Origin: Burkholderia cepacia
Lineage (GTDB): Bacteria > Pseudomonadota > Gammaproteobacteria > Burkholderiales > Burkholderiaceae
Assembly (NCBI RefSeq): GCF_029962485.1
Contig: NZ_CP073637.1
Span: forward strand, 1,922,001 to 1,986,000
Reading direction: 5' to 3'
Length of the DNA: 64,000 nucleotides
In this document: positions 1 to 64,000 of the stretch, piece after piece
How the letters are laid out: each line of letters begins with the position of its first letter
Position numbering within the stretch: the stretch's first letter is position 1
Translations under genes and position numbers: made by a program
The notes under the pieces: model-generated
Told to the model about the DNA's origin: nothing
The model's input: the letters and a program-made list of their open reading frames with translations, nothing else
Databases searched by the model: none

Positions 1-38
1 CCGCTGTTCGATGTAGCCAGATGTTCTTCGACTTTCAT
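1..38 (-). CDS. Possible 5' end of a leftward gene leaving the window
   Basis: An ATG on the minus strand at 38 opens a frame of twelve codons (begins MKVEEHLATS) that is still open at the window edge. A purine-rich stretch (GGGGGATGG) lies a little upstream and could be a ribosome binding site. The AT-rich block to the right would then be its promoter region. Too little is visible to name a family, and the call rests only on an open frame and the upstream context. Confidence 0.25.
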   Translation of the reverse strand, partial: MKVEEHLATSNS

Positions 39-119
39 GCCCACCATCCATCCCCCAAGCGATTCGCCCAGTTTCGGGTTGCGGCCGGCAGCGCAGCCAG
101 GTCGGCAGCGCCACCGCAT

Positions 120-560
120 CACCCCGAAAATTTCATTTCAAATTCAATTAGCAATCCGAATTGAAAGAATTACATTCGAATTTCAATTAATTCTTTTCAA
201 GGAATCGTTCCGGCCGGCGCGGCCCGGCTTTACGCCGGAAAACCACGCGCCTGCACGGTCAGGCAATTGTCAGCTGAGCTGGCGCCACCTCGTATTTCGT
301 ATGACGATTCGCCGTTCGTTACGCGGTGATGTCAATGGCGCCGTTCACTTGGGTGCAGAAGATAGCAAGGAAAAAATTTTGTCGTCAAACTTTATTTGAT
401 GCCCAAATACAAAGTTTGGAGGGTTTATTCAAATAATATTCCGGTAAGCACAAATCAAGTTTTTATTATTCAAATGGTAATTGATTTGTATGGGTATATT
501 CGAAACCGGATATTAAACCCTTCCGACATAGATAAACGCATATTTCCCGCGTCGCAGCAA
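120..560. promoter_or_regulatory. AT-rich non-coding block
   Basis: This stretch is much richer in A and T than the rest of the chromosomal part. It contains repeated AATTGAA/TTCAATT elements (about 128-195) and runs such as those at 400-500. I see no credible gene between 39 and 883. It could be a regulatory region bound by an H-NS-like silencer, controlling the gene that leaves the window on the left. No promoter could be fixed. Confidence 0.45.
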
Positions 561-883
561 AAGTGACCGGCATTGGAGGCAACGAACCGAACGCATTCCG
601 TCACCTCGCCAATGCCGGCAGCGGTCGTTCGACGCCCTCGTCACCGGTGTGGAGTCGCGCCAACATCGCATGCAGCGACACGTCGATGGCGTGACGCATC
701 ACTCGAAATATAAATAGGAATCCGACATAACACAGGCAATATGAAGATCGATCAAATCATCACAATACCACTTCGCATATCAAATTAACTGGTTTGAACA
801 ACACGCCTTTGACAGGCACACGCCCCTTCATCGGCGCGCACGCATGCGCGCCGCCTTCGCACGTCACCGCATTCGCCGTCCCG

Positions 884-1372
884 TCAGGACAGCATCATCC
901 CCTGCATCTTGTGCGAAAAATGCGCGCGCTCGGCCGTCTCCATCAGCATCAGGAATTCGTCCTGCATCATGTGGATCAAGGCTTCGTGGTCGCCGGCCTC
1001 GAAATAGACTTCCGGCTGCTGCGCGAGACGTTCCTCGAGGAACGTCTTCATCCCGTACGCCATGCAGACCGGCGGCAACGCGCCCATGTCGCAATCCTTG
1101 AACAGCTCGCGCAATTCGACCTCCCGGGCGAGCACGAGATGGCGTCCCGTCTTCACCCAGAGATCCGACAGGCGCACCGCGTGCGTCGTCGGCAATACGG
1201 CGGCGACGTAGCCCTCGTCGTCCTCGAGGAGCACGGTTTTCGCGAGGCGATCGCCGGGGATATGCGCGGCGGCGGCCGTCTCCATGCTCGTATGGCTATA
1301 GGGGTGGTACACGACTTCGTACCGGGATGACTTCTGGCGCAGGCAATCCTGCAGGGTGGCTGATACAGGCAT
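884..1372 (-). CDS. YbaK/ProX-type aminoacyl-tRNA deacylase domain protein
   Basis: A 162-residue single-domain protein of the YbaK/prolyl-tRNA-synthetase-associated family. These proteins hydrolyse mischarged tRNAs in trans in the cytoplasm. The central stretch AKTVLLEDDEGYVAAVLP and the later GxMGALPPVC-like segment (CDMGALPPVCMAYGM) match the conserved core of the fold. The start has a GAGG-like ribosome binding site seven bases upstream. It is monocistronic here: a long gap separates it from the next gene. The family is clear; which tRNA it edits (Cys-tRNAPro, Ala-tRNAPro or other) cannot be read from the sequence. Confidence 0.8.
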   Translation of the reverse strand: MPVSATLQDCLRQKSSRYEVVYHPYSHTSMETAAAAHIPGDRLAKTVLLEDDEGYVAAVLPTTHAVRLSDLWVKTGRHLVLAREVELRELFKDCDMGALPPVCMAYGMKTFLEERLAQQPEVYFEAGDHEALIHMMQDEFLMLMETAERAHFSHKMQGMMLS

Positions 1373-1828
1373 GGCACACCTCGTCTGGGCGAATCGGGCG
1401 AACGGAGTTCGCTCCGGATTTGTTCAGCATAGGTCGCATTCCGGCCAATGGAAACGCCGTCGCGCAGCACCGGCCCGGGTAGCCCGACACGCGGTTCCGC
1501 TCCCTGTTCGCGCGGCCCGCGCGCCGTCGCCGGCATGTGAAATCCGTGCCCGGAATATGCCTGGCAGGCCCTCTTTTCCTGCAGACGAATTCGGCTAGCA
1601 AGTGTGGCGGCGCGAATGCACCCATCAATGTGCGGGCGCCGCAAAACCGGACCGTTAGTTGCGTTTATGCGGAAACGCAAACCGATAACGCGCACATGTC
1701 GTCACGCCGTCCGACACGCGAAAGCCCGCCGCAGTGCCGGGCAAACCGCGCCGCCCAAGGCCGCACGGTGCCCTATACTGAGCCGGCCGCCTGCGATCCG
1801 GCGGCACCCACCCACTCCGGGAGCGATC
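1373..1828. other. Intergenic region without a convincing gene
   Basis: About 455 bases between the deacylase gene and the YCII gene. Open frames exist on both strands but none has a good ribosome binding site or recognisable protein features. It presumably contains the two divergent promoters. Confidence 0.5.
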
Positions 1829-2116
1829 ATGCATTACCAGTTGATCTACGAACTCGTCGACGATTACCTGTCGCGGCGCGAACCGTTCCGTGCGCAGCAT
1901 CTCGCGCTCGCGCAGGCCGCGACCGAGCGCGGCGAACTCGTGCTCGCCGGCGCGCTGGCGGAACCGGCCGACCAGGCCGTGCTCGTATTTGAAGGCGATT
2001 CGCCGGAGGCGGCCGAATCGTTCGCGCGCGCCGATCCGTACGTACAGAACGGGCTCGTGAAATCGTGGCGCGTGCGGCCGTGGCGCGTCGTGATCGGCAA
2101 GCACGCGCCGCGCTAG
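1829..2116 (+). CDS. YCII-domain protein
   Basis: A 95-residue protein of the YCII (YciI-like) family, a dimeric alpha-beta barrel fold. It begins MHYQLIYE, has the mid-protein RGELVLAGAL turn, and ends with the DPYVQNGLVKSWRVRPW strand characteristic of the family. A GGGAG ribosome binding site lies six bases before the ATG, so this start is preferred over upstream ones. Family members are usually small cytoplasmic proteins of unknown or peroxidase/lyase-like function. It ends 13 bases from the convergent corA gene. Confidence 0.85.
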   Translation: MHYQLIYELVDDYLSRREPFRAQHLALAQAATERGELVLAGALAEPADQAVLVFEGDSPEAAESFARADPYVQNGLVKSWRVRPWRVVIGKHAPR

Positions 2117-2129
2117 GTGCGCGGCGCGC

Positions 2130-3107
2130 CTACAGCCAACCTGCCCGCTTGAAACGCCACCACAGCGCGAAGTCGGCGACGACCATCACCGCGATGCAGC
2201 CGTAGAAGCCGTATTTCAGGTGCAGCTCGGGCATGTTCGCGAAGTTCATCCCGTAGATGCCGGCGATCATCGTCGGTATCGCGAACAGCGCGGCGAACGA
2301 GCCGAGCCGCTTCGTCACTTCGCTCTCGGCGAGCGAAATCATCCCGAGGTTGACCTGGATCGCCGTGACGACCATCTCGCGGCGTCCTTCGATCGTCTTC
2401 ACGATCCGCTGCAGATGGTCGTACACGTCGCGAAAATACGCGGCCATCCCGCTGCACACTTGCGGAACGCGCCCGCCGGTCAGCTTCGCGAGCGGCTCCA
2501 TCAGCGGCGCCGTGTGCTGGTACAGCAACACGAGCCGGCGTTTCAGCGAATAGAGATCCTCGATGATCGCGCGCGACGACGCCGGTGTCGCCTTCGCGAA
2601 GATGCGGTCCTCGAGTTCCTCGAGTTCGGCGCCAAGCGTTTCGAGGATCGGGAAATAGCGGTCGACGACCTGGTCCATCAGCGCATAGAACACGAATGCC
2701 GACCCCTCCTGCAGCAGATGCGGCTCGCGCTCGCAGCGCTTGCGCACTTCGCGGAAATCCTGCTCGCTATGGTTGCGGATCGACAGCACGTAGTTCGGGC
2801 CGACGAATACATTCAGTTCGCCGACCTTGAATTCGCCATCCTCGTCGAGCTCGACCGTATGCAGCACGGCGAACAACGAATCGCCATACTCCTCGATCTT
2901 CGGCCGCTGATGCCCTTTTCGGGCATCCTCGAGTGCGAGCTCGTGCAGTCCGAACTCCTCGCCCATCAGGTCGATTTCCTCGGGCGTCGGATCCTTCAGC
3001 GCGACCCACACGAAGCACTCGGGCTTCGACACGTAGTCGCTGATGGCGTCGATATCGATGTCGGCCAGCTTGCGGCCATCCTGGTATGCAGCGCAGTTGA
3101 TCAGCAT
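2130..3107 (-). CDS. corA: CorA family magnesium/cobalt transporter
   Basis: A 325-residue inner-membrane divalent-cation channel that imports Mg2+ (also Co2+/Ni2+). The first ~260 residues form the acidic, helical cytoplasmic funnel. The C-terminus carries two transmembrane helices, the first ending in the diagnostic YGMNF selectivity signature around residue 290, followed by the short MPEL periplasmic loop and a basic tail (WWRFKRAGWL). Length is normal for the family. The gene is alone, convergent with the YCII gene and divergent from cydX. Confidence 0.92.
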   Translation of the reverse strand: MLINCAAYQDGRKLADIDIDAISDYVSKPECFVWVALKDPTPEEIDLMGEEFGLHELALEDARKGHQRPKIEEYGDSLFAVLHTVELDEDGEFKVGELNVFVGPNYVLSIRNHSEQDFREVRKRCEREPHLLQEGSAFVFYALMDQVVDRYFPILETLGAELEELEDRIFAKATPASSRAIIEDLYSLKRRLVLLYQHTAPLMEPLAKLTGGRVPQVCSGMAAYFRDVYDHLQRIVKTIEGRREMVVTAIQVNLGMISLAESEVTKRLGSFAALFAIPTMIAGIYGMNFANMPELHLKYGFYGCIAVMVVADFALWWRFKRAGWL

Positions 3108-3307
3108 GTTGTCCGTGATGTTGCGATTTGCGCATCAGTTTACCGGTTTGCTGCGCGGGCGGCCCGGCTTGCACGGCACGCCGATATTGGTCATGATCGG
3201 GCTGCGTGCGCTGCAGCACGCACACCGGGGTACTTCGACAGGCCCGCGGCACCTGCGTTGCGCGACGCACAACGCCCGCGCGGCCCGACCGTCAAGGAGG
3301 CAGACCT

Positions 3308-3454
3308 ATGTGGTATTTCTCGTGGATACTCGGCATCGGCGTGGCGCTCGGCTTCGGCATCATCAACGCGATGTGGCTGGAAGCGGAAGTGTTCTCGCGC
3401 GGCGACAAGCCCAACGACGCGTCGAGCCCGCGGCCGGGAGGCAAGGCTTCGTGA
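3308..3454 (+). CDS. cydX: CydX-like small subunit of cytochrome bd oxidase (orphan)
   Basis: A 48-residue single-pass membrane protein starting MWYFSWILGIG and continuing with ALGFGIINAMWLEAE. This matches the CydX/YbgT signature (MWYF..WILG...., a Glu after the helix). CydX stabilises the haem centres of cytochrome bd quinol oxidase. A strong AAGGAGG ribosome binding site lies 7-8 bases before the ATG. cydA and cydB are not beside it: upstream is the divergent corA and downstream an overlapping kinase gene (GTGA overlap). The family match is strong; the partner oxidase must be encoded elsewhere, or the peptide has been recruited to another role. Confidence 0.8.
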   Translation: MWYFSWILGIGVALGFGIINAMWLEAEVFSRGDKPNDASSPRPGGKAS

Positions 3455-4068
3455 CGCATCTGGTGTTCTTCTGCGGTCATGCCGGCACCGGCAAGACCAC
3501 GCTCGCGAAGCGGCTCATCGGGCCGCTGATGCGCGCGACCGGCGAAGCATTCTGCCTGCTCGACAAGGACACGCTGTACGGCCGCTACAGTTCGGCCGCG
3601 ATGGGCGCGCTCACGGAAGATCCGAACGATCGCGACAGCCCGCTCTACCTGAAGCACCTGCGCGATCCCGAGTACCATGGCCTGCTCGACACGGCTCGTG
3701 AAAATCTCGCGCTCGGCATCGGCGCGATCGTCGTCGGCCCGCTGTCGCGCGAAGTACGCGACCGGCGCATCCTCGACCGCGCGTGGCTCGGCATCGCGCC
3801 CGACATCGCGCTGACGGTCGTCTGGGTCCACACGTCGGAAGACGTCGCACACGCGCGAATCGTCGCGCGCGGCAACCCGAACGATGCGTACAAGCTCACT
3901 CACTGGGACGAATACCGGCAGCGCCGCTTCGTGCCGACCGGCCACGAATGCGACGGCATCGTGATGTTCGACAACACCGCGCCGTCCGACGCGGACGTCG
4001 ACGCACTGCTGTACCGCATCGTGCCGCCCCCGCAACCCTCGACGATCGTCCCGCCGCTACCGGCCTGA
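3451..4068 (+). CDS. P-loop ATPase/kinase (AAA_33 or zeta-toxin-like)
   Basis: A 205-residue cytoplasmic P-loop protein. The Walker A motif GHAGTGKTT is at residues 9-17, followed by an LLDKDTLYGRYS segment like that of small-molecule kinases and zeta toxins, and a VVWVHTS strand near residue 130. It starts with GTG at 3451, whose bases overlap the cydX stop by four, so the two are translationally coupled. Substrate unknown. A perfect hairpin after the gene belongs to the opposite strand. Related proteins phosphorylate small molecules or nucleotide sugars; nothing here points to one. Confidence 0.75.
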   Translation: MTHLVFFCGHAGTGKTTLAKRLIGPLMRATGEAFCLLDKDTLYGRYSSAAMGALTEDPNDRDSPLYLKHLRDPEYHGLLDTARENLALGIGAIVVGPLSREVRDRRILDRAWLGIAPDIALTVVWVHTSEDVAHARIVARGNPNDAYKLTHWDEYRQRRFVPTGHECDGIVMFDNTAPSDADVDALLYRIVPPPQPSTIVPPLPA

Positions 4069-4107
4069 GCGCGCCGCCCGGCCCGCTTCCCGCTTTCTGC
4101 TCTTCCC

Positions 4108-4146
4108 CAAAAAACAACGCCGGAAGCGCTGCTGCGCTCCCGGCGT
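4108..4146 (-). terminator. Rho-independent terminator of the dehydrogenase gene
   Basis: The stem is ACGCCGG plus AGCGC paired with GCGCT plus CCGGCGT around a TGCT loop. On the minus strand a run of six T follows. It lies 34 bases past the stop of the leftward dehydrogenase gene. Confidence 0.85.
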
Positions 4147-4179
4147 CGTACGGCCCTCGTGCCAGAGGCTGGCGGTCGG

Positions 4180-5280
4180 TCAGGCAACCGCGTGCGCGCG
4201 CTCCATCGTGCCGCCTTCGTACAGCTTGCCGAAGCGGTTCGACAGGAACGCCTTCAGCGACACCTTTTCCTGCGGGATGAAACCGCTCTGCGGCAGCTTC
4301 TTCTCGCGGAACAGATCCAGCACCGCGCACATCGCGCCGGCCGTCGTGATCTGGATCGCGCTCATGTGCATCCCGCACACGTCCTTCGCGAAGATCTTGC
4401 GCGTGAACACGTCCTGCACGAGCTGGCCGTCCTTCACGCCCGTCACCGTGATGAACACGAGCACGACGTCCTGCTTCGTCGACGGCACCGCACGGCGCAT
4501 GATCGACTTCAGCGTGTCGCGGTCGGTCGACAGGCGCAGGTCTTCGAGCAGGAACTGCACGAGATCGCGGTGGCCCGGGTAGCGCACCGACTTGTAGTCG
4601 AGCGTCTCGACCTTGCCCGACAGCGTCTCGCACAGCGTGCCGAGGCCGCCCGACGTGTTGAACGCTTCGTATTCGGTACCGTCGAGCGAGAAGTGCTCGA
4701 GGCCTTCGAGCGGCTGCACCCACTGCTTGCGGCCGTCGCGGATCGCTTCGCACGGCTGGCAGTATTCGTTGATCAGGCCGTCGACGCTCCACGTCAGGTT
4801 GTACTTCAACGCGTTGGTCGGATACTCGGGCAACGCGCCGACGCGCATCTTCACGTCGCGCACTTCGCTGAAGCCGTTCACCAGCTCATGCGCGGCGAGA
4901 CCGATGAAGCCCGGTGCGAGGCCGCACTGCGGCATGAACGCACGGTCGGAGCCTTCGGCCAGTTCGCGGATCGCGTGGGTCGCGCGCACGTCTTCGGTCA
5001 GGTCGAAGTAATGGACGCCGGCAGCCTTCGCGGCAGCGGCGACGTTGACCGCGAGGTAGTACGGCAGCGCGTTGACGAGCGCATCGAAGCCCTTCACTGC
5101 TTCACGAATCGCGTTCGCGTCGGCCGAATCGACCCGTTGCGTCGCGATGCCTTCGCGCGACAGCTTCGCGAGCGCATCCGCATCGCGGTCGAACGCGACG
5201 ACTTCGTAGTCGCCCGTTTCACGCAGCATGTGAGCAATGGTGTGGCCGATCAGACCTGCGCCGACGATGGCGATTTTCAT
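4180..5280 (-). CDS. Saccharopine dehydrogenase family protein (lysine dehydrogenase-like)
   Basis: A 366-residue NAD(P)-dependent oxidoreductase. The Rossmann GAGLIGH motif is at residues 7-13, with the acidic residue ending strand 2 (VVAFDRDADAL). The C-terminal saccharopine-reductase-type domain includes GLAPGFIG and the QITTAGAMCAVLDL segment. Size and architecture resemble bacterial lysine 6-dehydrogenases and related amino-acid dehydrogenases. The chosen ATG has an AGGAG box ten bases upstream; an in-frame start 28 codons earlier lacks one. It is monocistronic with its own terminator and is divergent from the COG4705 operon. The exact amino-acid substrate is not certain. Confidence 0.75.
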   Translation of the reverse strand: MKIAIVGAGLIGHTIAHMLRETGDYEVVAFDRDADALAKLSREGIATQRVDSADANAIREAVKGFDALVNALPYYLAVNVAAAAKAAGVHYFDLTEDVRATHAIRELAEGSDRAFMPQCGLAPGFIGLAAHELVNGFSEVRDVKMRVGALPEYPTNALKYNLTWSVDGLINEYCQPCEAIRDGRKQWVQPLEGLEHFSLDGTEYEAFNTSGGLGTLCETLSGKVETLDYKSVRYPGHRDLVQFLLEDLRLSTDRDTLKSIMRRAVPSTKQDVVLVFITVTGVKDGQLVQDVFTRKIFAKDVCGMHMSAIQITTAGAMCAVLDLFREKKLPQSGFIPQEKVSLKAFLSNRFGKLYEGGTMERAHAVA

Positions 5281-5393
5281 GCGCTTATCTCCTGATGATG
5301 GGTTGGTGTTGTGAACGGCGTTGAGCCATGAACACAGTTTAGGGACGCGCAAAATCAGTTCCAAGACGAAGAATGATGCGAAACGACTGATAA

Positions 5394-5433
5394 TTTCGAC
5401 GTTGTGACGACACTTTTCGTCGAAACGTCGAAA
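5394..5433. promoter_or_regulatory. Inverted repeat between dehydrogenase and COG4705 genes
   Basis: An exact 10-bp inverted repeat, TTTCGACGTT at 5394-5403 and AACGTCGAAA at 5424-5433, lies in the divergent intergenic region. A further small TTTCG-T-CGAAA palindrome sits inside it (5415-5425). The arrangement suggests a dimeric regulator site, but the regulator is unknown. Confidence 0.45.
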
Positions 5434-5528
5434 CGGGGGTTTTTCACCCGCTGTCGGCCCGCTATGGCTGGCCTAAGTCTCGCGATTCAGACTGCATGCC
5501 GATCACCCGATTTCCAAGGAGGCATCGC

Positions 5529-6311
5529 ATGCAATCCCTGCCCGTCAACCGCACGTCGCACTGGCTGAACAAGGTGCCCGACGTTGCGCTGTCGTTCTGG
5601 ATCATCAAGATCATGTCGACCACGGTCGGCGAAACCGGCGCCGACTTTCTCGCGGTCAACGCGGGCCTCGGCCAGAACGTCACGCGCATCGCGATGGCGT
5701 CGCTGCTCGCGATCGCGCTGTGGCTGCAGTTGCGCACACGCCGCTACGTGCCGTGGATCTACTGGCTCACGGTGGTGCTCGTCAGCATCGTCGGCACGCA
5801 GATCACCGACCTGCTCACCGACGGCCTGAACGTCAGCCTCTATGCGAGCACCGCCGCGTTTGCCGTCGCGCTCGCCGCGATCTTCTTCGTCTGGCATCGC
5901 GTCGAAGGCACGCTGTCGATCGAAACGATTGTCACGCCGCGGCGCGAGTTGTTCTACTGGGCCGCGATCCTCTGCACGTTCGCGCTCGGCACCGCCGCCG
6001 GCGATCTCGCGACCGAGGCGCTCGGGCTCGGCTTCACGCTCGGCGCGCTGTGCTTCGGTGCATTGATCGCGGCCGTGTTCGCGATGTGGCGGCTCGGCGC
6101 GAACGCGGTGCTGGCGTTCTGGATCGCCTACATCCTGACGCGCCCGTTTGGCGCGTCGCTCGGCGATCTGCTCACGCAGGCCCGCACGTATGGCGGGCTC
6201 GGTTTCGGCGCCGCGTGGACGAGCCTGCTGTTCCTGACCGTGATCGTGCTGCTCGTCGCCGTCGCGCAATTCGGCAGCGGCGCGCACACGCGTGCCGGCG
6301 CCGCCGAATGA
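5529..6311 (+). CDS. COG4705 family multi-pass membrane protein
   Basis: A 260-residue hydrophobic protein with about seven or eight predicted membrane helices. Its repeated [26 protein letters not shown] elements each follow a helix, giving an internal-repeat look typical of this family. The N-terminal [15 protein letters not shown] segment is conserved. An AAGGAGG box lies eight bases before the ATG. The gene begins a run with a lipoprotein and a two-component system, so it may be a sensor accessory or a target of that system. Function unknown. Confidence 0.75.
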
Positions 6312-6349
6312 CACCCTTTTCCTTCCGTTCATTGCATCGAGGACACCCC

Positions 6350-6790
6350 ATGCCCATCCCGAATTCCGTTTCCCGTCTCGTCACGGCCGCAGCCGCGATT
6401 GCCCTGCTCGGCGCCGCCGCCGGCTGCTCGAAGCAGCAGGATGCGAACGCATCGACTCCGGTTCCCGCCACGGCCGCCGCTTCGTCCGCCGCGCCCCGCG
6501 CGTCGAAGCTCGGCGATCTGTCGCAGTTCCGCACGATCGCCGCCGACGTGAACACGCTGGTCGGCAAGGGCGACCTGTCCGGCGCTAAAACACGCATCAA
6601 GGATCTGGAGATCGCGTGGGATTCGGCCGAGGCCGGCCTCAAGCCACGTGCGGCCGCCGATTGGCACATGGTCGACCAGGAAATCGACCGTGCGCTCGCC
6701 GCGCTGCGCGCCGACCATCCGACCCAGGCCGATTCGGCCGCCGCGATGAAGAACCTGCTCGCCGCCTTCGACCGGTTCGGCAGCCATTAA
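6350..6790 (+). CDS. Small lipoprotein of unknown function
   Basis: A 146-residue exported lipoprotein. The signal peptide ends in a lipobox with the acylated Cys at residue 26 (GAAAGC). An Ala/Ser/Pro-rich linker follows, then a helical domain containing [21 protein letters not shown] and [15 protein letters not shown]. The helical part probably sits in the periplasm. It is 38 bases after the COG4705 gene and 92 bases before the response regulator, so it belongs to the same unit. Homologues in this position are uncharacterised. Confidence 0.75.
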
Positions 6791-6882
6791 GCGCAGATCG
6801 GCGATGGGCCGGGCGCGCCGCACGTGACGCGCGCGCGGGAATCGCATACGCTGGCGGCGATCGCGCGGCACGGAGAACACGC

Positions 6883-7548
6883 ATGCGAATACTGCTCGTC
6901 GAAGACGACCCGATGATCGGCGAGGCCGTCCATGCCGCGCTGAAGGACGCGTCGTACGCCACCGACTGGGTCACCGACGGCGGGCACGCGCTGACCGCGT
7001 TCGCCGCGCAGCCCTACGACCTGGTCCTGCTCGACCTCGGCCTGCCCGGCCGCGACGGGCTCGACGTGCTGGCCGGTATCCGCGCGAAGGACACCGGCAC
7101 GCCGCTGCTGATCGTCACCGCGCGCGACGGGCTCGACGATCGACTGCGCGGCCTCGACGGCGGTGCCGACGACTACATCGTGAAACCGTTCGACATGGCC
7201 GAGCTGCTCGCACGGATTCGCGTCGCGATCCGGCGCCGGGCCGGTTCGGCCGCGCCGCTGCTGGGCAACGGGATCGTGTCGCTCGACCCGGCGACGCGCG
7301 AGGCAACCGTCGACGGACAAGCGCCGGTCGCGCTGTCGAACCGCGAATTCTCGCTGCTGCGAGCGCTGCTGGTGCGCCCCGGCGCGATCCTGTCGCGGCG
7401 TGAGCTCGAGGATCGCCTGTACGGCTGGGGAGAAGAAGTCGAAAGCAACGCGGTCGAATTCCTGATCCATTCGCTGCGCCGCAAGCTCGGCAGTACCGTG
7501 ATCAAGAACGTCAGGGGGGCGGGATGGATGGTTTCAAGAAACGCCTGA
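6883..7548 (+). CDS. OmpR-family response regulator (QseB-like)
   Basis: A 221-residue two-component response regulator. The receiver domain (1-115) has the acidic pair ED-D at 7-9, the phospho-acceptor Asp at about residue 51 (LLDLGLPG) and the Lys in IVKPFD near 103. The C-terminal winged helix (about 130-219) ends with FLIHSLRRKLG and a VRGAGWMV wing. It would bind DNA as a phosphorylated dimer. The 3' end overlaps the sensor kinase gene by 25 bases. Targets are unknown, though the two upstream genes of the run are natural candidates. Confidence 0.93.
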   Translation: MRILLVEDDPMIGEAVHAALKDASYATDWVTDGGHALTAFAAQPYDLVLLDLGLPGRDGLDVLAGIRAKDTGTPLLIVTARDGLDDRLRGLDGGADDYIVKPFDMAELLARIRVAIRRRAGSAAPLLGNGIVSLDPATREATVDGQAPVALSNREFSLLRALLVRPGAILSRRELEDRLYGWGEEVESNAVEFLIHSLRRKLGSTVIKNVRGAGWMVSRNA

Positions 7549-8912
7549 ACGAGTCGATCGGGTTCCGCCTGTCGGTCGCGCTGTCGGCCGCGATCCTCGT
7601 CGTCGCGACAGTTGCGGCCGCGTTCGCGTTTTCATCGGCATTCGACGAAGCGCACGAGTTGCAGGACGATGTGCTGCGCGAGGTCGCGACGCTGCTCGAT
7701 CGCCAGCGCGCGCCTGCGGCGCATGCAGCGGGCACCGGGCCCGCACGCGAAAGCGACGAACTGTCGCGCGTGATCGTGCAGCCGCTCGGCGGCGATCCGC
7801 AACCACACGCCGACGGCTCGCCCCGGCTCGCGCTGCCGCCAACGCTCGCCGACGGGCTGCATACGGTCGATGCGGGCGGCAATGCCTATCGCGTGATGGT
7901 CCGTACGTTCGAGAACGGCGAGCGCATCGCGGTCGCGCAGGAGGCCGGCATGCGTGACGACGTCGCGCGCGAGAGTGCGTGGCGCACCGCGCTGCCGCTG
8001 CTGATCCTCGTGCCGATCCTGCTGCTGCTCGTTGCCGATCTCGTGCGCAAGCTGTTCCGCCCGGTCGCCGCGCTGTCCGCCGGGATCGACGCACGCGACG
8101 AACACGACCTGCGCCCGGTATCGGCCGAGCACGTGCCGGTCGAGGTGCGGCCATTCGTCGTCGCGATCAACCGGATGCTCGCGCGCGTCGCGCAATCGGT
8201 CGATACGCAGCGCCGCTTCGTCGCCGATGCGGCCCACGAGCTGCGCTCGCCGCTCACCGCGATGTCGCTGCAGGCCGAGCGCCTGGCCGACACCGACCTG
8301 CCGGACGATGCGCGCGCGCGGCTCGCCGCGCTGCGCAGCGGGCTCGACCGCAGCCGCCACCTGATCGGGCAGCTCCTCGCGCTCGCCCGTGCGCAAAGCG
8401 CGCCGGCCGCCCCGCCCGGCGCTGTCTCCGTGCATGCGATCTATCGCCGCGTGCTCGAAGACCTGATGCCGCTCGCCGATGCGAAGACGCTCGACATCGG
8501 CATCGACGACGGTCCGGACGCCCGCGTGCCCGTCGACGAACTCGAACTCGTGTCGCTGGTCATGAACCTGGTCGACAACGCGATCCGCTACACGCCGGCC
8601 GGCGGTCGCGTGGACCTGTCGACGTCATGCACGGACACGCACGCGTGCGTGACGATCGTCGACAGCGGGCCGGGCATCGCGCCGCAGGAACGCGAGCGCG
8701 TGTTCGATCCGTTCTACCGCGTGCCCGGCAACGCGCAAATCGGTTCGGGGCTCGGCCTGTCGATCGTGAAGATCCTCGCGGACCGGATGGGTGCCGACAT
8801 CACGCTCGCATTTGCGGACGAACCGGCTTCGCGCGGGTTGCGCGTGTCGGTGCGGATTCCGCTCGCGCGGCCGTCAGGCGCGGCGCAGCCCCGCGACCGG
8901 ACCGACGGCTGA
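7524..8912 (+). CDS. Sensor histidine kinase (QseC-like)
   Basis: A 462-residue inner-membrane histidine kinase, partner of the preceding regulator. There is one membrane helix at about 14-36, a periplasmic sensor of about 115 residues, and a second helix near 155-175. A HAMP-like linker follows, then the H-box AHELRSPLTAM with the phospho-His near residue 239. The ATPase domain has an N-box (NLVDNAIRYTP) and a G-box (GSGLGLSIVK). The periplasmic part has no recognisable ligand motif. The 25-base overlap with the regulator implies coupled translation. Confidence 0.92.
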   Translation: MDGFKKRLNESIGFRLSVALSAAILVVATVAAAFAFSSAFDEAHELQDDVLREVATLLDRQRAPAAHAAGTGPARESDELSRVIVQPLGGDPQPHADGSPRLALPPTLADGLHTVDAGGNAYRVMVRTFENGERIAVAQEAGMRDDVARESAWRTALPLLILVPILLLLVADLVRKLFRPVAALSAGIDARDEHDLRPVSAEHVPVEVRPFVVAINRMLARVAQSVDTQRRFVADAAHELRSPLTAMSLQAERLADTDLPDDARARLAALRSGLDRSRHLIGQLLALARAQSAPAAPPGAVSVHAIYRRVLEDLMPLADAKTLDIGIDDGPDARVPVDELELVSLVMNLVDNAIRYTPAGGRVDLSTSCTDTHACVTIVDSGPGIAPQERERVFDPFYRVPGNAQIGSGLGLSIVKILADRMGADITLAFADEPASRGLRVSVRIPLARPSGAAQPRDRTDG

Positions 8913-8938
8913 TTGGTCCGCTACGCGCGACCGGAACG

Positions 8939-9403
8939 TCAGCCGCCGATCGTCCCGCGATCGATCTTGCGCGACAGGATGATCGACGTCGTCGTGCGCT
9001 CGACGCCTTCGAGCGTGCCGATCTGGTCGAGCAGGTCGTTGAGCCGTTCGGGCGAATCGGCACGCAGCCACGCGACGTAGTCGTACTCGCCGCTCACCGC
9101 GCACAGCAACTGCACTTCGGGCATCCGGTCGAGCTTGCGCAATACGTCCTTGCCGAACTTCGGCGTGAGGATGATGCCGACATACGCGTAAATGCTCGCG
9201 TCGAGCACGTCCTGCCCGAGCCGGACGCTGTACCCGGCGATCACGTTGGTGCGTTCGAGCCGCGCGATGCGTGCGACGACCGTCGTGCGCGCAACGTCGA
9301 GCTGGCGCGCGAGATCCGCGACACTGGCGCGCGCGTCGGCTTGCAGCAGCGCGACGAGTTGCCGGTCGAGATCGTCGAGTTGGTCGAGGCGGGGTGGACG
9401 CAT
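8939..9403 (-). CDS. Lrp/AsnC family transcriptional regulator
   Basis: A 154-residue feast/famine regulator. The N-terminal helix-turn-helix (ALLQADARASVADLARQLDVARTTV, about 15-40, split here only for description) binds DNA. The RAM ligand-binding domain (about 70-150) has the CAVSGEYDYVAW strand-turn and the LEGVERTTTSIIL strand. It probably forms octamers responding to an amino acid. The start at 9403 was chosen because the family begins just before the LDDLDRQ helix. It is convergent with the kinase gene and divergent from the Spy-like gene. Targets unknown. Confidence 0.88.
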   Translation of the reverse strand: MRPPRLDQLDDLDRQLVALLQADARASVADLARQLDVARTTVVARIARLERTNVIAGYSVRLGQDVLDASIYAYVGIILTPKFGKDVLRKLDRMPEVQLLCAVSGEYDYVAWLRADSPERLNDLLDQIGTLEGVERTTTSIILSRKIDRGTIGG

Positions 9404-9653
9404 GAGGCTGGGCCGGTGCGCGACGCGCCGGCTGAGTGGAAGGTGACGCGATGATAGCGCCGAACGCCGGTGCGCCCAACCGGCATCGCCCGGGTTCGAA
9501 CCTTTCAATTTCGATTCGTATCGGATGTAAGCAAGTGTCGCATTCACCGCTGCGCTGCACGCAACGTGCTACTAATAGCATGCGACGCGAGATGCGCGCT
9601 TGCGGCAGTTGCCGCCGCGCCCGCTCGCACGACACCACCCCGGAGAGCCAACC

Positions 9654-10205
9654 ATGAAGAAAATCTCGCTCACCCTCGCTACGCTCGTCGTTGCAGCCAG
9701 CGCGTTTGCGCAAACCCCGGCCCAGCCGCAAGCGCCCGCCCAGGCCGCGGCCACGACGGCTGCTGCGTCGGCCCCGAGCGCCGAGCAGCGCGCGGCACAC
9801 CACGAAGCGCGCATCGAGCAGCGCATCAAGTACCTGCACGACCAGCTGAAGATCACGTCGGCGCAGGAACCGCAATGGAAGACGTTCGCCGATACGATGC
9901 GCGACAACGGCGCGACGATGGGCCGCCTCTACAGCGAACGGATGGCCAAGCACGACGTCTCCGCGATCGACGACATGAAGCAGTACGCGGAACTGTCGCA
10001 GGCGAACGCCGACGGCGCGAAGAAGCTCGCCGACGCCTTCGCGCCGCTCTACGAGAGCTTCCCGGCCGAGCAGAAGGCGCTGGCCGACACGACGTTCCGC
10101 AGCTGGCTGCACCACGGCGGCGAGCACCGCGGCAAGGGCAAGGCGAAGGGCAAGGAAGGCAAGGCGGCAGCCGCGCCGGCCGCCAGCGCACCCGCGCAGC
10201 CCTGA
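9654..10205 (+). CDS. Periplasmic Spy/LTXXQ-motif protein
   Basis: A 183-residue secreted protein. The signal peptide (1-19) ends ASAFA. An Ala/Pro/Gln-rich spacer precedes an all-helical Spy-like domain with LKITSAQEPQWKTF and MRDNGATMGRLYSERM. The LTXXQ-type repeats mark the Spy/CpxP family of ATP-independent periplasmic chaperones and stress sensors. The C-terminus is a Lys/Gly/Ala-rich tail (GKGKAKGKEGK), unusual for Spy and possibly able to bind polyanions or metals. A GGAGAG box precedes the ATG. Confidence 0.82.
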   Translation: MKKISLTLATLVVAASAFAQTPAQPQAPAQAAATTAAASAPSAEQRAAHHEARIEQRIKYLHDQLKITSAQEPQWKTFADTMRDNGATMGRLYSERMAKHDVSAIDDMKQYAELSQANADGAKKLADAFAPLYESFPAEQKALADTTFRSWLHHGGEHRGKGKAKGKEGKAAAAPAASAPAQP

Positions 10206-10341
10206 CGCCCGCCCCGCCGGCGCCGTACCTGCCCGCCCGGGCCGGACGGCGCCGCGCCTCTGCCGGCGATCGGCGCGCCACACGGCGCGCCGAATTCGGG
10301 ATAAGCTCCCGGCTTTTCCAGCTTTCCCGCACCTCCCCGCC

Positions 10342-10773
10342 ATGCTCGAACTCAAGCACCTCGACCTGCGTACCGATCCGCAGGCCCGTCGCGTCGTCAA
10401 GGACGAAACCGTCGCCGTGGCTTTCGCGGATGCCGACGGCGAACTGATGAGCCTCGAAGGCCCGAACCGCTATGTGGCGGGCGACGCGCTGATCACCGGC
10501 TCGACCGGCGATCGCTGGGTCGTGTCGCGCGCACGCTTCGACGCCAAATACCTGCCCGCCGATCCGGCGCTCGCGCACGGCGCGCCGGGCGCCTACCGGA
10601 ACCGGCCGGCCGTCGTGCTCGCCCGCCGGATGGACGAGCCGTTTGCGATCGCCCGCTCGGAAAACGGCGACACGCTGCGCGGCGTCGCCGGCGACTGGGT
10701 CATGCAATACGCGCCCGGCGACTATGGCGTCGTCCAGGCGCAGCGCTTCGCGCAGGTCTACCGCGACGCATGA
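10342..10773 (+). CDS. PGDYG-motif protein of unknown function
   Basis: A 143-residue soluble protein with the eponymous APGDYGVVQ motif near the C-terminus, preceded by a repeated DWVMQY / DRWVVSRARFDAKY-type strand. The same pattern occurs twice (GDALITGSTGDRWVV and RGVAGDWVMQYAPGDYG), so the protein may be an internal duplication of a small beta fold. No enzymatic residues are evident. The family is known by name only. Confidence 0.75.
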   Translation: MLELKHLDLRTDPQARRVVKDETVAVAFADADGELMSLEGPNRYVAGDALITGSTGDRWVVSRARFDAKYLPADPALAHGAPGAYRNRPAVVLARRMDEPFAIARSENGDTLRGVAGDWVMQYAPGDYGVVQAQRFAQVYRDA

Positions 10774-10806
10774 TCCGCCGCGCCGGCACGAGTCCGGCGC
10801 CGTCGC

Positions 10807-11169
10807 TCACGCAAAGTCTTCGTCGAGTTCGAGTTCCGCGTCGCGCTCGACGGCCTCACCGGCCGCGTGCCGCTCCTCGAGCGACCCGAGCATCGCTTCC
10901 GTATACGCATGCAGCACCGCGTGGCTGCGCGCACGCTGCATCGGCTTGAGCGCCAGGTAGCGCGCCAGCGCCGCCGGCACGATGCGGATCGCGAGCGTCA
11001 TCCGCTTCGGCGTCGCGCCGAAACGCATCGCGAGCCAGTGCACGAACAGGAAACGCCCGCGTGCATCGCTGCTTTCGGCAAAGCGCGTCTGCTCCGGGAA
11101 GAGATCGCAGATCACGCGTGCGAGCGCGTCGAATTCCGCGCTCTGGCATTCGATCAGATAGTCGTCCAT
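10807..11169 (-). CDS. Small acidic protein, possibly DUF3022
   Basis: A 120-residue cytoplasmic protein with an acidic tail (VERDAELELDEDFA). It contains ECQSAEFDALARVICDLFPEQ and a MTLAIRIVPAALARYLAL segment. It resembles small uncharacterised proteins found mainly in Burkholderia, perhaps the DUF3022 group, though I cannot confirm this by search. It follows the YhfC-type gene by 12 bases and is probably co-transcribed with it. Confidence 0.6.
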   Translation of the reverse strand: MDDYLIECQSAEFDALARVICDLFPEQTRFAESSDARGRFLFVHWLAMRFGATPKRMTLAIRIVPAALARYLALKPMQRARSHAVLHAYTEAMLGSLEERHAAGEAVERDAELELDEDFA

Positions 11170-11181
11170 TGCGCTCTCCCG

Positions 11182-11970
11182 TCAGGCCGCCGCACGCGAC
11201 GGCCGGCACGTCTTCACCAGCACGACAACCAGCACCGCGGCCATCACGAAATACACGGCCTCGACCCACGCGGCCGGCAGCACACGCACCTGGTACAACA
11301 GCGTCGGCGCGGCCGCCAGCGCATGCAGCACGATCGCCAGCGGCAACACGGCCGCGCGGCCGGCGCGCACGCCGCGCCAGACCAGCACCGACAGCGCGAG
11401 CTGCACCGCGAACGCCGCGCAGCGTTCGAGCAGCAACAGCAGGATCGACTGTGCCGACAACGTCGCGAGCATCATGTGCAGACGCACCACGGTGTCGACC
11501 GGCAGATCGGACAGTTGCGTCTCGAGCTGGCCGCGGCTCGCGAGCCACGCGAGATACGACCACTGGCCCCATACGAGCACGCCGACGAACCAGGCTTCGG
11601 CACCGGCGTGACCGATCCCGTAGCCGATCCCGCGACCGTCGCCGGCCGATTCGCCATAACGGCGGTTCAGGAAGCGCATCCCGAGATAGCGGCCGACTTC
11701 CTCGAATGCGGCGGTCGCGAGCGCGCCGTACGCGACGAACGCGAGCGGCTGCGTCAGCCAGCCGTCCTCCGGCGTGTGGCTCAGCACGAGCCCGTGGAAC
11801 GCCCGCTCGACGATCATCGCAAACAACGTGAAGACGGCGACACCGACGATCGTGTCGCGGCGGTTGAGCGCAAGCGGCTTGCGCAGGAGGCGGTAGAGGA
11901 CGAGCGGCAGCAGCGCGATGATCAGCGTGGCGGCAATCAGCAGCGCCAGCGTGACGGGAGCGACAGTCAT
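11182..11970 (-). CDS. YhfC-type intramembrane metalloprotease-like protein
   Basis: A 262-residue protein with about seven membrane helices. The putative active-site motifs of the YhfC/CPBP (Abi) group are present: an FEEVGRYLG Glu-Glu-x3-Arg motif near residue 95 and GIGHAGAEA near residue 122, plus a third His (VLHALAA) near 222. These proteins are predicted glutamic-type intramembrane proteases. An AAGGAA box lies six bases before the ATG. It is followed by the small acidic protein gene. Substrate unknown. Confidence 0.78.
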   Translation of the reverse strand: MTVAPVTLALLIAATLIIALLPLVLYRLLRKPLALNRRDTIVGVAVFTLFAMIVERAFHGLVLSHTPEDGWLTQPLAFVAYGALATAAFEEVGRYLGMRFLNRRYGESAGDGRGIGYGIGHAGAEAWFVGVLVWGQWSYLAWLASRGQLETQLSDLPVDTVVRLHMMLATLSAQSILLLLLERCAAFAVQLALSVLVWRGVRAGRAAVLPLAIVLHALAAAPTLLYQVRVLPAAWVEAVYFVMAAVLVVVLVKTCRPSRAAA

Positions 11971-12024
11971 GTATTTCCTTGTTCGGGGCAGCGCACCTGA
12001 CGCGCTGCGTGCCCCGAATGATAC

Positions 12025-13068
12025 TCAGCTTGCGGTCGACGCGCGCGCACACAGCTCGCCGGGCAGCATCGCGACCCGCACGTCGCCCGCCGCGCCGTCG
12101 ATCCGCTCGTGCACGAACTCGACGGCCTTGTAGCCGATTTCGTAGGTCGGCTGACGGATCGTCGTGATGCCGATCAGCTCGGCCCATTCGGGATCGTCGA
12201 TCGACAGCAGCGCCGCCTTCTGCTGCCACGCGGCGCCGAAACGCGCGCGCAGGTGGCGCGCGATCGCGAGCGCGACCGGCGCATTCGCGGCGAACAGCGC
12301 CGCGCGCACGCCACGCCGTGCCGCGTCGTCGATGCGGGTGTCGATGTCGGCAAGCGCCGCCGCGGCGGCATCGGGCGAGTTCAGGTCGAGCACGACCGTC
12401 GGCGGCACCGGCAGCCCGCGCGCGTCCAGCGCCGCACGAAACGCGGCCTCGCGCACGCGCCGCGAGCTGACGCGCTCGAACGGCTGCACGACGAAATGGA
12501 TCGCGTCGAAGCCGTGTTCGACCAGGTGCGCGAGCGCCATCTCGATCGCATCGGCGTTGTCGAGACCGATCAGGTCGGCCTCGAAGCCCTCGACCGTCCG
12601 GTCGACGAGCACGGCCGGGATGCCCGCGCCGCGCAGCGGGCGCAGCACGTCTTCGTCGGCGCCGAGCGCGTTGACGATCAGCCCTTCGACACGGTAGGTC
12701 GTGAGCAGCTGCAGGAAGCGCCGCTCCATCTCGACCTCGTTCGCCGCGTGACAGATGAGCGGCATGTAGCCGAGCGCATGGCACGCAGCCTCGACGCCCT
12801 GCAGCACTTCGACGGTGTAAGGATTGGTCAGGTCGGCCGCGAGCATGCCGAGCAGCCGGTTGCGGCCGCGCTTGAGCCCGCGCGCCATCTGGTTCGGCCG
12901 GTAGTTGAGCCGCGCGATCGCGGACTCGATCCGCTGTCGCAGATCGACGGACAGCACATGCGTCTCGCCGTTCAGATAGCGCGAAACGCTGGTCTTGCCC
13001 GTGCCGGCCTCGCGCGCGACGTCGCTGATCGTCGCCGGACGCGTCGTGGAAGGTTGCGAATCGGTCAC
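12025..13068 (-). CDS. ptxS: LacI-family regulator of the kgu operon (PtxS-type)
   Basis: A 347-residue repressor with an N-terminal LacI helix-turn-helix (ISDVAREAGTGKTSVSRYLN, about 14-33) and a periplasmic-binding-protein-like effector domain. In Pseudomonas, PtxS represses kgu genes by binding a palindrome with an ACCGGT centre and is released by 2-ketogluconate. The GTGKTSVSRYLNGE recognition region and the position next to kguD fit that role. The start is a GTG with a GAGG box eight bases upstream. It lies 332 bases downstream of kguD on the same strand and may have its own promoter in that gap. Confidence 0.82.
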   Translation of the reverse strand: MTDSQPSTTRPATISDVAREAGTGKTSVSRYLNGETHVLSVDLRQRIESAIARLNYRPNQMARGLKRGRNRLLGMLAADLTNPYTVEVLQGVEAACHALGYMPLICHAANEVEMERRFLQLLTTYRVEGLIVNALGADEDVLRPLRGAGIPAVLVDRTVEGFEADLIGLDNADAIEMALAHLVEHGFDAIHFVVQPFERVSSRRVREAAFRAALDARGLPVPPTVVLDLNSPDAAAAALADIDTRIDDAARRGVRAALFAANAPVALAIARHLRARFGAAWQQKAALLSIDDPEWAELIGITTIRQPTYEIGYKAVEFVHERIDGAAGDVRVAMLPGELCARASTAS

Positions 13069-13400
13069 TGTCGTGCCTCGCGACGTACGATCCGCGCCGC
13101 TTCGTGAGCAGACGGACCTTTGTTGTTGGAAACGTAAGCCACCCGGCGGACTCCTCTGTCTGAGCGCTTCTGCGCCTGCGCTGGCCCCGTGTCTGGCGGT
13201 CGATCCGCGCAAGTCAGTCGCGTGCAACGGCAGTCGGCCGCCCGGACCTGGCGCGGATCCCCGCCGCGCGACGCCACCGGCAGTGTAGCCGGGCCGTCGA
13301 TGCGACGAGAGCGGGCGATCATAACGCAGCCAGCCCTCCCGCACCACGATCATCGACTCTAACCGCGCCGGCGCCGCACCGACCGGTTGCCCGAGGCGGC
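13069..13400. other. Intergenic region between kguD and ptxS
   Basis: About 330 bases with no supported gene. It presumably holds the ptxS promoter. A GTTTCC half-site-like element lies on the minus strand near 13125, but no full copy of the palindrome found before kguE is present. Confidence 0.4.
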
Positions 13401-14366
13401 TCAGGCGTGTGCGAGCGCGTCCGGATTGACGAGATTCGTGCGCAGCGTGCCGGCCAGCGCGCCGACCAGGTTTTCCGCGGCGCAGCGCGCCATCGCGTGG
13501 CGCGTCTCGTGCGTCGCCGAGCCGATATGCGGCAGCGCGACGACATTCTTCATCTGCAGCAGCGGCGAATCCGCCGGCAGCGGCTCCTGCTCGAACACGT
13601 CGAGCCCCGCGCCGCGGATCGTGCCCGCGCGCAGCGCGTCGGCCAGCGCGGCTTCGTCGACCACGGGCCCGCGCGACGCATTGATCAGGATCGCGCCGCG
13701 CTTCATCTTCGCGAATTCGGGCCCGCCGATCAGGTGACGCGTGTCCGGCGACAGCGGCACCTGCAGGCACACGAAATCCGACTGCGCGAGCAGTTCGTCG
13801 AACGTCACGCGCCGCGCGCCGTATTGGGTCTCGGCTTCCGCGTTCGCGGAGCGGTTCGCGTACAGCACCTGCATCCGGAAGCCGAGCGCCGCGCGGCGCG
13901 CGACCGCGCCGCCGATCCGCCCGAGGCCGACGATGCCGAGCGTCTTGCCCTGCACGTCGGTACCGTACAGGTCGGGGCCGATGCTGCGATGCCAGTTCCC
14001 GGCCTTCACCCACTCGGCCAGTTCGACCACGCGCCGCGCGGAAGCCAGAATCAGCGAAAACACCGTATCGGCGGTCGACTCGGTCAGCACGTCCGGCGTA
14101 TGCGCGAGCACGATGCCGCGGCGCGTCAGATCGGCGACGTCGAAGTTGTCGTAGCCGACCGAGATCGTCGACCACGCCTTCAGCCGCGGCGCGCGGTCGA
14201 GCATCTGCGGCGTGACCTTCAGGCTCGCGCCGATCGCGCCGTCCGCGTCGCCGAGTGCCGCGGCCAGTGCGTCGGCGCCGTCGGCCTGCACGACGTCCGC
14301 ATGCTCGCGCAGGTACGCGAGAACGTCATCGGGCAGCGGCTTGTACGCGACGATACGGGGCTTCAT
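13401..14366 (-). CDS. kguD: 2-ketogluconate-6-phosphate reductase (D-2-hydroxyacid dehydrogenase family)
   Basis: A 321-residue NAD(P)H-dependent 2-hydroxyacid dehydrogenase. The nucleotide motif GLGRIGGAVARR lies near residue 150. Catalytic Arg (NASRGPVVDE), Glu (DVFEQEPLP) and His (ALPHIGSAT) are all present. In the kgu pathway KguD reduces 2-keto-6-phosphogluconate to 6-phosphogluconate. It is the last enzyme gene of the run and starts three bases after kguT stops. The family members also include glyoxylate/hydroxypyruvate reductases; operon context favours the KguD role. Confidence 0.85.
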   Translation of the reverse strand: MKPRIVAYKPLPDDVLAYLREHADVVQADGADALAAALGDADGAIGASLKVTPQMLDRAPRLKAWSTISVGYDNFDVADLTRRGIVLAHTPDVLTESTADTVFSLILASARRVVELAEWVKAGNWHRSIGPDLYGTDVQGKTLGIVGLGRIGGAVARRAALGFRMQVLYANRSANAEAETQYGARRVTFDELLAQSDFVCLQVPLSPDTRHLIGGPEFAKMKRGAILINASRGPVVDEAALADALRAGTIRGAGLDVFEQEPLPADSPLLQMKNVVALPHIGSATHETRHAMARCAAENLVGALAGTLRTNLVNPDALAHA

Positions 14367-14369
14367 GTT

Positions 14370-15650
14370 TCATTTTCCTTGCAGCGGCGCGGCGAGCGGA
14401 TGCGCATCGCGCGCCTGGGGTTTGACGGACAGCGTGAGGATCACCGCGGCGACGAGCGCGGCGCTCATGAATGCATACGACGCGACAGGCGACCCGGTCG
14501 CACCGTTCAGGTAACCGACGAAGTACGAGCCGACGAACGAGCCGAGCGCGCCCATGCTGTTGATCAGCGCCATTGCGCCGCCGGCGACGTTCTTCGGCAG
14601 CAGTTCCGGCACGATCGCGAAGAACGGGCCGTACGGCGCATACATCGCGGCGCCCGCGACGACCAGCAGCGCATACGAGATCCAGAAATGCGACGAGCCG
14701 AGCGCGTACGACGCGGCGAACGCGGCCGCGCCGATCAGCAGAAACGGCCACACGAAGCCGCGGCGCGAGCCGACCTTGTCGGACGCCCACGATGCCGCGA
14801 TCATCGCGATCGTCGCCGCGAGATACGGCAGCGCGGACAGCCAGCCGGTCGCGACCATCCCGAGGTCGGAACCGTTCTTGACGATCGACGGCAGCCACAG
14901 CACGAAGCCGTACACGCCGATGCTCCAGCAGAAATACTGCGCGCACAGCTTGATCACGGCCGGCGAGCGGAATGCCTCGCCATAGTTGCGCACGGGCTTG
15001 ATCGCTGCCTGCTCGGCCACGAGCGCGGCGTCGAGGTCGCGTTTTTCCTGCGCGGTGAGCCACGGCGAATCGGCCGGCTTGTCCTGCACGAGGAACCACC
15101 AGCACACGGCCCAGATGACGGCCGGCACGCCTTCGGCGATGAACATGTGGCGCCAGCCGAATTCATGCACGAGATAACCCGACACGATCGACATCCACAG
15201 CACCGTGACCGGGTTGCCGAGGATCAGGAACGTGTTCGCACGCGAGCGCTCGTTCTTCGTGAACCAGTTGCTGATGTAGATCAGCATCGCCGGCATCACG
15301 GCCGCCTCGACCACGCCGAGCACGAAGCGGATCGCCATCAGCGACGGGATGTTGCTGACCACGCCCGTGAGCGCCGCGCAGCCGCCCCACAGGATCAGGC
15401 TGACGAACACGAGCTTCTTCACGCTGCGGCGTTCCGCATAGATCGCACCGGGGATCTGGAAGAAGAAGTAACCGAGGAAGAACAGCGCGCCGATCAGCGA
15501 CGACAGGCCCTTGCTGATCCCGAGGTCCTGGTTGATGCCGGCCGCCGCCGCGAACCCGTAGTTCGCGCGATCGAGGTAAGCGAGGCTGTACGTGATGAAG
15601 ACGATCGGCATGATCGTCCACCAGCGTCGGGCTGCAAGATTGGCTGCCAT
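14370..15650 (-). CDS. kguT: MFS 2-ketogluconate transporter
   Basis: A 426-residue major-facilitator protein of the anion:cation symporter group, with twelve predicted helices. The first helix contains YSLAYLDRANYG, typical of this subgroup. A central cytoplasmic loop near residue 200 (TAQEKRDLDAAL) separates the halves. It would import 2-ketogluconate by proton symport. The ATG at 15650 has a GGAG-like box eight bases before it; a longer in-frame start 19 codons upstream begins inside a repeated intergenic element and is not preferred. It lies between kguK and kguD. Confidence 0.85.
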   Translation of the reverse strand: MAANLAARRWWTIMPIVFITYSLAYLDRANYGFAAAAGINQDLGISKGLSSLIGALFFLGYFFFQIPGAIYAERRSVKKLVFVSLILWGGCAALTGVVSNIPSLMAIRFVLGVVEAAVMPAMLIYISNWFTKNERSRANTFLILGNPVTVLWMSIVSGYLVHEFGWRHMFIAEGVPAVIWAVCWWFLVQDKPADSPWLTAQEKRDLDAALVAEQAAIKPVRNYGEAFRSPAVIKLCAQYFCWSIGVYGFVLWLPSIVKNGSDLGMVATGWLSALPYLAATIAMIAASWASDKVGSRRGFVWPFLLIGAAAFAASYALGSSHFWISYALLVVAGAAMYAPYGPFFAIVPELLPKNVAGGAMALINSMGALGSFVGSYFVGYLNGATGSPVASYAFMSAALVAAVILTLSVKPQARDAHPLAAPLQGK

Positions 15651-15666
15651 GAGAGTGTCTCCGTAT

Positions 15667-15743
15667 GTCGGCCGGGCCTGGCGCTTCAGCGCCCGGCACG
15701 GCCCCATCCTTTAGGGAGTCGGCCGGACCTGGCGCTTCAGCGC
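15667..15743. repeat. Duplicated 26-bp element in the kguK-kguT gap
   Basis: Two copies of a 26-bp element (15667-15692 and 15718-15743) differ at one base. Each contains the short palindrome GCGCT-GA-AGCGC (written on the minus strand) and a CGGCC core. The stretch between them can also pair. The gap is 168 bases, long for an operon, so this may be a REP-like or mRNA-processing element setting different expression of kguK and kguT. Confidence 0.6.
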
Positions 15744-15818
15744 TGGGGCCGGCCTCGAACAAAACTACGTGTGCGTCGCGCACGAAATGGATCCGCGGAT
15801 TGTGCCGTGTCCGGCCTC

Positions 15819-16811
15819 TCATTGCGCGGTGACGGTTTCCTCTAAGCGATCGGCGCGATTGCTGACATTTTCGAGCCGGTCGAGGGCTTCACGCGTCGGC
15901 AGCCCTTCCGAATCGCCGATCACCTGGATCGCGAGCGCGCCGATCCGGTTGCCGCGCGCGACGGCCTGCTCGACGCTCCGGCCTTCCAGCAATGCGCTGA
16001 CCACGCCGACCGCGAAACCGTCGCCGGCGCCGACCGTGTCGACCACCCGCTCGACACGCTCGCCCACGACCGTGCCCTCGCGGCCGTCGGCCGTACGGAA
16101 ATACGCGCCTTGCGCGCCGAGCTTGATCACGACGCCGCGCGCGCCCTGTGCGAGATAGAAGCCCGCGATGTCGGCCGGCGTGTCGTACCCGGTGAGCTGC
16201 CGCCCTTCGGCGAGGCCCGGCAGCACCCAGTCGGCGAGCGTCGCGAGCGCGTTCAGCGTCTTCGCCATCACGTCGGCGGACGGCCACAGCGTCGGGCGCA
16301 GGTTCGGGTCGAACGAGATCGTCTTGCCCGCCGCGCGCATCTCGCGCGCGAGCCGGAACGCCAGCTCGCACGACGTCGCGGAAATCGCCGGCGCGACACC
16401 CGTCAGGTGCAGGTGGCGCGCGCCGAGCACGTAGTCGGCCACGTAGTCGTCGCACGACAGGTGGCTTGCGGCCGAGCCCTTGCGGAAATATTCGACGGTC
16501 GGATCGCTGCCGTCGTCGTTGCGCGACTTCAGCTGGAAACCGGTCGGGTAACGCGGATCGACGGTCACGCACGACGCATCGATGCCTTCGCGCGCCAGCG
16601 TGTCGAGCACGTAGCCGCCGAACGAATCGCTGCCCACGCGGCTCATCCAGCCGACCCGGAAGCCGAGCCGCGACAGGCCGATCGCGACGTTCAGGTCGGC
16701 GCCCGCGATCCGCTTCGTGAATTGCCCCGCGTGCGCGAGATGGCCGGGATCGGTCGCGACGAACATCGCCATCGCCTCGCCGTAGGTCACGACATCGAGT
16801 GCTGCTTTCAT
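15819..16811 (-). CDS. kguK: 2-ketogluconate kinase (PfkB family)
   Basis: A 330-residue PfkB-type sugar kinase. The N-terminal PfkB signature segment (DLNVAIGLSRLGFRVGWMSRVG) lies near residues 40-60. The C-terminal signature GAGDGFAVG, with catalytic Asp, lies near residue 265. It phosphorylates 2-ketogluconate at C6 using ATP in the cytoplasm. The start has an AGGAG box seven bases upstream. KdgK-type 2-keto-3-deoxygluconate kinases look similar; the neighbours kguE, kguT and kguD favour KguK. Confidence 0.85.
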   Translation of the reverse strand: MKAALDVVTYGEAMAMFVATDPGHLAHAGQFTKRIAGADLNVAIGLSRLGFRVGWMSRVGSDSFGGYVLDTLAREGIDASCVTVDPRYPTGFQLKSRNDDGSDPTVEYFRKGSAASHLSCDDYVADYVLGARHLHLTGVAPAISATSCELAFRLAREMRAAGKTISFDPNLRPTLWPSADVMAKTLNALATLADWVLPGLAEGRQLTGYDTPADIAGFYLAQGARGVVIKLGAQGAYFRTADGREGTVVGERVERVVDTVGAGDGFAVGVVSALLEGRSVEQAVARGNRIGALAIQVIGDSEGLPTREALDRLENVSNRADRLEETVTAQ

Positions 16812-16839
16812 GAATGAACTCCTCGGGATCCTGCTGCCG

Positions 16840-17604
16840 TCACGCGGTCGCGAGCCACGCGACACGGCGGCATGCATCGCCCGCCAGATCGGTCGCGTCG
16901 AACGGAAACTCGATGCCGCGCGGCGCGTACGGCGGCAGCGCCGCGAGCACGCCGGTCACGAGCGCGTCGTCCGGCGCCGGCGCGGCCGCGAAACGGCGCG
17001 CGCCCTCACCTTCGACGGCCTTGCAATGAATGTATTCCACATGCGGTGCGAGCACCTGCGCGCAATCGAGCGGCGCTTCGCCCGGCCACTGCCAGTTGCC
17101 GATGTCGAACGTCATCCCGAGCGCGTCGCGCAGGCCGGCCGCGGCCAGCGCGTCGAACAGCCCGCGAAACTGCGCGAGCGCGCCGCCGACCGGAAGCTGG
17201 CCATTCTCGACCACCACGCGGGCCTTCGCGACGCGCGACAGCGCGACGATGTCGGCCGCGTGTGCATCGCCGGCAAAGCCGCCGAGCTGAAATTTGACGA
17301 AGCGCGCGCCGAGCGCGTCGGCTTCCGCGAGCGCGTCGCGCAATGCATCCGCGTCGAGCGCGCCCGTTTCCGTGTACAGCGTGGCCGGCGTCGAGTAGAC
17401 CGACCACAGCCCGTGGGCGGCGATCTGCGCGCCGAGCGCGGCCAGCGCGCCGGGAGCCGCGTCGTCGTCCGACGCGAACAGTTCGCGCCGCACCTCGAAA
17501 CCGGTCGCACCGGATGCCGCCACGGTTGCGACGAATGCGCTGTGGCCCTCCTGACGCACGCGGTCCATCCCGAATGCGCTCGCCACGATCACGATGTCTG
17601 CCAT
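16840..17604 (-). CDS. kguE: KguE-type sugar isomerase/epimerase (TIM barrel)
   Basis: A 254-residue xylose-isomerase-like TIM-barrel protein, first gene of the kgu run. Metal-binding acidic and His residues of the fold are visible: VENGQLP (Glu), MTFDIGNWQW (Asp) and HVEYIHCKAVEG (His). Its exact reaction in 2-ketogluconate use is not established; Pseudomonas KguE is annotated as an epimerase. A CAAAATGG-type start context follows the PtxS-like operator. kguK begins 28 bases after its stop. Confidence 0.8.
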   Translation of the reverse strand: MADIVIVASAFGMDRVRQEGHSAFVATVAASGATGFEVRRELFASDDDAAPGALAALGAQIAAHGLWSVYSTPATLYTETGALDADALRDALAEADALGARFVKFQLGGFAGDAHAADIVALSRVAKARVVVENGQLPVGGALAQFRGLFDALAAAGLRDALGMTFDIGNWQWPGEAPLDCAQVLAPHVEYIHCKAVEGEGARRFAAAPAPDDALVTGVLAALPPYAPRGIEFPFDATDLAGDACRRVAWLATA

Positions 17605-17622
17605 TTTGCCCTTTTTAACCGG

Positions 17623-17640
17623 AATGGAACCGGTTCCATT
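17623..17640. promoter_or_regulatory. PtxS-type operator upstream of kguE
   Basis: A perfect 18-bp palindrome, AATGGAACCGGTTCCATT, is centred 27 bases before the kguE start. Its 14-bp core TGGAACCGGTTCCA differs in only one base per half from the PtxS operator known in Pseudomonas (TGAAACCGGTTTCA). Its position fits repression of the kgu operon by the adjacent LacI-type regulator. Confidence 0.85.
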
Positions 17641-17764
17641 TGCTTGAGACGGATGGTGCGCCTCGCGTCAGGCCCACGCCATAGAGGAAATCCCTAAGAT
17701 AGTGCACCACGCAGGTATTCACCCGACGGCGCGCAACACGTGTTCCCGGGGCGGCTTCGGCCGC

Positions 17765-18658
17765 TCAGGCGAGGTCCTGCGCGAGACTCATGTCGAGGAA
17801 TTGGGCGGCCACGCGCGACGGCGCGCCGCCGTGCGGCACCAGAATGGAGAAATGTCGTGTGAGCGGTGCCGGCGCGAGCGAGCGCAGCACCAGCGCCGCA
17901 TCCTGATGACGCAGCGACATCGCGGACACGAACCCGACGCCCATCCCGGCGCGCACGGCCTCCTTCACGGCCTCGACACCGGCGATCTCGAACGCGACGC
18001 GCATCGGCGCGCCGCCCTGCGCGAACGCGCGCTCGACGAGCTGCCGCACGGCGGAGCCCTCCTCGCGCAACACGAGCGGGTGCGCGGCGAGCGCATCGAG
18101 CGTCACACCCGCGTCGTAGCCGGGCGCGGCCAGCGGATGGCCGGCCGGCACAATCGCGACGATCTCGTCCTCGTGCCACGCATGGACGGCCGTGCCGGGC
18201 GGCAGCGCCTCGCCGGGCGGCCCCTCGATCAGCGCGATGTCGAGCGACGCCAGCGCGGCCACCACGTCGGCCGTATTACCGCTCATCGTCTGGATCGTCA
18301 CGCGCGGCGCGAGCGGCTGGAACGCCGCGATCAGGTAAGGCAGCAGGTAGCTCGCGGGCGTCGTGCTCGCGCCGATGCGCAGCGTGCCAGCCTCGAGGCC
18401 GCGCACCGCGTCGCGAAACGCACGCGCCTGCGCGAACGTGTCGCGCTGCGCCTTCGCGTACTGCGCGAGCTGCTCGCCGACCGGCGTCAGGCGGATGCCG
18501 CGGCCGTCGCGCTGGTACAGCGGCTCGCCGAATTCGTCCTGCAGCAGCCGCAACTGGCCCGACACGGCCGGCTGCGACAGATGCAGCGCCACGGCGGCGT
18601 GGCTGATGTTCAGGTGTTCGGCAACGGCGGCGAACGTTATCAGTTGATCCGGGGTCAT
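17765..18658 (-). CDS. LysR-family regulator (YeiE-like)
   Basis: A 297-residue LysR-type regulator. The winged helix-turn-helix occupies residues 1-60 (AAVALHLSQPAVSGQLRLLQ). The effector domain includes RIGASTTPASYLLPYLI, typical of the CysB/YeiE subgroup. It is divergent from yeiH across a 112-bp AT-rich gap; the same pair occurs in many Proteobacteria, and YeiE was linked to sulfite tolerance. The gap contains CGGA-TT-TCCG (18672-18681), a possible LysR site. The effector ligand is inferred. Confidence 0.85.
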   Translation of the reverse strand: MTPDQLITFAAVAEHLNISHAAVALHLSQPAVSGQLRLLQDEFGEPLYQRDGRGIRLTPVGEQLAQYAKAQRDTFAQARAFRDAVRGLEAGTLRIGASTTPASYLLPYLIAAFQPLAPRVTIQTMSGNTADVVAALASLDIALIEGPPGEALPPGTAVHAWHEDEIVAIVPAGHPLAAPGYDAGVTLDALAAHPLVLREEGSAVRQLVERAFAQGGAPMRVAFEIAGVEAVKEAVRAGMGVGFVSAMSLRHQDAALVLRSLAPAPLTRHFSILVPHGGAPSRVAAQFLDMSLAQDLA

Positions 18659-18770
18659 GGGGATAAATTATCGGATTTCCGGATAGTTTACGTCACAAAT
18701 CACAATTTTTCATATTGATATAACGAAATTAGGATTACAGCATCGCAACACGTTCCATCACGGTGCTTCC

Positions 18771-19838
18771 ATGTCCACTGCTTCGACTCCCCATCTCAGC
18801 CATGCCGCGCCGTCGGTGCGCGGCCAGTTGAACGGCGTGCTGTTCGTCGCGCTGTTCGCCGCCGCCGTCACGAGCCTGTCCCAACTTCCCGCGATCGCGG
18901 GGCTCGGCCTGTCGCCGCTGATCGTCGGCATCGTCGCCGGCGCGCTGTACGGCAACGCGCTGCGCGACGGCATGCCGGCCAGCTGGGCGGCCGGCGTCAA
19001 CTTCTCCGCGCGCAAGCTGCTGCGCATCGCGGTCGCGTTCTTCGGGTTGCGCGTGAGCCTGCAGGAAATCGCGCAGGTCGGCCTGCCGGGCCTCACCGTG
19101 TCGGTGCTGGTCGTCGTCAGCACGCTCGTGATCGGCACCTGGGCCGGCATGAAGATCATGAAGCTCGACCGCGATTCCGCCCTGCTGACCGCCGCCGGCA
19201 GCGCGATCTGCGGCGCGGCGGCCGTGCTCGCGTTCGAATCGACGCTGCAGTCGAAGCCACACCAGAGCGCAATGGCCGTGGGCAGCGTCGTGCTGTTCGG
19301 CACGCTGTCGATGTTCCTGTACCCGATCGCATATCACGCCGGGCTGCTGAACCTCGATCCGGCCGGCCTCGGGCTGTTCTTCGGCGGCACGATCCATGAA
19401 GTCGCGCAGGTGGTCGGCGCGGCGAGCGACATCAGCCCGCAGGTCGCGCACGTCGCAACGATCGTCAAGATGACGCGCGTGATGCTGCTGGTCCCCGTGC
19501 TGCTGGTGCTCGGCTGGTGGCTCGCCCGCTCGGCTCGCGCGACGGCCGGCGGCGCGCAAGGCAAGCGCAAGGTGGCGGTACCCTGGTTCGCGCTCGGTTT
19601 CCTCGGCTTCGTGATCGTCAATTCGCTGAACGTGCTGCCGACGGACGTCACGCATACGCTGAACGTGCTCGACACCTTCGCGCTGACGATGGCAATGACC
19701 GCGCTCGGCATCGAAACCCGCGTGGCGCAGATCCGCGCCGCCGGCCCACGGGCGCTGATGACCGGCCTGATCCTGTACGTGTGGCTGATCGTCGGCGGCT
19801 ACGGGATCACCTGGGGCGTCCAGCATTGGCTTGGCTGA
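18771..19838 (+). CDS. yeiH: YeiH family putative sulfate/sulfite exporter
   Basis: A 355-residue integral membrane protein (UPF0324, 'putative sulfate exporter' family) with about ten helices. Conserved segments include GLSPLIVGIVAGALYGN, RKLLRIAVAFFGLRVSLQEI, the AAGSAICGAAAVLAF motif and FGGTIHEVAQVVGAA. It lies divergent from its LysR regulator. Transport of sulfur oxyanions is the family annotation and not shown here. The ClC channel gene follows 67 bases later. Confidence 0.85.
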   Translation: MSTASTPHLSHAAPSVRGQLNGVLFVALFAAAVTSLSQLPAIAGLGLSPLIVGIVAGALYGNALRDGMPASWAAGVNFSARKLLRIAVAFFGLRVSLQEIAQVGLPGLTVSVLVVVSTLVIGTWAGMKIMKLDRDSALLTAAGSAICGAAAVLAFESTLQSKPHQSAMAVGSVVLFGTLSMFLYPIAYHAGLLNLDPAGLGLFFGGTIHEVAQVVGAASDISPQVAHVATIVKMTRVMLLVPVLLVLGWWLARSARATAGGAQGKRKVAVPWFALGFLGFVIVNSLNVLPTDVTHTLNVLDTFALTMAMTALGIETRVAQIRAAGPRALMTGLILYVWLIVGGYGITWGVQHWLG

Positions 19839-19905
19839 GTTGCCCGCCCGTGACACTTCGCGCGCCGCGCCCGACGGGATGGTCCCGCGGGCGCGGCGCA
19901 ATGCT

Positions 19906-21675
19906 ATGCTTCGCGTCGTTTTCCATCGCCCTCTTTCAGCCGTGCTCTCGTTCCTGCTGAAGCTGCGCACTCGCGCCCAAAAGCTGTTCCGCCTGTCTGA
20001 CGCCCATACGATGCTGATCTGGTCGGCCATCGTCGGCGTCGGCGGCGCCTTTGCCACGATGGCGTTCCGCGAAGGCATCGACCTGATGCAGCACCTGATC
20101 TCCGGGCAAAGCGGCAGCTTCGTGCAGATGGCGAAGCGCCTGCCGTGGTACGTGCGGTTCTGGATGCCGGCCGCGGGCGGCTTCCTCGCCGGCTGCGTGC
20201 TGCTGCTCGCGACGCGCGGCGACAAGCAAGCCGGCAAGACCGACTACATGGAATCGGTCGCGCTCGGCAACGGCGTCGTCCCCGTGCGGCAGAGCCTGTG
20301 GCGCAGCGTGTCGTCGCTGCTGACGATCGGCAGCGGCGGCTCGATCGGCCGCGAGGGCCCGATGGTGCAGCTCGCGGCGCTCGCCGCGTCGCTCGTCGGC
20401 CGCTTCGTGCACTTCGACCCGCCGCGCCTGCGCCTGCTGGTTGCCTGCGGGGCGGCCGCCGGCATCACGTCCGCATACAACGCGCCGATTGCCGGCGCGT
20501 TCTTCGTGTCGGAAATCGTGCTCGGCACGATCGCGATGGAGAGCTTCGGGCCGATGGTCGTCGCGTCGGTCGTCGCGAACATCGTGATGCGCGAATTCGC
20601 CGGCTACAAGCCGCCGTACGAGATGCCGGTGTTTCCGGCCGTCACGGGCCCCGAGGTCCTGCTGTTCGTCGTGCTCGGCGCGCTGTGCGGCGTGCTCGCG
20701 CCGCAGTTCCTGCACCTGCTCGACGCGTCGAAGAACCAGTTCAAGCGGCTGCCGGTGCCGCTGCCCGTGCGGCTCGCGCTCGGCGGCCTCGTCGTCGGCG
20801 TGATCTCGGTGTGGACGCCGGACGTATGGGGCAACGGCTACAGCGTCGTGAACCAGATCCTGCATTCGCCGTGGACCTGGCAGGCGCTCGTCGCGGTGCT
20901 CGTGTTCAAGGTGATCGCAACCTCCGCCACGGTCGGCTCGGGCGCGATCGGCGGCGTGTTCACGCCGACACTGTTCGTCGGCGCGGTGTTCGGCTCGCTG
21001 TTCGGTCTTGCAATGGAAGCGGTGTGGCCCGGCCATACGTCGGCCTATTTCGCTTACGCGATCGTCGGGATGGGCGCGTTCATGGCGGGCGCCACGCAGG
21101 CGCCGCTGATGGCGATCCTGATGATCTTCGAGATGACGCTGAGCTATCAGGTCGTGCTGCCGCTGCTGGTGTCGTGCGTGTTCGCGTATTTCGTCGCGCG
21201 CGCGACGGGCACGACGTCGATGTACGAGATCACGCAGCACCACCAGCAGGACGCGCAGGAGCGGCTGCGGCTGCGCACCACGCAAATGCGCGAGCTGATC
21301 CAGCCCGCGCAGACGGTCGTGCCGCTCACGGCGAGCGTCGCCGACATGACGCGCGTGTTTCTCGAATATCCGGTGAAGTACCTGTACGTGACGGACGATG
21401 CCGGGCGGTTTCGCGGCGCGGTCGCGCTGAAGGACATCACGTCCGACCTGCTCGACAAGCGCGACACGACCGACAAGACGGCCGCGCACTACGCGCACAC
21501 ACCGTTTCCGCTCCTCACGCCCGACATGCCGCTCGCCACCGCGCTCGAACGCTTCATGGCGTTCCAGGGCGAACGCCTGCCGGTGATCGAAAGCGAAGCG
21601 GAGCCGACGCTCGCGGGGGTCGTCTACAAGACCTCCCTGCTCGACGCGTACCGCAGGATGACCGGCGAGCGCTGA
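19906..21675 (+). CDS. clcB: ClC-type chloride channel/transporter with CBS domains
   Basis: A 590-residue ClC-family membrane protein. The selectivity-filter motifs GREGP (in SIGREGPMVQ, with the gating Glu) and GGVFTPTL are present, with about ten to twelve helices. A C-terminal cytoplasmic region (from about 470) has two CBS-like repeats (ITSDLL and a LERFMAFQGERLPVIE segment). The ATG at 19906 is in frame but lacks a strong ribosome binding site; a GTG at 19942 is an alternative. E. coli ClcB-type proteins aid acid resistance. Whether it is a channel or H+/Cl- antiporter is undecided. Confidence 0.87.
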   Translation: MLRVVFHRPLSAVLSFLLKLRTRAQKLFRLSDAHTMLIWSAIVGVGGAFATMAFREGIDLMQHLISGQSGSFVQMAKRLPWYVRFWMPAAGGFLAGCVLLLATRGDKQAGKTDYMESVALGNGVVPVRQSLWRSVSSLLTIGSGGSIGREGPMVQLAALAASLVGRFVHFDPPRLRLLVACGAAAGITSAYNAPIAGAFFVSEIVLGTIAMESFGPMVVASVVANIVMREFAGYKPPYEMPVFPAVTGPEVLLFVVLGALCGVLAPQFLHLLDASKNQFKRLPVPLPVRLALGGLVVGVISVWTPDVWGNGYSVVNQILHSPWTWQALVAVLVFKVIATSATVGSGAIGGVFTPTLFVGAVFGSLFGLAMEAVWPGHTSAYFAYAIVGMGAFMAGATQAPLMAILMIFEMTLSYQVVLPLLVSCVFAYFVARATGTTSMYEITQHHQQDAQERLRLRTTQMRELIQPAQTVVPLTASVADMTRVFLEYPVKYLYVTDDAGRFRGAVALKDITSDLLDKRDTTDKTAAHYAHTPFPLLTPDMPLATALERFMAFQGERLPVIESEAEPTLAGVVYKTSLLDAYRRMTGER

Positions 21676-21702
21676 CGCGCGCCGCCGCATCGCCCGCGCC
21701 GG

Positions 21703-22323
21703 TCAGTCCGGCGCGCGCCCCAGCACGACCCGCGCGAAGAATCCCGCCAGCACCGATTCGGCCACGTCGGCCGATACGTGCTGCGGATCGGCCGTGTAGT
21801 ACGACTGCACGCCGTCGCACAGGCACATCAGCCCGAACGCGAGCGTGTCGGCCGGCAGCAGCAGCGGCGTGCCGGCCCGTTCGGCGAAGCGCTGGATGAA
21901 CTCGGCCATCTGCACGCGCTTGCCATGCAGGAACTGGTTGAAGCGCACGCGGAACTTCGCGTCGCGCGCCGCCTGCAGCTTCGCCTCGCCCCACAGCAGC
22001 GAATATTCGTCGTCGCGAAACAGCGTGCGGTAATACGCGAGCGACATCGATTCCATCTGCTCGCGCGATCCGCCACCTTCGAAAATCGCCTCGAAGTCGG
22101 CCCGCACCTCCGCGTGATCGCGCTCCAGCAATTCCAGCAGCAGGTCGGACTTGCTGCGGAAGTTCGAATAGAACGCGCCGCGCGTATAGCCGGCCGCCGC
22201 CGCGATGTCCTCGACGCTCGCGGCCACATAGCCTTTCTTCAGAAAAATGCGATGCGCGGCTTTCAGCAGACGTTCGCGCGTCTGGTCCCTGCTCTGCTCG
22301 CGAGTTAAGCGCTGTGGTTTCAT
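21703..22323 (-). CDS. TetR-family regulator of the RND efflux operon
   Basis: A 206-residue repressor with an N-terminal TetR helix-turn-helix (VEDIAAAAGYTRGAFYSNFRSK, about residues 37-58) and an all-helical ligand domain like the AcrR group (TetR_C_6). It is divergent from the RND operon over a 177-bp region in which TGCATT occurs twice (22364 and 22382). It therefore most likely represses that operon and itself, releasing on binding a pump substrate. Confidence 0.88.
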   Translation of the reverse strand: MKPQRLTREQSRDQTRERLLKAAHRIFLKKGYVAASVEDIAAAAGYTRGAFYSNFRSKSDLLLELLERDHAEVRADFEAIFEGGGSREQMESMSLAYYRTLFRDDEYSLLWGEAKLQAARDAKFRVRFNQFLHGKRVQMAEFIQRFAERAGTPLLLPADTLAFGLMCLCDGVQSYYTADPQHVSADVAESVLAGFFARVVLGRAPD

Positions 22324-22500
22324 GGCGCGCAGTCTAGCACCCTTTCCCTTTCGGATTCATCTTTGCATTCAGATACAGGTGTGCATTAGAATTCGCCACA
22401 GTTTCTGAATCTGTTGTGCGCGCGCCCTGCCGGCGCCGCTTGGGGCAAGCGCCCGCCGCGCTTGCCGGCTTCGTTCCGCTCCACCTCACCTGGGGGTTTC

Positions 22501-23610
22501 GTGAATCGCTCCGGTTCCCGCGCCGCGCTGCTGATCGGCGCCGCGCTCGTCCTTGCCGCCTGCCACCCGAAAGAATCCGCGCCGCCCGCCCCGCGCCCCG
22601 TCGTCGCGCTGCCCGCGCAGGCCGACACCGCCGCGGCCGCGCGCACGCTGCCTGGCGACATCCAGCCGCGCTACGCCACCCCGCTGTCGTTCCGCATCGC
22701 CGGCAAGATCGTCGAGCGCAAGGTGCGCCTCGGCGACACAGTCAAGGTCGGCCAGGTCGTCGCGCTGCTCGATCCGTCCGACGTCGAGAAAAACGCCGCG
22801 AGCGCACAGGCGCAGCTCGATGCCGCAACGCACAGCCTCGCGTTCGCGAAGCAGCAGCTCGACCGCGATCGCGCGCAGGCGCAAGAAAACCTGATCGCGA
22901 CCGCGCAACTCGAACAGACCCAGAACAGCTATACGTCGGCGCTCGCGCAGCGCGACCAGGCGCAACAGCAGCTCGCGCTCGCGAAGAACCAGCTCCGCTA
23001 CGCGACGCTCGTCGCCGATCATGCGGGCTACATCACCGCCGAACAGGCCGATACCGGCCAGAACGTGTCGGCCGGCCAGCCCGTCTACCAGCTCGCGTGG
23101 TCGGGCGATGTCGACGTCGTCAGCGACGTGCCCGAGGCCGCGCTCGCGTCGCTCGCGCCCGGCCATGCGGCGACCGTCACGCTGCCGTCGCTTCCGGGCC
23201 GCCAGTTCGCGGCGAAGGTGCGCGAAATCGCGCCGGCCGCCGATCCGCAAAGCCGCACCTATCGCGTGAAGCTGACGCTCGCGACGCCCGACCCGGCCAT
23301 CCGGCTCGGGATGACCGCGAACGTCGCGCTCGACGGCGCGCCGGCCTCCGGCGACGCACAGCCGGTCACGCTGCCCGCGACCGCGCTGTTCCACGACGGC
23401 GCGCAACCGGCCGTGTGGGTCGTGCGCACGAAGGACGACACGCTCGAATTGCGTCGCGTCGAGGTAGCGCGCTTCAACGAGCGCACCGTGACCGTGTCGC
23501 ACGGGCTGCAGCCGGGCGAGCGCGTCGTGCTCCAGGGCGTGCATACGGTCAGCGCGGGCGAGAAGGTGCGCCCGATCGCGCCGCTGCATCCGGAGGACTT
23601 CGCATCGTGA
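22501..23610 (+). CDS. RND efflux periplasmic adaptor (MFP) lipoprotein
   Basis: A 369-residue membrane-fusion protein. The lipobox LAAC places the acylated Cys at residue 21. A beta-barrel/lipoyl half (IAGKIVERKVRLGDTVKVGQ) precedes a coiled-coil hairpin (about 95-165, rich in Gln/Ala: AQLEQTQNSYTSALAQRDQAQQ, given in part) and the second lipoyl half (ADHAGYITAEQADTGQNVSAGQ). It bridges the pump and outer-membrane channel. The start is a GTG preceded by a GGGGG stretch. Its stop overlaps the permease GTG by four bases. Confidence 0.9.
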   Translation: MNRSGSRAALLIGAALVLAACHPKESAPPAPRPVVALPAQADTAAAARTLPGDIQPRYATPLSFRIAGKIVERKVRLGDTVKVGQVVALLDPSDVEKNAASAQAQLDAATHSLAFAKQQLDRDRAQAQENLIATAQLEQTQNSYTSALAQRDQAQQQLALAKNQLRYATLVADHAGYITAEQADTGQNVSAGQPVYQLAWSGDVDVVSDVPEAALASLAPGHAATVTLPSLPGRQFAAKVREIAPAADPQSRTYRVKLTLATPDPAIRLGMTANVALDGAPASGDAQPVTLPATALFHDGAQPAVWVVRTKDDTLELRRVEVARFNERTVTVSHGLQPGERVVLQGVHTVSAGEKVRPIAPLHPEDFAS

Positions 23611-26600
23611 GTACGCCGCACGAAGAAGGCCGTTTCAACCTGTCGGCGTGGGCGTTGCGCCACCAGGCGCTCGTCGTCTACCTGATCGCGCTCGCGACGC
23701 TTGCGGGCATCCTTGCCTACACGCGCCTCGCGCAGTCCGAAGACCCGCCGTTCACGTTCCGCGTGATGGTGATCCGCACGTTCTGGCCCGGCGCGAGCGC
23801 GCGGCAGGTGCAGGAACAGGTGACCGACCGGATCGGCCGCAAGCTGCAGGAAACGCCGGCCATCGACTTCCTGCGCAGCTATTCGCGCCCCGGCGAATCG
23901 CTGATCTTCTTCACGATGAAGGATTCGGCGCCGGTGAAGGACGTGCCCGAGACCTGGTACCAGATCCGCAAGAAAGTCGGCGACATCGGCTATACGTTGC
24001 CGCCCGGCGTGCAGGGCCCGTTCTTCAACGACGAATTCGGCGACGTCTACACCAACATCTGGACGCTCGAAGGCGACGGCTTCACGCCCGCGCAACTGCA
24101 CGACTACGCCGATCAATTGCGCACCGTGCTGCTGCGCGTGCCGGGCGTCGGCAAGGTCGACTACTTCGGCGACCCCGACCAGCGGATCTTCATCGAGGTG
24201 AACAACGCGCAGCTCACGCGCCTCGGCATTTCGCCGCAGCAGCTCGGGCAGGCGATCAACGCGCAGAACGACATCTCGTCGGCCGGCGTGCTGACGACCG
24301 CCGACGATCGCGTGTTCGTGCGGCCGAGCGGCCAGTTCGACAACGTCGACGCGATCGCCGATACGGTGATCCGCATCAACGGCCGCACGTTCCGGCTCGG
24401 CGATCTCGCGACCGTCAAGCGCGGCTACGACGACCCGGCCGTCACGCAGATGCGCGCAAGCGGCCATGCCGTGCTCGGCATCGGCGTCACGATGCAGCCA
24501 GGCGGCGACGTGATCCGGCTCGGCAAGGCGCTCGACGCCGAATCGAAGGACCTGCAGGCGCAACTGCCGGCCGGCCTCAAGCTGGTCGAGGTGTCGAGCA
24601 TGCCGCACGCGGTCGCGCATTCGGTCGACGACTTCCTCGAAGCCGTCGCCGAAGCCGTCGCGATCGTGCTGGTCGTGAGCCTCGTGTCGCTCGGCCTGCG
24701 CACCGGGATGGTCGTCGTGATCTCGATTCCGGTCGTGCTCGCGGTCACGGCCCTGTTCATGTACATGTTCGACATCGGGCTGCACAAGGTGTCGCTCGGC
24801 ACGCTCGTGCTCGCGCTCGGGCTGCTCGTCGACGACGCGATCATTGCGGTCGAGATGATGGCCGTGAAGCTCGAGCAGGGTTATACCCGTGCGCGCGCCG
24901 CCGCGTTCGCATACACCAGCACCGCGTTCCCGATGCTGACCGGCACGCTCGTCACCGTATCGGGCTTCCTGCCGATCGCGCTCGCGAAATCGAGCACCGG
25001 CGAATACACGCGCTCGATCTTCGAGGTGTCGGCGATCGCGCTGATCGCGTCGTGGTTCGCGGCCGTCGTGCTGATCCCGCTGCTGGGCTATCACATGCTG
25101 CCCGAGCGCAAGCGGCACGCGCACGAGGCGCACCTGCCCGACGACCACGAGCACGACATCTACGACACCCGTTTCTACCGGCGGCTGCGCGGCTGGATCG
25201 ACTGGTGCATCGAGCGGCGCTTCGTCGTGCTGCTGATCACGGGCGCCCTCTTCGTCGTGTCGCTGATGGGCTTCTCGCTGGTGCCGCAGCAGTTCTTCCC
25301 GAGTTCCGACCGGCCCGAGCTGCTGGTCGACCTGCGGCTGCCCGAAGGCGCGTCGTTCGCGGCGACGCTGCGCGAGACCGAGCGCCTCGAGAAAGTGATC
25401 GACAAGCGCCCCGAGATCGACCACTCGGTGAACTTCGTCGGCAGCGGCGCGCCGCGTTTTTACCTGCCACTCGACCAGCAGCTGCAGTTGCCGAACTTCG
25501 CGCAATTCGTGATCACCGCGAAATCGGTCGAGGATCGCGAGAAGCTCGCGACCTGGCTCGAAACCACGCTGCGCGACCAGTTCCCGGCCGTGCGCTGGCG
25601 CCTGTCGCGGCTCGAAAACGGGCCGCCGGTCGGTTATCCCGTGCAGTTCCGCGTGAGCGGCGACAGCATCGCGACGGTCCGCTCGATCGCCGAGAAGGTC
25701 GCGGCGACGATGCGCGGCGACGCGCGCACGGTCAACGTGCAGTTCGACTGGGACGAGCCGGCCGAGCGCTCGGTGCGCTTCGAGATCGACCAGAAGAAGG
25801 CGCGCGAGCTGAACGTCACGTCGCAGGACGTGTCGAGCTTCCTCGCGATGACGCTGTCGGGCACGACCGTCACCCAGTATCGCGAGCGCGACAAGCTGAT
25901 CGCGGTCGACCTGCGCGCGCCGAAGGCCGATCGCGTCGACCCCGCGAAGCTCGCCGGCCTCGCGCTGCCGACGCCGAACGGCCCCGTGCCGCTCGGCTCG
26001 CTCGGGCGCTTCAAGCCGACGCTCGAATACGGCGTCGTGTGGGAGCGCGACCGCCAGCCGACCATCACCGTGCAGTCGGACGTGCGCGCCGGCGCACAGG
26101 GCATCGACGTCACGCATGCGGTCGACGCGAAGCTGAACACGCTGCGCGCGCAGCTGCCGGTCGGCTATCAGATCAACATCGGCGGCTCGGTCGAGGAAAG
26201 CGCGAAGGCGCAGAAGTCGATCAACGCGCAAATGCCGCTGATGGCGATCGCCGTGTTCACGCTGCTGATGATCCAGCTGCAGAGCTTCTCGCGCGTGCTG
26301 ATGGTCGTGCTGACCGCACCGCTCGGGCTGATCGGCGTGGTCGCGACGCTGCTGCTGTTCGGCCAGCCGTTCGGCTTCGTCGCGATGCTCGGCGTGATCG
26401 CGATGTTCGGGATCATCATGCGCAACTCGGTGATCCTGGTCGACCAGATCGAGCAGGACATCGCCGCCGGCCACGGCCGCATCGACGCGATCATCGGCGC
26501 GACCGTGCGGCGCTTCCGCCCGATCACGCTGACGGCCGCGGCCGCCGTGCTCGCGCTGATCCCGCTGCTGCGCTCGAACTTCTTCGGGCCGATGGCGACC

Positions 26601-26756
26601 GCGCTGATGGGCGGCATCACGAGTGCGACCGTACTGACGCTGTTCTACCTGCCCGCGCTGTATGCGACGTGGTTCCGCGTGAAGCGCGACGAACGCGACC
26701 CGCAGGATGGCCCGCCGCCAGGCGGCAGCACGCCGGCCGCGCCGTCGGGAGCCTGA
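23607..26756 (+). CDS. RND efflux permease (HAE-type)
   Basis: A 1049-residue inner-membrane RND transporter with twelve predicted helices and two large periplasmic loops. The TM4 proton-relay pair is visible in LGLLVDDAIIAVEMM (Asp-Asp), and the duplicated half begins after residue ~520 (RRFVVLLITGALFVVSLMGF, in part). It begins VSTPHEEGRF at a GTG overlapping the adaptor stop. It resembles the less-studied RND group with 'FTFRVMVIRTFWPGAS' near the N-terminus rather than classical AcrB, so substrate range cannot be predicted. Confidence 0.92.
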   Translation: MSTPHEEGRFNLSAWALRHQALVVYLIALATLAGILAYTRLAQSEDPPFTFRVMVIRTFWPGASARQVQEQVTDRIGRKLQETPAIDFLRSYSRPGESLIFFTMKDSAPVKDVPETWYQIRKKVGDIGYTLPPGVQGPFFNDEFGDVYTNIWTLEGDGFTPAQLHDYADQLRTVLLRVPGVGKVDYFGDPDQRIFIEVNNAQLTRLGISPQQLGQAINAQNDISSAGVLTTADDRVFVRPSGQFDNVDAIADTVIRINGRTFRLGDLATVKRGYDDPAVTQMRASGHAVLGIGVTMQPGGDVIRLGKALDAESKDLQAQLPAGLKLVEVSSMPHAVAHSVDDFLEAVAEAVAIVLVVSLVSLGLRTGMVVVISIPVVLAVTALFMYMFDIGLHKVSLGTLVLALGLLVDDAIIAVEMMAVKLEQGYTRARAAAFAYTSTAFPMLTGTLVTVSGFLPIALAKSSTGEYTRSIFEVSAIALIASWFAAVVLIPLLGYHMLPERKRHAHEAHLPDDHEHDIYDTRFYRRLRGWIDWCIERRFVVLLITGALFVVSLMGFSLVPQQFFPSSDRPELLVDLRLPEGASFAATLRETERLEKVIDKRPEIDHSVNFVGSGAPRFYLPLDQQLQLPNFAQFVITAKSVEDREKLATWLETTLRDQFPAVRWRLSRLENGPPVGYPVQFRVSGDSIATVRSIAEKVAATMRGDARTVNVQFDWDEPAERSVRFEIDQKKARELNVTSQDVSSFLAMTLSGTTVTQYRERDKLIAVDLRAPKADRVDPAKLAGLALPTPNGPVPLGSLGRFKPTLEYGVVWERDRQPTITVQSDVRAGAQGIDVTHAVDAKLNTLRAQLPVGYQINIGGSVEESAKAQKSINAQMPLMAIAVFTLLMIQLQSFSRVLMVVLTAPLGLIGVVATLLLFGQPFGFVAMLGVIAMFGIIMRNSVILVDQIEQDIAAGHGRIDAIIGATVRRFRPITLTAAAAVLALIPLLRSNFFGPMATALMGGITSATVLTLFYLPALYATWFRVKRDERDPQDGPPPGGSTPAAPSGA

Positions 26757-26758
26757 CC

Positions 26759-28333
26759 ATGGATCGATCGATGACCCTGAAAACGAAAGCCGTGCGGGCG
26801 CTCGCGGTGGCGAGCCTCGCCGGCCCGCTCGCGGGCTGTTCGTGGTTCGCGCCGAGCGGCGAGCCGCCCGCGATGCCGTCGCCCGCGCACTACGGCACCG
26901 TGCCGCAAGTACAGCAGACCGTGGCCGCGCAAGGCGTCGCGCAGCAATTCGAGGTCGGCGCGCAGCCGGTGCCCGACTGGTGGAAACAGTACCGCTCCGA
27001 TGCGCTGAACGCGCTCGTCGACGAAGGGCTGCGCAACAGCCCGACGCTCAGCGCGGCGTCGCATTCGCTGGATGCCGCACGCGAACAGTTGCGCGGACAG
27101 ATCGGCAGCTCGATGCTGCCGTCGATCGACGCGGGCGGCCAGGCCACGCGCCAGCGCGCACTCGGCGTGCCGATTCCCGCGCTTGGCGCGCCGACGCTGC
27201 TGTACGACACCTTCGTCGGGCAACTGCAGGCGAGCTACACGGTCGACCTGTTCGGCGTGTCGCGCTTCGCGAACCGCGCGCTCTCGAAACGCGTCGACGT
27301 CAGCGCGTTCCAGCTCGAATCCGCGCGGCGCGCGCTGGCCGCCAATATCGTCACCGCGTCGATCACGGTGTCGGTGCTCAATGCACAGATCAATACGACC
27401 GAGCGGCTCGTCGCGCTCGCGAACGACCAGGCGCACGATGCCGAACGCCGCTACGCGCTCGGTTCGGCATCGCGCAGCGACGCGCTGAACGCGCGGCAAA
27501 ACGCCGACACGTTCGCGGCGAGCCTGCCCGCGCTGCGCCAGCAGCGCGACTCGGCGCGCCACGCGCTCGCGGTGCTGGTCGGCCGCACGCCCGACCAGCC
27601 GCCGGCCGACCTCACGCTCGCCGATCTGCACCTGCCCGAACAGGTGCCCGTCGTCGTGCCGTCGGACCTGCTGAAAAGCCGTCCGGACATCCAGGCGGCC
27701 GATGCGGGGCTGAAGGCGGCGGCAGCCGAAGTGGGCCTCGCGACCGCGCAGATGTTCCCGCAGCTGTCGCTGTCGGCGGCCATGGGGCAAGGCGGCTTCA
27801 GCTGGCCGACGATGCTGTCGGGTGCCGGCGCGATCTGGAACGTCGGCGCATCGCTGAGCCAGCCGATCTTCCACGGCGGCGCGCTGCTCGCGCAGCGTCG
27901 CGCGGCGAAGGCGACCTACGAGGCCGCGGTCGATCAATACAAGCAGGCCGTGCTCGGCGCGTTCCAGAACGTCGCCGATTCGCTCGCGGCGCTCGAACAC
28001 GATGCGGAAGCACTCGATGCGTCGTCGCGTGCCGCGCTTTCCGCGCGCGGCGCATACGACGACGCGGCCGCCCGCGTGCGGCTCGGTGCGTTGCCGCCGT
28101 CGGCTGCGCGCGCGAGCGAGCTGCAGTACCGCAATGCGCGGCTCGACGAGATCCGCGCGACCGGCGCGCGGTTCGCAGATACCGCACGGCTTTACCAGGC
28201 AATGGGCACGCCGCCGACCGGCAAGGACGGCAAAACCGATAAAACCGGCCAAACCGGTAACACGGCCGGCGACAACGCAACCGGCCACGAAGCGCGCGCC
28301 GCCACGCCCGACGCCGCGCCTTCGCCGCAATAA
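26759..28333 (+). CDS. RND outer-membrane channel lipoprotein (NodT/OprM family)
   Basis: A 524-residue TolC-like outer-membrane factor. The lipobox LAGC puts the lipidated Cys at residue 27. PDWWKQY near the N-terminus and the NVGASLSQPIFHGGALLAQ segment are hallmark motifs. It starts two bases after the permease stop. The C-terminal ~45 residues are a hydrophilic low-complexity tail (GKDGKTDKTGQTGN), beyond the normal family end, and may hang in the periplasm or be unstructured. Confidence 0.9.
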   Translation: MDRSMTLKTKAVRALAVASLAGPLAGCSWFAPSGEPPAMPSPAHYGTVPQVQQTVAAQGVAQQFEVGAQPVPDWWKQYRSDALNALVDEGLRNSPTLSAASHSLDAAREQLRGQIGSSMLPSIDAGGQATRQRALGVPIPALGAPTLLYDTFVGQLQASYTVDLFGVSRFANRALSKRVDVSAFQLESARRALAANIVTASITVSVLNAQINTTERLVALANDQAHDAERRYALGSASRSDALNARQNADTFAASLPALRQQRDSARHALAVLVGRTPDQPPADLTLADLHLPEQVPVVVPSDLLKSRPDIQAADAGLKAAAAEVGLATAQMFPQLSLSAAMGQGGFSWPTMLSGAGAIWNVGASLSQPIFHGGALLAQRRAAKATYEAAVDQYKQAVLGAFQNVADSLAALEHDAEALDASSRAALSARGAYDDAAARVRLGALPPSAARASELQYRNARLDEIRATGARFADTARLYQAMGTPPTGKDGKTDKTGQTGNTAGDNATGHEARAATPDAAPSPQ

Positions 28334-28394
28334 GCCGGCCCGTCGATCGGGCGCATGCGGCACCCCTGCGCGCGCCCGATTGCCGAACTTCCGC

Positions 28395-28425
28395 TTGACC
28401 CTCACGTAGCGTAACGTTCGAGACT
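28395..28425 (+). promoter_or_regulatory. MerR-type promoter/operator of the TipA-like gene
   Basis: A TTGACC -35 box (28395-28400) is followed after a long ~19-bp spacer by a GAGACT -10-like box. The spacer holds the imperfect dyad CTCACGTAGCGTAACGTTCGAG (given here only as a positional element 28401-28422). Long spacers with a central dyad are typical of MerR-family promoters, suggesting autoregulation of the gene starting at 28454. Confidence 0.5.
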
Positions 28426-28453
28426 CCAGTGTGCGTACCGAACGGAGGAACGA

Positions 28454-29482
28454 ATGCAACTGAAAGTGGGAGAACTGGCGAAACGCAGCGGGCTGACCGT
28501 CCGCACGCTTCATCACTATCACGCGATCGGCTTGCTGACGCCTTCGGCGCGCGCCGACAACGGCTACCGGCTGTACGACCGCCACGACATCGCCCGGCTC
28601 CACCAGATCCAGGCGTTGCGTCGCTTCGGCCTGTCGCTCACCGAAATCGGCGATCACCTGAACCAGCCTGGCACCCCGCTCGTCGAGCTCGTCGCGAAGC
28701 AGATCGCGCTGCTCGACCGTCAGCTTGCGCAAACCGCGCAGCTGCGCGAGCGGCTCGTGACCCTGCATGCGCAGCTCGCGGCGGGAACGGAGCCGGAGCT
28801 GGCCGATTGGCTCACCACACTGGAGTTGATGACCGTGTACGACAAATATTTCTCCGAAGAAGAACTCGCGCGCATGCCGATGTACCGGAAGAGCCAGGCG
28901 GGCGACGCGGAATGGATCGCGCTCGTCGGCGAGGTCCGTGCGCTGCACGACGCGGGCGTGCCCGCCGAAGACGAGCGCACCCGCACGCTCGCCGCGCGCT
29001 GGATGGCGCTGCTCGTGCGCGACACGAACAACGATCCGCGGCTGCTGGCGAAGCTGAACCTGATGCATGAGCACGAACCGGCGATGCAGTCGAAGATCGG
29101 CATTTCGACCGAGCTTCGCGACTATGTGCTGCGTGCGTCGTCGGAAACGAAGATGCGGATCTTCGAGAAGTATCTTGCCCCGGACGAGATCCGTTTCATG
29201 CGCGCGCACTACGGCGAACGCGCGATGGAATGGCCGCAGCTGATGGGCGACGTACGCGACGCGCTCGAATCGGGTGTGAAAGCCGATTCGCCGCAAGGCC
29301 GCGCGCTTGCGCGGCGCTGGCTCGAGCTGTTCTGCAGCTACGCGGGCCACGATCCGGCCACGCATGCGAAATTCCGCGCGGCGCTGGTGAACGAGCCCGC
29401 GCTGACGAAGGATTCGTGGACCGACGAGACGCTGATCGGTTTCGTGCGCGAGGCGATGGCGCAGCTGGCGCCTGCGCGCTGA
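28454..29482 (+). CDS. TipA-like MerR-family regulator with two TipAS domains
   Basis: A 342-residue activator. The MerR winged helix (1-70) has RSGLTVRTLHHYHAIGLLTPS and a coiled-coil dimerisation helix follows (about 75-115). Two TipAS-type drug-recognition repeats follow: one containing YDKYFSEEELARM (about 135) and one with FEKYLAPDEIRFM (about 238). Single-copy TipAS binds thiopeptides in Streptomyces; the tandem form is common in Proteobacteria and its ligand is unknown. A GGAGG box precedes the ATG. The upstream promoter has MerR-type spacing. Confidence 0.87.
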   Translation: MQLKVGELAKRSGLTVRTLHHYHAIGLLTPSARADNGYRLYDRHDIARLHQIQALRRFGLSLTEIGDHLNQPGTPLVELVAKQIALLDRQLAQTAQLRERLVTLHAQLAAGTEPELADWLTTLELMTVYDKYFSEEELARMPMYRKSQAGDAEWIALVGEVRALHDAGVPAEDERTRTLAARWMALLVRDTNNDPRLLAKLNLMHEHEPAMQSKIGISTELRDYVLRASSETKMRIFEKYLAPDEIRFMRAHYGERAMEWPQLMGDVRDALESGVKADSPQGRALARRWLELFCSYAGHDPATHAKFRAALVNEPALTKDSWTDETLIGFVREAMAQLAPAR

Positions 29483-29547
29483 ACCTGTGACGAAACGAGC
29501 GGCACGCGGATTTCGCGCGCGCCGCCTGCACCGCATCGACGAGCCGG

Positions 29548-29772
29548 TCAGTCCGGCTCGCCGCCGCCATCGTCGCTGAACGCGAGCAGATCGCCGGGCT
29601 GGCAGTCGAGATAGCGGCAGATCGCCTCGAGCGTCGCGAAGCGAATGCCCTTCACCTTCCCCTGCTTCAACAGCGACAGGTTCTGTTCGGTGATGCCAAC
29701 GGCCGCCGCGAGATCCTTCGAGCGGACCTTGCGGGTCGCGAGCATCACATCGAGCTTGACTACGATCGTCAT
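29548..29772 (-). CDS. Xre-type helix-turn-helix regulator
   Basis: A 74-residue regulator consisting almost entirely of one Cro/Xre helix-turn-helix (RSKDLAAAVGITEQNLSLLKQG). It belongs to the YozG/HTH_26 type that is regularly encoded just downstream of DUF2975 membrane proteins. Here it starts eight bases after the DUF2975 stop. It probably binds the perfect inverted repeat upstream of that gene. Confidence 0.82.
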   Translation of the reverse strand: MTIVVKLDVMLATRKVRSKDLAAAVGITEQNLSLLKQGKVKGIRFATLEAICRYLDCQPGDLLAFSDDGGGEPD

Positions 29773-29780
29773 CGCGCGCC

Positions 29781-30341
29781 TCAGACGAATTGCTGATGTT
29801 CGGCGTCGAGCGCGCTCGCCTGCCGGAGAATGTGCGCAATGACTGCGATGCAGGCCGCGGTGAACAGCGCGACGACGTACGGCAGGCCGAAACCGATGCT
29901 GATCATGCGCTGGCCGACCGGCTCGCGCATCGTCGCCCATACGGTCAGCAACGGCTCGCATGCGACGCTCAGCAGCACCCACAGGCCGATCGCGCGCCCC
30001 GTCTTGCCGAGATGGCCGGCAGCCTGCACCGAGAAATAGTCGCGGCGTGCGTACGTGCGGAACAGCGCGCGCAGATGACGAAGGCCGTTTGCCAGCGCGA
30101 CGAGCGGCACGCTCGACAGCAGGATGCCGACCGCCTTCTGCCACCACGGGAATGCAGCGACATCGACGCGCAGGTCAGTCAACACCGAATTGGAGATGCC
30201 GAATACGAAGCCGGGCCCCGAGGCTGCGTTCAACGACGGAAACAGCCAGCACGCAGCGTTGAGCACCATCATGCCGACGATGAACCCCAGCGTGACGGTG
30301 GCCATCTGCTGGCTGATACGAGCGATGCGATCGGAATGCAT
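29781..30341 (-). CDS. DUF2975 membrane protein
   Basis: A 186-residue protein with four predicted membrane helices (about 12-32, 65-85, 110-130, 150-172) and the RRDYFSVQAAGHLGKTGRAIG loop typical of DUF2975 (in part). It forms a two-gene unit with an Xre-type regulator and is likely the membrane partner controlling that regulator. A GGAGACGTC context precedes the ATG. Function is unknown; context suggests a sensory module. Confidence 0.78.
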   Translation of the reverse strand: MHSDRIARISQQMATVTLGFIVGMMVLNAACWLFPSLNAASGPGFVFGISNSVLTDLRVDVAAFPWWQKAVGILLSSVPLVALANGLRHLRALFRTYARRDYFSVQAAGHLGKTGRAIGLWVLLSVACEPLLTVWATMREPVGQRMISIGFGLPYVVALFTAACIAVIAHILRQASALDAEHQQFV

Positions 30342-30387
30342 GACGTCTCCTCGACGACGAATGAACGAGCGCCGATTGTACGTCGAA

Positions 30388-30408
30388 AATTATCGTAAAA
30401 CGATAATT
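30388..30408. promoter_or_regulatory. Perfect inverted repeat ahead of the DUF2975/Xre pair
   Basis: Arms AATTATCGT (30388-30396) and ACGATAATT (30400-30408) are exact complements around an AAA spacer, about 47 bases upstream of the DUF2975 start. The surrounding DNA is AT-rich and probably contains the promoter. This is the best candidate operator for the co-encoded Xre regulator. Confidence 0.65.
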
Positions 30409-30497
30409 AATTGTCGTCTTATTGATATTTTTTATTGTTCGACATCCTCACCCCCGTTTCAATCGGCGCGTTGCGCGCGCCACGCCCCGATACCGGC

Positions 30498-31025
30498 CTA
30501 GTCGTAATCGCGCTCGCTGATCCCGCGCCAGTGCTTCGTCATGTAGCGCAGAAACGCGGGTTGCGCCTTCAGGTCCGCGTTCGGCACGGGCGCCGCGCCG
30601 CCGTCCATGAACTTGCCCTTGACCGTGACGGTTTCCTCGCCGCGCAGCACGTACTTCGTGCCTGCGTCGATCAGGAAGTATTTCACCTGATCGGCACTGA
30701 CATCGCCGCGGCAGCCGATCTTGTACGCGAACAGGAACTGCTTGCGCCCGTTGCCGAGCAGGTCGCGCATTTCGATCGACTTCGGCACGACATCGAGGAT
30801 CACGTCGACCGGGCATGCCTTCACGTAGTCGCGCACGGTCCAGTCGGGCCGGCCGTCGTGCGTCGCCGTCACCTTCAACTCGACGTCGTCGCCCGACTCG
30901 GCTCTGGCCAGCGTCACCGCGTGCGCGCCGGCCGCATCGGTCCACGCGTATTCAGCGGCCTGCGCCGGGTTGCACAGCACCGCGGCTGCGAGAAACAGGC
31001 AAGGCGAAAGGTAGCGTCGTTTCAT
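30498..31025 (-). CDS. Secreted protein of unknown function
   Basis: A 175-residue exported protein. The signal peptide (1-24) ends NPAQAA. The mature part has two cysteines (KACPVDVIL and YKIGCRGDVS) that may form a disulfide, and alternating strand pattern. No known domain is recognised. The start chosen gives a clean signal peptide; another in-frame ATG ten codons upstream is possible. It is convergent-neighbour free on its right: the sigma-54 regulator gene on the same strand ends 77 bases upstream. Confidence 0.65.
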   Translation of the reverse strand: MKRRYLSPCLFLAAAVLCNPAQAAEYAWTDAAGAHAVTLARAESGDDVELKVTATHDGRPDWTVRDYVKACPVDVILDVVPKSIEMRDLLGNGRKQFLFAYKIGCRGDVSADQVKYFLIDAGTKYVLRGEETVTVKGKFMDGGAAPVPNADLKAQPAFLRYMTKHWRGISERDYD

Positions 31026-31102
31026 CGGCGAAGAGGCAGGAACGGAACGCGCCATTATCGGCAAACCCGCGTACCGCTGCCAGCCGCGCGCAACACGCCC
31101 GA

Positions 31103-32500
31103 TCAGCGCTCGCGCGAGCCGAGCCCGAGCGCCTTCATCCGCCGGTACAGCGTCCGCTCGCTCATCCCGACCTGCTCCGCGAGCGCCTTGCGCGTACCGT
31201 CGAACGTGCGCGCGATCCGCACAAGCTCCGCGTCCGACACGCCGCGCGCATCCTCCGCACGATCTTGCGGCGCGGCTGCTGCCGCGACGAGTTCGGCCGG
31301 CAGATGCTCGACACGGATCGTCCCGTCGTCGGCGAACAGGCACGCGCGTTCGAGCACGTTGCGCAGCTCGCGAATGTTGCCGGGCCATGCATACGCATCG
31401 AGGCATGCACGCGCGCGCTCGGTCAGCACGTACGGCCGGGCCGCGAACGGCCGCGCGCTCGCATCGCCCGCCTTGGCGCGCGCATTCGCGATCCGTCGCA
31501 GGATCGATTCGGCCAGCAGCGCGACGTCGCCGCGCCGTTCGCGCAGCGCCGGCAGCGGAATCGGAAACGCGTTGATCCGGTAGTACAGATCCTGGCGGAA
31601 CCGGCCGTCGTCGATCATCTCGCGCAGCGGCTTGTGCGTGGCTGCGACGAGCCGGAAATCCGCGCGCAGCGCCTCGACACCGCCGACGCGCCGGAACGTG
31701 CCGGATTCGATCAGCCGCAGCAGCTTCACCTGCATGGGCAGCGGCACGTCGCCGATCTCGTCGAGAAACAGCGTGCCGCCCTGTGCGGTTTCGACGAGGC
31801 CCGGCTTGCGCTGGTTCGCGCCCGTAAACGCACCCTTTTCGTAGCCGAACAATTCGCTTTCGAACAGCGTCTCGGCAATCCCCGAACAATCGACAACGAC
31901 GAACGGCCCCATCGCGCGATCGCTCGCCTCGTGCAGCGCGCGGGCGAACAGTTCCTTGCCGGTGCCCGATTCGCCGAGCAACAGCACCGGCAGCGTCGAC
32001 GGCGCGACGCGCTGCAACGCGCCGAGCGCCGCATTGAACGCGTCGGCGCCACCGACGAGCCCCTCCGCGCTCGGCTGCGCGGACGCGCTGCGCACCGTCG
32101 TCAGCCGCTCGACATAGGCGATCACGTTGCCGTCCGCATCGAAGATCGGCCGCAGCTCGACGTCGACGTGCTCGGGGCCGCGCGGCGTGTGATGGATGTG
32201 CAGCACGCGGTTCAGCCCGCGCGACTCGAGCGCCTGCTTCATCGGGCAATGCTCGCCGGCCTGGTCGCACGGCACGTCGTAGTGATGCGAGACCTGGAAG
32301 CAGTGCCGGCCCACGTGCTCGACGCCCGCCACGCCGAACTGGCGCCGGTACGCATCGTTCGCCGCGAGGATGCGGTAGTCGGGATCAACGACGATCATCG
32401 GCTGCGGGTCCTGCTCGAGATAGGCGACGAGAGCGCGCACGTCGGGCATCGCGTCGCGACGCGGCACGGGGACGATCGGAATGGTGTCGTGCGGATTCAT
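31103..32500 (-). CDS. Sigma-54-dependent activator with PAS domain
   Basis: A 465-residue enhancer-binding protein. An N-terminal PAS domain (about 20-120; [20 protein letters not shown] in part) contains two Cys-bearing segments ([23 protein letters not shown] in part) that could sense redox, metal or persulfide. The AAA+ domain has Walker A (GESGTGKE), the sigma-54 contact GAFTGA and Walker B ([10 protein letters not shown]). A Fis-type helix-turn-helix ([16 protein letters not shown]) ends it. It is divergent from the sulfide operon, which has a -24/-12 promoter, so it is the probable activator. Confidence 0.9.
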
Positions 32501-32535
32501 GCGAAGGCTCGCTCGGTGAAGAGACGCCCGGGCGG

Positions 32536-32585
32536 ACTGCCAGGCTGACTGCCAATTCTGCCACGACACTGCCAGTTATGGCAGT
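32536..32585. promoter_or_regulatory. Array of CTGCCA half-sites (candidate enhancer sites)
   Basis: ACTGCCA occurs at 32536, 32548 and 32568, CTGCCA at 32558, and the inverted TGGCAGT at 32579. The last two form the 18-bp dyad ACTGCCAGTTATGGCAGT (32568-32585). Half-site spacing is close to one helical turn (10-12 bp). They lie 108-157 bp upstream of the -24/-12 promoter, the usual position for sigma-54 enhancer sites. Confidence 0.65.
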
Positions 32586-32692
32586 CACCATTCTCGACCG
32601 GCCCCCGATCGCACGGTCACATCGCTGCCGGCGCGCCGAAAACCCGAGCCGAATCAAGCCGCTGGCGCATCGGCCGGTACCGCATCGCCGAC

Positions 32693-32708
32693 TGGCACGT
32701 TTCTTGAG
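32693..32708 (+). promoter_or_regulatory. Sigma-54 -24/-12 promoter of the sulfide operon
   Basis: TGGCACG (32693-32699), four bases, then TTGAG matches the TGGCACG-N4-TTGCW consensus except at the last GC step (GA). The GG and G(A) dinucleotides are twelve bases apart as required. It is 46 bases before the GTG start, and a sigma-54 activator is encoded divergently. Confidence 0.7.
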
Positions 32709-32753
32709 ACAAAGATCCCGATTGCAGATGCAGAACCCGATCGAGGACACCCC

Positions 32754-33638
32754 GTGAGCAACGCACCCGCCCTGTCGGTCGAAGGCTTTTTCGACCCGGC
32801 GACCCACACCGTCAGCTATCTCCTGCTCGATACCGAGAGCCGCGCGTGCGCGCTGATCGACAGCGTGCTCGACTACGACCCGAAATCCGGCCGCACGCAC
32901 ACGGCCAGCGCCGACCGGCTGATCGCCCGCGTCGCCGAACTCGGCGCGGACGTGCACTGGCTGCTGGAAACCCACGTGCACGCCGACCACCTGTCGGCCG
33001 CGCCGTACCTGAAGGAACACGTCGGCGGCCAGATCGCGATCGGCTCGCACGTGCGCCGCGTGCAGCACGTATTCGGCACGCTGTTCAACGCGGGCCCAGG
33101 CTTCGCGGAGGACGGCCGCCAGTTCGACCGGCTCGTCGACGACGGCGACACGCTCGCCCTCGGCGCGCTGACGATCCGCGCGCTGCATACGCCGGGCCAC
33201 ACGCCCGCGTGCATGACCTACTGCGTCGACGACGCGACGCAGCGCGCGGCGTTCGTCGGCGACACGCTGTTCATGCCCGACTACGGCACCGCCCGTTGCG
33301 ACTTCCCCGGCGGCGATGCGCGCACGCTGTACCGCTCGATCGCGCGCGTGCTCGCGCTGCCGCCCGACACGCACCTGTACCTGTGCCACGACTACCAGCC
33401 GGGCGGCCGCGACGTGCAGTTCGTGACGACCGTCGCCGAGCAGCGCCACGCGAACGTGCACGTGAAGGACGGTGTGACCGAGGACGATTTCGTCGCGATG
33501 CGCACCGCCCGCGACGCGACGCTGGCCATGCCCGTGCTGATGTTGCCGTCCGTGCAGGTCAACATGCGCGCCGGCCACCTGCCCGAACCCGAGAACAATG
33601 GCGTGCGCTACCTGAAGATCCCGCTCGACGCGATCTGA
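32754..33638 (+). CDS. Metallo-beta-lactamase-fold hydrolase, probable persulfide dioxygenase
   Basis: A 294-residue MBL-fold protein of the ETHE1/Blh group. The metal motif THVHADH is at about residues 76-82; other ligands are the His of HTPGHTP, the Asp of FVGDTLF and the His of YLCHDYQPGG. These match iron-dependent persulfide dioxygenases oxidising glutathione persulfide to sulfite. It begins with GTG after a GAGGACA box. It heads an operon with a DUF442-SQR fusion and a TauE exporter, consistent with sulfide/persulfide detoxification. Confidence 0.85.
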   Translation: MSNAPALSVEGFFDPATHTVSYLLLDTESRACALIDSVLDYDPKSGRTHTASADRLIARVAELGADVHWLLETHVHADHLSAAPYLKEHVGGQIAIGSHVRRVQHVFGTLFNAGPGFAEDGRQFDRLVDDGDTLALGALTIRALHTPGHTPACMTYCVDDATQRAAFVGDTLFMPDYGTARCDFPGGDARTLYRSIARVLALPPDTHLYLCHDYQPGGRDVQFVTTVAEQRHANVHVKDGVTEDDFVAMRTARDATLAMPVLMLPSVQVNMRAGHLPEPENNGVRYLKIPLDAI

Positions 33639-33672
33639 GCCTCACGCCCCGCCCCATCCGGAGAACCCCGAC

Positions 33673-35340
33673 ATGACCATCCGCAAGCTGACCGACGCGC
33701 TGTCGGTCTCGCCGCAGATCGCGGCGGCCGACCTGCCCGCGCTTCGCGCGGCCGGTATCCGCGCGATCATCTGCAACCGGCCCGACGGCGAAGGCGCCGA
33801 CCAGCCGACCGTCACCGAGATCCGCGCGGCCGCCGCGCCGCTCGGCATCGACGTGCATTACCTGCCGGTCGATACCGGCAAGGTGACCGACGACCAGGCC
33901 GCGCAGTTCGGCGCGCTCGTCGCATCGCTCGACGGCCCGGTGCTCGCGTACTGCCGCAGCGGCACGCGTTCGGCCACGCTGTGGGCGCTGTCGCAAGCCG
34001 GGTTGCGGCCGCTGAACGACATCGTCGCCACCGCCGGCGCAGCCGGCTATGACCTGAGCGCGCTCGCGTCGCGTGTCGCGCAGGGCGGCCGCCACGCGGC
34101 GCCGGCCGTCGACGCGCGGCACGACATCGTGATCGTCGGCGCGGGCGCGGCCGGCATCGCGGTCGCGTCGAGCCTGCTCGCGCGCGACGCGTCGCTCGAC
34201 ATCGCGGTCATCGATCCGGCCGACGTCCACTACTACCAGCCGGGCTGGACGATGGTCGGCGCGGGCGTGTTCCAGCCGGACACCACCGCACGCCGGATGA
34301 CCGACGTGCTGCCGCGCGGCGTGCACCGGATCCAGGCCGCCGTCGCGGGCTTCGAACCCGACGCGCACACGGTCGTGCTCGAAGGCTGCCGCCGCATCGG
34401 CTATCGCAAGCTCGTCGTGTGCCCGGGGCTCAAGCTCGACTGGCACGCGATCGACGGCCTCGCCGACACGCTCGGCCGCAACGGCGTCACATCCAACTAC
34501 CGTTTCGACCTCGCGCCCTACACGTGGGAGCTCGTGCGTGCGTTCCGTGGCGGCAATGCGCTCTTCACGCAGCCGCCGATGCCGATCAAGTGCGCGGGTG
34601 CGCCGCAGAAGGCGATGTACCTGTCGTGCGACCACTGGCGGCGCACCGGCCGCCTCGAAGCCGCGAACGTCGAGTTCCTGAATGCGGGCGCTGCGCTGTT
34701 CGGCGTCGCCGACTACGTGCCCGCGCTGATGGAGTACGTGAAAAGCTACGACATTGCACTGTCGTTCGGCCACAACCTCGTCGCGATCGACGGCCCCGCG
34801 CGCCAGGCGACGTTCACGCGCGCGCTGCCGGACGGCGGCAAGGAAACCGTCGTGCGCGCGTTCGACATGATCCACGTCGTGCCGCCGCAGAAGGCGCCCG
34901 ACTTCGTACGGTCGAGCCCGCTCGCGGACGCGGCCGGCTGGATCGACGTCGATCCGGCGACGCTGCGCCACAAGCACTTTCCGGACATCTACGCGCTCGG
35001 CGATGCAACCAGCACGACCAACGCGAAAACGGCCGCGGCCGCCCGCAAGCAGGCGCCCGTCGTCGCGCACAACCTGCTCGCGTCGCTCGGCCGCGCGCAC
35101 GGAGACGCCGCATACGACGGCTACGGCTCGTGCCCGCTCACGGTCGAGCGCGGCAAGATCGTGCTCGCCGAGTTCCTGTACGGCGGCAAGGTCGCGCCGA
35201 CGTTCCCCGCGTGGCTGATCGACGGCAAGCGCCCGTCGCGGCTTGCGTGGCTGCTCAAGGAACGCGTGCTGCCGCCGCTCTACTGGAAGGCCATGCTCAA
35301 GGGCCGCGAATGGCTCGCGAAGCCCGCCGTCGCACGTTGA
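33673..35340 (+). CDS. DUF442 sulfurtransferase fused to sulfide:quinone oxidoreductase
   Basis: A 555-residue two-domain protein. Residues 1-115 are a TIGR01244/DUF442 phosphatase-like domain with the P-loop-like YCRSGTRSA (Cys near 95), often acting as a sulfurtransferase. From about 150 a FAD oxidoreductase follows: the dinucleotide motif VGAGAAGIAVA, an active-site Cys in VCPGLKLDW and a second in YLSCDHW, then a membrane-association segment near the C-terminus. SQR oxidises H2S and passes electrons to quinone. Fusion puts sulfane-sulfur transfer on the same chain. It lies between the dioxygenase and TauE genes. Confidence 0.87.
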   Translation: MTIRKLTDALSVSPQIAAADLPALRAAGIRAIICNRPDGEGADQPTVTEIRAAAAPLGIDVHYLPVDTGKVTDDQAAQFGALVASLDGPVLAYCRSGTRSATLWALSQAGLRPLNDIVATAGAAGYDLSALASRVAQGGRHAAPAVDARHDIVIVGAGAAGIAVASSLLARDASLDIAVIDPADVHYYQPGWTMVGAGVFQPDTTARRMTDVLPRGVHRIQAAVAGFEPDAHTVVLEGCRRIGYRKLVVCPGLKLDWHAIDGLADTLGRNGVTSNYRFDLAPYTWELVRAFRGGNALFTQPPMPIKCAGAPQKAMYLSCDHWRRTGRLEAANVEFLNAGAALFGVADYVPALMEYVKSYDIALSFGHNLVAIDGPARQATFTRALPDGGKETVVRAFDMIHVVPPQKAPDFVRSSPLADAAGWIDVDPATLRHKHFPDIYALGDATSTTNAKTAAAARKQAPVVAHNLLASLGRAHGDAAYDGYGSCPLTVERGKIVLAEFLYGGKVAPTFPAWLIDGKRPSRLAWLLKERVLPPLYWKAMLKGREWLAKPAVAR

Positions 35341-35358
35341 CCGGAGCGCGATGACGTC

Positions 35359-36165
35359 ATGTTGATTTCTCTCGTACTGGGCGGCTTCGTCGGCGCCGTG
35401 CTCGGCCTGACCGGCGCCGGCGGCGGCATTCTCGCGGTGCCCGCGCTCGTCGTCGGGATGAGCTGGCCGATGCAGCAGGCCACGCCCGTCGCACTCGTCG
35501 CGGTAGCGGGCAGCGCCGCGCTCGGCGCGCTCGAAGGTTTCCGCCGCGGGCTCGTGCGCTATCGCGCCGCGTTGCTGATGGCCGTGGCCGGCGTGCCGCT
35601 GACCACGCTCGGCGTGCGGCTCGCGCACCTCCTGCCCCAGCGCCTGCTGCTCACGCTGTTTGCGTTGACGATGCTGGTCGTCGCCGGCCGCCTGCTGCGG
35701 CAGGCGTTGCGGCACGCACCCGTCGACGCGGAAGCGTCGCCGCTGTGCGTCGGCCGCGTGAATCCCGATACGGGCCGGCTCGTATGGTCCTGGCCGGTCG
35801 GTGTCGCGCTGGCGTCGACCGGCGCGATGACGGGCCTGATGACGGGGTTGCTCGGCGTCGGCGGCGGTTTCGTGATCGTGCCGATGCTGCGCAAGTTCAC
35901 GAACGTGTCGATGCATGGTGTGGTCGCGACGTCGCTGATGGTGATCGCGCTGGTCGGCACCGGCGGTGTGTTCGCGACGCTCGTGTCCGGCACGCGCGCG
36001 CCGCTCGACGTGACGCTGTGGTTCACCGTCGCGACCGCGCTCGGCATGGCCGCCGGCCGCGGCGCGTCGCGCCACCTCGCCGCGCGGCACGTGCAGGCCG
36101 GCTTCACGGCCGTGCTCGTGTGTGTTGCGCTCGGGCTGCTGGCGAAGGCCGCATTCGGCGCGTAA
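35359..36165 (+). CDS. TauE/SafE-family sulfite (sulfur anion) exporter
   Basis: A 268-residue membrane protein with about eight helices of the TauE/SafE family. It has the duplicated family motif: GLTGAGGGILAVPAL near residue 15 and GLLGVGGGFVIVPML near residue 172. In a sulfide-oxidation operon the expected substrate is sulfite, the product of the upstream dioxygenase. It starts 18 bases after the SQR stop and is closed by a strong bidirectional terminator. Confidence 0.88.
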   Translation: MLISLVLGGFVGAVLGLTGAGGGILAVPALVVGMSWPMQQATPVALVAVAGSAALGALEGFRRGLVRYRAALLMAVAGVPLTTLGVRLAHLLPQRLLLTLFALTMLVVAGRLLRQALRHAPVDAEASPLCVGRVNPDTGRLVWSWPVGVALASTGAMTGLMTGLLGVGGGFVIVPMLRKFTNVSMHGVVATSLMVIALVGTGGVFATLVSGTRAPLDVTLWFTVATALGMAAGRGASRHLAARHVQAGFTAVLVCVALGLLAKAAFGA

Positions 36166-36198
36166 GCCGAACGCGGCGACGGATCCGCGTCCCCAAAC

Positions 36199-36239
36199 AA
36201 AACGCCCGGCCCGACTCGTCGTCGGCACCGGGCGTTTTT
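36199..36239. terminator. Bidirectional terminator between TauE and potI
   Basis: Arms AACGCCCGG (36201-36209) and CCGGGCGTT (36228-36236) with a T run after it and an A run before it. It would end both the sulfide operon and the pot operon, whose last gene stops at 36263. Confidence 0.88.
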
Positions 36240-36262
36240 CATTGCTGCGGGCAACGCAGCCG

Positions 36263-37084
36263 TCAGGTCGCGTACCCCGCGATCCGCTTGCGCTCCTGAC
36301 GCAGCATCACGAAGTTCGCGATCACGACGCCGGCCGTCACCGCGACGATGAACAGCGTCGCGAGTGCGTTCATCTCCGGGTTCAGACCGAGGCGCACGCG
36401 CGAGAACACGACGAGCGGCAGCGTCGTCGAGCCGGGGCCCGACAGGAACGCCGACAGCACGAGGTCGTCGATCGACAGCGTGAACGACAGCAGCCAGCCT
36501 GCGATCAGCGCCTGCGAGATCAGCGGCAGCGTGATCGTGAAGAACACCTTCAGCGGCGTCGCACCGAGATCGAGCGCGGCTTCTTCCAGCGACGGGTTCA
36601 GTTCGCGCACACGCGACTGCACGATGATCGCGACGTACGAGATGCACAGCATCACGTGGCCGAGCCAGATCGTGAACACGCCGCGCTCGGCCGGCCAGCC
36701 GATCCACTTCGCGAGCTCGATGAACAGCAGCAGCAGCGAGATCCCCTGGATCACCTCGGGAATCACGAGCGGCGCGTTGATCATCCCGCTGAACAGCGCG
36801 AAACCGCGAAAGCGCCCCATCCGCGCGAGCACGAAACCGGCCCACGTGCCGATGAACACCGATGCAAACGCCGTCAGCACGCCGATCTTCAGCGACAGCC
36901 ACGCGGCCGTCAGCAGCTCGTCGTCCTCGACGAGCGCCGCGTACCAGCGGAACGAGAAACCCGACCACACGGTGACGAGCTTCGACTCGTTGAACGAATA
37001 GACGATCAGGCTGAGGATCGGGATGTACAGGAACGCGAAGCCGGCAAACAGCGCCGCGAACTGCAGGTAACGATTCGGCTTCAT
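36263..37084 (-). CDS. potI: Polyamine ABC transporter permease PotI
   Basis: A 273-residue inner-membrane permease with six helices. The EAA cytoplasmic loop is EEAALDLGATPLKVFFTITLPLI (in part), near residue 180, which contacts the ATPase. Together with PotH it forms the putrescine channel. Its ATG overlaps the potH stop (ATGA). Last gene of the potFGHI run. Confidence 0.9.
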   Translation of the reverse strand: MKPNRYLQFAALFAGFAFLYIPILSLIVYSFNESKLVTVWSGFSFRWYAALVEDDELLTAAWLSLKIGVLTAFASVFIGTWAGFVLARMGRFRGFALFSGMINAPLVIPEVIQGISLLLLFIELAKWIGWPAERGVFTIWLGHVMLCISYVAIIVQSRVRELNPSLEEAALDLGATPLKVFFTITLPLISQALIAGWLLSFTLSIDDLVLSAFLSGPGSTTLPLVVFSRVRLGLNPEMNALATLFIVAVTAGVVIANFVMLRQERKRIAGYAT

Positions 37085-38007
37085 CGACGGCCTCCCTGTT
37101 CCTTCGCCTGGAAGTGCTGGAACATCGCCATCGGCACGAGCAGCAGCAGCACCATCGCGCAGGTCACCGCCGACGCCATCGGCCAGTCTGCGTTGTTGAA
37201 GAACTCGTTCCACATCACGCGGCCGATCATCAGCGTGTTCGCGCCGCCAAGCAGCTCGGGAATCACGTACTCGCCGACCGCCGGAATGAACACCAGCAGG
37301 CAGCCCGCGATGATCCCGTTCTTCGACAGCGGCAGCGTGATCTGCACGAACGCCTTCCACGGCTTCGCGCCGAGGTCGTACGCGGCCTCGAGCAGGCGCA
37401 GGTCCATCTTCACGAGGTGCGCGTACAGCGGCATCACGAGGAACGGCAGGTACGAATACACCATCCCGATGTACACCGCGTAGTTGGTGCGGTACAGCTC
37501 GATCGGCGTATGCGTGAGGCCGATCCACATCAGGAAGTTGTTCAGCAGCCCGTTGTTCTTCAGGATGCCGATCCATGCATACACGCGGATCAGGAACGAC
37601 GTCCAGAACGGCAGCATCACGCCCATCATCAGCAGGTTGCGGGTCGCCGGATTCGAGCGCGCGATGTAGTACGCCATCGGATAGCCGACCAGCAGACACA
37701 GCAGCGTCGTGATCGCGGCCACCCACACCGAGTTCACGTAGGTCGCGAAATACAGGCTGTCCGTGAACAGGAACGCGTAGTGCGACAGGTTCAGCGCGAC
37801 GTGCACGACGCCGTCGGTGTACGACCCGAGTTCCGTGTACGGCGGAATGCCGAGCTGCAGTTCCGCGAAACTGATCTTGACGACCAGCACGAACGGCACG
37901 AGGAAGAACAGCACGAGCCACGTGAACGGCCCGGCGACCACCGCCGACGCGCCCGTCAGGTTGAAGCGCCGCACCGGCCACTCGAGCAGGGACTTGAACG
38001 CGTTCAT
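37081..38007 (-). CDS. potH: Polyamine ABC transporter permease PotH
   Basis: A 308-residue inner-membrane permease with six helices and an extended N-terminus. The EAA loop LEAAYDLGAKPWKAFVQITLP is near residue 210. It contains IPAVGEYVIPELLGG, characteristic of PotB/PotH. It overlaps potG by four bases at its start and potI by four at its end, showing tight translational coupling. Confidence 0.91.
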   Translation of the reverse strand: MNAFKSLLEWPVRRFNLTGASAVVAGPFTWLVLFFLVPFVLVVKISFAELQLGIPPYTELGSYTDGVVHVALNLSHYAFLFTDSLYFATYVNSVWVAAITTLLCLLVGYPMAYYIARSNPATRNLLMMGVMLPFWTSFLIRVYAWIGILKNNGLLNNFLMWIGLTHTPIELYRTNYAVYIGMVYSYLPFLVMPLYAHLVKMDLRLLEAAYDLGAKPWKAFVQITLPLSKNGIIAGCLLVFIPAVGEYVIPELLGGANTLMIGRVMWNEFFNNADWPMASAVTCAMVLLLLVPMAMFQHFQAKEQGGRR

Positions 38008-39164
38008 GACGTCAGCACCACGCCGGCCGTCGCGCTCCAGCGCACGTAGATCTCGTCGCCGAGCACCGGCGTGTCGAGCTCGGAAATCGCGAGGCTCGAC
38101 ACGTTCGCGATCACCGTCTTGCCCGCGTCGAGCTTCACGTGATACAGCGAGTAGCCGCCCATGTACGCGACGTTGCTGATCTTGCCGCGCGCCCAGTTGA
38201 ACGCGCCTTCGGGCGGCTTGCGCGTGAGCGCGATCCGTTCGGGGCGCACCGACACCGTGACCGGCATCCCGAGCGGGCCCGAGATCCCGTGGCTCACGTA
38301 CAGCCGGCTCGGCAGCTCGGGCGATTCGATGTATACGTGGTCGGGTTCGTCCTCGACGGTCACGCCGTCGAACAGGTTCGTCGAGCCGATGAACTCGGCC
38401 GAGAAGCGGCTGTTCGGGTATTCGTAGACTTCGTTCGGCGAGCCGATCTGCACGATCTGGCCTTCGCTCATCACCGCGAGCCGATTGGCCATCGTCATCG
38501 CTTCTTCCTGATCGTGCGTGACCATGATGCAGGTGACGCCGACCCTGTTCAGGATGTTGACGAGCTCGATCTGCGTACGCTGGCGGATCTGCTTGTCGAG
38601 CGCGGACATCGGCTCGTCGAGCAGCAGCAGCTTCGGGCGCTTGACCAGCGAGCGCGCGAGCGCGACGCGCTGCTGCTGGCCGCCGGACAGCTGGTGCGGC
38701 TTGCGCTTCGCGTACTTGCTCATCTGCACGAGTTCGAGCGCCGACGCGACGCGTTCCTTCAGCTCGGCCTTCGGCGTGCCTTCCTGCTTCAGCCCGAACG
38801 CGACGTTCGACTCGACCGACATGTGCGGGAACAGCGCATACGACTGGAACATCATGTTCACGGGCCGCTTGTACGGCGGCATCTGCGCGAGGTCCTCGCC
38901 GTCGATCAGGATCTTGCCCGACGTGACCGTCTCGAGGCCCGCGAGCATCCGCAGCAACGTCGACTTGCCGCAACCCGAGCTGCCGAGCAGCGCGAACAGC
39001 TCGCCCTGGCGCACGGTCAGGTTGACGCTGCGCACGGCTTCGGTGTCGCCGAATTTCTTGACGACGTCGACGATCTGGACAAAGTTCTCGGCGCGCGCAT
39101 CGGCGCCGGAGGAGGAAACGGAGAACGGCGCGCCCGCAACCGGCGCACCCGACTGGCTATTCAT
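38004..39164 (-). CDS. potG: Polyamine ABC transporter ATPase PotG
   Basis: A 386-residue ATPase: Walker A LGSSGCGKST near residue 57, Q-loop, signature LSGGQQQRVALARS and Walker B LLLLDEPMSALD, followed by a C-terminal TOBE regulatory domain (about 300-386). The 30-residue N-terminal extension before VDVVKKFG is longer than usual. It drives putrescine uptake. It lies 86 bases downstream of potF, with a hairpin in the gap. Confidence 0.9.
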   Translation of the reverse strand: MNSQSGAPVAGAPFSVSSSGADARAENFVQIVDVVKKFGDTEAVRSVNLTVRQGELFALLGSSGCGKSTLLRMLAGLETVTSGKILIDGEDLAQMPPYKRPVNMMFQSYALFPHMSVESNVAFGLKQEGTPKAELKERVASALELVQMSKYAKRKPHQLSGGQQQRVALARSLVKRPKLLLLDEPMSALDKQIRQRTQIELVNILNRVGVTCIMVTHDQEEAMTMANRLAVMSEGQIVQIGSPNEVYEYPNSRFSAEFIGSTNLFDGVTVEDEPDHVYIESPELPSRLYVSHGISGPLGMPVTVSVRPERIALTRKPPEGAFNWARGKISNVAYMGGYSLYHVKLDAGKTVIANVSSLAISELDTPVLGDEIYVRWSATAGVVLTS

Positions 39165-39196
39165 GATGTGCTGCTTCTCTCCTGCGTTAGACGAAC

Positions 39197-39222
39197 AAAG
39201 CCCCCGGGGGCACCAGGGGCTT
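39197..39222 (-). terminator. Hairpin in the potF-potG gap (attenuator-like)
   Basis: AAAGCCCCC pairs with GGGGCTT around a GGGGGCACCA loop region; on the minus strand a T-poor sequence follows, so it is a weak terminator at most. Such a hairpin after the binding-protein gene commonly stabilises the 3' end of its mRNA and yields more binding protein than pump. Confidence 0.4.
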
Positions 39223-39250
39223 CATGACTGCTGGTTCACTTCGGCTCGCG

Positions 39251-40345
39251 TCAGCGGCCCGACTTCAGCTCGGTCCACAGACGCGTCTGCAGACGCTGGA
39301 TTTCAGGCGGCAGCGGCTTGAGCAGGAACAGCGTCTTCACGACGTCGGCCGGCGGATAGACGGCCGGGTCGTTCGCGACGTCGGGCCGCACGTACTTGCG
39401 GGCCTCGGCGTTGGCGCTCGGGTAGTACACCGCGTTCGTGATCGCCGCGTGCACCTTCGGATCCTCGATGTAGTTGATCCACTGCAGCGCGGCATCCTTG
39501 TTCTTCGCATCCTTCGGGATCGCCATCACGTCGAACCACACCGGCGCGCCGCCCTTCGGAATGTAGTACTCGACCTTGTACGACTTCTTCGCCTCGATCG
39601 CGCGATGCTTCGCGATCACGACGTCGCCCGACCAGCCGAACGCGAAACAGATGTCGCCGCCGACCAGGTCGTTGATGTAGCCCGACGAGTTGAATTGCGT
39701 GATGTACGGGCGGATCTTCTTCAGCACTTCCATCGCGGCCTTGTAGTCGGCCGGGTTCGTGCTCATCGGATCCTTGCCGATGTAGTGCAGCGCCGCCGCG
39801 AACATCTGGTCGGGCGCGTCGAGCACGGACACGCCGCAGGTCTTCAGCTTCGAGATGTTTTCCGGCTTGAACAGGATGTCCCAGTTGTCGAGCGGTACCT
39901 TGCCGAGCGCCTGCTGCGCTTTCGTCACGTTGTAGGCAAGACCGGTCGTGCCGTACGCCCAGGGCACCGAGAACTTGTTGCCCGGATCCGCGCCGGCGAC
40001 GAGCGCCATCAGTTGCGGATCGAGGTACTTGAGGTTCGGCAGCTTCGACTTGTCGAGCGGCGCAAAGATGCCGGCGGCGATCTGCTTGCCCGCGTAGTTG
40101 CTGGTCGGCACGACGATGTCGTAGCCCGAGCTGCCCGTCAGCAGCTTCGCCTGCAGCGTGTCGTCGCTGTCGTAGTTGTCGTAGCGGACCTTGACGCCCG
40201 ACTGTTTCTCGAAGTTCGGGATCGTGTCCTTCGCAATGTAGTCCGACCAGTTATAGACATTGAGCTGCGTATCCTTCGCCGCTGCCGCCGACGCACCCAC
40301 GCACAGCGCGAGCGCTGCGAACCGGCCCACTACCTTTGCTTTCAT
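39251..40345 (-). CDS. potF: Putrescine/polyamine-binding periplasmic protein PotF
   Basis: A 364-residue periplasmic binding protein. The signal peptide (1-23) ends ASAAAA. Family hallmarks are LNVYNWSDYIAKDTI, VRYDNYDSDDTL and IPKGGAPVWFDVMAIPKDA. It delivers putrescine to PotHI. First gene of the operon; its promoter must lie in the 390-base region to its right. Confidence 0.92.
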   Translation of the reverse strand: MKAKVVGRFAALALCVGASAAAAKDTQLNVYNWSDYIAKDTIPNFEKQSGVKVRYDNYDSDDTLQAKLLTGSSGYDIVVPTSNYAGKQIAAGIFAPLDKSKLPNLKYLDPQLMALVAGADPGNKFSVPWAYGTTGLAYNVTKAQQALGKVPLDNWDILFKPENISKLKTCGVSVLDAPDQMFAAALHYIGKDPMSTNPADYKAAMEVLKKIRPYITQFNSSGYINDLVGGDICFAFGWSGDVVIAKHRAIEAKKSYKVEYYIPKGGAPVWFDVMAIPKDAKNKDAALQWINYIEDPKVHAAITNAVYYPSANAEARKYVRPDVANDPAVYPPADVVKTLFLLKPLPPEIQRLQTRLWTELKSGR

Positions 40346-40739
40346 CCCGTTCTCCCTCCGGCCGGACGCGTTGCCCGGCTGCCGTCTGCCTCGTCATGAC
40401 GGCGCATTCTGGCGCGCCGCCCCTCGAAAACCCCGAAAACTACCATCATTCGCGCCCCGTCACAAAAAAATCATGCCGGTGTCGCGCAAACGGAACAGAT
40501 TCCCGCCGCGGGCCCGTCGGGCCGCCCGTGCAGCGGGGCGTTCCGGAAGAATTCTATCGGGTAATCGGCGGCTGTCCACCGGGAAAAACGGACGGCGGCG
40601 AAACTGCGTTCGCGTGCCGGACGCACGGCCGGACAGTCGTGCGTGCGCACCGGTACAGCATGCCGGGCGGCGCCGCCCGACCCGGCGGCCGCGATGCATT
40701 AAAATGGCGGCTGACGATTCAACTGCGCGAACCCTTCCG
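40346..40739. other. Divergent regulatory region potF / DUF1289
   Basis: About 390 bases without a supported gene. It must contain the pot promoter (minus) and the promoter of the DUF1289 gene (plus). A GCATTAAAATGG stretch just before the DUF1289 gene resembles a -10 region. No clear operator was found. Confidence 0.4.
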
Positions 40740-40943
40740 ATGGCCTCCAATCTCCACGACCTGCCCGACAGCCCCTGCATCGGCGTGTGCTCGACCCTCT
40801 TCGACGAAGTCTGCAAGGGCTGCGGCCGCACGGCCGCCGAAGTATCGAACTGGGTGTTCCTGAGCGACGAAGAAAAGCAGGCGGTGTGGGAGCGCATCAC
40901 ACGCGAAGGCACCGCGATGCGCTTCCAGTACGACAAGCTGTAA
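40740..40943 (+). CDS. DUF1289 small cysteine protein
   Basis: A 67-residue protein with the DUF1289 pattern: SPCIGVC followed by CKGCGRT and EVSNW. The four cysteines suggest a small metal-binding (Zn or Fe-S) fold. Family function is unknown. The start is the first ATG (MASNLHDLPDSPC), consistent with family length. It ends near the ompW terminator on the other strand. Confidence 0.87.
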   Translation: MASNLHDLPDSPCIGVCSTLFDEVCKGCGRTAAEVSNWVFLSDEEKQAVWERITREGTAMRFQYDKL

Positions 40944-40955
40944 GCCGGCCGCGCA

Positions 40956-40988
40956 TAAAAAAAGCGGCATGCCAACCGACACGCCGCC
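40956..40988 (-). terminator. Terminator of ompW
   Basis: On the minus strand, GCGGCGTG pairs with CATGCCGC (one G-T pair) and is followed by seven T. It lies about 30 bases past the ompW stop. Confidence 0.85.
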
Positions 40989-41017
40989 AACCCCAACTCT
41001 GTTCTTTTCCTGCCGCG

Positions 41018-41659
41018 TCAGAACTTCATCCCGACGCCCACGCCAACGATCAGCGGATCGATGTGCAGCGTGCCGATGCCCTTGTCGCCCAGCGTCGCAT
41101 CGGTGCTCATCCAGATCTTCTTCACGTCGACGTTCATGAACACCTTCTTCGTCACCTGCACGTCCACGCCGAACTGCAGTGCGGGGCCGAAGCTGCTCTT
41201 GTTGATCGACACGCCCTGCCCGCCGACGTTGAGCCCGTTGTTGTAGAAGTACGTGTAGTTCAACCCGGCGCCGACGTACGGGCGCACCTTGCCCGCATGG
41301 TTGAAGTGATACTGCAGCAGCAGCGTCGGCGGCAGCACGCCCACGCCGCCGAGATTGCCGAGGCTCGACGTCATCTGGTGCCGCGACGTGCCGAGAATCA
41401 GCTCGACCCCGAGGTAGTCGCGGATCATGTACGTGAAGTCGAGCTCCGGCACGATCGCGTTGTTCACGCCCGTGTTGATTGCGCCGAGCGTGTCGCTCGC
41501 GCGCTCGTTCGGCTGGATGCTGATCGCGCGAAGCCGAACCAGTACGTCACCCTGGTTGATGCCGTCTCCCGGCGACGCCGCGTGCGACAGCGAAGGCATC
41601 GCGAGAAGACTCGCCGCGGCAGCGGCAGCGGTGACACAAGTTCGAATCGTTTTATGCAT
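41018..41659 (-). CDS. ompW: OmpW family outer-membrane protein
   Basis: A 213-residue eight-stranded outer-membrane barrel. The signal peptide (1-27) ends LSHAAS. Family features are DVLVRLRAISIQP, PTLLLQYHFN, VRPYVGAGLNYTYFYN and the terminal Phe (VGVGMKF), the outer-membrane insertion signal. OmpW forms a hydrophobic channel and in enteric bacteria is controlled by FNR. A GGGGGT box lies before the ATG. An FNR-like box 56 bases upstream is described separately. Confidence 0.92.
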   Translation of the reverse strand: MHKTIRTCVTAAAAAASLLAMPSLSHAASPGDGINQGDVLVRLRAISIQPNERASDTLGAINTGVNNAIVPELDFTYMIRDYLGVELILGTSRHQMTSSLGNLGGVGVLPPTLLLQYHFNHAGKVRPYVGAGLNYTYFYNNGLNVGGQGVSINKSSFGPALQFGVDVQVTKKVFMNVDVKKIWMSTDATLGDKGIGTLHIDPLIVGVGVGMKF

Positions 41660-41714
41660 GGTACGGACCCCCAAAGAATGGTTTCCATTCTCCCTGTAGG
41701 GTCTTTTCGCCATC

Positions 41715-41728
41715 TTGATATTGGTCAA
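41715..41728. promoter_or_regulatory. FNR/ANR-like box upstream of ompW
   Basis: TTGAT-ATTG-GTCAA matches the TTGAT-N4-ATCAA consensus at nine of ten positions. Its centre is about 62 bases before the ompW start and it overlaps the last bases of the upstream gene. It suggests low-oxygen control of ompW. Confidence 0.6.
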
Positions 41729-42915
41729 GCCAGCGTAAACGTGGGACGGTTTGCCGCAGGCTCGGTCGTACTGCCGGTCAGCAGCAGGTCGAGCAGGTCG
41801 CGCACGCTGCGGATCGCACGGCCGAACGGCAACGCTTCGCGGCCGCGGAAGAACAGCCCGTTCGCGACGTCGCCGCGCAGCGCGGCCGCGAGCCGCGTGT
41901 CGATGCAGAAGTGGCCGAACTTCTCGATGCCGTCGCGCAAGCCGCATACGCTCAGGCATTCGAGCGCGGTCGGGCAGCGCTGCTTCAACGCACCGAGCTT
42001 GGTGCGGATGCGCGTCTCGTTGCGCAGGTAACGATCGAGCCACGGCGTTTTCACCGCGCGTGCGGGCAGCCCCGTCACGCTGACGAATTCGACGATGTCG
42101 TCGGGTGTCGCATCGGCGAGCACGCGCTTGAAGTGTGGATGCGCATCGCCCTCTTCCGTCACCGCGAACGGCGTTCCGACCTGCACGCCGTTCGCGCCGG
42201 CCGCGAACGCCGCGCGCACCGTGTCGTGACTGTTGACGCCGCCCGCAACGATCAGCGGGATCGTTTCGCGCTCGAGACCGAGCGACGCCATCACTTGCGC
42301 GGTCTCGTCGAGCACGCGCGCAAAGTCGAAGCGGTGATCGTGCATGTCGTCGATCTGCGTGACACCGAGGTGGCCGCCCGCGTGCGCCGGATGCTCGATC
42401 ACGATCGCATCGGGCAGGCGCCCCTTCTTCATCCACTTCTTCAGCACGAGCGCGATCCCGCGACTGTCCGACAGGATCGGGATCAGCGCGATGTCGTGTC
42501 CTTGCGTGAGGTCGGGCAGATCGAGCGGCAGGCCGGCCCCCATCACGATCGCGTCCGCGCCCTCGTCGCACGCGGCGCGCACGTAGTCCGCATGCGCGCT
42601 CACCGCCTTCATCACGTTGACCGCGATCATCCCGCGCCCTTCGCTGTAAGTCTTCGCGAGACGGATCTCGCGTGCGAGCGCTTCGAGGTTCGCGGCTTCG
42701 AGCGTCACGCGATCGGGTTGCGCGCGGCAGCGTGCGAGCAGGTCCGCATGATGGTGGCGCAGGTCGATGCTCGCGATCGTGCCGACCGCGCCTTCGCGCG
42801 CGACGCTGCCCGCCAGCCGGTGCGCGGAGATACCGACGCCCATGCCGCCCTGCACGACGGGCAACAAGGTGCGGCCGCGAATCGTCAGCGGCGGAAAGGA
42901 AGTGCGTACGGTCAT
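41725..42915 (-). CDS. Nitronate monooxygenase family protein
   Basis: A 396-residue FMN-dependent TIM-barrel protein of the nitronate monooxygenase (2-nitropropane dioxygenase) family. Visible motifs are VVQGGMGVGIS, the catalytic-type His in IEHPAHAGGHLG and the phosphate-binding VAGGVNSHD and GVQVGTPFA. It oxidises nitronates such as propionate 3-nitronate in the cytoplasm, or acts as an enoyl reductase-like enzyme. The C-terminal ~100 residues (CPTALECLSVCGLRDG) form an extension seen in a subgroup. ompW follows on the same strand with 65 bases between them. Confidence 0.85.
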   Translation of the reverse strand: MTVRTSFPPLTIRGRTLLPVVQGGMGVGISAHRLAGSVAREGAVGTIASIDLRHHHADLLARCRAQPDRVTLEAANLEALAREIRLAKTYSEGRGMIAVNVMKAVSAHADYVRAACDEGADAIVMGAGLPLDLPDLTQGHDIALIPILSDSRGIALVLKKWMKKGRLPDAIVIEHPAHAGGHLGVTQIDDMHDHRFDFARVLDETAQVMASLGLERETIPLIVAGGVNSHDTVRAAFAAGANGVQVGTPFAVTEEGDAHPHFKRVLADATPDDIVEFVSVTGLPARAVKTPWLDRYLRNETRIRTKLGALKQRCPTALECLSVCGLRDGIEKFGHFCIDTRLAAALRGDVANGLFFRGREALPFGRAIRSVRDLLDLLLTGSTTEPAANRPTFTLA

Positions 42916-42986
42916 CTGAAACCTCGTCGGAACATCGGAACCGCGATGATCGACGATCCACCGACGCGCACCTTGACGGCCGTCAA

Positions 42987-43017
42987 TAAAAAAACGGCAC
43001 GCGAGCGTGCCGTTTTC
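42987..43017 (-). terminator. Terminator of the aldehyde dehydrogenase gene
   Basis: A perfect hairpin, AACGGCACGC paired with GCGTGCCGTT, with a T run on the minus strand. It lies 22 bases beyond the aldehyde dehydrogenase stop. Confidence 0.87.
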
Positions 43018-43038
43018 GTTTCATGCCACGAGCAGTGC

Positions 43039-44475
43039 TCAGGCAGGCTTCGCCGGCTTCAGTTGCATCGACTTGTACTCGAGATACTCTTCGAGCCCGT
43101 ACACGCCGTTCTCGCGACCGTGCCCCGACTGCTTGTAGCCGCCGAACGGCGCGGCGCCGTTCCAGATGCCGCCGTTGATGTCGACCTGCCCGGTACGGAT
43201 GCGGCGCGCGACGCGCATCGCGCGTTCGTCGCTGCCGGCCCACACCGCGCCGCCGAGCCCGTACGGCGAATCGTTCGCGATGCGCACGGCTTCGTCTTCA
43301 TCGCGGTACGTGATGATCGACAGCACCGGCCCGAAGATCTCTTCCTGCGCGATCGTCGATTTCGGATCGACGCGACCGAACACCGTCGGCTTCACGAAGA
43401 AGCCTTTCGCGAGCCCTTCCGGCAGGCCCGTGCCGCCCGTCACGAGTTCCGCGCCTTCATCGATGCCGCGCTGGATATACGCCTGCACGCGCTGCTGCTG
43501 CACGGCCGACGCGAGTGCGCCGAGGCGCGTCGCGTCCTGCCGCGGGTCGCCCGCGACGTACGTTTCGGCCGCGGCTTTCGCGATCTCGCGCGCTTCGTCG
43601 TAGCGTGCTTCCGGCACCAGCATGCGCGTATGCGCGGAGCAGGTCTGCCCCGCGTTCAGGTAGCACGCGTTGACCGTGCCCTTCACGGCCGTCGCGAAAT
43701 CGGCGTCGTCGAGGATCACCGACGCCGACTTGCCGCCCAGCTCCAGCGCGACGCGCTTGACGCCCGCGGCCGCCAGCTCGGCCACGCGCTTGCCGGCACG
43801 CGTCGAGCCCGTGAACGACACCATGTCGACGTCCGGATCGGTGGCCAGCACTTCGCCGACGACCGGCCCGTAGCCGCACACGAGGTTGAACACGCCGGCC
43901 GGCAGCCCGGCTGCGTGAATCGCTTCGGCGAGCATGAACGCGTTGAGCGGTGCGACTTCGGACGGCTTCAGGACGACCGTGCAGCCAGCCGCGAGCGCCG
44001 GCGCGACCTTCAGCGTGACCTGGTTCAGCGGGTAGTTCCACGGCGTGATCGCCGCGACGACGCCGACCGGCTCGCGCACGACGAGCGAGTTGCCGACCTG
44101 TGCCTCGAATTCGAACGACTCGGCGAGCTTCGCGTACGCCTTCCAGTTGTAGATCGGGCCGCCGACCTGGATCGCGCGCGACAGCTTGATCGGCATCCCG
44201 ACTTCGCCGGTGATCGACTGCGCAAGCTCCTCGCTGCGCGCCTGCAGATGATCGACGATCTTGCGCAGGTAGCCCGCGCGCGTCGCGGCCGGCGTGGCCG
44301 CCCAGGTGTCGAACGCCGCGCGCGCGGCGCGGATCGCGTCCTGCGCGTCGGATGCGACGCCTTCGGGAATCCGGCCGATCACGGCCTCGGTGCCCGAGTC
44401 GATCACGTCGATCGTGCCGGTTCCGGCCGGTTTGCGCCATGCGCCGTCGATGTAGAACTGGTCGTAGATTTTCAT
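43039..44475 (-). CDS. Aldehyde dehydrogenase family protein
   Basis: A 478-residue NAD(P)-dependent aldehyde dehydrogenase. The general base Glu lies in [10 protein letters not shown] and the nucleophilic Cys in [13 protein letters not shown] (about residue 281). The coenzyme motif [11 protein letters not shown] is present. The start [16 protein letters not shown] is typical of the family and has a GGAGG box; a longer upstream frame is not needed. Aldehyde substrate unknown. It is monocistronic. Confidence 0.9.
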
Positions 44476-44599
44476 CGTTTTCCGCCTCCAGGGAAGCCGA
44501 CATTCTAGCGATCGTTTCGGTCGGCCGGTGCGACGATTGACAGCCATTCGAAAGGACTTTAGCCTCGGCGCCTCATTCATCATAAGAAAGGAGAATGCC

Positions 44600-45361
44600 T
44601 TGAGCATCCTGACCAAAATCGAGGGCGGATATCTTCAGGTACTGCGCGTGATCGTGCTGTTGTTCGCGACCGCGGTGCTGATCGGCGGGGTCATTTTCGG
44701 CGCGGTCGCACTCGACGCGCGCCTGTCGAAGCCGCAGAAAGTCGAATCGGCCATCCAGGTCGATCCTGCATCGTTCGCGTGGGAGAACGACGCACCCGCC
44801 AAGGCCACGCCGGCCGCCGCCGGCGCCGCGGCCAAGGACGACGGCGCGTCGCCCGCGCTGCGCCTGTCGACGCAGTTGTCAGCCATCGTGCAGAAGCACG
44901 GCCGCGCGGCCCTGTCGCCCGATTACGCGGTCGACCGCGACGCGTACGAGCCGTCGTTCCAGCGCGTGCTCGGCGACGACGACCATCCGGATATCGGCTA
45001 CTTCGAGCAGCAGATCGCGTATCTCGACAAGGTGCTGTCGCGCGCGGACGTCGCGGCCGGCGTGAAGAAGAAGGTCAACGCGCACGGCGACGAGTATGCG
45101 CGCGAGCAGGCGTACACCGATGTGGTGTCGGCCGTCATCCGCGATTTCTCCGAGCGCTACGACGCACGCCGCACCGCGATCGAGAACGAGAAGAAGGCCG
45201 CGGAAGACACGGCCGCCGAGAACGGCCAGACCGCGCGCTACGCCGGCGCCGCCGCACTCGTCGCGCTGTATTCGTTCGTGTCGCTCGCGGTGCTGATCAT
45301 CCTGATCCGCGTCGAGCGCAGCATCCGCTCGATCGCGCGCGCCACGCACACGCCGAGCTGA
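44600..45361 (+). CDS. Membrane protein of unknown function, TTG start
   Basis: A 253-residue protein. One membrane helix near the N-terminus (about 15-37, [20 protein letters not shown] in part) and one near the C-terminus (about 212-235) enclose a mostly helical, Glu/Lys/Ala-rich middle. The start is TTG with an AAAGGAG box six bases upstream; no ATG or GTG in frame has one. A high content of charged residues in the middle suggests a coiled coil. Uncharacterised, with no informative neighbours. Confidence 0.6.
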
Positions 45362-45658
45362 ACGCCACGCGTCGGCAGCCCGCCCGTCGGGCTGCGGCGG
45401 GCCCGGCAACGGGCCCGCTTCGCGGCGAACGCGGCCGCTCTAGGCCGCCCGTTCCCCCGCTTTCGCGCACTTTCCTTTCCCGCCACACCTTCCCTCCGCC
45501 GCCGGCCGTGAACGCACGCGCCGCGTCCGTCTCGCCGCCGCCACGTCAGCATCCGCCCGGGTGCGCGGGCAGGCCCGCATCGTGCTATGTTTTTATTATC
45601 GGCACCGGCCCATTGCAACCGGCGCCGCCCGGAATCGACGCATTTCGTGAGCGCTGCC

Positions 45659-46024
45659 ATGACCGACGCATCCCATACCCTCGGCTCGCAAGACCGCCTG
45701 GAGCTGCTTTGCTGGCTCACCTGCGGCAACCTCGGCGCGTTTTACCTCAACGAATCGTGGCCGGACGCCTCGTTCCAGGTCCAGGCCGCGCACCGCTGGC
45801 TCGACCGCCATCACCGCCAGGCCGACTGGCTCGCGGTTGCCAAGCTCGCGGCGCTCGCGCAGGACATCGCGAAACGGCATGCCGGATTCGTCGATGCGTC
45901 GTGGGCGCGCGACGCAGTCGAGGAAATCGTCGATACCGACGATCTCGACTACCGCGCGAAACTCGTGCAATGGGTGTACGAAGACTGCTGCAAGGCGCTC
46001 GCGGACAAGCGGCTGGCCGATTGA
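45659..46024 (+). CDS. Hypothetical helical protein
   Basis: A 121-residue soluble protein rich in Trp and His (HRWLDRHHRQADWLAVAKL) with a CWLTCGNLGAFYLNESW segment. The acidic run VEEIVDTDDLDY precedes a cysteine pair (VYEDCCKAL). No family recognised. The ATG start lacks a strong ribosome binding site; a GTG four codons earlier is possible. Confidence 0.55.
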   Translation: MTDASHTLGSQDRLELLCWLTCGNLGAFYLNESWPDASFQVQAAHRWLDRHHRQADWLAVAKLAALAQDIAKRHAGFVDASWARDAVEEIVDTDDLDYRAKLVQWVYEDCCKALADKRLAD

Positions 46025-46177
46025 GCCGCCTGCGGCGCCGCGTGCGCGCGGCCACGGCATCGCATTGCGCGACGGCCTTTCCGCCGCTTCGGACGTAACA
46101 GTCCGAATAGCTGACGGAGTACGGCGCACGCGCACCGCCCCCTCCGATACTGGCACACGCGAGGCGTGCCGTTGTGC

Positions 46178-46657
46178 TTACAGCAGCGACTTCGCCTGCG
46201 TCAGCACCTTGTCGCAAATCTGCTTGGTCACCTGCTGCTTCAGGCCGCCGCCGCTCAGATCGAGCTTGCTGCCGCCGCCGGCGTCGAGGATCCCGCTTGC
46301 GCCGCTCGTATAGCCGCTGTCCGACGACGCATTGCCGCCGAGCTTGCCCATCAGCGCGTCCTTCACCGACGCTGCGCCGCCACCGGACGCACCGCCGAGA
46401 TAATTGTTCTGGATGCAGAACTGCAGCAGGCCCGCGACGTTGCCGGTGCTGCCCGGCGTCAGCGACGCACCGCCGCCGCCCGTCAGCGCGCCGCCGAGGC
46501 CGCCGAGGTTGCCGAGCGCACCGCCCGCACTGCCGCCCGAATCGCCGCCGCCGACCTGTTTCAGGACATCGCCAAGCTGCGCATGGGCCACCGAAAACGG
46601 TGCGAGCAATCCGATCAACGCGCCGGCAACGGTCGCGCGGTATAGACGTGCATTCAT
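46178..46657 (-). CDS. DUF2501 (YjjA-like) exported protein
   Basis: A 159-residue secreted protein. The signal peptide (1-26) ends VAHA. The mature part is Gly/Ser/Ala-rich with a central low-complexity Gly-Gly region and conserved QFCIQNNYL and KQICDKVLTQAKSLL segments, the DUF2501 hallmark (two Cys). A GGGAGG box precedes the ATG. Function unknown; E. coli YjjA is likewise uncharacterised. Confidence 0.82.
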   Translation of the reverse strand: MNARLYRATVAGALIGLLAPFSVAHAQLGDVLKQVGGGDSGGSAGGALGNLGGLGGALTGGGGASLTPGSTGNVAGLLQFCIQNNYLGGASGGGAASVKDALMGKLGGNASSDSGYTSGASGILDAGGGSKLDLSGGGLKQQVTKQICDKVLTQAKSLL

Positions 46658-46954
46658 GTGAAGCCTCCCGGTTGTGACTGCGTGAGTACCGCGAATCGAA
46701 TCCAAGGATACTCAATCAACCCGTACATGACAGCCTTCATGCACGGTCTGAAACGTCAGGCATCGTGATATCGCGGCGATTTGACAATGCTTGACGGCGT
46801 GCCGGCCGGCATCGCAGGCGCGACACGCGATCGAATGCGGGCGCGGTCGATCGCCATTCCGGATCGCCTGTGCGCATGAAGCGTCATAGAATCGTCGTCG
46901 CCGGCCGTTTGGCCCCTCCGGCCCGATCTCAACCTCGACCATGAAGGTGCTCGC

Positions 46955-47494
46955 GTGGCGCTCGCCCATCGAATTCTGCTGATCGCCGGCGCATCGGCTG
47001 CGCTGCTCGCCGGTTCCGGCGCTGCCGGTGCGGCACCCGCATCGGCATGCCCGTCGCCTTCGTTCGACCGTTATCCGGCACCGGCCGCCGGCGCGCCGCG
47101 CAAGCCCGCCGCATCGCCCCGGTTGACCAGCAAGGAAGCGCGCCTGTACCGCACCGTGATTCGCGACGAATTCACGCAACCGGCCAATTTTGCCGGTCAC
47201 TATCGCGTGGCGATCTGGGGTTGCGGAACGGATTGCCGGAATTTCGCGATCGTCGACAAGGTCACGGGCGCGACGTACACGATGCCGGGCGTGACAGCCA
47301 TCTCGGGCGTGATGGGCAACGACGACGAGCGCGTCGATTTCCGCGCCGGCAGCACGCTGCTGATCATCGCCGGCTGCTTCAACGACGAATGCGACGACAA
47401 CCACGCGAAGGCGGCCCGGTTCTTCTACGAATGGACCGGCACGCGCTTGCATCCGGTCGGCACCTGTCCGCTGGCCATCGAGCCCATTCAGTAG
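46955..47494 (+). CDS. Exported cysteine-rich protein of unknown function
   Basis: A 179-residue protein starting with GTG. The signal peptide (1-26) ends GAAGAA. The mature part contains several cysteines (IWGCGTDCRNFAIVD and AGCFNDECDDNH) spaced like disulfide pairs, with a repetitive beta pattern. It may be a small periplasmic binding or inhibitor protein. The downstream NodB gene begins 58 bases later. Confidence 0.6.
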   Translation: MALAHRILLIAGASAALLAGSGAAGAAPASACPSPSFDRYPAPAAGAPRKPAASPRLTSKEARLYRTVIRDEFTQPANFAGHYRVAIWGCGTDCRNFAIVDKVTGATYTMPGVTAISGVMGNDDERVDFRAGSTLLIIAGCFNDECDDNHAKAARFFYEWTGTRLHPVGTCPLAIEPIQ

Positions 47495-47552
47495 CCGACA
47501 CGACTTGCGCTATCGTTCCTCCGGTACACCTTTGACGGCACGCCCGCCCGCG

Positions 47553-48128
47553 ATGTCCATTCACCTCAGCTTCGACGACGGTCCAGGCCCGTCGACCCCT
47601 CCGTTGCTCGACGTCCTGCGCGACGCATCGTGCAAGGCAACTTTCTTCCTGCTCGGTAAAAATCTGGCGGGCGCACTCGACGTCGCCGCGAGCATGGCGC
47701 GCGAAGGCCACCGGCTCGGCAATCACACCCATTCGCACGCAAGGCCGGGCGCACTGGCGCACGACGCACTGATCGACGAGATCGAAGCGACCGACGCACT
47801 GATCCGCGATGCCTATAGGGCGGCCGGTGTTACCGCGCCGGACGCGATCCCGCTGCGTCTTCCGTACGGGCTGATGCCGCAGGACGATCGCGCCGGCGTG
47901 CTTGCGCGCCTGCGACGCGAACACACGGGCTGGACCGCGATACTCGACGACTGGCAGCGACCGGCACCGTCGCCGCAGGCGCTGTTCGACGCGATGTGCG
48001 CGCATGTCGACGCCAGCACAGCGCAGCATCGCGATGTACTGTTCTGCATGCACGACGGGTCGCGACATGGCGAAGCGCGGCCCAACACGGTCGAAGCCGT
48101 CCGCCTGTTCCTGAATCGGCGGGACTGA
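47553..48128 (+). CDS. NodB-type polysaccharide deacetylase
   Basis: A 191-residue carbohydrate esterase 4 protein without a signal peptide. The NodB catalytic motifs are present: SFDDGPG with the base Asp (residues 6-12), HTHSH with metal-binding histidines near residue 59, the RLPYGLM Arg motif near 107 and the late FCMHDGS motif. It may deacetylate a cytoplasmic or peptidoglycan-type sugar substrate. It sits next to the biosynthetic locus but on the opposite strand to its phosphotransferase. Confidence 0.82.
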   Translation: MSIHLSFDDGPGPSTPPLLDVLRDASCKATFFLLGKNLAGALDVAASMAREGHRLGNHTHSHARPGALAHDALIDEIEATDALIRDAYRAAGVTAPDAIPLRLPYGLMPQDDRAGVLARLRREHTGWTAILDDWQRPAPSPQALFDAMCAHVDASTAQHRDVLFCMHDGSRHGEARPNTVEAVRLFLNRRD

Positions 48129-48140
48129 CGCAACGGCCGG

Positions 48141-49106
48141 TCAGCTTCCCGGCGCCGCATTGTCCAGCAACTGTCGCCAGCCACCGAGGAATCCGATGCC
48201 GGGCCCCGGCATCCACAAGCCGCGCTGCGCCGCCTCCAGATGAATCAGCGTCTGGTCGGCGCAGAACAGCATCATCAACGCATCGCGATTGGCACGCATC
48301 CAGTCCGGCACACCATCGGCTCGCGTCCGTGCATAGGTGAGCAAGCCAGCCTCCCATCGCTGCGCGTTGAACACGAAACGATCGTCCCGGCCCGCGTCGC
48401 GCGACAGTGCGAACAGCGCAAACGCCGCCTCGAGCCACTGCACGCCCTGCCCGGCATCGTCGAAATCCAGCACGCCGTTCACCGCAGGCCCGACATACAG
48501 CAGGTTGCCCGCGTGATAGTCGCCGTGCAGCCAATGCACGGGCCCCGTCAGCCAGTGCGCGGCAGCGGCGAGATGCGCGCCGATCCGCCGGATCACCGTG
48601 TCGTAATCGCCGCTCAAGTCGCCCGGCAGCACCGGCATCGCGCGTACCGCCACGCGCGCATGACGCGCCGACAGCCACGCCAGCGGCGTCGATTCGCTTA
48701 CGGGTACCGCGGCCAGTGCCGCATGCAGGTGCGCGAGCGCGCGCATCGCATCGATCGCACCGGCGTGCGCGTCATTCGGCAGGCCGGGGTGACCGTCGAT
48801 ATGCTCGAACAGGTGCAGCCAGCTTCCATCGTCGATCTGCACACCGGATTGCGCATCGACGGTCGGCCGCAGCCGCGGCAGCGCGGGCAATGCCGGCGCT
48901 GTACGCGTATCACCGAGATGACCGAGTATCGACGCCTCGCGATGCACCTGCTCGACCGGCTTGCCGGACCATGACACGCGCAGCACCGCGCGCCCCGCAT
49001 CGCACTCGACGAGATACGTTTTGTTAGTATGGCCCGATGCCAGCGCCTGCACGCGTGCCGGCACGATGTTCCAGTACCGGCGAAGCCACGGTTCCAGCGT
49101 TTTCAC
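48141..49106 (-). CDS. APH-type phosphotransferase (biosynthetic locus)
   Basis: A 321-residue kinase of the aminoglycoside-phosphotransferase/choline-kinase fold. The ATP region has VLRVSWSGKP with the Lys. The catalytic loop is LHGDYHAGNLLY and the metal motif is LDFDDAGQG. Start choice: a GTG at 49106 has an AGGAG box, but an ATG at 49133 is possible and its bases overlap the CmcI-type start on the other strand. Substrate unknown; such kinases phosphorylate sugars, alcohols or antibiotics. It pairs with a second kinase gene at 52935-53930. Confidence 0.8.
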   Translation of the reverse strand: MKTLEPWLRRYWNIVPARVQALASGHTNKTYLVECDAGRAVLRVSWSGKPVEQVHREASILGHLGDTRTAPALPALPRLRPTVDAQSGVQIDDGSWLHLFEHIDGHPGLPNDAHAGAIDAMRALAHLHAALAAVPVSESTPLAWLSARHARVAVRAMPVLPGDLSGDYDTVIRRIGAHLAAAAHWLTGPVHWLHGDYHAGNLLYVGPAVNGVLDFDDAGQGVQWLEAAFALFALSRDAGRDDRFVFNAQRWEAGLLTYARTRADGVPDWMRANRDALMMLFCADQTLIHLEAAQRGLWMPGPGIGFLGGWRQLLDNAAPGS

Positions 49107-49131
49107 GTCACTCCTACTCGTTGCATTGACC

Positions 49132-49821
49132 ATGTCAGAGCGTCCTTCGGCCCGCATGCGGGACATCAATATCGAATGGCTCACGCGCGCCGCCGAATTC
49201 GACCATCTGTTCCAGACGCGCTGGCTCGGCGAGCGCTTCTTCCATCTGCCCGGCGACATGCTCGCGCTCCAGGAGCTGATCTGGCGCGAGCGCCCCGACT
49301 GCATCGTGCAGACCGGCATCGCGGCGGGCGGCGGCGTCGTGTTCTCCGCGTCGATGCTGGAACTGGCCGGCGAGCACGGCCGCGTGATCGCGATCGAGCC
49401 GCGCCTGCGCGACGACGTCAGGCAGCGCCTGCAATCGCACCGGCTCGCCCATCGCATGACGCTGATCGAAGGCGAATCGTGCGCAGCCGACACGCTCGCG
49501 TCGGTACGCGCGCAGATCGGCGACGGCGCACGCGTGATGGCGATCCTCGACCTCACGCATACACACGCACACGTGCTGCGCGAACTCGAATGCTATGCGC
49601 CACTCGTGACGGCCGGTAGCTACGCGATCGTGATGGATACGATCATGGAGTATCTGCCCGAGTCGATGTTCGACGGCAAACCGTACGGCCGAGGCAACAA
49701 CCCGGCCACGGCCGCGCGTGAATTTCTCGCGCGCGACGACCGGTTCGAAGTCGACTCCGACATCGAGGACCGCGTGCTCATGACGCTGTCGCCAGGCGGT
49801 TTCCTGAAGCGAGTGCGCTGA
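49132..49821 (+). CDS. CmcI-type SAM-dependent methyltransferase
   Basis: A 229-residue protein of the CmcI/rhamnosyl O-methyltransferase family. The SAM loop is VQTGIAAGGG near residue 60, with VIAIEPRLR as the acidic ribose-binding strand and LDLTHTHAHVLREL as the metal/acid motif. Family members methylate sugar or cephem hydroxyls. It is the only rightward gene of the locus; its 3' end overlaps the glycosyltransferase gene on the opposite strand by 44 bases. The start at 49132 is tentative. Confidence 0.78.
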   Translation: MSERPSARMRDINIEWLTRAAEFDHLFQTRWLGERFFHLPGDMLALQELIWRERPDCIVQTGIAAGGGVVFSASMLELAGEHGRVIAIEPRLRDDVRQRLQSHRLAHRMTLIEGESCAADTLASVRAQIGDGARVMAILDLTHTHAHVLRELECYAPLVTAGSYAIVMDTIMEYLPESMFDGKPYGRGNNPATAAREFLARDDRFEVDSDIEDRVLMTLSPGGFLKRVR

Positions 49822-50983
49822 TCAGGCGCGCAGCCTCCGCCGAGCCGTCGCGCACGTAGCTGTCGCGGATGCGTGCCGCGTGCTCGCGCAGCGAACCGGG
49901 ACGCAACAGGCGCTCGAGCGCCTCGGCGATATCCACAACGCCGGCCTGCTGCAGATCGAGCACGCACCCCGCGCCGGCCCGCTCGACGAAGTGCGCCGAA
50001 TGGAACTGGTCGTTACAGAACGGCGACAGCAGCATCGGCACGCCGCACGCGAGCGATTCCATTACTGAATTCGCGCCGCCGTGACTGACGAATGCATGCG
50101 TGCGTTGCAGCAGCGCCAGTTGCGGCGCATAACGCACCGCGATCACGCGCTCGTCAGCGGCCGGCAGCAGATCCGAATCGACCAGTTCACCCACCGACAG
50201 CACCAGTTGCGCCGACGTCGCCCGCGTCGCGTCGATGACCTTCGCGAACAGGTCCGGATGGTAGTAAAGCTGGCTGCCCAGCGACATGTAGACGAGCGGG
50301 CGATCGGCGTCGATGCGCTCCCACGGAAACGCCGTCTCGTCGCCGCGCGGGCCCGACGGCATCGCAGGGCCGACCAGTTCGACACCTGGCGGCGGCGCAC
50401 CGACCAGCGCGTCGGTCGTGAACGCGAGCGTGAGGTGCGGCGACAGGACATCGCAACCGCGAAAGCGCGCGTCGAGCCCGTAGCGCGCGAACAGGTTCGC
50501 GCGTTCCGGCGCGAGCCATCGCACCGTGCGCAGCAGTTCCGAATCGAGATCGTCCGGCAGCACCGGATTCAGCGAATTCGACATCGACACCCACGGCAAG
50601 CCTTCCAGCTCGGCGGCAATCGCTGCCGCATAAAGCAGCGGATCGATCACGACCACGTCAGGTCGCCAGTCGCGCAGCACCGCGCGGATGCCGTCCACCT
50701 GCGACGGCGCAAGATCGATCAGCAGCGTGCGGATCCAGTGCCGCAGCCAGCCGGCATCGCGAATGTTCGCGGCGAAGCTCGCGCCGCGCGACAGGTCGTG
50801 GCGCTCGGGTGTCTCGCGCGGCCCGACGAACACGATGCCGCCGGCGCCATCGAGCTGTTCGCTGATGTCGGCCGGCGCGTAGAACGCGACGTCGCAGCCG
50901 GCGGCGCGCAGGTGCTGGGCCGGACCGATGCATGGGTTGACGTGGCCTTTCTCGGGCACCACGCAGAACAGGATGCGTTTCAT
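49778..50983 (-). CDS. GT1-family glycosyltransferase (MGT/UGT type)
   Basis: A 401-residue GT-B enzyme. The N-terminal half starts KRILFCVVPEKGHVNPC, typical of macrolide-type glycosyltransferases. The C-terminal donor half has the UGT signature region around APQLALLQRTHAFVSHGGANSVMESLACGVPML (given as key residues His-Gly-Gly). It transfers an activated sugar to a small-molecule acceptor in the cytoplasm. Last gene of the leftward run, seven bases after the asparagine-synthetase-like gene. Confidence 0.85.
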   Translation of the reverse strand: MKRILFCVVPEKGHVNPCIGPAQHLRAAGCDVAFYAPADISEQLDGAGGIVFVGPRETPERHDLSRGASFAANIRDAGWLRHWIRTLLIDLAPSQVDGIRAVLRDWRPDVVVIDPLLYAAAIAAELEGLPWVSMSNSLNPVLPDDLDSELLRTVRWLAPERANLFARYGLDARFRGCDVLSPHLTLAFTTDALVGAPPPGVELVGPAMPSGPRGDETAFPWERIDADRPLVYMSLGSQLYYHPDLFAKVIDATRATSAQLVLSVGELVDSDLLPAADERVIAVRYAPQLALLQRTHAFVSHGGANSVMESLACGVPMLLSPFCNDQFHSAHFVERAGAGCVLDLQQAGVVDIAEALERLLRPGSLREHAARIRDSYVRDGSAEAARLISALASGNRLATAS

Positions 50984-50990
50984 GAGCGAC

Positions 50991-52058
50991 TCAGGTTGGG
51001 CGATGCGCGGCATCGAGGTGAAGGTGCTCGAGATAATCGAGGATCAGTGTCAGCGTCGCCCACAGCACGCGTTCGGTATCGGCCTGCAGCGTGGGGGCGG
51101 CAAGGCCAAGCGTGTCGGCCAGCACATGCGTGCGGTCGCGATCGAGCAGCGCGCCGAGATCCATCGCCGGCGCGAGCCGCCCGCGCTTGGGGCCATGCAC
51201 CAGACGGCCCGGCAGGTTCAGGCGCGCGCCGAGATCGCGCAGGCATTGCTTGTTCGGGTCAGGCGCGATGCTCGTCAGATGCGCGACGACGGCCGCATCG
51301 ACGAACGGCGGATGCAGGTCGACCGACGCCGCATCGAACAACGCGTGGCATAGCGGCAGATAGTTGGCCGACCGGTCACGGCGCAACACCTGATCCGCGC
51401 CGTCGCCGGTAATCGCGACCTCGATGCCGTCCGCGGCCATCGCCTCGGCCAGCAACAGCTTCGCGACCGGATGCAGGTTGAACATCGGTTCCTCGACCGC
51501 ATGGGTCGTTCTCGGCAGCGCCGCGACGAAATCGGCCTCGTTCGCGCGGACGATCTTCACGTTCGCCTGCATCTGCGTGGCCAGTTCGAGCGCCGCGTCG
51601 AGTTCGCAGTAGTCGGGCATGTCGGTCGCGAGAATGTAGGCCGTCACGTGCGGCAGTGCGCCGAGTTCGCGCAGTTGCGCGAGCAACAGCGCCGAATCGA
51701 GCCCGCCGCTCAGCGCCAGTGCGACGCGCTTGCCGCTGTCGAGCGCGCGTTGCAGCGACGCGCGCAGCACGGTGTCCAGATCGGCGTACTGTGGCCGTTC
51801 CGGCGACGGCTGCACCGCCAGCCCTTCCGGCGAACGGATCAGCGCGTGCCCGGGCGGCACCGCAAGCACGTCGCGCAGCACGGTGCGGCCGACGAGACGC
51901 TCGCCGCTCAGGTAGCCCGCGATGGCCGCCGTGTCCGGCGCACCGGCCGGTTGCCCCGCCGCACGCAGCGCGGCGCGAATGCCGGACGCCGACACGCCGC
52001 TGCGCGGATGGTAGTGAAGACGATCGAAACCGAACGGGTCGCGCGTGCCGACGATCAT
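50991..52058 (-). CDS. Asparagine-synthetase-like amidotransferase lacking the front of its glutaminase domain
   Basis: A 355-residue protein. The ATP pyrophosphatase domain has the P-loop SGGLDSALL near residue 117 and the later DGADQVLRRDRS motif. The N-terminal ~110 residues match only the second half of the glutaminase domain (RDPFGFDRLHYH and VPPGHALI); the Cys2-bearing front is missing and no Cys can serve. It should activate a carboxylate by adenylation and use another amine or ammonia. Similar shortened proteins make amides or beta-lactam rings. Its ATG overlaps the radical SAM stop by four bases. Confidence 0.82.
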   Translation of the reverse strand: MIVGTRDPFGFDRLHYHPRSGVSASGIRAALRAAGQPAGAPDTAAIAGYLSGERLVGRTVLRDVLAVPPGHALIRSPEGLAVQPSPERPQYADLDTVLRASLQRALDSGKRVALALSGGLDSALLLAQLRELGALPHVTAYILATDMPDYCELDAALELATQMQANVKIVRANEADFVAALPRTTHAVEEPMFNLHPVAKLLLAEAMAADGIEVAITGDGADQVLRRDRSANYLPLCHALFDAASVDLHPPFVDAAVVAHLTSIAPDPNKQCLRDLGARLNLPGRLVHGPKRGRLAPAMDLGALLDRDRTHVLADTLGLAAPTLQADTERVLWATLTLILDYLEHLHLDAAHRPT

Positions 52059-52933
52059 GGATAACGGGCCTTCAAGGTGTCCACTTCAATGCGTTTCAGG
52101 ATGCGATGCGGCGCCACCGGCGCGCTGCCGCCCTGGCAATGCAGGCACGCTTCGAGCGGCGCCTCGCGTTGCAGATAGGCGAGCATCGCGTCGAGCATGC
52201 CCGCGTCGTCGCGCAGCGGCAGGCCGTCGGCCTGAAAATCCTTCTCGCCCTTGTAGAGCGTATGGAAATGCGCGGGACGCGTGCACGTGTAGAACATGCC
52301 GTCGCGAATCATATGGCAGCGCTCGCGGATCCAGCAATCGTGATAGAGGCGCTGCGCTTCGTCGCGGTCGGTGCCGGGCTGTGCGCGATTCATCGTCGTG
52401 AACACGTCCTGCACCTTCCAGTTCAGGCGCACGTCGAAACGCGCGGCCTGACGCTCGACGTAGGCGACCAGGTCGGACGAAAGCGCCGGCTTCGGATAGC
52501 GCGAGATCGTCAGCGCATCCACCACCTGCCAGAACGCGTCCGGCATCTCGCCGAGCTTCAGCCCGTTCGTCGTGACGGAGATCACGGGTGCGATGCCCGT
52601 CGCGCGCACGCGTTCGACCAGTTCGACGAGCGCCGGATGCAGCAGCGGCTCGCCGCCGACCAGCTTGAACATGCGCGGGCTCAACACCTTCGCAGCCTTG
52701 CGCAGATCAGCCTCGATCGATTCGGGGCTCGCATGCCACTCGGGCAACAGCGGCGACAGCGAGCAGCATTCCGCACAGGTCAGGTTGCAATGATCGACGA
52801 TATGCGCTTCCAGCGAGCGCGTGCGGACGCGACCGTTTTCGACGCGGTAGTCGCGATCGAGCGGCGGCGGGAAGACATGCTGCCGCTCGCCGGACGGTGA
52901 CGGATTCGGGATCGTGTTCGGATTCGCACTCAC
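52055..52933 (-). CDS. Radical SAM enzyme with extra C-terminal cysteines
   Basis: A 292-residue radical SAM protein. The iron-sulfur motif CNLTCAEC (Cys at about 49, 53, 56) is followed by the SAM-binding VGGEPLL. The C-terminal half has further Cys: CWIRERCHM, YTCTRPAHF and CLHCQGG, a pattern like an auxiliary (SPASM/twitch) cluster. It starts at a GTG two bases after the kinase stop, with an AGGAA box. Reaction unknown: dehydrogenation, C-C coupling or epimerisation of a sugar or amino acid are all possible. Confidence 0.82.
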   Translation of the reverse strand: MSANPNTIPNPSPSGERQHVFPPPLDRDYRVENGRVRTRSLEAHIVDHCNLTCAECCSLSPLLPEWHASPESIEADLRKAAKVLSPRMFKLVGGEPLLHPALVELVERVRATGIAPVISVTTNGLKLGEMPDAFWQVVDALTISRYPKPALSSDLVAYVERQAARFDVRLNWKVQDVFTTMNRAQPGTDRDEAQRLYHDCWIRERCHMIRDGMFYTCTRPAHFHTLYKGEKDFQADGLPLRDDAGMLDAMLAYLQREAPLEACLHCQGGSAPVAPHRILKRIEVDTLKARYP

Positions 52934-52934
52934 T

Positions 52935-53930
52935 TCAGGTTCCTGCTTCCGTGCAACGGGAAAAGAAATCGACGAGATGGCCACGCGCGTCCACCATCGC
53001 GGACGCCATCGTCACCGCGCCGCTCAGGTGCGACGCGAAGCGCGACGGATCGTCGAGCCAGCCTTGCACGACCCACAGCTTGAGCGCGTGCTGCAGGCAT
53101 GCGGCATCGACCGCCCACGCGATGCGCGCGGGACTCACCGGCCGTACCCGCTGGTATCCGCGCACGAACGCTGCTGCCAGCTGAGGCGCTTCCAGCGGCA
53201 GATGATTCAGGCACCGCACCAGTTCGTACTCGCGCGGCGCGCCAATCGACGCTTCCCAGTCGAGGATCAGCGGCGGCAGCCTGCCCGTAAACAGATAGTT
53301 GAACTGGTTGTAGTCGTTGTGGATCGGGTGTTGCGGATCGTCGGCGGGAAACGCATCGATGCTGCCGGAATAGTAGCGGTCGAGCATGCGCAGCGCGAGA
53401 TCGACATAGCGGCGCAGGTTCTCGGTGTTGTCGTTCGAGCGTGCGTGATTCAGCGCATCGAGCAAACTGCGCCGCACCGCATCCGCGTCGATCGCGGCCA
53501 GCCGCGCGCGGATCGTGTCGAGCTGCGGCAAACAAAGCTGCTCAAGGCTCAGATGCAACGCCGCCAGGCTCGCACCGAGTGCATCCCATTCGGTCGGTGA
53601 AAACGTATCGTAGGTTCTGAACTGCCCGGCTTCCCAGCGCGTCAACATCGCGTGCGATCCTTGCCCCGTCCACAGCGGCTCGCCGGACGTCGTGCGTTTC
53701 AGCGTCTGTACATGGAATCGGGGATCGCCGTGCGTTTCGAGGTGCGCGAGGACAGCAGCCTCCTTGGTCGCGCGTGCAAGATGTTCGGACGCATAGAGCT
53801 TGACCGCCACACCACCGCCACTGTCAGTCGGCAAATGCCATACGCGATCGCTGACGCGGCGCGGCGCCTCGCTGCGGCCGAGCGCATAGGCATCGCGAAT
53901 CTCGTCGAAGGTAGCGGCGAGCGCGTCCAT
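52935..53930 (-). CDS. APH-type phosphotransferase, second copy
   Basis: A 331-residue aminoglycoside-phosphotransferase-fold protein. The catalytic loop is HNDYNQFNYLF (Asp base, Asn), and the metal motif LILDWEASIGAPREYEL. The N-terminal nucleotide lobe is short (VAVKLYASEHL with the Lys). It abuts the FkbM gene: its ATG directly follows the TGA of the latter. It could install a phosphate on the pathway intermediate or provide self-resistance. Confidence 0.8.
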   Translation of the reverse strand: MDALAATFDEIRDAYALGRSEAPRRVSDRVWHLPTDSGGGVAVKLYASEHLARATKEAAVLAHLETHGDPRFHVQTLKRTTSGEPLWTGQGSHAMLTRWEAGQFRTYDTFSPTEWDALGASLAALHLSLEQLCLPQLDTIRARLAAIDADAVRRSLLDALNHARSNDNTENLRRYVDLALRMLDRYYSGSIDAFPADDPQHPIHNDYNQFNYLFTGRLPPLILDWEASIGAPREYELVRCLNHLPLEAPQLAAAFVRGYQRVRPVSPARIAWAVDAACLQHALKLWVVQGWLDDPSRFASHLSGAVTMASAMVDARGHLVDFFSRCTEAGT

Positions 53931-54680
53931 TCAGATGTGCTCGGCCGGCCCGTGCCGATACGGATGACCGGTCAGGAACGTGTTGTGCCCGACATAGCGC
54001 AGCTTGTACATCGCCGGCCGGAACAGCACCGAAGGATCGTTGTTCGCGATGCCGAGCAGCGGATACAGGTCCTGCCGCACGAAGAATGCGTTGTTGCCCA
54101 TGTCGTCGCAGCAGACGAGTTCGTAACCCTTCTGCCGGCCGAGATGCACGAGCGATTCGAGGCTCGCGCCGTAATAGGTCGAGCCGTCCCATTCATGGTC
54201 CGGATTGAAACACATGACCCAGCGCTCGGGTGGCGTGTAGTACGGGTTGTATTCGATCACGACGATGCGCGGCTTGAACGCTCGCAGGCCGCGCCAGACC
54301 CAGTAGTCGTTGCCGTCGATGTCGATCGACAGCAGGTCGAAGTCCTCAGGCGTGTTCGCATCGGCAAGCAGTTGATCGATCGTGTCGGGCTGGACGCGAT
54401 CGTGATGCAGCAGGACGCGCTCTGCACCTGCGTAGTGCGCGGCAAGCTTGCCGAACCGGTACGCGCTGCCTTCCACCAGCACGCCTGCCCAATCCTGCTC
54501 GCGAAGCAGCCGTGCGGTGTTGCTGTTGCGCAGGCCGTCACTCGCGCCGATATCGACGCAGAAGCGGTTGGTCGGCGCGATCCGCTCCATCAGCCGCGCG
54601 AGGATGCTTTCCTCTGTGCCCTGCGCGTACAGGCTTGGCGCAAGGCCGGACAGATCGAGCGGGAGAGGATGGTCCTGCAT
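53931..54680 (-). CDS. FkbM-family methyltransferase
   Basis: A 249-residue SAM-dependent methyltransferase-fold protein. The SAM loop CVDIGASDG is near residue 41, with LLVEG and DLLSIDIDGND as later motifs. FkbM-type enzymes methylate hydroxyls of sugars or polyketides. First gene of the leftward biosynthetic run; ATG at 54680. Many homologues are in surface-glycan loci, so the methyltransferase function is inferred from the fold. Confidence 0.8.
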   Translation of the reverse strand: MQDHPLPLDLSGLAPSLYAQGTEESILARLMERIAPTNRFCVDIGASDGLRNSNTARLLREQDWAGVLVEGSAYRFGKLAAHYAGAERVLLHHDRVQPDTIDQLLADANTPEDFDLLSIDIDGNDYWVWRGLRAFKPRIVVIEYNPYYTPPERWVMCFNPDHEWDGSTYYGASLESLVHLGRQKGYELVCCDDMGNNAFFVRQDLYPLLGIANNDPSVLFRPAMYKLRYVGHNTFLTGHPYRHGPAEHI

Positions 54681-54804
54681 CGAGATGCGGCTCCGGGTCG
54701 GAATGGGGAATGGTGGCGTACGTTCGGAGGGTAATTTACCCGAAGTCGATTGAGCAGAGGAAACGGGAATGCGCGACGCTGCCGGGCTTCGGCACAAGCG
54801 GAAA

Positions 54805-54837
54805 TGAAAAAGCCCGCCAAGTGCAACTCGGCGGGCC
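54805..54837 (-). terminator. Terminator of the ABC-F gene remnant
   Basis: GCCCGCC pairs with GGCGGGC around a loop of 11 bases; on the minus strand a T run (TTTTTC) follows. It lies 37 bases past the stop codon of the truncated ABC-F gene and marks it as a chromosomal gene end. Confidence 0.82.
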
Positions 54838-54873
54838 TCTCGGATACATCAGCTCAGGTACGACTCAGGACAC

Positions 54874-55012
54874 TTACTCCTGCCCCTGACTCGTCAGGAA
54901 CTCCTCGTAATTCCCGCCGAAGTCGAACAGCGTGCTGTCCGTGCGCACTTCGATGATCCGGTTCGCCAGCCCGCTCACGAATTCGCGGTCGTGCGACAGC
55001 CAGACCCAATCT
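54874..55012 (-). pseudogene. 3' end of an ABC-F ATPase gene, cut by an integrative element
   Basis: Reading leftward, the frame that ends in the TAA at 54874 encodes VWLSHDREFVSGLAN...RIIEV...LFDFGGNYEEFLTSQ. The SHDREFV motif and the following segments are the C-terminal end of an ABC-F (YbiT/EttA-like) translation factor. Homology to the family stops near 55005, where island DNA and the integrase begin; the frame runs a few codons into the island before a stop. The rest of the gene is not in the window and must lie beyond the island, or be replaced there. Confidence 0.75.
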
Positions 55013-55040
55013 GATTTCCTGTAACTATCTGGAGGTCAGA

Positions 55041-56030
55041 ATGGCATCTATCGTTCAACGTGGGTACAAATGGCAAGCCAAAATTCGGGTCCAGGGCCAG
55101 CCCATCCGCTCCAAAACTTTCGATACGAGGGAGGCTGCGGAGCAATGGGCGGCCGAACAGGAGGCTATCAAGCCAACTCCCAAGCAGCCCCGTAAGGTCC
55201 GCGAGAAGCCCCCTACGCTCACCGTGGGAGACCTCTTTGCACGGTACATCAAAGCCCCTCTACCGGGCCGCCGGAATGTCGAATGGGAGCGCGGAATATG
55301 CCGCCGCTTCATCCGCAACGAAAAGAAGCTATGCGCCGTCCCAGCCACGAAGCTGGACAAGCCGCATTTGGTCGAATGGCGGGATCGTCGTATCGGAGAG
55401 GTTGCTCCTAGCACGGTAATCCGGGAGCTAGACGCCATATCCGCCGTGTACCGCCTCGCTATAGATGAGTGGGCCGTGGGTCTGACCGTCAATCCGACCA
55501 AGGGACTACGCCGGCCCAAGCTCCCGCCTCCCCGCGACGTGAGGCTTGCCATAGGCGACGACGAAAAGCTGATCGCATCCGCTATCGACTACAACCGGGA
55601 GATTGCCCCAGCCATCGTTCTGGCAATTGAGACAGCCATGCGTCAGGGTGAGATAGCCAAGCTCCGCTGGGAGCACATCGACCTGGACGCCCGGACGGTT
55701 CTGCTACCTATGACCAAGAACGGGACACCCCGAAAGGTTCCTCTATCGAGCCGGGCAATCGAGGCTCTAACGTGGTGTCCTCCGCCGCATCGTGGTCGCG
55801 TGTTCAAGCTCACGCAGTCGGCCATGAAATACGCATTCAGTCGTGTACGCGAAGAGTGCGGCCTCGGGACAATCCATTTCCACGACCTACGACACGAAGC
55901 GACAAGCAGACTGTTCGAAAAGGGATTGAACGTCCTTGAGGTAGCGACAATAACCGGCCACAAGAACCTCAAGCACCTGCAGCGATACACGCACCTCCGA
56001 GCTGAAGACTTAGCGAAAAAGCTAGGCTAA
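55041..56030 (+). CDS. Tyrosine site-specific integrase
   Basis: A 329-residue phage-type integrase. An N-terminal arm-binding domain (to ~60), a core-binding SAM-like domain (about 65-165) and the catalytic domain follow. Active-site residues are visible: Arg in MRQGEIAKL (about 201), the Lys after it, HDLRH (about 281), GHKN and the nucleophilic Tyr in RYTHL (about 315). A GGAGG box lies before the ATG. It is the outermost island gene and would act on the att site in the ABC-F gene. Confidence 0.92.
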   Translation: MASIVQRGYKWQAKIRVQGQPIRSKTFDTREAAEQWAAEQEAIKPTPKQPRKVREKPPTLTVGDLFARYIKAPLPGRRNVEWERGICRRFIRNEKKLCAVPATKLDKPHLVEWRDRRIGEVAPSTVIRELDAISAVYRLAIDEWAVGLTVNPTKGLRRPKLPPPRDVRLAIGDDEKLIASAIDYNREIAPAIVLAIETAMRQGEIAKLRWEHIDLDARTVLLPMTKNGTPRKVPLSSRAIEALTWCPPPHRGRVFKLTQSAMKYAFSRVREECGLGTIHFHDLRHEATSRLFEKGLNVLEVATITGHKNLKHLQRYTHLRAEDLAKKLG

Positions 56031-56082
56031 ATCGCCGCTTCCGTCAGGGCCCCGTACCGCTGGTTGGCAAGCGACCGGCAAG

Positions 56083-56118
56083 AAAAAACCCGCGTCAGCC
56101 TGAGCTGACGCGGGTTCT
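56083..56118 (-). terminator. Strong terminator next to the tRNA remnant
   Basis: A perfect 13-bp stem, AACCCGCGTCAGC paired with GCTGACGCGGGTT, with a four-base loop; six T follow on the minus strand. It lies four bases past the CCA end of the tRNA fragment, as a tRNA terminator would. Confidence 0.9.
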
Positions 56119-56122
56119 TGTC

Positions 56123-56150
56123 TGGTCGGGGCGAGAGGATTTGAACCTCT
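56123..56150 (-). tRNA. tRNA 3'-end remnant (T-arm, acceptor and CCA only)
   Basis: On the minus strand, AGAGG-TTCAAAT-CCTCT forms a perfect T-arm followed by CGCCCCG, an A and CCA. No matching CGGGGCG 5' acceptor strand lies upstream, and no anticodon arm is visible, so it is a fragment, not a working tRNA. The acceptor sequence would fit a tRNA-Pro-like molecule, but the isotype is a guess. tRNA 3' ends are common integration sites, so this may be an old att site. Confidence 0.75.
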
Positions 56151-56443
56151 TCGAACCCACGGTGGAATAAGGCTCTCCGGGGAGTGTGTCGGTCAAAACC
56201 GCCGTGGAAATTGACACATTCGACCCTAGCATAGCACCCGCTGCGGAGCGGCACCTCGGCAGTAGGGCGCCCTCGGACACGGCCCCCCCTCCGTGGGCCG
56301 AGTTGGGTAGCGCATCGACCCTCCGACAGGTTGCCTCTGCCGCGAGCAATATCCGCTGGCCGCGATTCCACTTCGTTCGCGCAAACGCCTGCCTTAACAT
56401 GTCTTGGTGAGCCTTGCGCGAAACCGCCACAATCAACCTGCGG

Positions 56444-57769
56444 CTATTTTTTCGCCGCTCCCATAGCCTCTTTAAGTAAATCCAGTATTTTATCGGGATT
56501 GACCTTTTCCATGGCCTTTCCAATTATGTCATTTATTGGCGTAGCAGGCTCATCCTTAGATAGGACACGAGTTGGATTAGCCCCAAAATTCTTAATGGCA
56601 TACTCTCGAAGCAGTTTTATCATTTCTGAATCGTCACCCATCTCGTTACGGTAGCCAACGAAAGCGTGCGCAGCCGCCTCCTTGAACGCGTAATCTTCGC
56701 TCAATCGCAAACAATGCCCATATTGCCGAGCAGCAAACCAAGTCAGCCAAATTATCGGGCTTGCCACAATGAAACGCAGGACGGCTGCAACGACTCCCGT
56801 GACCTGGCTTTTCGTAGCAGCAGCTGATGATGCTCCAGAGCCTATCGCTGCCGCTGAGCTTGCCGTCGCCGCTAACACTTGTGCCGCCGACGAACCTAAC
56901 GGATTAGCAATAAATTCATGCGTAATCCAAACACCAACCGCCAGTAGAAGCGTGATTCCAATCCCAAATAAAATCGCCCAGTTTTTCTGGTTTTTTTCAA
57001 GCCTCTCCCGTCTGGTCTCAAAAGATTTCGCAAGAGCAACCTTGCTCGCCCCCTGAATCGTCCCTTCAACAACTTTTCGATACTCCTCAAATTCATTAAT
57101 TAAATTTCTTTGTTTTTCAGTTGCTGATGCCAGCTCCGTCGCATATTGCTCCACTCGTTGACGCTCCGCCTCTGCCGTTGCCGCGCTGCCTTGAGCATTA
57201 GTTTGCGCAGTACTTGCAGTTCTTTCATGGCCGGCGATTTTTTCGACAGCATCCGCCATATCTTGACTGGCTTTTTGGGCTCCCTGCAATAATCGGGCGG
57301 TGTGCTCACTGTCCTCGGCGGCCCGTTTAGCGGCAGCAAGTACCTCATTGGCGTTGGCGAGAATTTCCCGGAACTTAGGATATTTCGCCTCCGCTCCATC
57401 TAGAGAGGGAGGCAGTAGCCACGCCAGGGCGGCCCTTATCTGCCAAAGGAAACTATTCAAGGGGCCACAATTCTGAGAAAGCCACTGAGCGCCTTGCTGT
57501 TTCGCAGTATTCATGTGATTGGAAATTTGTTGCGTGCTGCTCGTCACGCTAGGCCAATGTATTGCCCGCATAGCGAGGTCGGCCGAGCTACTTTCAACAG
57601 ATTCCACTCCTCGAAGTGCAAACGCGAACCAGTCGGTCAGCGCATCTGGGCTCGCAACAACGCCGTTGTTTAAGGATATGGATACAGGTAGAGCGCTCGA
57701 CAGTTCATCCCACTGTTTTTTGGCCCCCCTAAGGATGTCAGTTGTTGGTGTTTGTTTATCGTCCGCCAT
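56444..57769 (-). CDS. Island protein with coiled coil and two membrane helices
   Basis: A 441-residue protein, less GC-rich than its chromosomal neighbours. After a globular part (1-160) a long Ala/Glu/Gln-rich coiled coil runs over about 160-260 (RQRVEQYATELASATEKQRN in part). Two membrane helices follow near 272-290 (WAILFGIGITLLLAVGVWI in part) and 325-345, then a C-terminal cytoplasmic tail. The ATG at 57769 has an AGAGGGG box. No known domain recognised; architecture resembles membrane-anchored island proteins of unknown, sometimes anti-phage, role. Confidence 0.65.
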   Translation of the reverse strand: MADDKQTPTTDILRGAKKQWDELSSALPVSISLNNGVVASPDALTDWFAFALRGVESVESSSADLAMRAIHWPSVTSSTQQISNHMNTAKQQGAQWLSQNCGPLNSFLWQIRAALAWLLPPSLDGAEAKYPKFREILANANEVLAAAKRAAEDSEHTARLLQGAQKASQDMADAVEKIAGHERTASTAQTNAQGSAATAEAERQRVEQYATELASATEKQRNLINEFEEYRKVVEGTIQGASKVALAKSFETRRERLEKNQKNWAILFGIGITLLLAVGVWITHEFIANPLGSSAAQVLAATASSAAAIGSGASSAAATKSQVTGVVAAVLRFIVASPIIWLTWFAARQYGHCLRLSEDYAFKEAAAHAFVGYRNEMGDDSEMIKLLREYAIKNFGANPTRVLSKDEPATPINDIIGKAMEKVNPDKILDLLKEAMGAAKK

Positions 57770-57922
57770 GGTCACCCCTCTTATTCGATTTACTCACCCG
57801 TTATGCACGTGCTGCTCGCATCGGTGGCCGGATGGTCGCCACAAAGCCCAAGTTTGCCACTATATCCCGCCCATCGCGGCGAACATCGGACACCGCGCAG
57901 AGGCGGGCGTGGTGTTGTGGCT

Positions 57923-58261
57923 TTACTTGGCGGGAGCGACCTGAGCGGCCGGAGTACCTAGACCTATTGGCGCTCGCTCCGCCCGCCCCACTTGAGCTGC
58001 GTCGTACTTCGATTGAATTTCGCGGCGTTTCATCGTGCCCGCAGACAACTTAGAAAGCATTTTGGGAAGGTCACGAAACGGATCAATCTGTAGGCGGAAG
58101 CCGTAGTTGAGCGTGTACTGGTTGTGGTCCCGGTCGTACACGGCGAAAACGCCAGGCGGCAGGTTGTCCTTGAAGAACGCTGCGGCGGCCTTCGGGTCCG
58201 AGGGGATTTCACCAGCGACCTTCCCACCACCACGGCGCTGCTGCACATCACGCAGGGCCAT
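57923..58261 (-). CDS. Hypothetical island protein
   Basis: A 112-residue protein with QYTLNYGFRLQIDPFRDLPK in its middle and a Pro/Ala-rich tail (GLGTPAAQVAPAK). No motif recognised. It may be the last gene of the leftward run that starts with the serine recombinase, though a terminator-like hairpin lies between it and the next gene upstream. Confidence 0.45.
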   Translation of the reverse strand: MALRDVQQRRGGGKVAGEIPSDPKAAAAFFKDNLPPGVFAVYDRDHNQYTLNYGFRLQIDPFRDLPKMLSKLSAGTMKRREIQSKYDAAQVGRAERAPIGLGTPAAQVAPAK

Positions 58262-58333
58262 GTCGGGGTTGTCGTTTCAGCAAAAATCAGAGGTGAGCAA
58301 GTGCCCGCGTTTGCGAAAAAAAACGCGCTGGAA

Positions 58334-58360
58334 AAGAAAAACCCCGCTCAGTGGCGGGGC
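58334..58360 (-). terminator. Terminator in the island
   Basis: CCCCGC pairs with GCGGGG around TCAGTG; on the minus strand a T run follows. It would end transcription from the 58448-58849 gene. Confidence 0.6.
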
Positions 58361-58370
58361 TTGGTTGGCC

Positions 58371-58452
58371 GGTTAGGGCCTACTACCTTGTGTCGGTTTA
58401 ATTGTCGTTACAGCAAAAAGCCGGTAGGGCCTCTACCATGTGCGGAGTTAAT
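58371..58452. repeat. Imperfect direct repeats in the island
   Basis: Two copies of GGGCCT(A)CTACC(A/T)TGTG(T)CGG followed by TTAAT lie at about 58374-58402 and 58425-58450. A second pair, GTCGTTTCAGCAAAAA (about 58271) and GTCGTTACAGCAAAAA (about 58404), is nearby. The role is unknown: binding sites or remnants of duplication. Confidence 0.4.
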
Positions 58453-58849
58453 CCGCGAACCCGTAGGCATGCGCCAGGTCCGGGTCTAGCGGCGTGAGCA
58501 TCTCGGCCACCAGAGTCTTATGGAGGATTTCCTCGGAGGTCTGGTGACGCATGTGGCTCTCGATGCCGGCCGCTGACAGGATCGCCTCCTGTTGAACCAC
58601 AAGGGCGGCTCCTGCGGCACGGAGGTCCCGACGACTCGCCCGGACACCCTCGGCCTTCAACAGCCGCGCTGCGGTGTCCGCCGCTCGATTGAGAACGGGC
58701 ACGATATGCGCCGGGATAGCTCGTAGTGCGGTATGGCGCTTGGTGCTCAATGCCGCCGCTGCGGAGCCTGCTGCATCAATCAGCCTCGCCTCCACGTCGG
58801 CGGGAATGCGGTAGGCGCGGATGGTTTGTTTCGCGTTCTTCTTCTGCAT
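58448..58849 (-). CDS. Hypothetical island protein
   Basis: A 133-residue Ala-rich helical protein. It starts MQKKNAKQTIRAYRIP, like a small DNA- or nucleic-acid-binding protein with a basic N-terminus, and contains AEGVRASRRDLRAAG. No family recognised. It starts 23 bases after the preceding gene and is probably co-transcribed with the serine recombinase. Confidence 0.5.
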   Translation of the reverse strand: MQKKNAKQTIRAYRIPADVEARLIDAAGSAAAALSTKRHTALRAIPAHIVPVLNRAADTAARLLKAEGVRASRRDLRAAGAALVVQQEAILSAAGIESHMRHQTSEEILHKTLVAEMLTPLDPDLAHAYGFAD

Positions 58850-58872
58850 AGCTTACCGTGTTGGTATTGGTG

Positions 58873-59166
58873 TTACTGCCGCTCGGCAGTCGCCTCGCAC
58901 ATAGCTGAATCCAGCGCGGCGTACTGCATCTCCAGGGCGTCCAGTTCCTTCGCGAGCCGCAGCATCTGGTCTTCCATCGACGCAGCCCAATGCAGCGCAA
59001 GTTCTCCAGACGCCATGCTGGCAATGCCATGACGAGCAAACGCAAAGTGGGCGTCGGACGCTGCCCGTTCGCTTTCGGGTTTCACGAGCCACGCATGATC
59101 GCCGTGCAGTCCGGCGTGAGAAAACGCAATACGTGCGCGGATGAGCTGCGTATGCGGTCCAGTCAT
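58873..59166 (-). CDS. Hypothetical island protein coupled to the recombinase
   Basis: A 97-residue protein rich in Ala, His and Glu (ASMEDQMLRLAKELDALEMQ suggests a coiled coil). The ATG at 59166 overlaps the recombinase stop by four bases, so it is translationally coupled to it. Unknown function. Confidence 0.5.
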   Translation of the reverse strand: MTGPHTQLIRARIAFSHAGLHGDHAWLVKPESERAASDAHFAFARHGIASMASGELALHWAASMEDQMLRLAKELDALEMQYAALDSAMCEATAERQ

Positions 59167-59783
59167 TTGCTGACCTCCTCGGGGTTGACCGTACTTGCGG
59201 AATTCAATGCGCGGGAGATAGTGGCGAGGCCTACACCAAAGTGTTCCGCGAGAGATCGCACGGAGCCGCCGTGTTCCGCGTGATACGCCCGGACTTCTGC
59301 GTAATCGACGGCGGGCTTCCGGCCCTTGTACTTCCCTTCAGCTTTGGCTACGGCTATCCCCCGCGCCTGCATCTCGCGCCGGTTCAAATAGTCCGCTGCG
59401 CCCTGCGCCGCCATGAACGCCAAGAGCGCGTCGCGAATCCCGAGCCGCAATGGGTCGGTCTCTTGCCCGTCGAACACCATGCCGTTGAGTGTGCATTCGA
59501 CGCGAACGCCCTTCTTCATCAGGCGTTGCATGGTCTCGTGGAGTTCGTCGTAGCGCCGCGAGATGCGGTCGAGCCAGCGAACCACCAGGACCCCGCCCTT
59601 GCGGAGGTCGCGCTCTACGTGCTGCCACTGTTCGCGCTCGGCGGGCGGGACGTGATACCCACTCACCCCTCCATCTACAAACACATCGTCTGCGGCTATG
59701 CCCTGGGCGGCTGCGTCTGCGTATTGGCTCGCGGCGGTCTGCCCGTCGAGCGTCGATACACGCCCGTAATAGATACGTCTCAT
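59163..59783 (-). CDS. Serine recombinase (resolvase/invertase family)
   Basis: A 206-residue resolvase/invertase. The catalytic Ser is in YGRVST (residue 10), with the RWLDRISRR Arg/Asp motif near 70. The C-terminal Hin-type helix-turn-helix (VRSLAEHFGVGLATISRAL) is at about 170-188. Length is right for a small serine recombinase. It would act on an inverted-repeat site just upstream of its own start and could resolve or invert the element. Confidence 0.9.
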   Translation of the reverse strand: MRRIYYGRVSTLDGQTAASQYADAAAQGIAADDVFVDGGVSGYHVPPAEREQWQHVERDLRKGGVLVVRWLDRISRRYDELHETMQRLMKKGVRVECTLNGMVFDGQETDPLRLGIRDALLAFMAAQGAADYLNRREMQARGIAVAKAEGKYKGRKPAVDYAEVRAYHAEHGGSVRSLAEHFGVGLATISRALNSASTVNPEEVSK

Positions 59784-59797
59784 ATGCTGCCTTACCT

Positions 59798-59862
59798 CGT
59801 TCCGTTGAAGTGGTGTTTCGAATTATCCATTGTTCCGAAAATCTGTCAACTTCAACGGAACG
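59798..59862. repeat. 14-bp inverted repeat upstream of the serine recombinase (res-like)
   Basis: CGTTCCGTTGAAGT (59798-59811) and ACTTCAACGGAACG (59849-59862) are exact complements with 37 bases between them, starting 14 bases before the recombinase ATG. An extra TGTTCCGAAA lies in the gap. The location and length suit a recombinase-binding (res) site or an autoregulatory operator. Confidence 0.6.
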
Positions 59863-60030
59863 GAAATGCATGGCCGTTGCGCGTTCGCTACAGGTATACC
59901 CGAACGGAACGCGGCGACGCTCGTCGGCTAAACGTTCACTTACCACCTTGTTTGTAAGAAAATTGGGGGGCTTGGCCGCAGCTATGCCGTACAAATAACG
60001 TACCTTTTATATTGAAGGAAAGGAGCAGTA

Positions 60031-60717
60031 GTGTCAGAAGCACTGGATGTTGCAGCGGAAGCAATCTTGGCGAATATGCTCAGGGACTTTGTCCAGCGTT
60101 CATTGGATTCCCGCGCATTGCATGACGGGTATACGGGGCCGCTTATCTCCGCGCTCCAGCAAGATATTCTTGCTTCCGGGAATTACACGAGCGTTGATTT
60201 CGACCTAGCTCTAAAACAGTTGGAAGATCAGAGGTTCGTCCAGACTGGGCCGCGGAAAGCCTACGAAAACGACCCCAGTTCGTCGCTCGTCTTTATCGGC
60301 AGCTACTCTACGCGAGAGTATGCCTATCTAACCGAAAGCGGGTACCGACGGGCGAAGCCCTCACCTAGCTCGCGCGAGCACGGCCAAGGCAGGACCAATG
60401 TTCATATATCCGGTGGAACGTTCAACCAATCTCAAATCGGAATTGGCGATAGCGTGAGTCAGCATCTGAGCGTGGATGTCTCGAACGACACCAAAACCAT
60501 CGAATATCTGCTTGATCTGCTCAAGCAATCAGGGCAGCCGGTGAACGACGCAGCGCGAGCGCACATGGCTGAAATGGTCAGCAAAGCGAACACTGGTGAT
60601 CTTCCTGCGGTCAAGCCTTTATTTAAGCGCATCTTCGGGACAGCGGTGGACGGCGTGAAACAGACGGCATGGGGTGTTCTCACTGCGATCATTACCAGTC
60701 AAATGGGATTGAGTTAG
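60031..60717 (+). CDS. Winged-helix protein with a Gly/Ser repeat and helical tail
   Basis: A 228-residue protein with a GTG start and an AAAGGAG box. The N-terminal ~100 residues look like a winged helix (DFDLALKQLEDQRFV...YAYLTESGYRRA). A beta-prone NVHISGGTFNQSQIGIGDSV stretch follows (about 125-145). A helical tail (YLLDLLKQSGQPVNDAAR...) ends hydrophobic. Glycine-rich NxSGGTFNQS-type linkers appear in effector-associated and defence-linked proteins, which is only a hint. Function unknown. Confidence 0.6.
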   Translation: MSEALDVAAEAILANMLRDFVQRSLDSRALHDGYTGPLISALQQDILASGNYTSVDFDLALKQLEDQRFVQTGPRKAYENDPSSSLVFIGSYSTREYAYLTESGYRRAKPSPSSREHGQGRTNVHISGGTFNQSQIGIGDSVSQHLSVDVSNDTKTIEYLLDLLKQSGQPVNDAARAHMAEMVSKANTGDLPAVKPLFKRIFGTAVDGVKQTAWGVLTAIITSQMGLS

Positions 60718-60917
60718 CCGCACCGCGTCCCTCCAGTCACGCCCGTGCTGTCTTCGTGCCGCCTGGGTGTCTCGCCGGGAGGCCATGGGGGGATTTCGGC
60801 TCGCGAGGCCGGGGACACCTTGCCACGCATTTCTGGGAGAAAAATGAGGCTGCTACAGTTTTCAAGGGCGTCGGCCATTGACTCCTGATCAAAGCGGCCC
60901 GAGTCATCTCAGCCTAA

Positions 60918-60943
60918 ACGGCTTTGCAGGCCGTCATTTTTTT
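60918..60943 (+). terminator. Terminator downstream of the winged-helix gene
   Basis: ACGGC pairs with GCCGT around a seven-base loop, followed by a run of seven T. It lies about 200 bases past the stop. The 335 bases between 60718 and 61052 hold no other supported feature. Confidence 0.6.
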
Positions 60944-61052
60944 ACTCAGTATCTTGGCTAGATTAACCAACCATGTTGACCAACGTTGCCCGTGCGCTCC
61001 AGATCGAACTCTTTCCGTTATTATGAGAACTCCACATCACAAGGAAATACAA

Positions 61053-61517
61053 ATGGCCGAGCAGACCAATGCCCCCCGCGAGGGCGAACAGGTAGCGCCG
61101 CAACACGTCATCACGACCGCGGAAAATGACTGGTTCCTTCAATCGTTAGTAAGCATAGTCAATGCCAGTGATATGGAGATTGGCATTACGCTGTTTGTCA
61201 GTGGTGCACTCGTCAGCGGCCAACTTGTCGGCGGCAAGCACTATTTCGAAGGCTTCGCGTCCGAGTTCGCAACCGGATTCGACGATCCCGAAGTGGCAGC
61301 ATCATTCAAAAGAAACTTCGAGAAATACGGCGAGATATTTGTCGAGCCGGATGGGACGTACAAGCAAGATTTGGAAGCACCTCACTTCATCCACCTTAAA
61401 AATGCGCGAATGTTCCACCCGGGTGGAAAAGCGATTCCTGACAATCGTGGAACATGGTGGCGTGGTCGAATCCGGGAAATTTCCGGATTCAGCTTGGGCT
61501 CACTTAGCCAGAGCTAA
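61053..61517 (+). CDS. GvpU-like protein (gas vesicle accessory family)
   Basis: A 154-residue soluble protein. The segment NDWFLQSLVSIVNASDMEIGITLFVSG (in part), then ALVSGQLVGGKHYFEGF, resembles GvpU, an accessory protein of gas vesicle clusters in Bacillus. A GGAAAT box precedes the ATG. No gvp genes lie nearby, so it more likely uses the same fold for another role, perhaps surface or stress related. Confidence 0.55.
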   Translation: MAEQTNAPREGEQVAPQHVITTAENDWFLQSLVSIVNASDMEIGITLFVSGALVSGQLVGGKHYFEGFASEFATGFDDPEVAASFKRNFEKYGEIFVEPDGTYKQDLEAPHFIHLKNARMFHPGGKAIPDNRGTWWRGRIREISGFSLGSLSQS

Positions 61518-61617
61518 ACAAGCGATCAAAAGTCCACTGCAGTCTGCAGTTCAAGGATGGAATGACTGCAGGCTTGTCCAGCATGGCTCCTGCCCCTTGC
61601 TGCAGCAAATTTGTAGC

Positions 61618-61645
61618 AAAAAAGCCCGCTTGACGCGGGCTTTTG
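61618..61645. terminator. Bidirectional terminator
   Basis: AAAGCCCGC (61621-61629) pairs with GCGGGCTTT (61635-61643) around a five-base loop, with A and T runs either side. It can end both the GvpU-like gene and the HEPN gene. From here to 61893 no gene is supported. Confidence 0.8.
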
Positions 61646-61893
61646 TGCTTTTGGGCATCGGCCCCATCCAGTGATGGAAACTTCTTGCAATGCCCGGTGA
61701 TGCAGCAGTACCAGCAGCACCTGCGGCTTATCCGACAATGCCTAGCGTACAAACCTACGCCCAGACCTATGCTCATGCTTGCAGGGAATGGGGCGTTATC
61801 GACCCAGAACCGCCGTTCGCTGGATCAGACTTTTGGCATCGGGTATCTCCGCATCGGTGCACTGGCATGCTCAATCCGGGTTACGAGGCTGCG

Positions 61894-62838
61894 CTACTCA
61901 TTATTGAACTCGTTGTAGCGGTCTTCGTCATCAGGCTCTTCGGCATAATAATCGACGGGGTCAAAGGTAAGGGTCTTAGTAAATTGACTACCGAAGCCCG
62001 CCGCGAAAAGTTGATTATGGCCCTTGATAGTGAGCCCACATGCTTTACAGATGAGTTCGGTGGGCAACATCAAAGTCCTAACCACCATTTCGTCGTGTTC
62101 CAGCACAGGTGGCTGCTGTCGAAATCCTTCGCCCAGCAGCAGCGCCTTTGAATTGCACGACGGGCAGTCGATTACGTGGCCAAGATTTGGTCTAGCGACG
62201 CTCGCCGCGGTCTTTGCCAGTTCATCCCTTTCGTCTTGCGCCTTGTTTTTCCAGACTTCCGCGTGCGCATTGATCAAGCCTTTGACACTTTTGGCTGTTT
62301 CATCGGCAGCAGCCGCGAGCATCTTCACTGCTGCGTCGGCTTCGTCTTTGCCGAGAAAATCTCGGAGCGTCTTCTTTTGGAACCTTAGCAACACCTGCGT
62401 CGCCTCGAAGAAGCGAGGGAGCCAAGTGTGATTGGCGAGTTTGGAAAAGGGTAATCCGCCGCTATGCAACTCCTCATTTCGCTTGTTGGCCAAACCCTTG
62501 CAAAATGATTCGAGTTCTTTGGTGAAATCCGGAATGATCTGTTCGCAACGTAGCAGTACCTCAGAAGTCTGTATCGACTTCGGCACATAGTTTTTTACCT
62601 TGGGTTCGAAACCGAAGGCGTAGAGCAGATTCCGACCGTCGGGCTCAGACGCGTCAGCGAGAAGCGCTGGATGGACAAACGCGAGGGCCGACCGAGCCAA
62701 GAATTCGAGGGCGAGCGATGCCCAAAAAGGAAATAGGTCGTCTTCCCGTGGTGCCTCAAAAGCCTTGTCTACATAGGCCCGCGCTTTGCTCCACAACAGA
62801 TCGTGTGTCCAGAGCGACTGCGGATTTGCGTTACCCAT
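61894..62838 (-). CDS. HEPN-like protein with C-terminal zinc ribbon
   Basis: A 314-residue protein. The helical N-terminal half carries RNEELH (about residue 118), the R-x4-H motif that defines HEPN ribonuclease-type domains. The C-terminal third has two CxxC pairs (CPSCNSK and CKACGLT), a probable zinc ribbon, then an acidic tail (EEPDDEDRYNEF). Its ATG overlaps the dioxygenase gene by eight bases, so they form one unit. HEPN proteins act as RNA-cutting toxins or defence effectors; here this is an inference. Confidence 0.65.
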   Translation of the reverse strand: MGNANPQSLWTHDLLWSKARAYVDKAFEAPREDDLFPFWASLALEFLARSALAFVHPALLADASEPDGRNLLYAFGFEPKVKNYVPKSIQTSEVLLRCEQIIPDFTKELESFCKGLANKRNEELHSGGLPFSKLANHTWLPRFFEATQVLLRFQKKTLRDFLGKDEADAAVKMLAAAADETAKSVKGLINAHAEVWKNKAQDERDELAKTAASVARPNLGHVIDCPSCNSKALLLGEGFRQQPPVLEHDEMVVRTLMLPTELICKACGLTIKGHNQLFAAGFGSQFTKTLTFDPVDYYAEEPDDEDRYNEFNNE

Positions 62839-63610
62839 CGTTCGATACCCCTACCATCACTCGTTGAATTGTTCTCTGACTCGCTGGCTGACCAACCGCA
62901 GGGCGTGCGTGTAGCATTCGCCAGTTGTCTAGGATCAGTACATCGTCAGGCGAGCGCCAGTTTATCTGAACCGGCCGCTGCGCCAACTGGTTGCGGAGAC
63001 TCGCTGCTATTTCCGCCGCGACAGTTTTGGCGAGTGGCCCGTGCGGCGACATGGTACAAACGTCCCAACGTATGCCGGATTCGCCGCGATGTTGGAAGAA
63101 CATTGAGCAAAGATACGGCTCGCGTACGCGGGACACTCGCCACAGTGCGCGCCCCCAATCTTCGCGCTTAATCATATCGACCAGTTCGAGGCTATCAACA
63201 AGCAAGGTAGGCACCGACTCATCGACCACCGACGCCCGCATAACCAGGTAGCGCGGAGGCAGCGGCCAATGCGCCATATCGGTATGCAACGGGAACTCGC
63301 CCAGCCCGTATAGGGAACTCGTCGTGTTTGGTCGTGCGGCTGCCTCGTTCACTGGTCGCAACGACTGAACGACCGGCGTCCCCGAGCCTGAGACCGGTGG
63401 GCCGAGCAGTTGTGCAACGGCGTATATATCTGCCGCCCAAGCTGGATCGTGGTGAAATAACCATCCATGATCGACAAGGGTTCTCGTATGTTCTGCGGCG
63501 AGTGCAATCACGTCTTGTGTCGAGACTGGGGGAACGGCGATTGTATGCTGCCGGGAAGCAAACTTTACAGGCAGCGTCGAGTCACAGATCTTTCTGTAGC
63601 GTGCAGGCAA
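62831..63610 (-). CDS. TauD/TfdA-family 2-oxoglutarate/iron dioxygenase
   Basis: A 259-residue protein of the TauD/clavaminate-synthase-like fold. The iron motif HTDMAHW supplies His and Asp (about residue 108), and the distal His is in NWRMLHAR (about 235) with an Arg near the end for 2-oxoglutarate. The start is uncertain: a TTG at 63610 without a clear ribosome binding site is the first possible codon. The downstream HEPN gene overlaps it by eight bases. Substrate unknown; in a two-gene island unit it could modify a nucleic acid or a small signal. Confidence 0.78.
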   Translation of the reverse strand: MPARYRKICDSTLPVKFASRQHTIAVPPVSTQDVIALAAEHTRTLVDHGWLFHHDPAWAADIYAVAQLLGPPVSGSGTPVVQSLRPVNEAAARPNTTSSLYGLGEFPLHTDMAHWPLPPRYLVMRASVVDESVPTLLVDSLELVDMIKREDWGRALWRVSRVREPYLCSMFFQHRGESGIRWDVCTMSPHGPLAKTVAAEIAASLRNQLAQRPVQINWRSPDDVLILDNWRMLHARPAVGQPASQRTIQRVMVGVSNDG

Positions 63611-63680
63611 TGACGGATAGCTGAAATTGGCCGGACTGAGTCAGACGATCTGACGCTGTCCGCTTCGTCTAAACCTAGCC

Positions 63681-64000
63681 TTATACACGTCTCTTTATCG
63701 CGGTGTTCACCTTGTAGATAAGCCGCGCAGCCTCGTCTAGTGCCGCGGCGCTGCGTCGAGCGTCCCGCGCGGATTCTCGGAGCAAGGCCGCAGCCTGTTG
63801 AAGCGCGGCGACATCAGCATCTGTTACACGGTCACCATTGGCACGCCCAGATGCTACGGCCGCTCGTTTGTTTGCCCATCGCCTTATGACCGTTGGACTC
63901 GCCATGTCGTCCGGTAGCTCCCCGAGTGTCTCCATGTTCGCTGCTAACCAAATAGCATCTTGCCGAGTCGTGAATACGATTTCGTCAAAGCCGTGAGCCG
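63681..64000 (-). CDS. Partial gene at right edge, helical island protein
   Basis: The C-terminal ~106 codons of a leftward gene. The frame stays open to the window edge beyond the internal Met at 63935, with sequence AHGFDEIVFTTRQDAIWLAAN preceding METLGELPDD (in part), so the real start is outside. The C-terminus is Ala/Arg-rich helix (ALLRESARDARRSAAALDEAARLIYKV in part). No family recognised. The gene ends 70 bases upstream of the dioxygenase and may belong to the same transcription unit. Confidence 0.55.
   Translation of the reverse strand, partial: AHGFDEIVFTTRQDAIWLAANMETLGELPDDMASPTVIRRWANKRAAVASGRANGDRVTDADVAALQQAAALLRESARDARRSAAALDEAARLIYKVNTAIKRRV

What the first reader, a model, noticed from the sequence alone, without database searches (positions are those of the whole stretch)
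48141..54680. Uncharacterised biosynthetic locus with radical SAM, amide synthetase, GT1, two kinases and two methyltransferases
Five leftward genes are joined by four-base overlaps or one- to seven-base gaps (FkbM methyltransferase, APH kinase, radical SAM, asparagine-synthetase-like, GT1). A CmcI-type methyltransferase and a second APH kinase abut them. The combination predicts a small, glycosylated, amidated and O-methylated product, with kinases as tailoring enzymes or self-resistance. No polyketide, NRPS or precursor-peptide gene is visible, so the scaffold must come from primary metabolism or a RiPP precursor encoded elsewhere.
Basis: partly seen in the sequence, partly recalled or inferred. 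Interest (0 to 1): 0.78.

Follow-up and report, generated by a model that had tools for sequence, protein, structure and literature searches.

The report
Eight-gene aminoglycoside-like sugar pathway
An eight-gene cassette that keeps the same order in Burkholderia and several related bacteria is predicted to build an unknown aminoglycoside-like sugar compound, likely with a radical enzyme that flips one carbon of the sugar; its product and purpose are not known.

The parts
47553..48128 (+). NodB-type (CE4) N-deacetylase, 191 aa
   Evidence: PF01522 4.1e-22; TIGR04243 NodB 5.9e-20, below its cut-off; FDDG, HTHSH and RLPYG present, these motif patterns in 25 of 25 loci
48141..49133 (-). APH2, small-molecule kinase of APH/homoserine-kinase fold, 330 aa
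   Evidence: PF01636 2.2e-22 (on the longer 471-aa ORF); HGDYHAGN and DFD, patterns in 25 of 25 loci
49132..49821 (+). CmcI/rhamnosyl O-methyltransferase family protein, 229 aa
   Evidence: PF04989 8e-62; CmcI structure 2.1e-4
49131..49134 (.). CATG in which the divergent start codons of APH2 and CmcI overlap
   Evidence: sequence; same 685-base offset between the two genes in 18 of 25 loci, read
49778..50983 (-). GT1 (MGT/EryCIII-like) glycosyltransferase, 401 aa
   Evidence: PF00201 5.3e-20; TIGR01426 2e-40, below its cut-off
50991..52058 (-). asparagine-synthetase-like ATP-dependent amide ligase without the glutaminase half, 355 aa
52055..52933 (-). HygY/SpeY-like twitch radical SAM enzyme, predicted epimerase, 292 aa
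52935..53930 (-). APH1, second small-molecule kinase, 331 aa
   Evidence: PF01636 2.3e-14; HNDYNQFN, pattern in 25 of 25 loci; LDWE in 21 of 25
53931..54680 (-). FkbM-family methyltransferase, 249 aa; first gene of the operon
   Evidence: PF05050 6.9e-8; 79-97% identity in the complete Burkholderia, Paraburkholderia, Trinickia, Bordetella and Achromobacter loci

Best explanation
Eight genes kept in one order across several genera of Burkholderiales form a cassette that likely makes one small aminoglycoside-like metabolite, in which GT1 would attach a GlcNAc-type sugar to an acceptor from primary metabolism, the NodB-type deacetylase would free its amine, and the radical SAM enzyme is predicted to invert a hydroxyl-bearing sugar carbon. 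Inferred in detail: the radical SAM protein takes a hydrogen atom from a CH-OH carbon with 5'-deoxyadenosyl radical and gives one back from Cys206 (HygY-type redox-neutral epimerisation rather than SpeY-type oxidation). The glutaminase-less asparagine-synthetase-like enzyme adenylates a carboxylate and joins it to an amine (the freed sugar amine, or ammonia). FkbM and CmcI O-methylate hydroxyls. APH1, and perhaps APH2, phosphorylate an intermediate. Shown: the gene families, the conserved unit, the all-or-none occurrence of four marker genes, the purifying selection, the missing glutaminase half and the conserved Cys206. Not shown: any substrate, the order of steps, or the product.
Against: The SpeY/HygY match is only 31-37% identical, so the substrate need not be an aminocyclitol glycoside. 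No gene for a cyclitol, aminosugar or sugar nucleotide is among the eight, and no myo-inositol-phosphate synthase was found in the genome. The GT1 donor is not determined; NodB relatives in the PDB are mostly polysaccharide or peptidoglycan deacetylases. Cys206 could bind a cluster rather than donate hydrogen. Paraliomyxa keeps only FkbM-APH1-radical SAM-CmcI together, with AsnS-AsnB-GT1 elsewhere and no NodB-type deacetylase in either locus, so the deacetylation step may not be universal. In L102 the AsnS resemblance is only 27% and the radical SAM gene is cut by the contig end. No dedicated transporter or regulator is in the cassette.
Confidence: 0.5

Rival explanations
1. The cassette modifies a cell-envelope glycan or glycolipid (for example an LPS, capsule or glycolipid sugar) rather than making a free small molecule.
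For: FkbM, CmcI/rhamnosyl methyltransferase, GT1 and NodB families are common in envelope pathways (recalled); NCBIfam's only hit for CmcI is rhamnosyl O-methyltransferase, below its cut-off; no transporter in the cassette.
Against: No sugar-nucleotide, flippase, polymerase or priming gene among the eight; the radical SAM enzyme is nearest to small aminocyclitol-glycoside enzymes; of the window's ORFs from 36 to 64 kb only those inside the cassette matched in the six non-Burkholderia loci checked.
Confidence: 0.2
2. The radical SAM enzyme is a SpeY-type dehydrogenase that makes a ketone, and the product is a keto-sugar aminoglycoside analogue.
For: SpeY is the top match by sequence among solved structures and by structure.
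Against: Cys206, present in the Streptomyces HygY-like protein and replaced by Ser in SpeY, is kept in 36 of 36 aligned relatives.
Confidence: 0.2
3. An intracellular glycosidic cofactor or protectant of mycothiol type: GlcNAc transfer, deacetylation, then ATP-dependent amide coupling to the freed amine.
For: Same order of reaction types as mycothiol (recalled); PIG-L deacetylase in two distant versions; no exporter or regulator in the cassette; clean chromosomal cassette.
Against: Patchy presence, 31 of 65 Burkholderia genomes, which is unusual for a core redox cofactor; no inositol synthase found; methyltransferases and kinases are unexplained.
Confidence: 0.15
4. A RiPP pathway with a precursor peptide encoded elsewhere, the radical SAM and asparagine-synthetase-like proteins acting as maturases.
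For: Lasso and other macrolactam cyclases share the Asn_synthase fold (weak hits far below cut-off); weak radical SAM hits to some RiPP maturase models.
Against: No shared small ORF seen by eye in the 300 bases upstream of FkbM in 7 loci; none of the eight is a leader peptidase; best radical SAM matches are sugar enzymes, far above the RiPP maturases (33.4 against at most 11.8).
Confidence: 0.05

Closest known systems
HygY (hygromycin B) and SpeY (spectinomycin) twitch radical SAM enzymes
   Different: 31-37% identity; no cyclitol, aminotransferase or sugar-nucleotide genes in the cassette; a different set of partner enzymes
Asparagine synthetase B / beta-lactam synthetase / carbapenam synthetase
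   Different: The first about 130 residues, with the catalytic cysteine (recalled), are missing; 0 of 120 listed relatives start Met-Cys
Mycothiol-type logic (GlcNAc transfer, deacetylation, amide ligation)
   Same: Predicted order of reaction types; two distant versions even carry a PIG-L deacetylase
   Different: Other enzyme families (GT1 rather than the MshA type, AsnS rather than the MshC type; recalled), radical SAM, kinases and methyltransferases added, no inositol synthase found

Membership tests
HygY/SpeY twitch radical SAM family | CxxxCxxC radical SAM motif and twitch cysteines | tested here: met
   C49, C53, C56, C200, C217, C263, C266 invariant in 36 of 36; they align with SpeY and with the SAT1 protein
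HygY/SpeY twitch radical SAM family | structure matches the family far better than other radical SAM enzymes | tested here: met
HygY-type epimerase | hydrogen-donor cysteine at the position of HygY Cys183 | tested here: met
   Cys206 aligns with Cys183 of the SAT1 protein, which I take to be HygY-like from its setting; that Cys183 is the donor is recalled from Besandre et al. 2021, whose title alone was seen, in a reference list
HygY-type epimerase | epimerisation of an aminocyclitol glycoside | not testable with these tools
   needs enzyme and substrate
Aminoglycoside biosynthesis cluster | genes that build the cyclitol or aminosugar scaffold (cyclitol synthase, dehydrogenase, aminotransferase) | tested here: not met
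   none among the eight; so it is not filed as one
RiPP cluster | precursor peptide gene | tested here: inconclusive
   no shared small ORF seen within 300 bases upstream of FkbM in 7 loci (by eye); rest of the genome not searched
Glutamine-hydrolysing asparagine synthetase | N-terminal glutaminase domain with cysteine 1 | tested here: not met
   residue 1 aligns with AsnB residue 132; no GATase domain found
Prokaryotic viperin | best match among radical SAM structures | tested here: not met

The most novel reading that the evidence does not exclude
A family of aminoglycoside-like metabolites of Gram-negative bacteria, made without dedicated scaffold genes: a common cellular acceptor is glycosylated, N-deacetylated, amide-coupled, phosphorylated and O-methylated, and a HygY-type radical SAM epimerase outside actinomycetes resets one sugar stereocentre. 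The whole pathway is a compact eight-gene cassette that inserts cleanly between ordinary genes and has older, split or extended versions in myxobacteria-like lineages.
Probability: 0.35. Interest if true: 0.75.

Novelty: new variant of a known kind. Interest (0 to 1): 0.62.

Why it matters
About half of the Burkholderia genomes examined (31 of 65) carry this cassette, including species of the cepacia complex (names; group membership recalled). Five keyword searches aimed at it listed no paper whose title points to it. If the reading holds, it gives Gram-negative bacteria a compact aminoglycoside-like chemistry, a testable second lineage of HygY-type epimerases, a naturally glutaminase-free amide ligase, and a defined gene set for finding the product by deletion and metabolomics.

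Tried and rejected
RiPP precursor: looked by eye for shared small ORFs upstream of FkbM in 7 loci; none, apart from the end of the ABC-F gene in L043 and L046. Viperin/defence reading: PADLOC hit is weak and structure favours SpeY. Inositol acceptor made in the cell: no PF01658 match in the genome (6 of 14 control genomes ring). An orthologue of the extra AsnB found in distant versions (L063, L068, L099) was looked for only among the 8 GATase_6 loci: the best, L001, is 33-36% identical, against about 50% among the three, so none recognised. Literature: of ten searches, five were aimed at the cassette or at such pathways in Burkholderia. Searches found no paper, one, one search had 48 (10 listed), one search had 13 (10 listed); none of the listed titles concerns it. 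The other five were aimed at 7wzv, SpeY and HygY. The library holds only open-licence PMC papers and matching is by keyword, so this is weak evidence of absence. The HygY paper itself is not held; its cysteine-183 mechanism is recalled. PMC10991966: one passage of its reference list seen. PMC10826400 (BGC survey of 366 Burkholderia): search listing and one passage seen. A fused FkbM with an AadA C-terminal domain (P0290) was followed but is one metagenome protein; no locus held has a match better than E 0.08.

Results against: of 14 cassette-less Burkholderia genomes probed, only G009 shows the two flanking genes side by side; in G010 and G022 they lie about 38 and 13 kb apart, and 11 gave no match to the second flank gene at E 1e-15; in cassette-bearing G034 that second flank gene is about 18 kb from the cassette. 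The radical SAM gene is rare beyond the genus: 24 of 299 family genomes (21 of them Burkholderia), 2 of 369 class genomes (own included; the other distant), 4 of 188 in the phylum of Paraliomyxa (three of them distant), all at E 1e-30. Motifs not kept in every locus: deacetylase DW motif 23 of 25, APH1 LDWE 21, GT1 SHGGANSVME 16, FkbM motifs 24 and 22.

Full report
What is there. Eight genes lie between 47553 and 54680. On the minus strand FkbM (54680-53931), APH1, radical SAM, AsnS-like and GT1 (to 49778) follow each other with spacings of 0, 1, -4 and 7 bases. A CmcI-type methyltransferase (49132-49821, plus) runs into the end of GT1, and APH2 (49133-48141, minus) leaves from the same CATG.

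Is it a unit? From one scan of the genome collection with the radical SAM protein (27 loci), 25 hold all eight genes in the same order and orientation (APH2 aligned only in part in L059 and L061); L052 is cut by the contig end; Paraliomyxa miuraensis (L065) has only FkbM-APH1-radical SAM-CmcI. One of the 25, a Proteobacteria MAG (L063), has an extra full-length AsnB between AsnS and GT1. That scan depends on the radical SAM gene, so I searched 65 Burkholderia genomes separately with FkbM, AsnS and the deacetylase: each is in 31 (E 1e-20 or better), the same 31 that hold the full-length radical SAM protein (E 3.7e-167 or better; other matches are 4.5e-7 or worse) (sets compared). The other four genes were not searched on their own.

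Purifying selection: dN/dS 0.077-0.337 for eight genes against four loci; APH2 is the loosest.

Cassette borders. In the six non-Burkholderia loci compared, only ORFs inside the cassette matched the window (36-64 kb, E 1e-15). In G033 the eight genes sit between an ABC-F ATPase and a small flank gene; in G009 these two genes are neighbours, with a gap of about 0.1 kb and none of the eight genes in the stretch. This clean empty site is one of 14 cassette-less genomes probed; in the other 13 the second flank gene is elsewhere or was not found. In the window an integrase island begins on the FkbM side, after a short 3' remnant of the ABC-F gene.

The amide ligase. Residue 1 of the AsnS-like protein aligns with residue 132 of E. 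coli AsnB in the structural alignment: the glutaminase half is gone. AsnB, beta-lactam synthetase and carbapenam synthetase are tied as nearest folds. Of 120 listed relatives (169 found) 119 keep the SGGxDS loop and none starts Met-Cys. In L063, L068 (a second Paraliomyxa locus) and L099 a short AsnS is followed by a full-length AsnB and GT1, so an older pathway probably had both, and the Burkholderia cassette kept the short one. In L099 the loop of the short copy is degenerate. 26 longest-contig lengths are shared between the listed radical SAM and AsnS hits (118 of the 120 radical SAM rows give one), which suggests the same contigs.

Glycosylation and deacetylation. GT1 belongs to the MGT/EryCIII group. 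The deacetylase keeps the FDDG, HxxxH and RxPYG motifs in 25 of 25 loci (their meaning is recalled). In two distant relatives with AsnS and GT1 homologues (L099, L102), a PIG-L GlcNAc deacetylase takes its place (the L102 radical SAM gene is cut by the contig end, and its AsnS is only 27% identical). Two unrelated deacetylases beside related GT1 and ligase genes argue for a GlcNAc-to-GlcN step (inference).

Kinases and methyltransferases. Both kinases keep the HxDxxxxN motif in 25 of 25 loci. APH1 stays with the reduced Paraliomyxa set, so it is more likely a pathway enzyme than a resistance gene (inference). FkbM is among the most conserved genes across genera.

Conclusion. One pathway cassette: close to certain. 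A sugar product with deacetylated amino sugar, amide and O-methyl groups: likely. Aminoglycoside-like with HygY-type epimerisation: best single reading, about even odds. It works like aminoglycoside tailoring, but it is not filed as an aminoglycoside cluster, because no scaffold genes are among the eight.

Noticed in passing
54874-56030 and onward to 64000: A phage-type integrase (55041-56030, +; PF00589) and a drop of GC from about 0.65 to 0.52-0.60 begin right after a short 3' remnant of an ABC-F ATPase gene: an island inserted beside the cassette in this strain.
   Followed up: partly
49131-49134: Divergent genes APH2 and CmcI share overlapping start codons in one CATG, with the same offset in 18 of 25 loci (read), so promoters for the pair would have to lie inside the neighbouring genes.
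   Followed up: partly
P0290 (metagenome protein): An FkbM homologue fused to a C-terminal piece of an AadA-type streptomycin/spectinomycin adenylyltransferase; its longest contig has the same length as that of a radical SAM (P0043) and an AsnS (P0202) homologue.
   Followed up: partly
L099:14170-15006 and L102:4198-5055: An ORF without any Pfam match between GT1 and the PIG-L deacetylase; it has glycine-rich motifs that look like a sugar kinase of ASKHA type, possibly permuted and possibly replacing the APH kinases (by eye).
   Followed up: no
L099:9024-10166: The short AsnS copy in this distant genome has a degenerate PP-loop (GGGVDA) next to a full-length AsnB, perhaps a pseudo-enzyme partner.
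   Followed up: no
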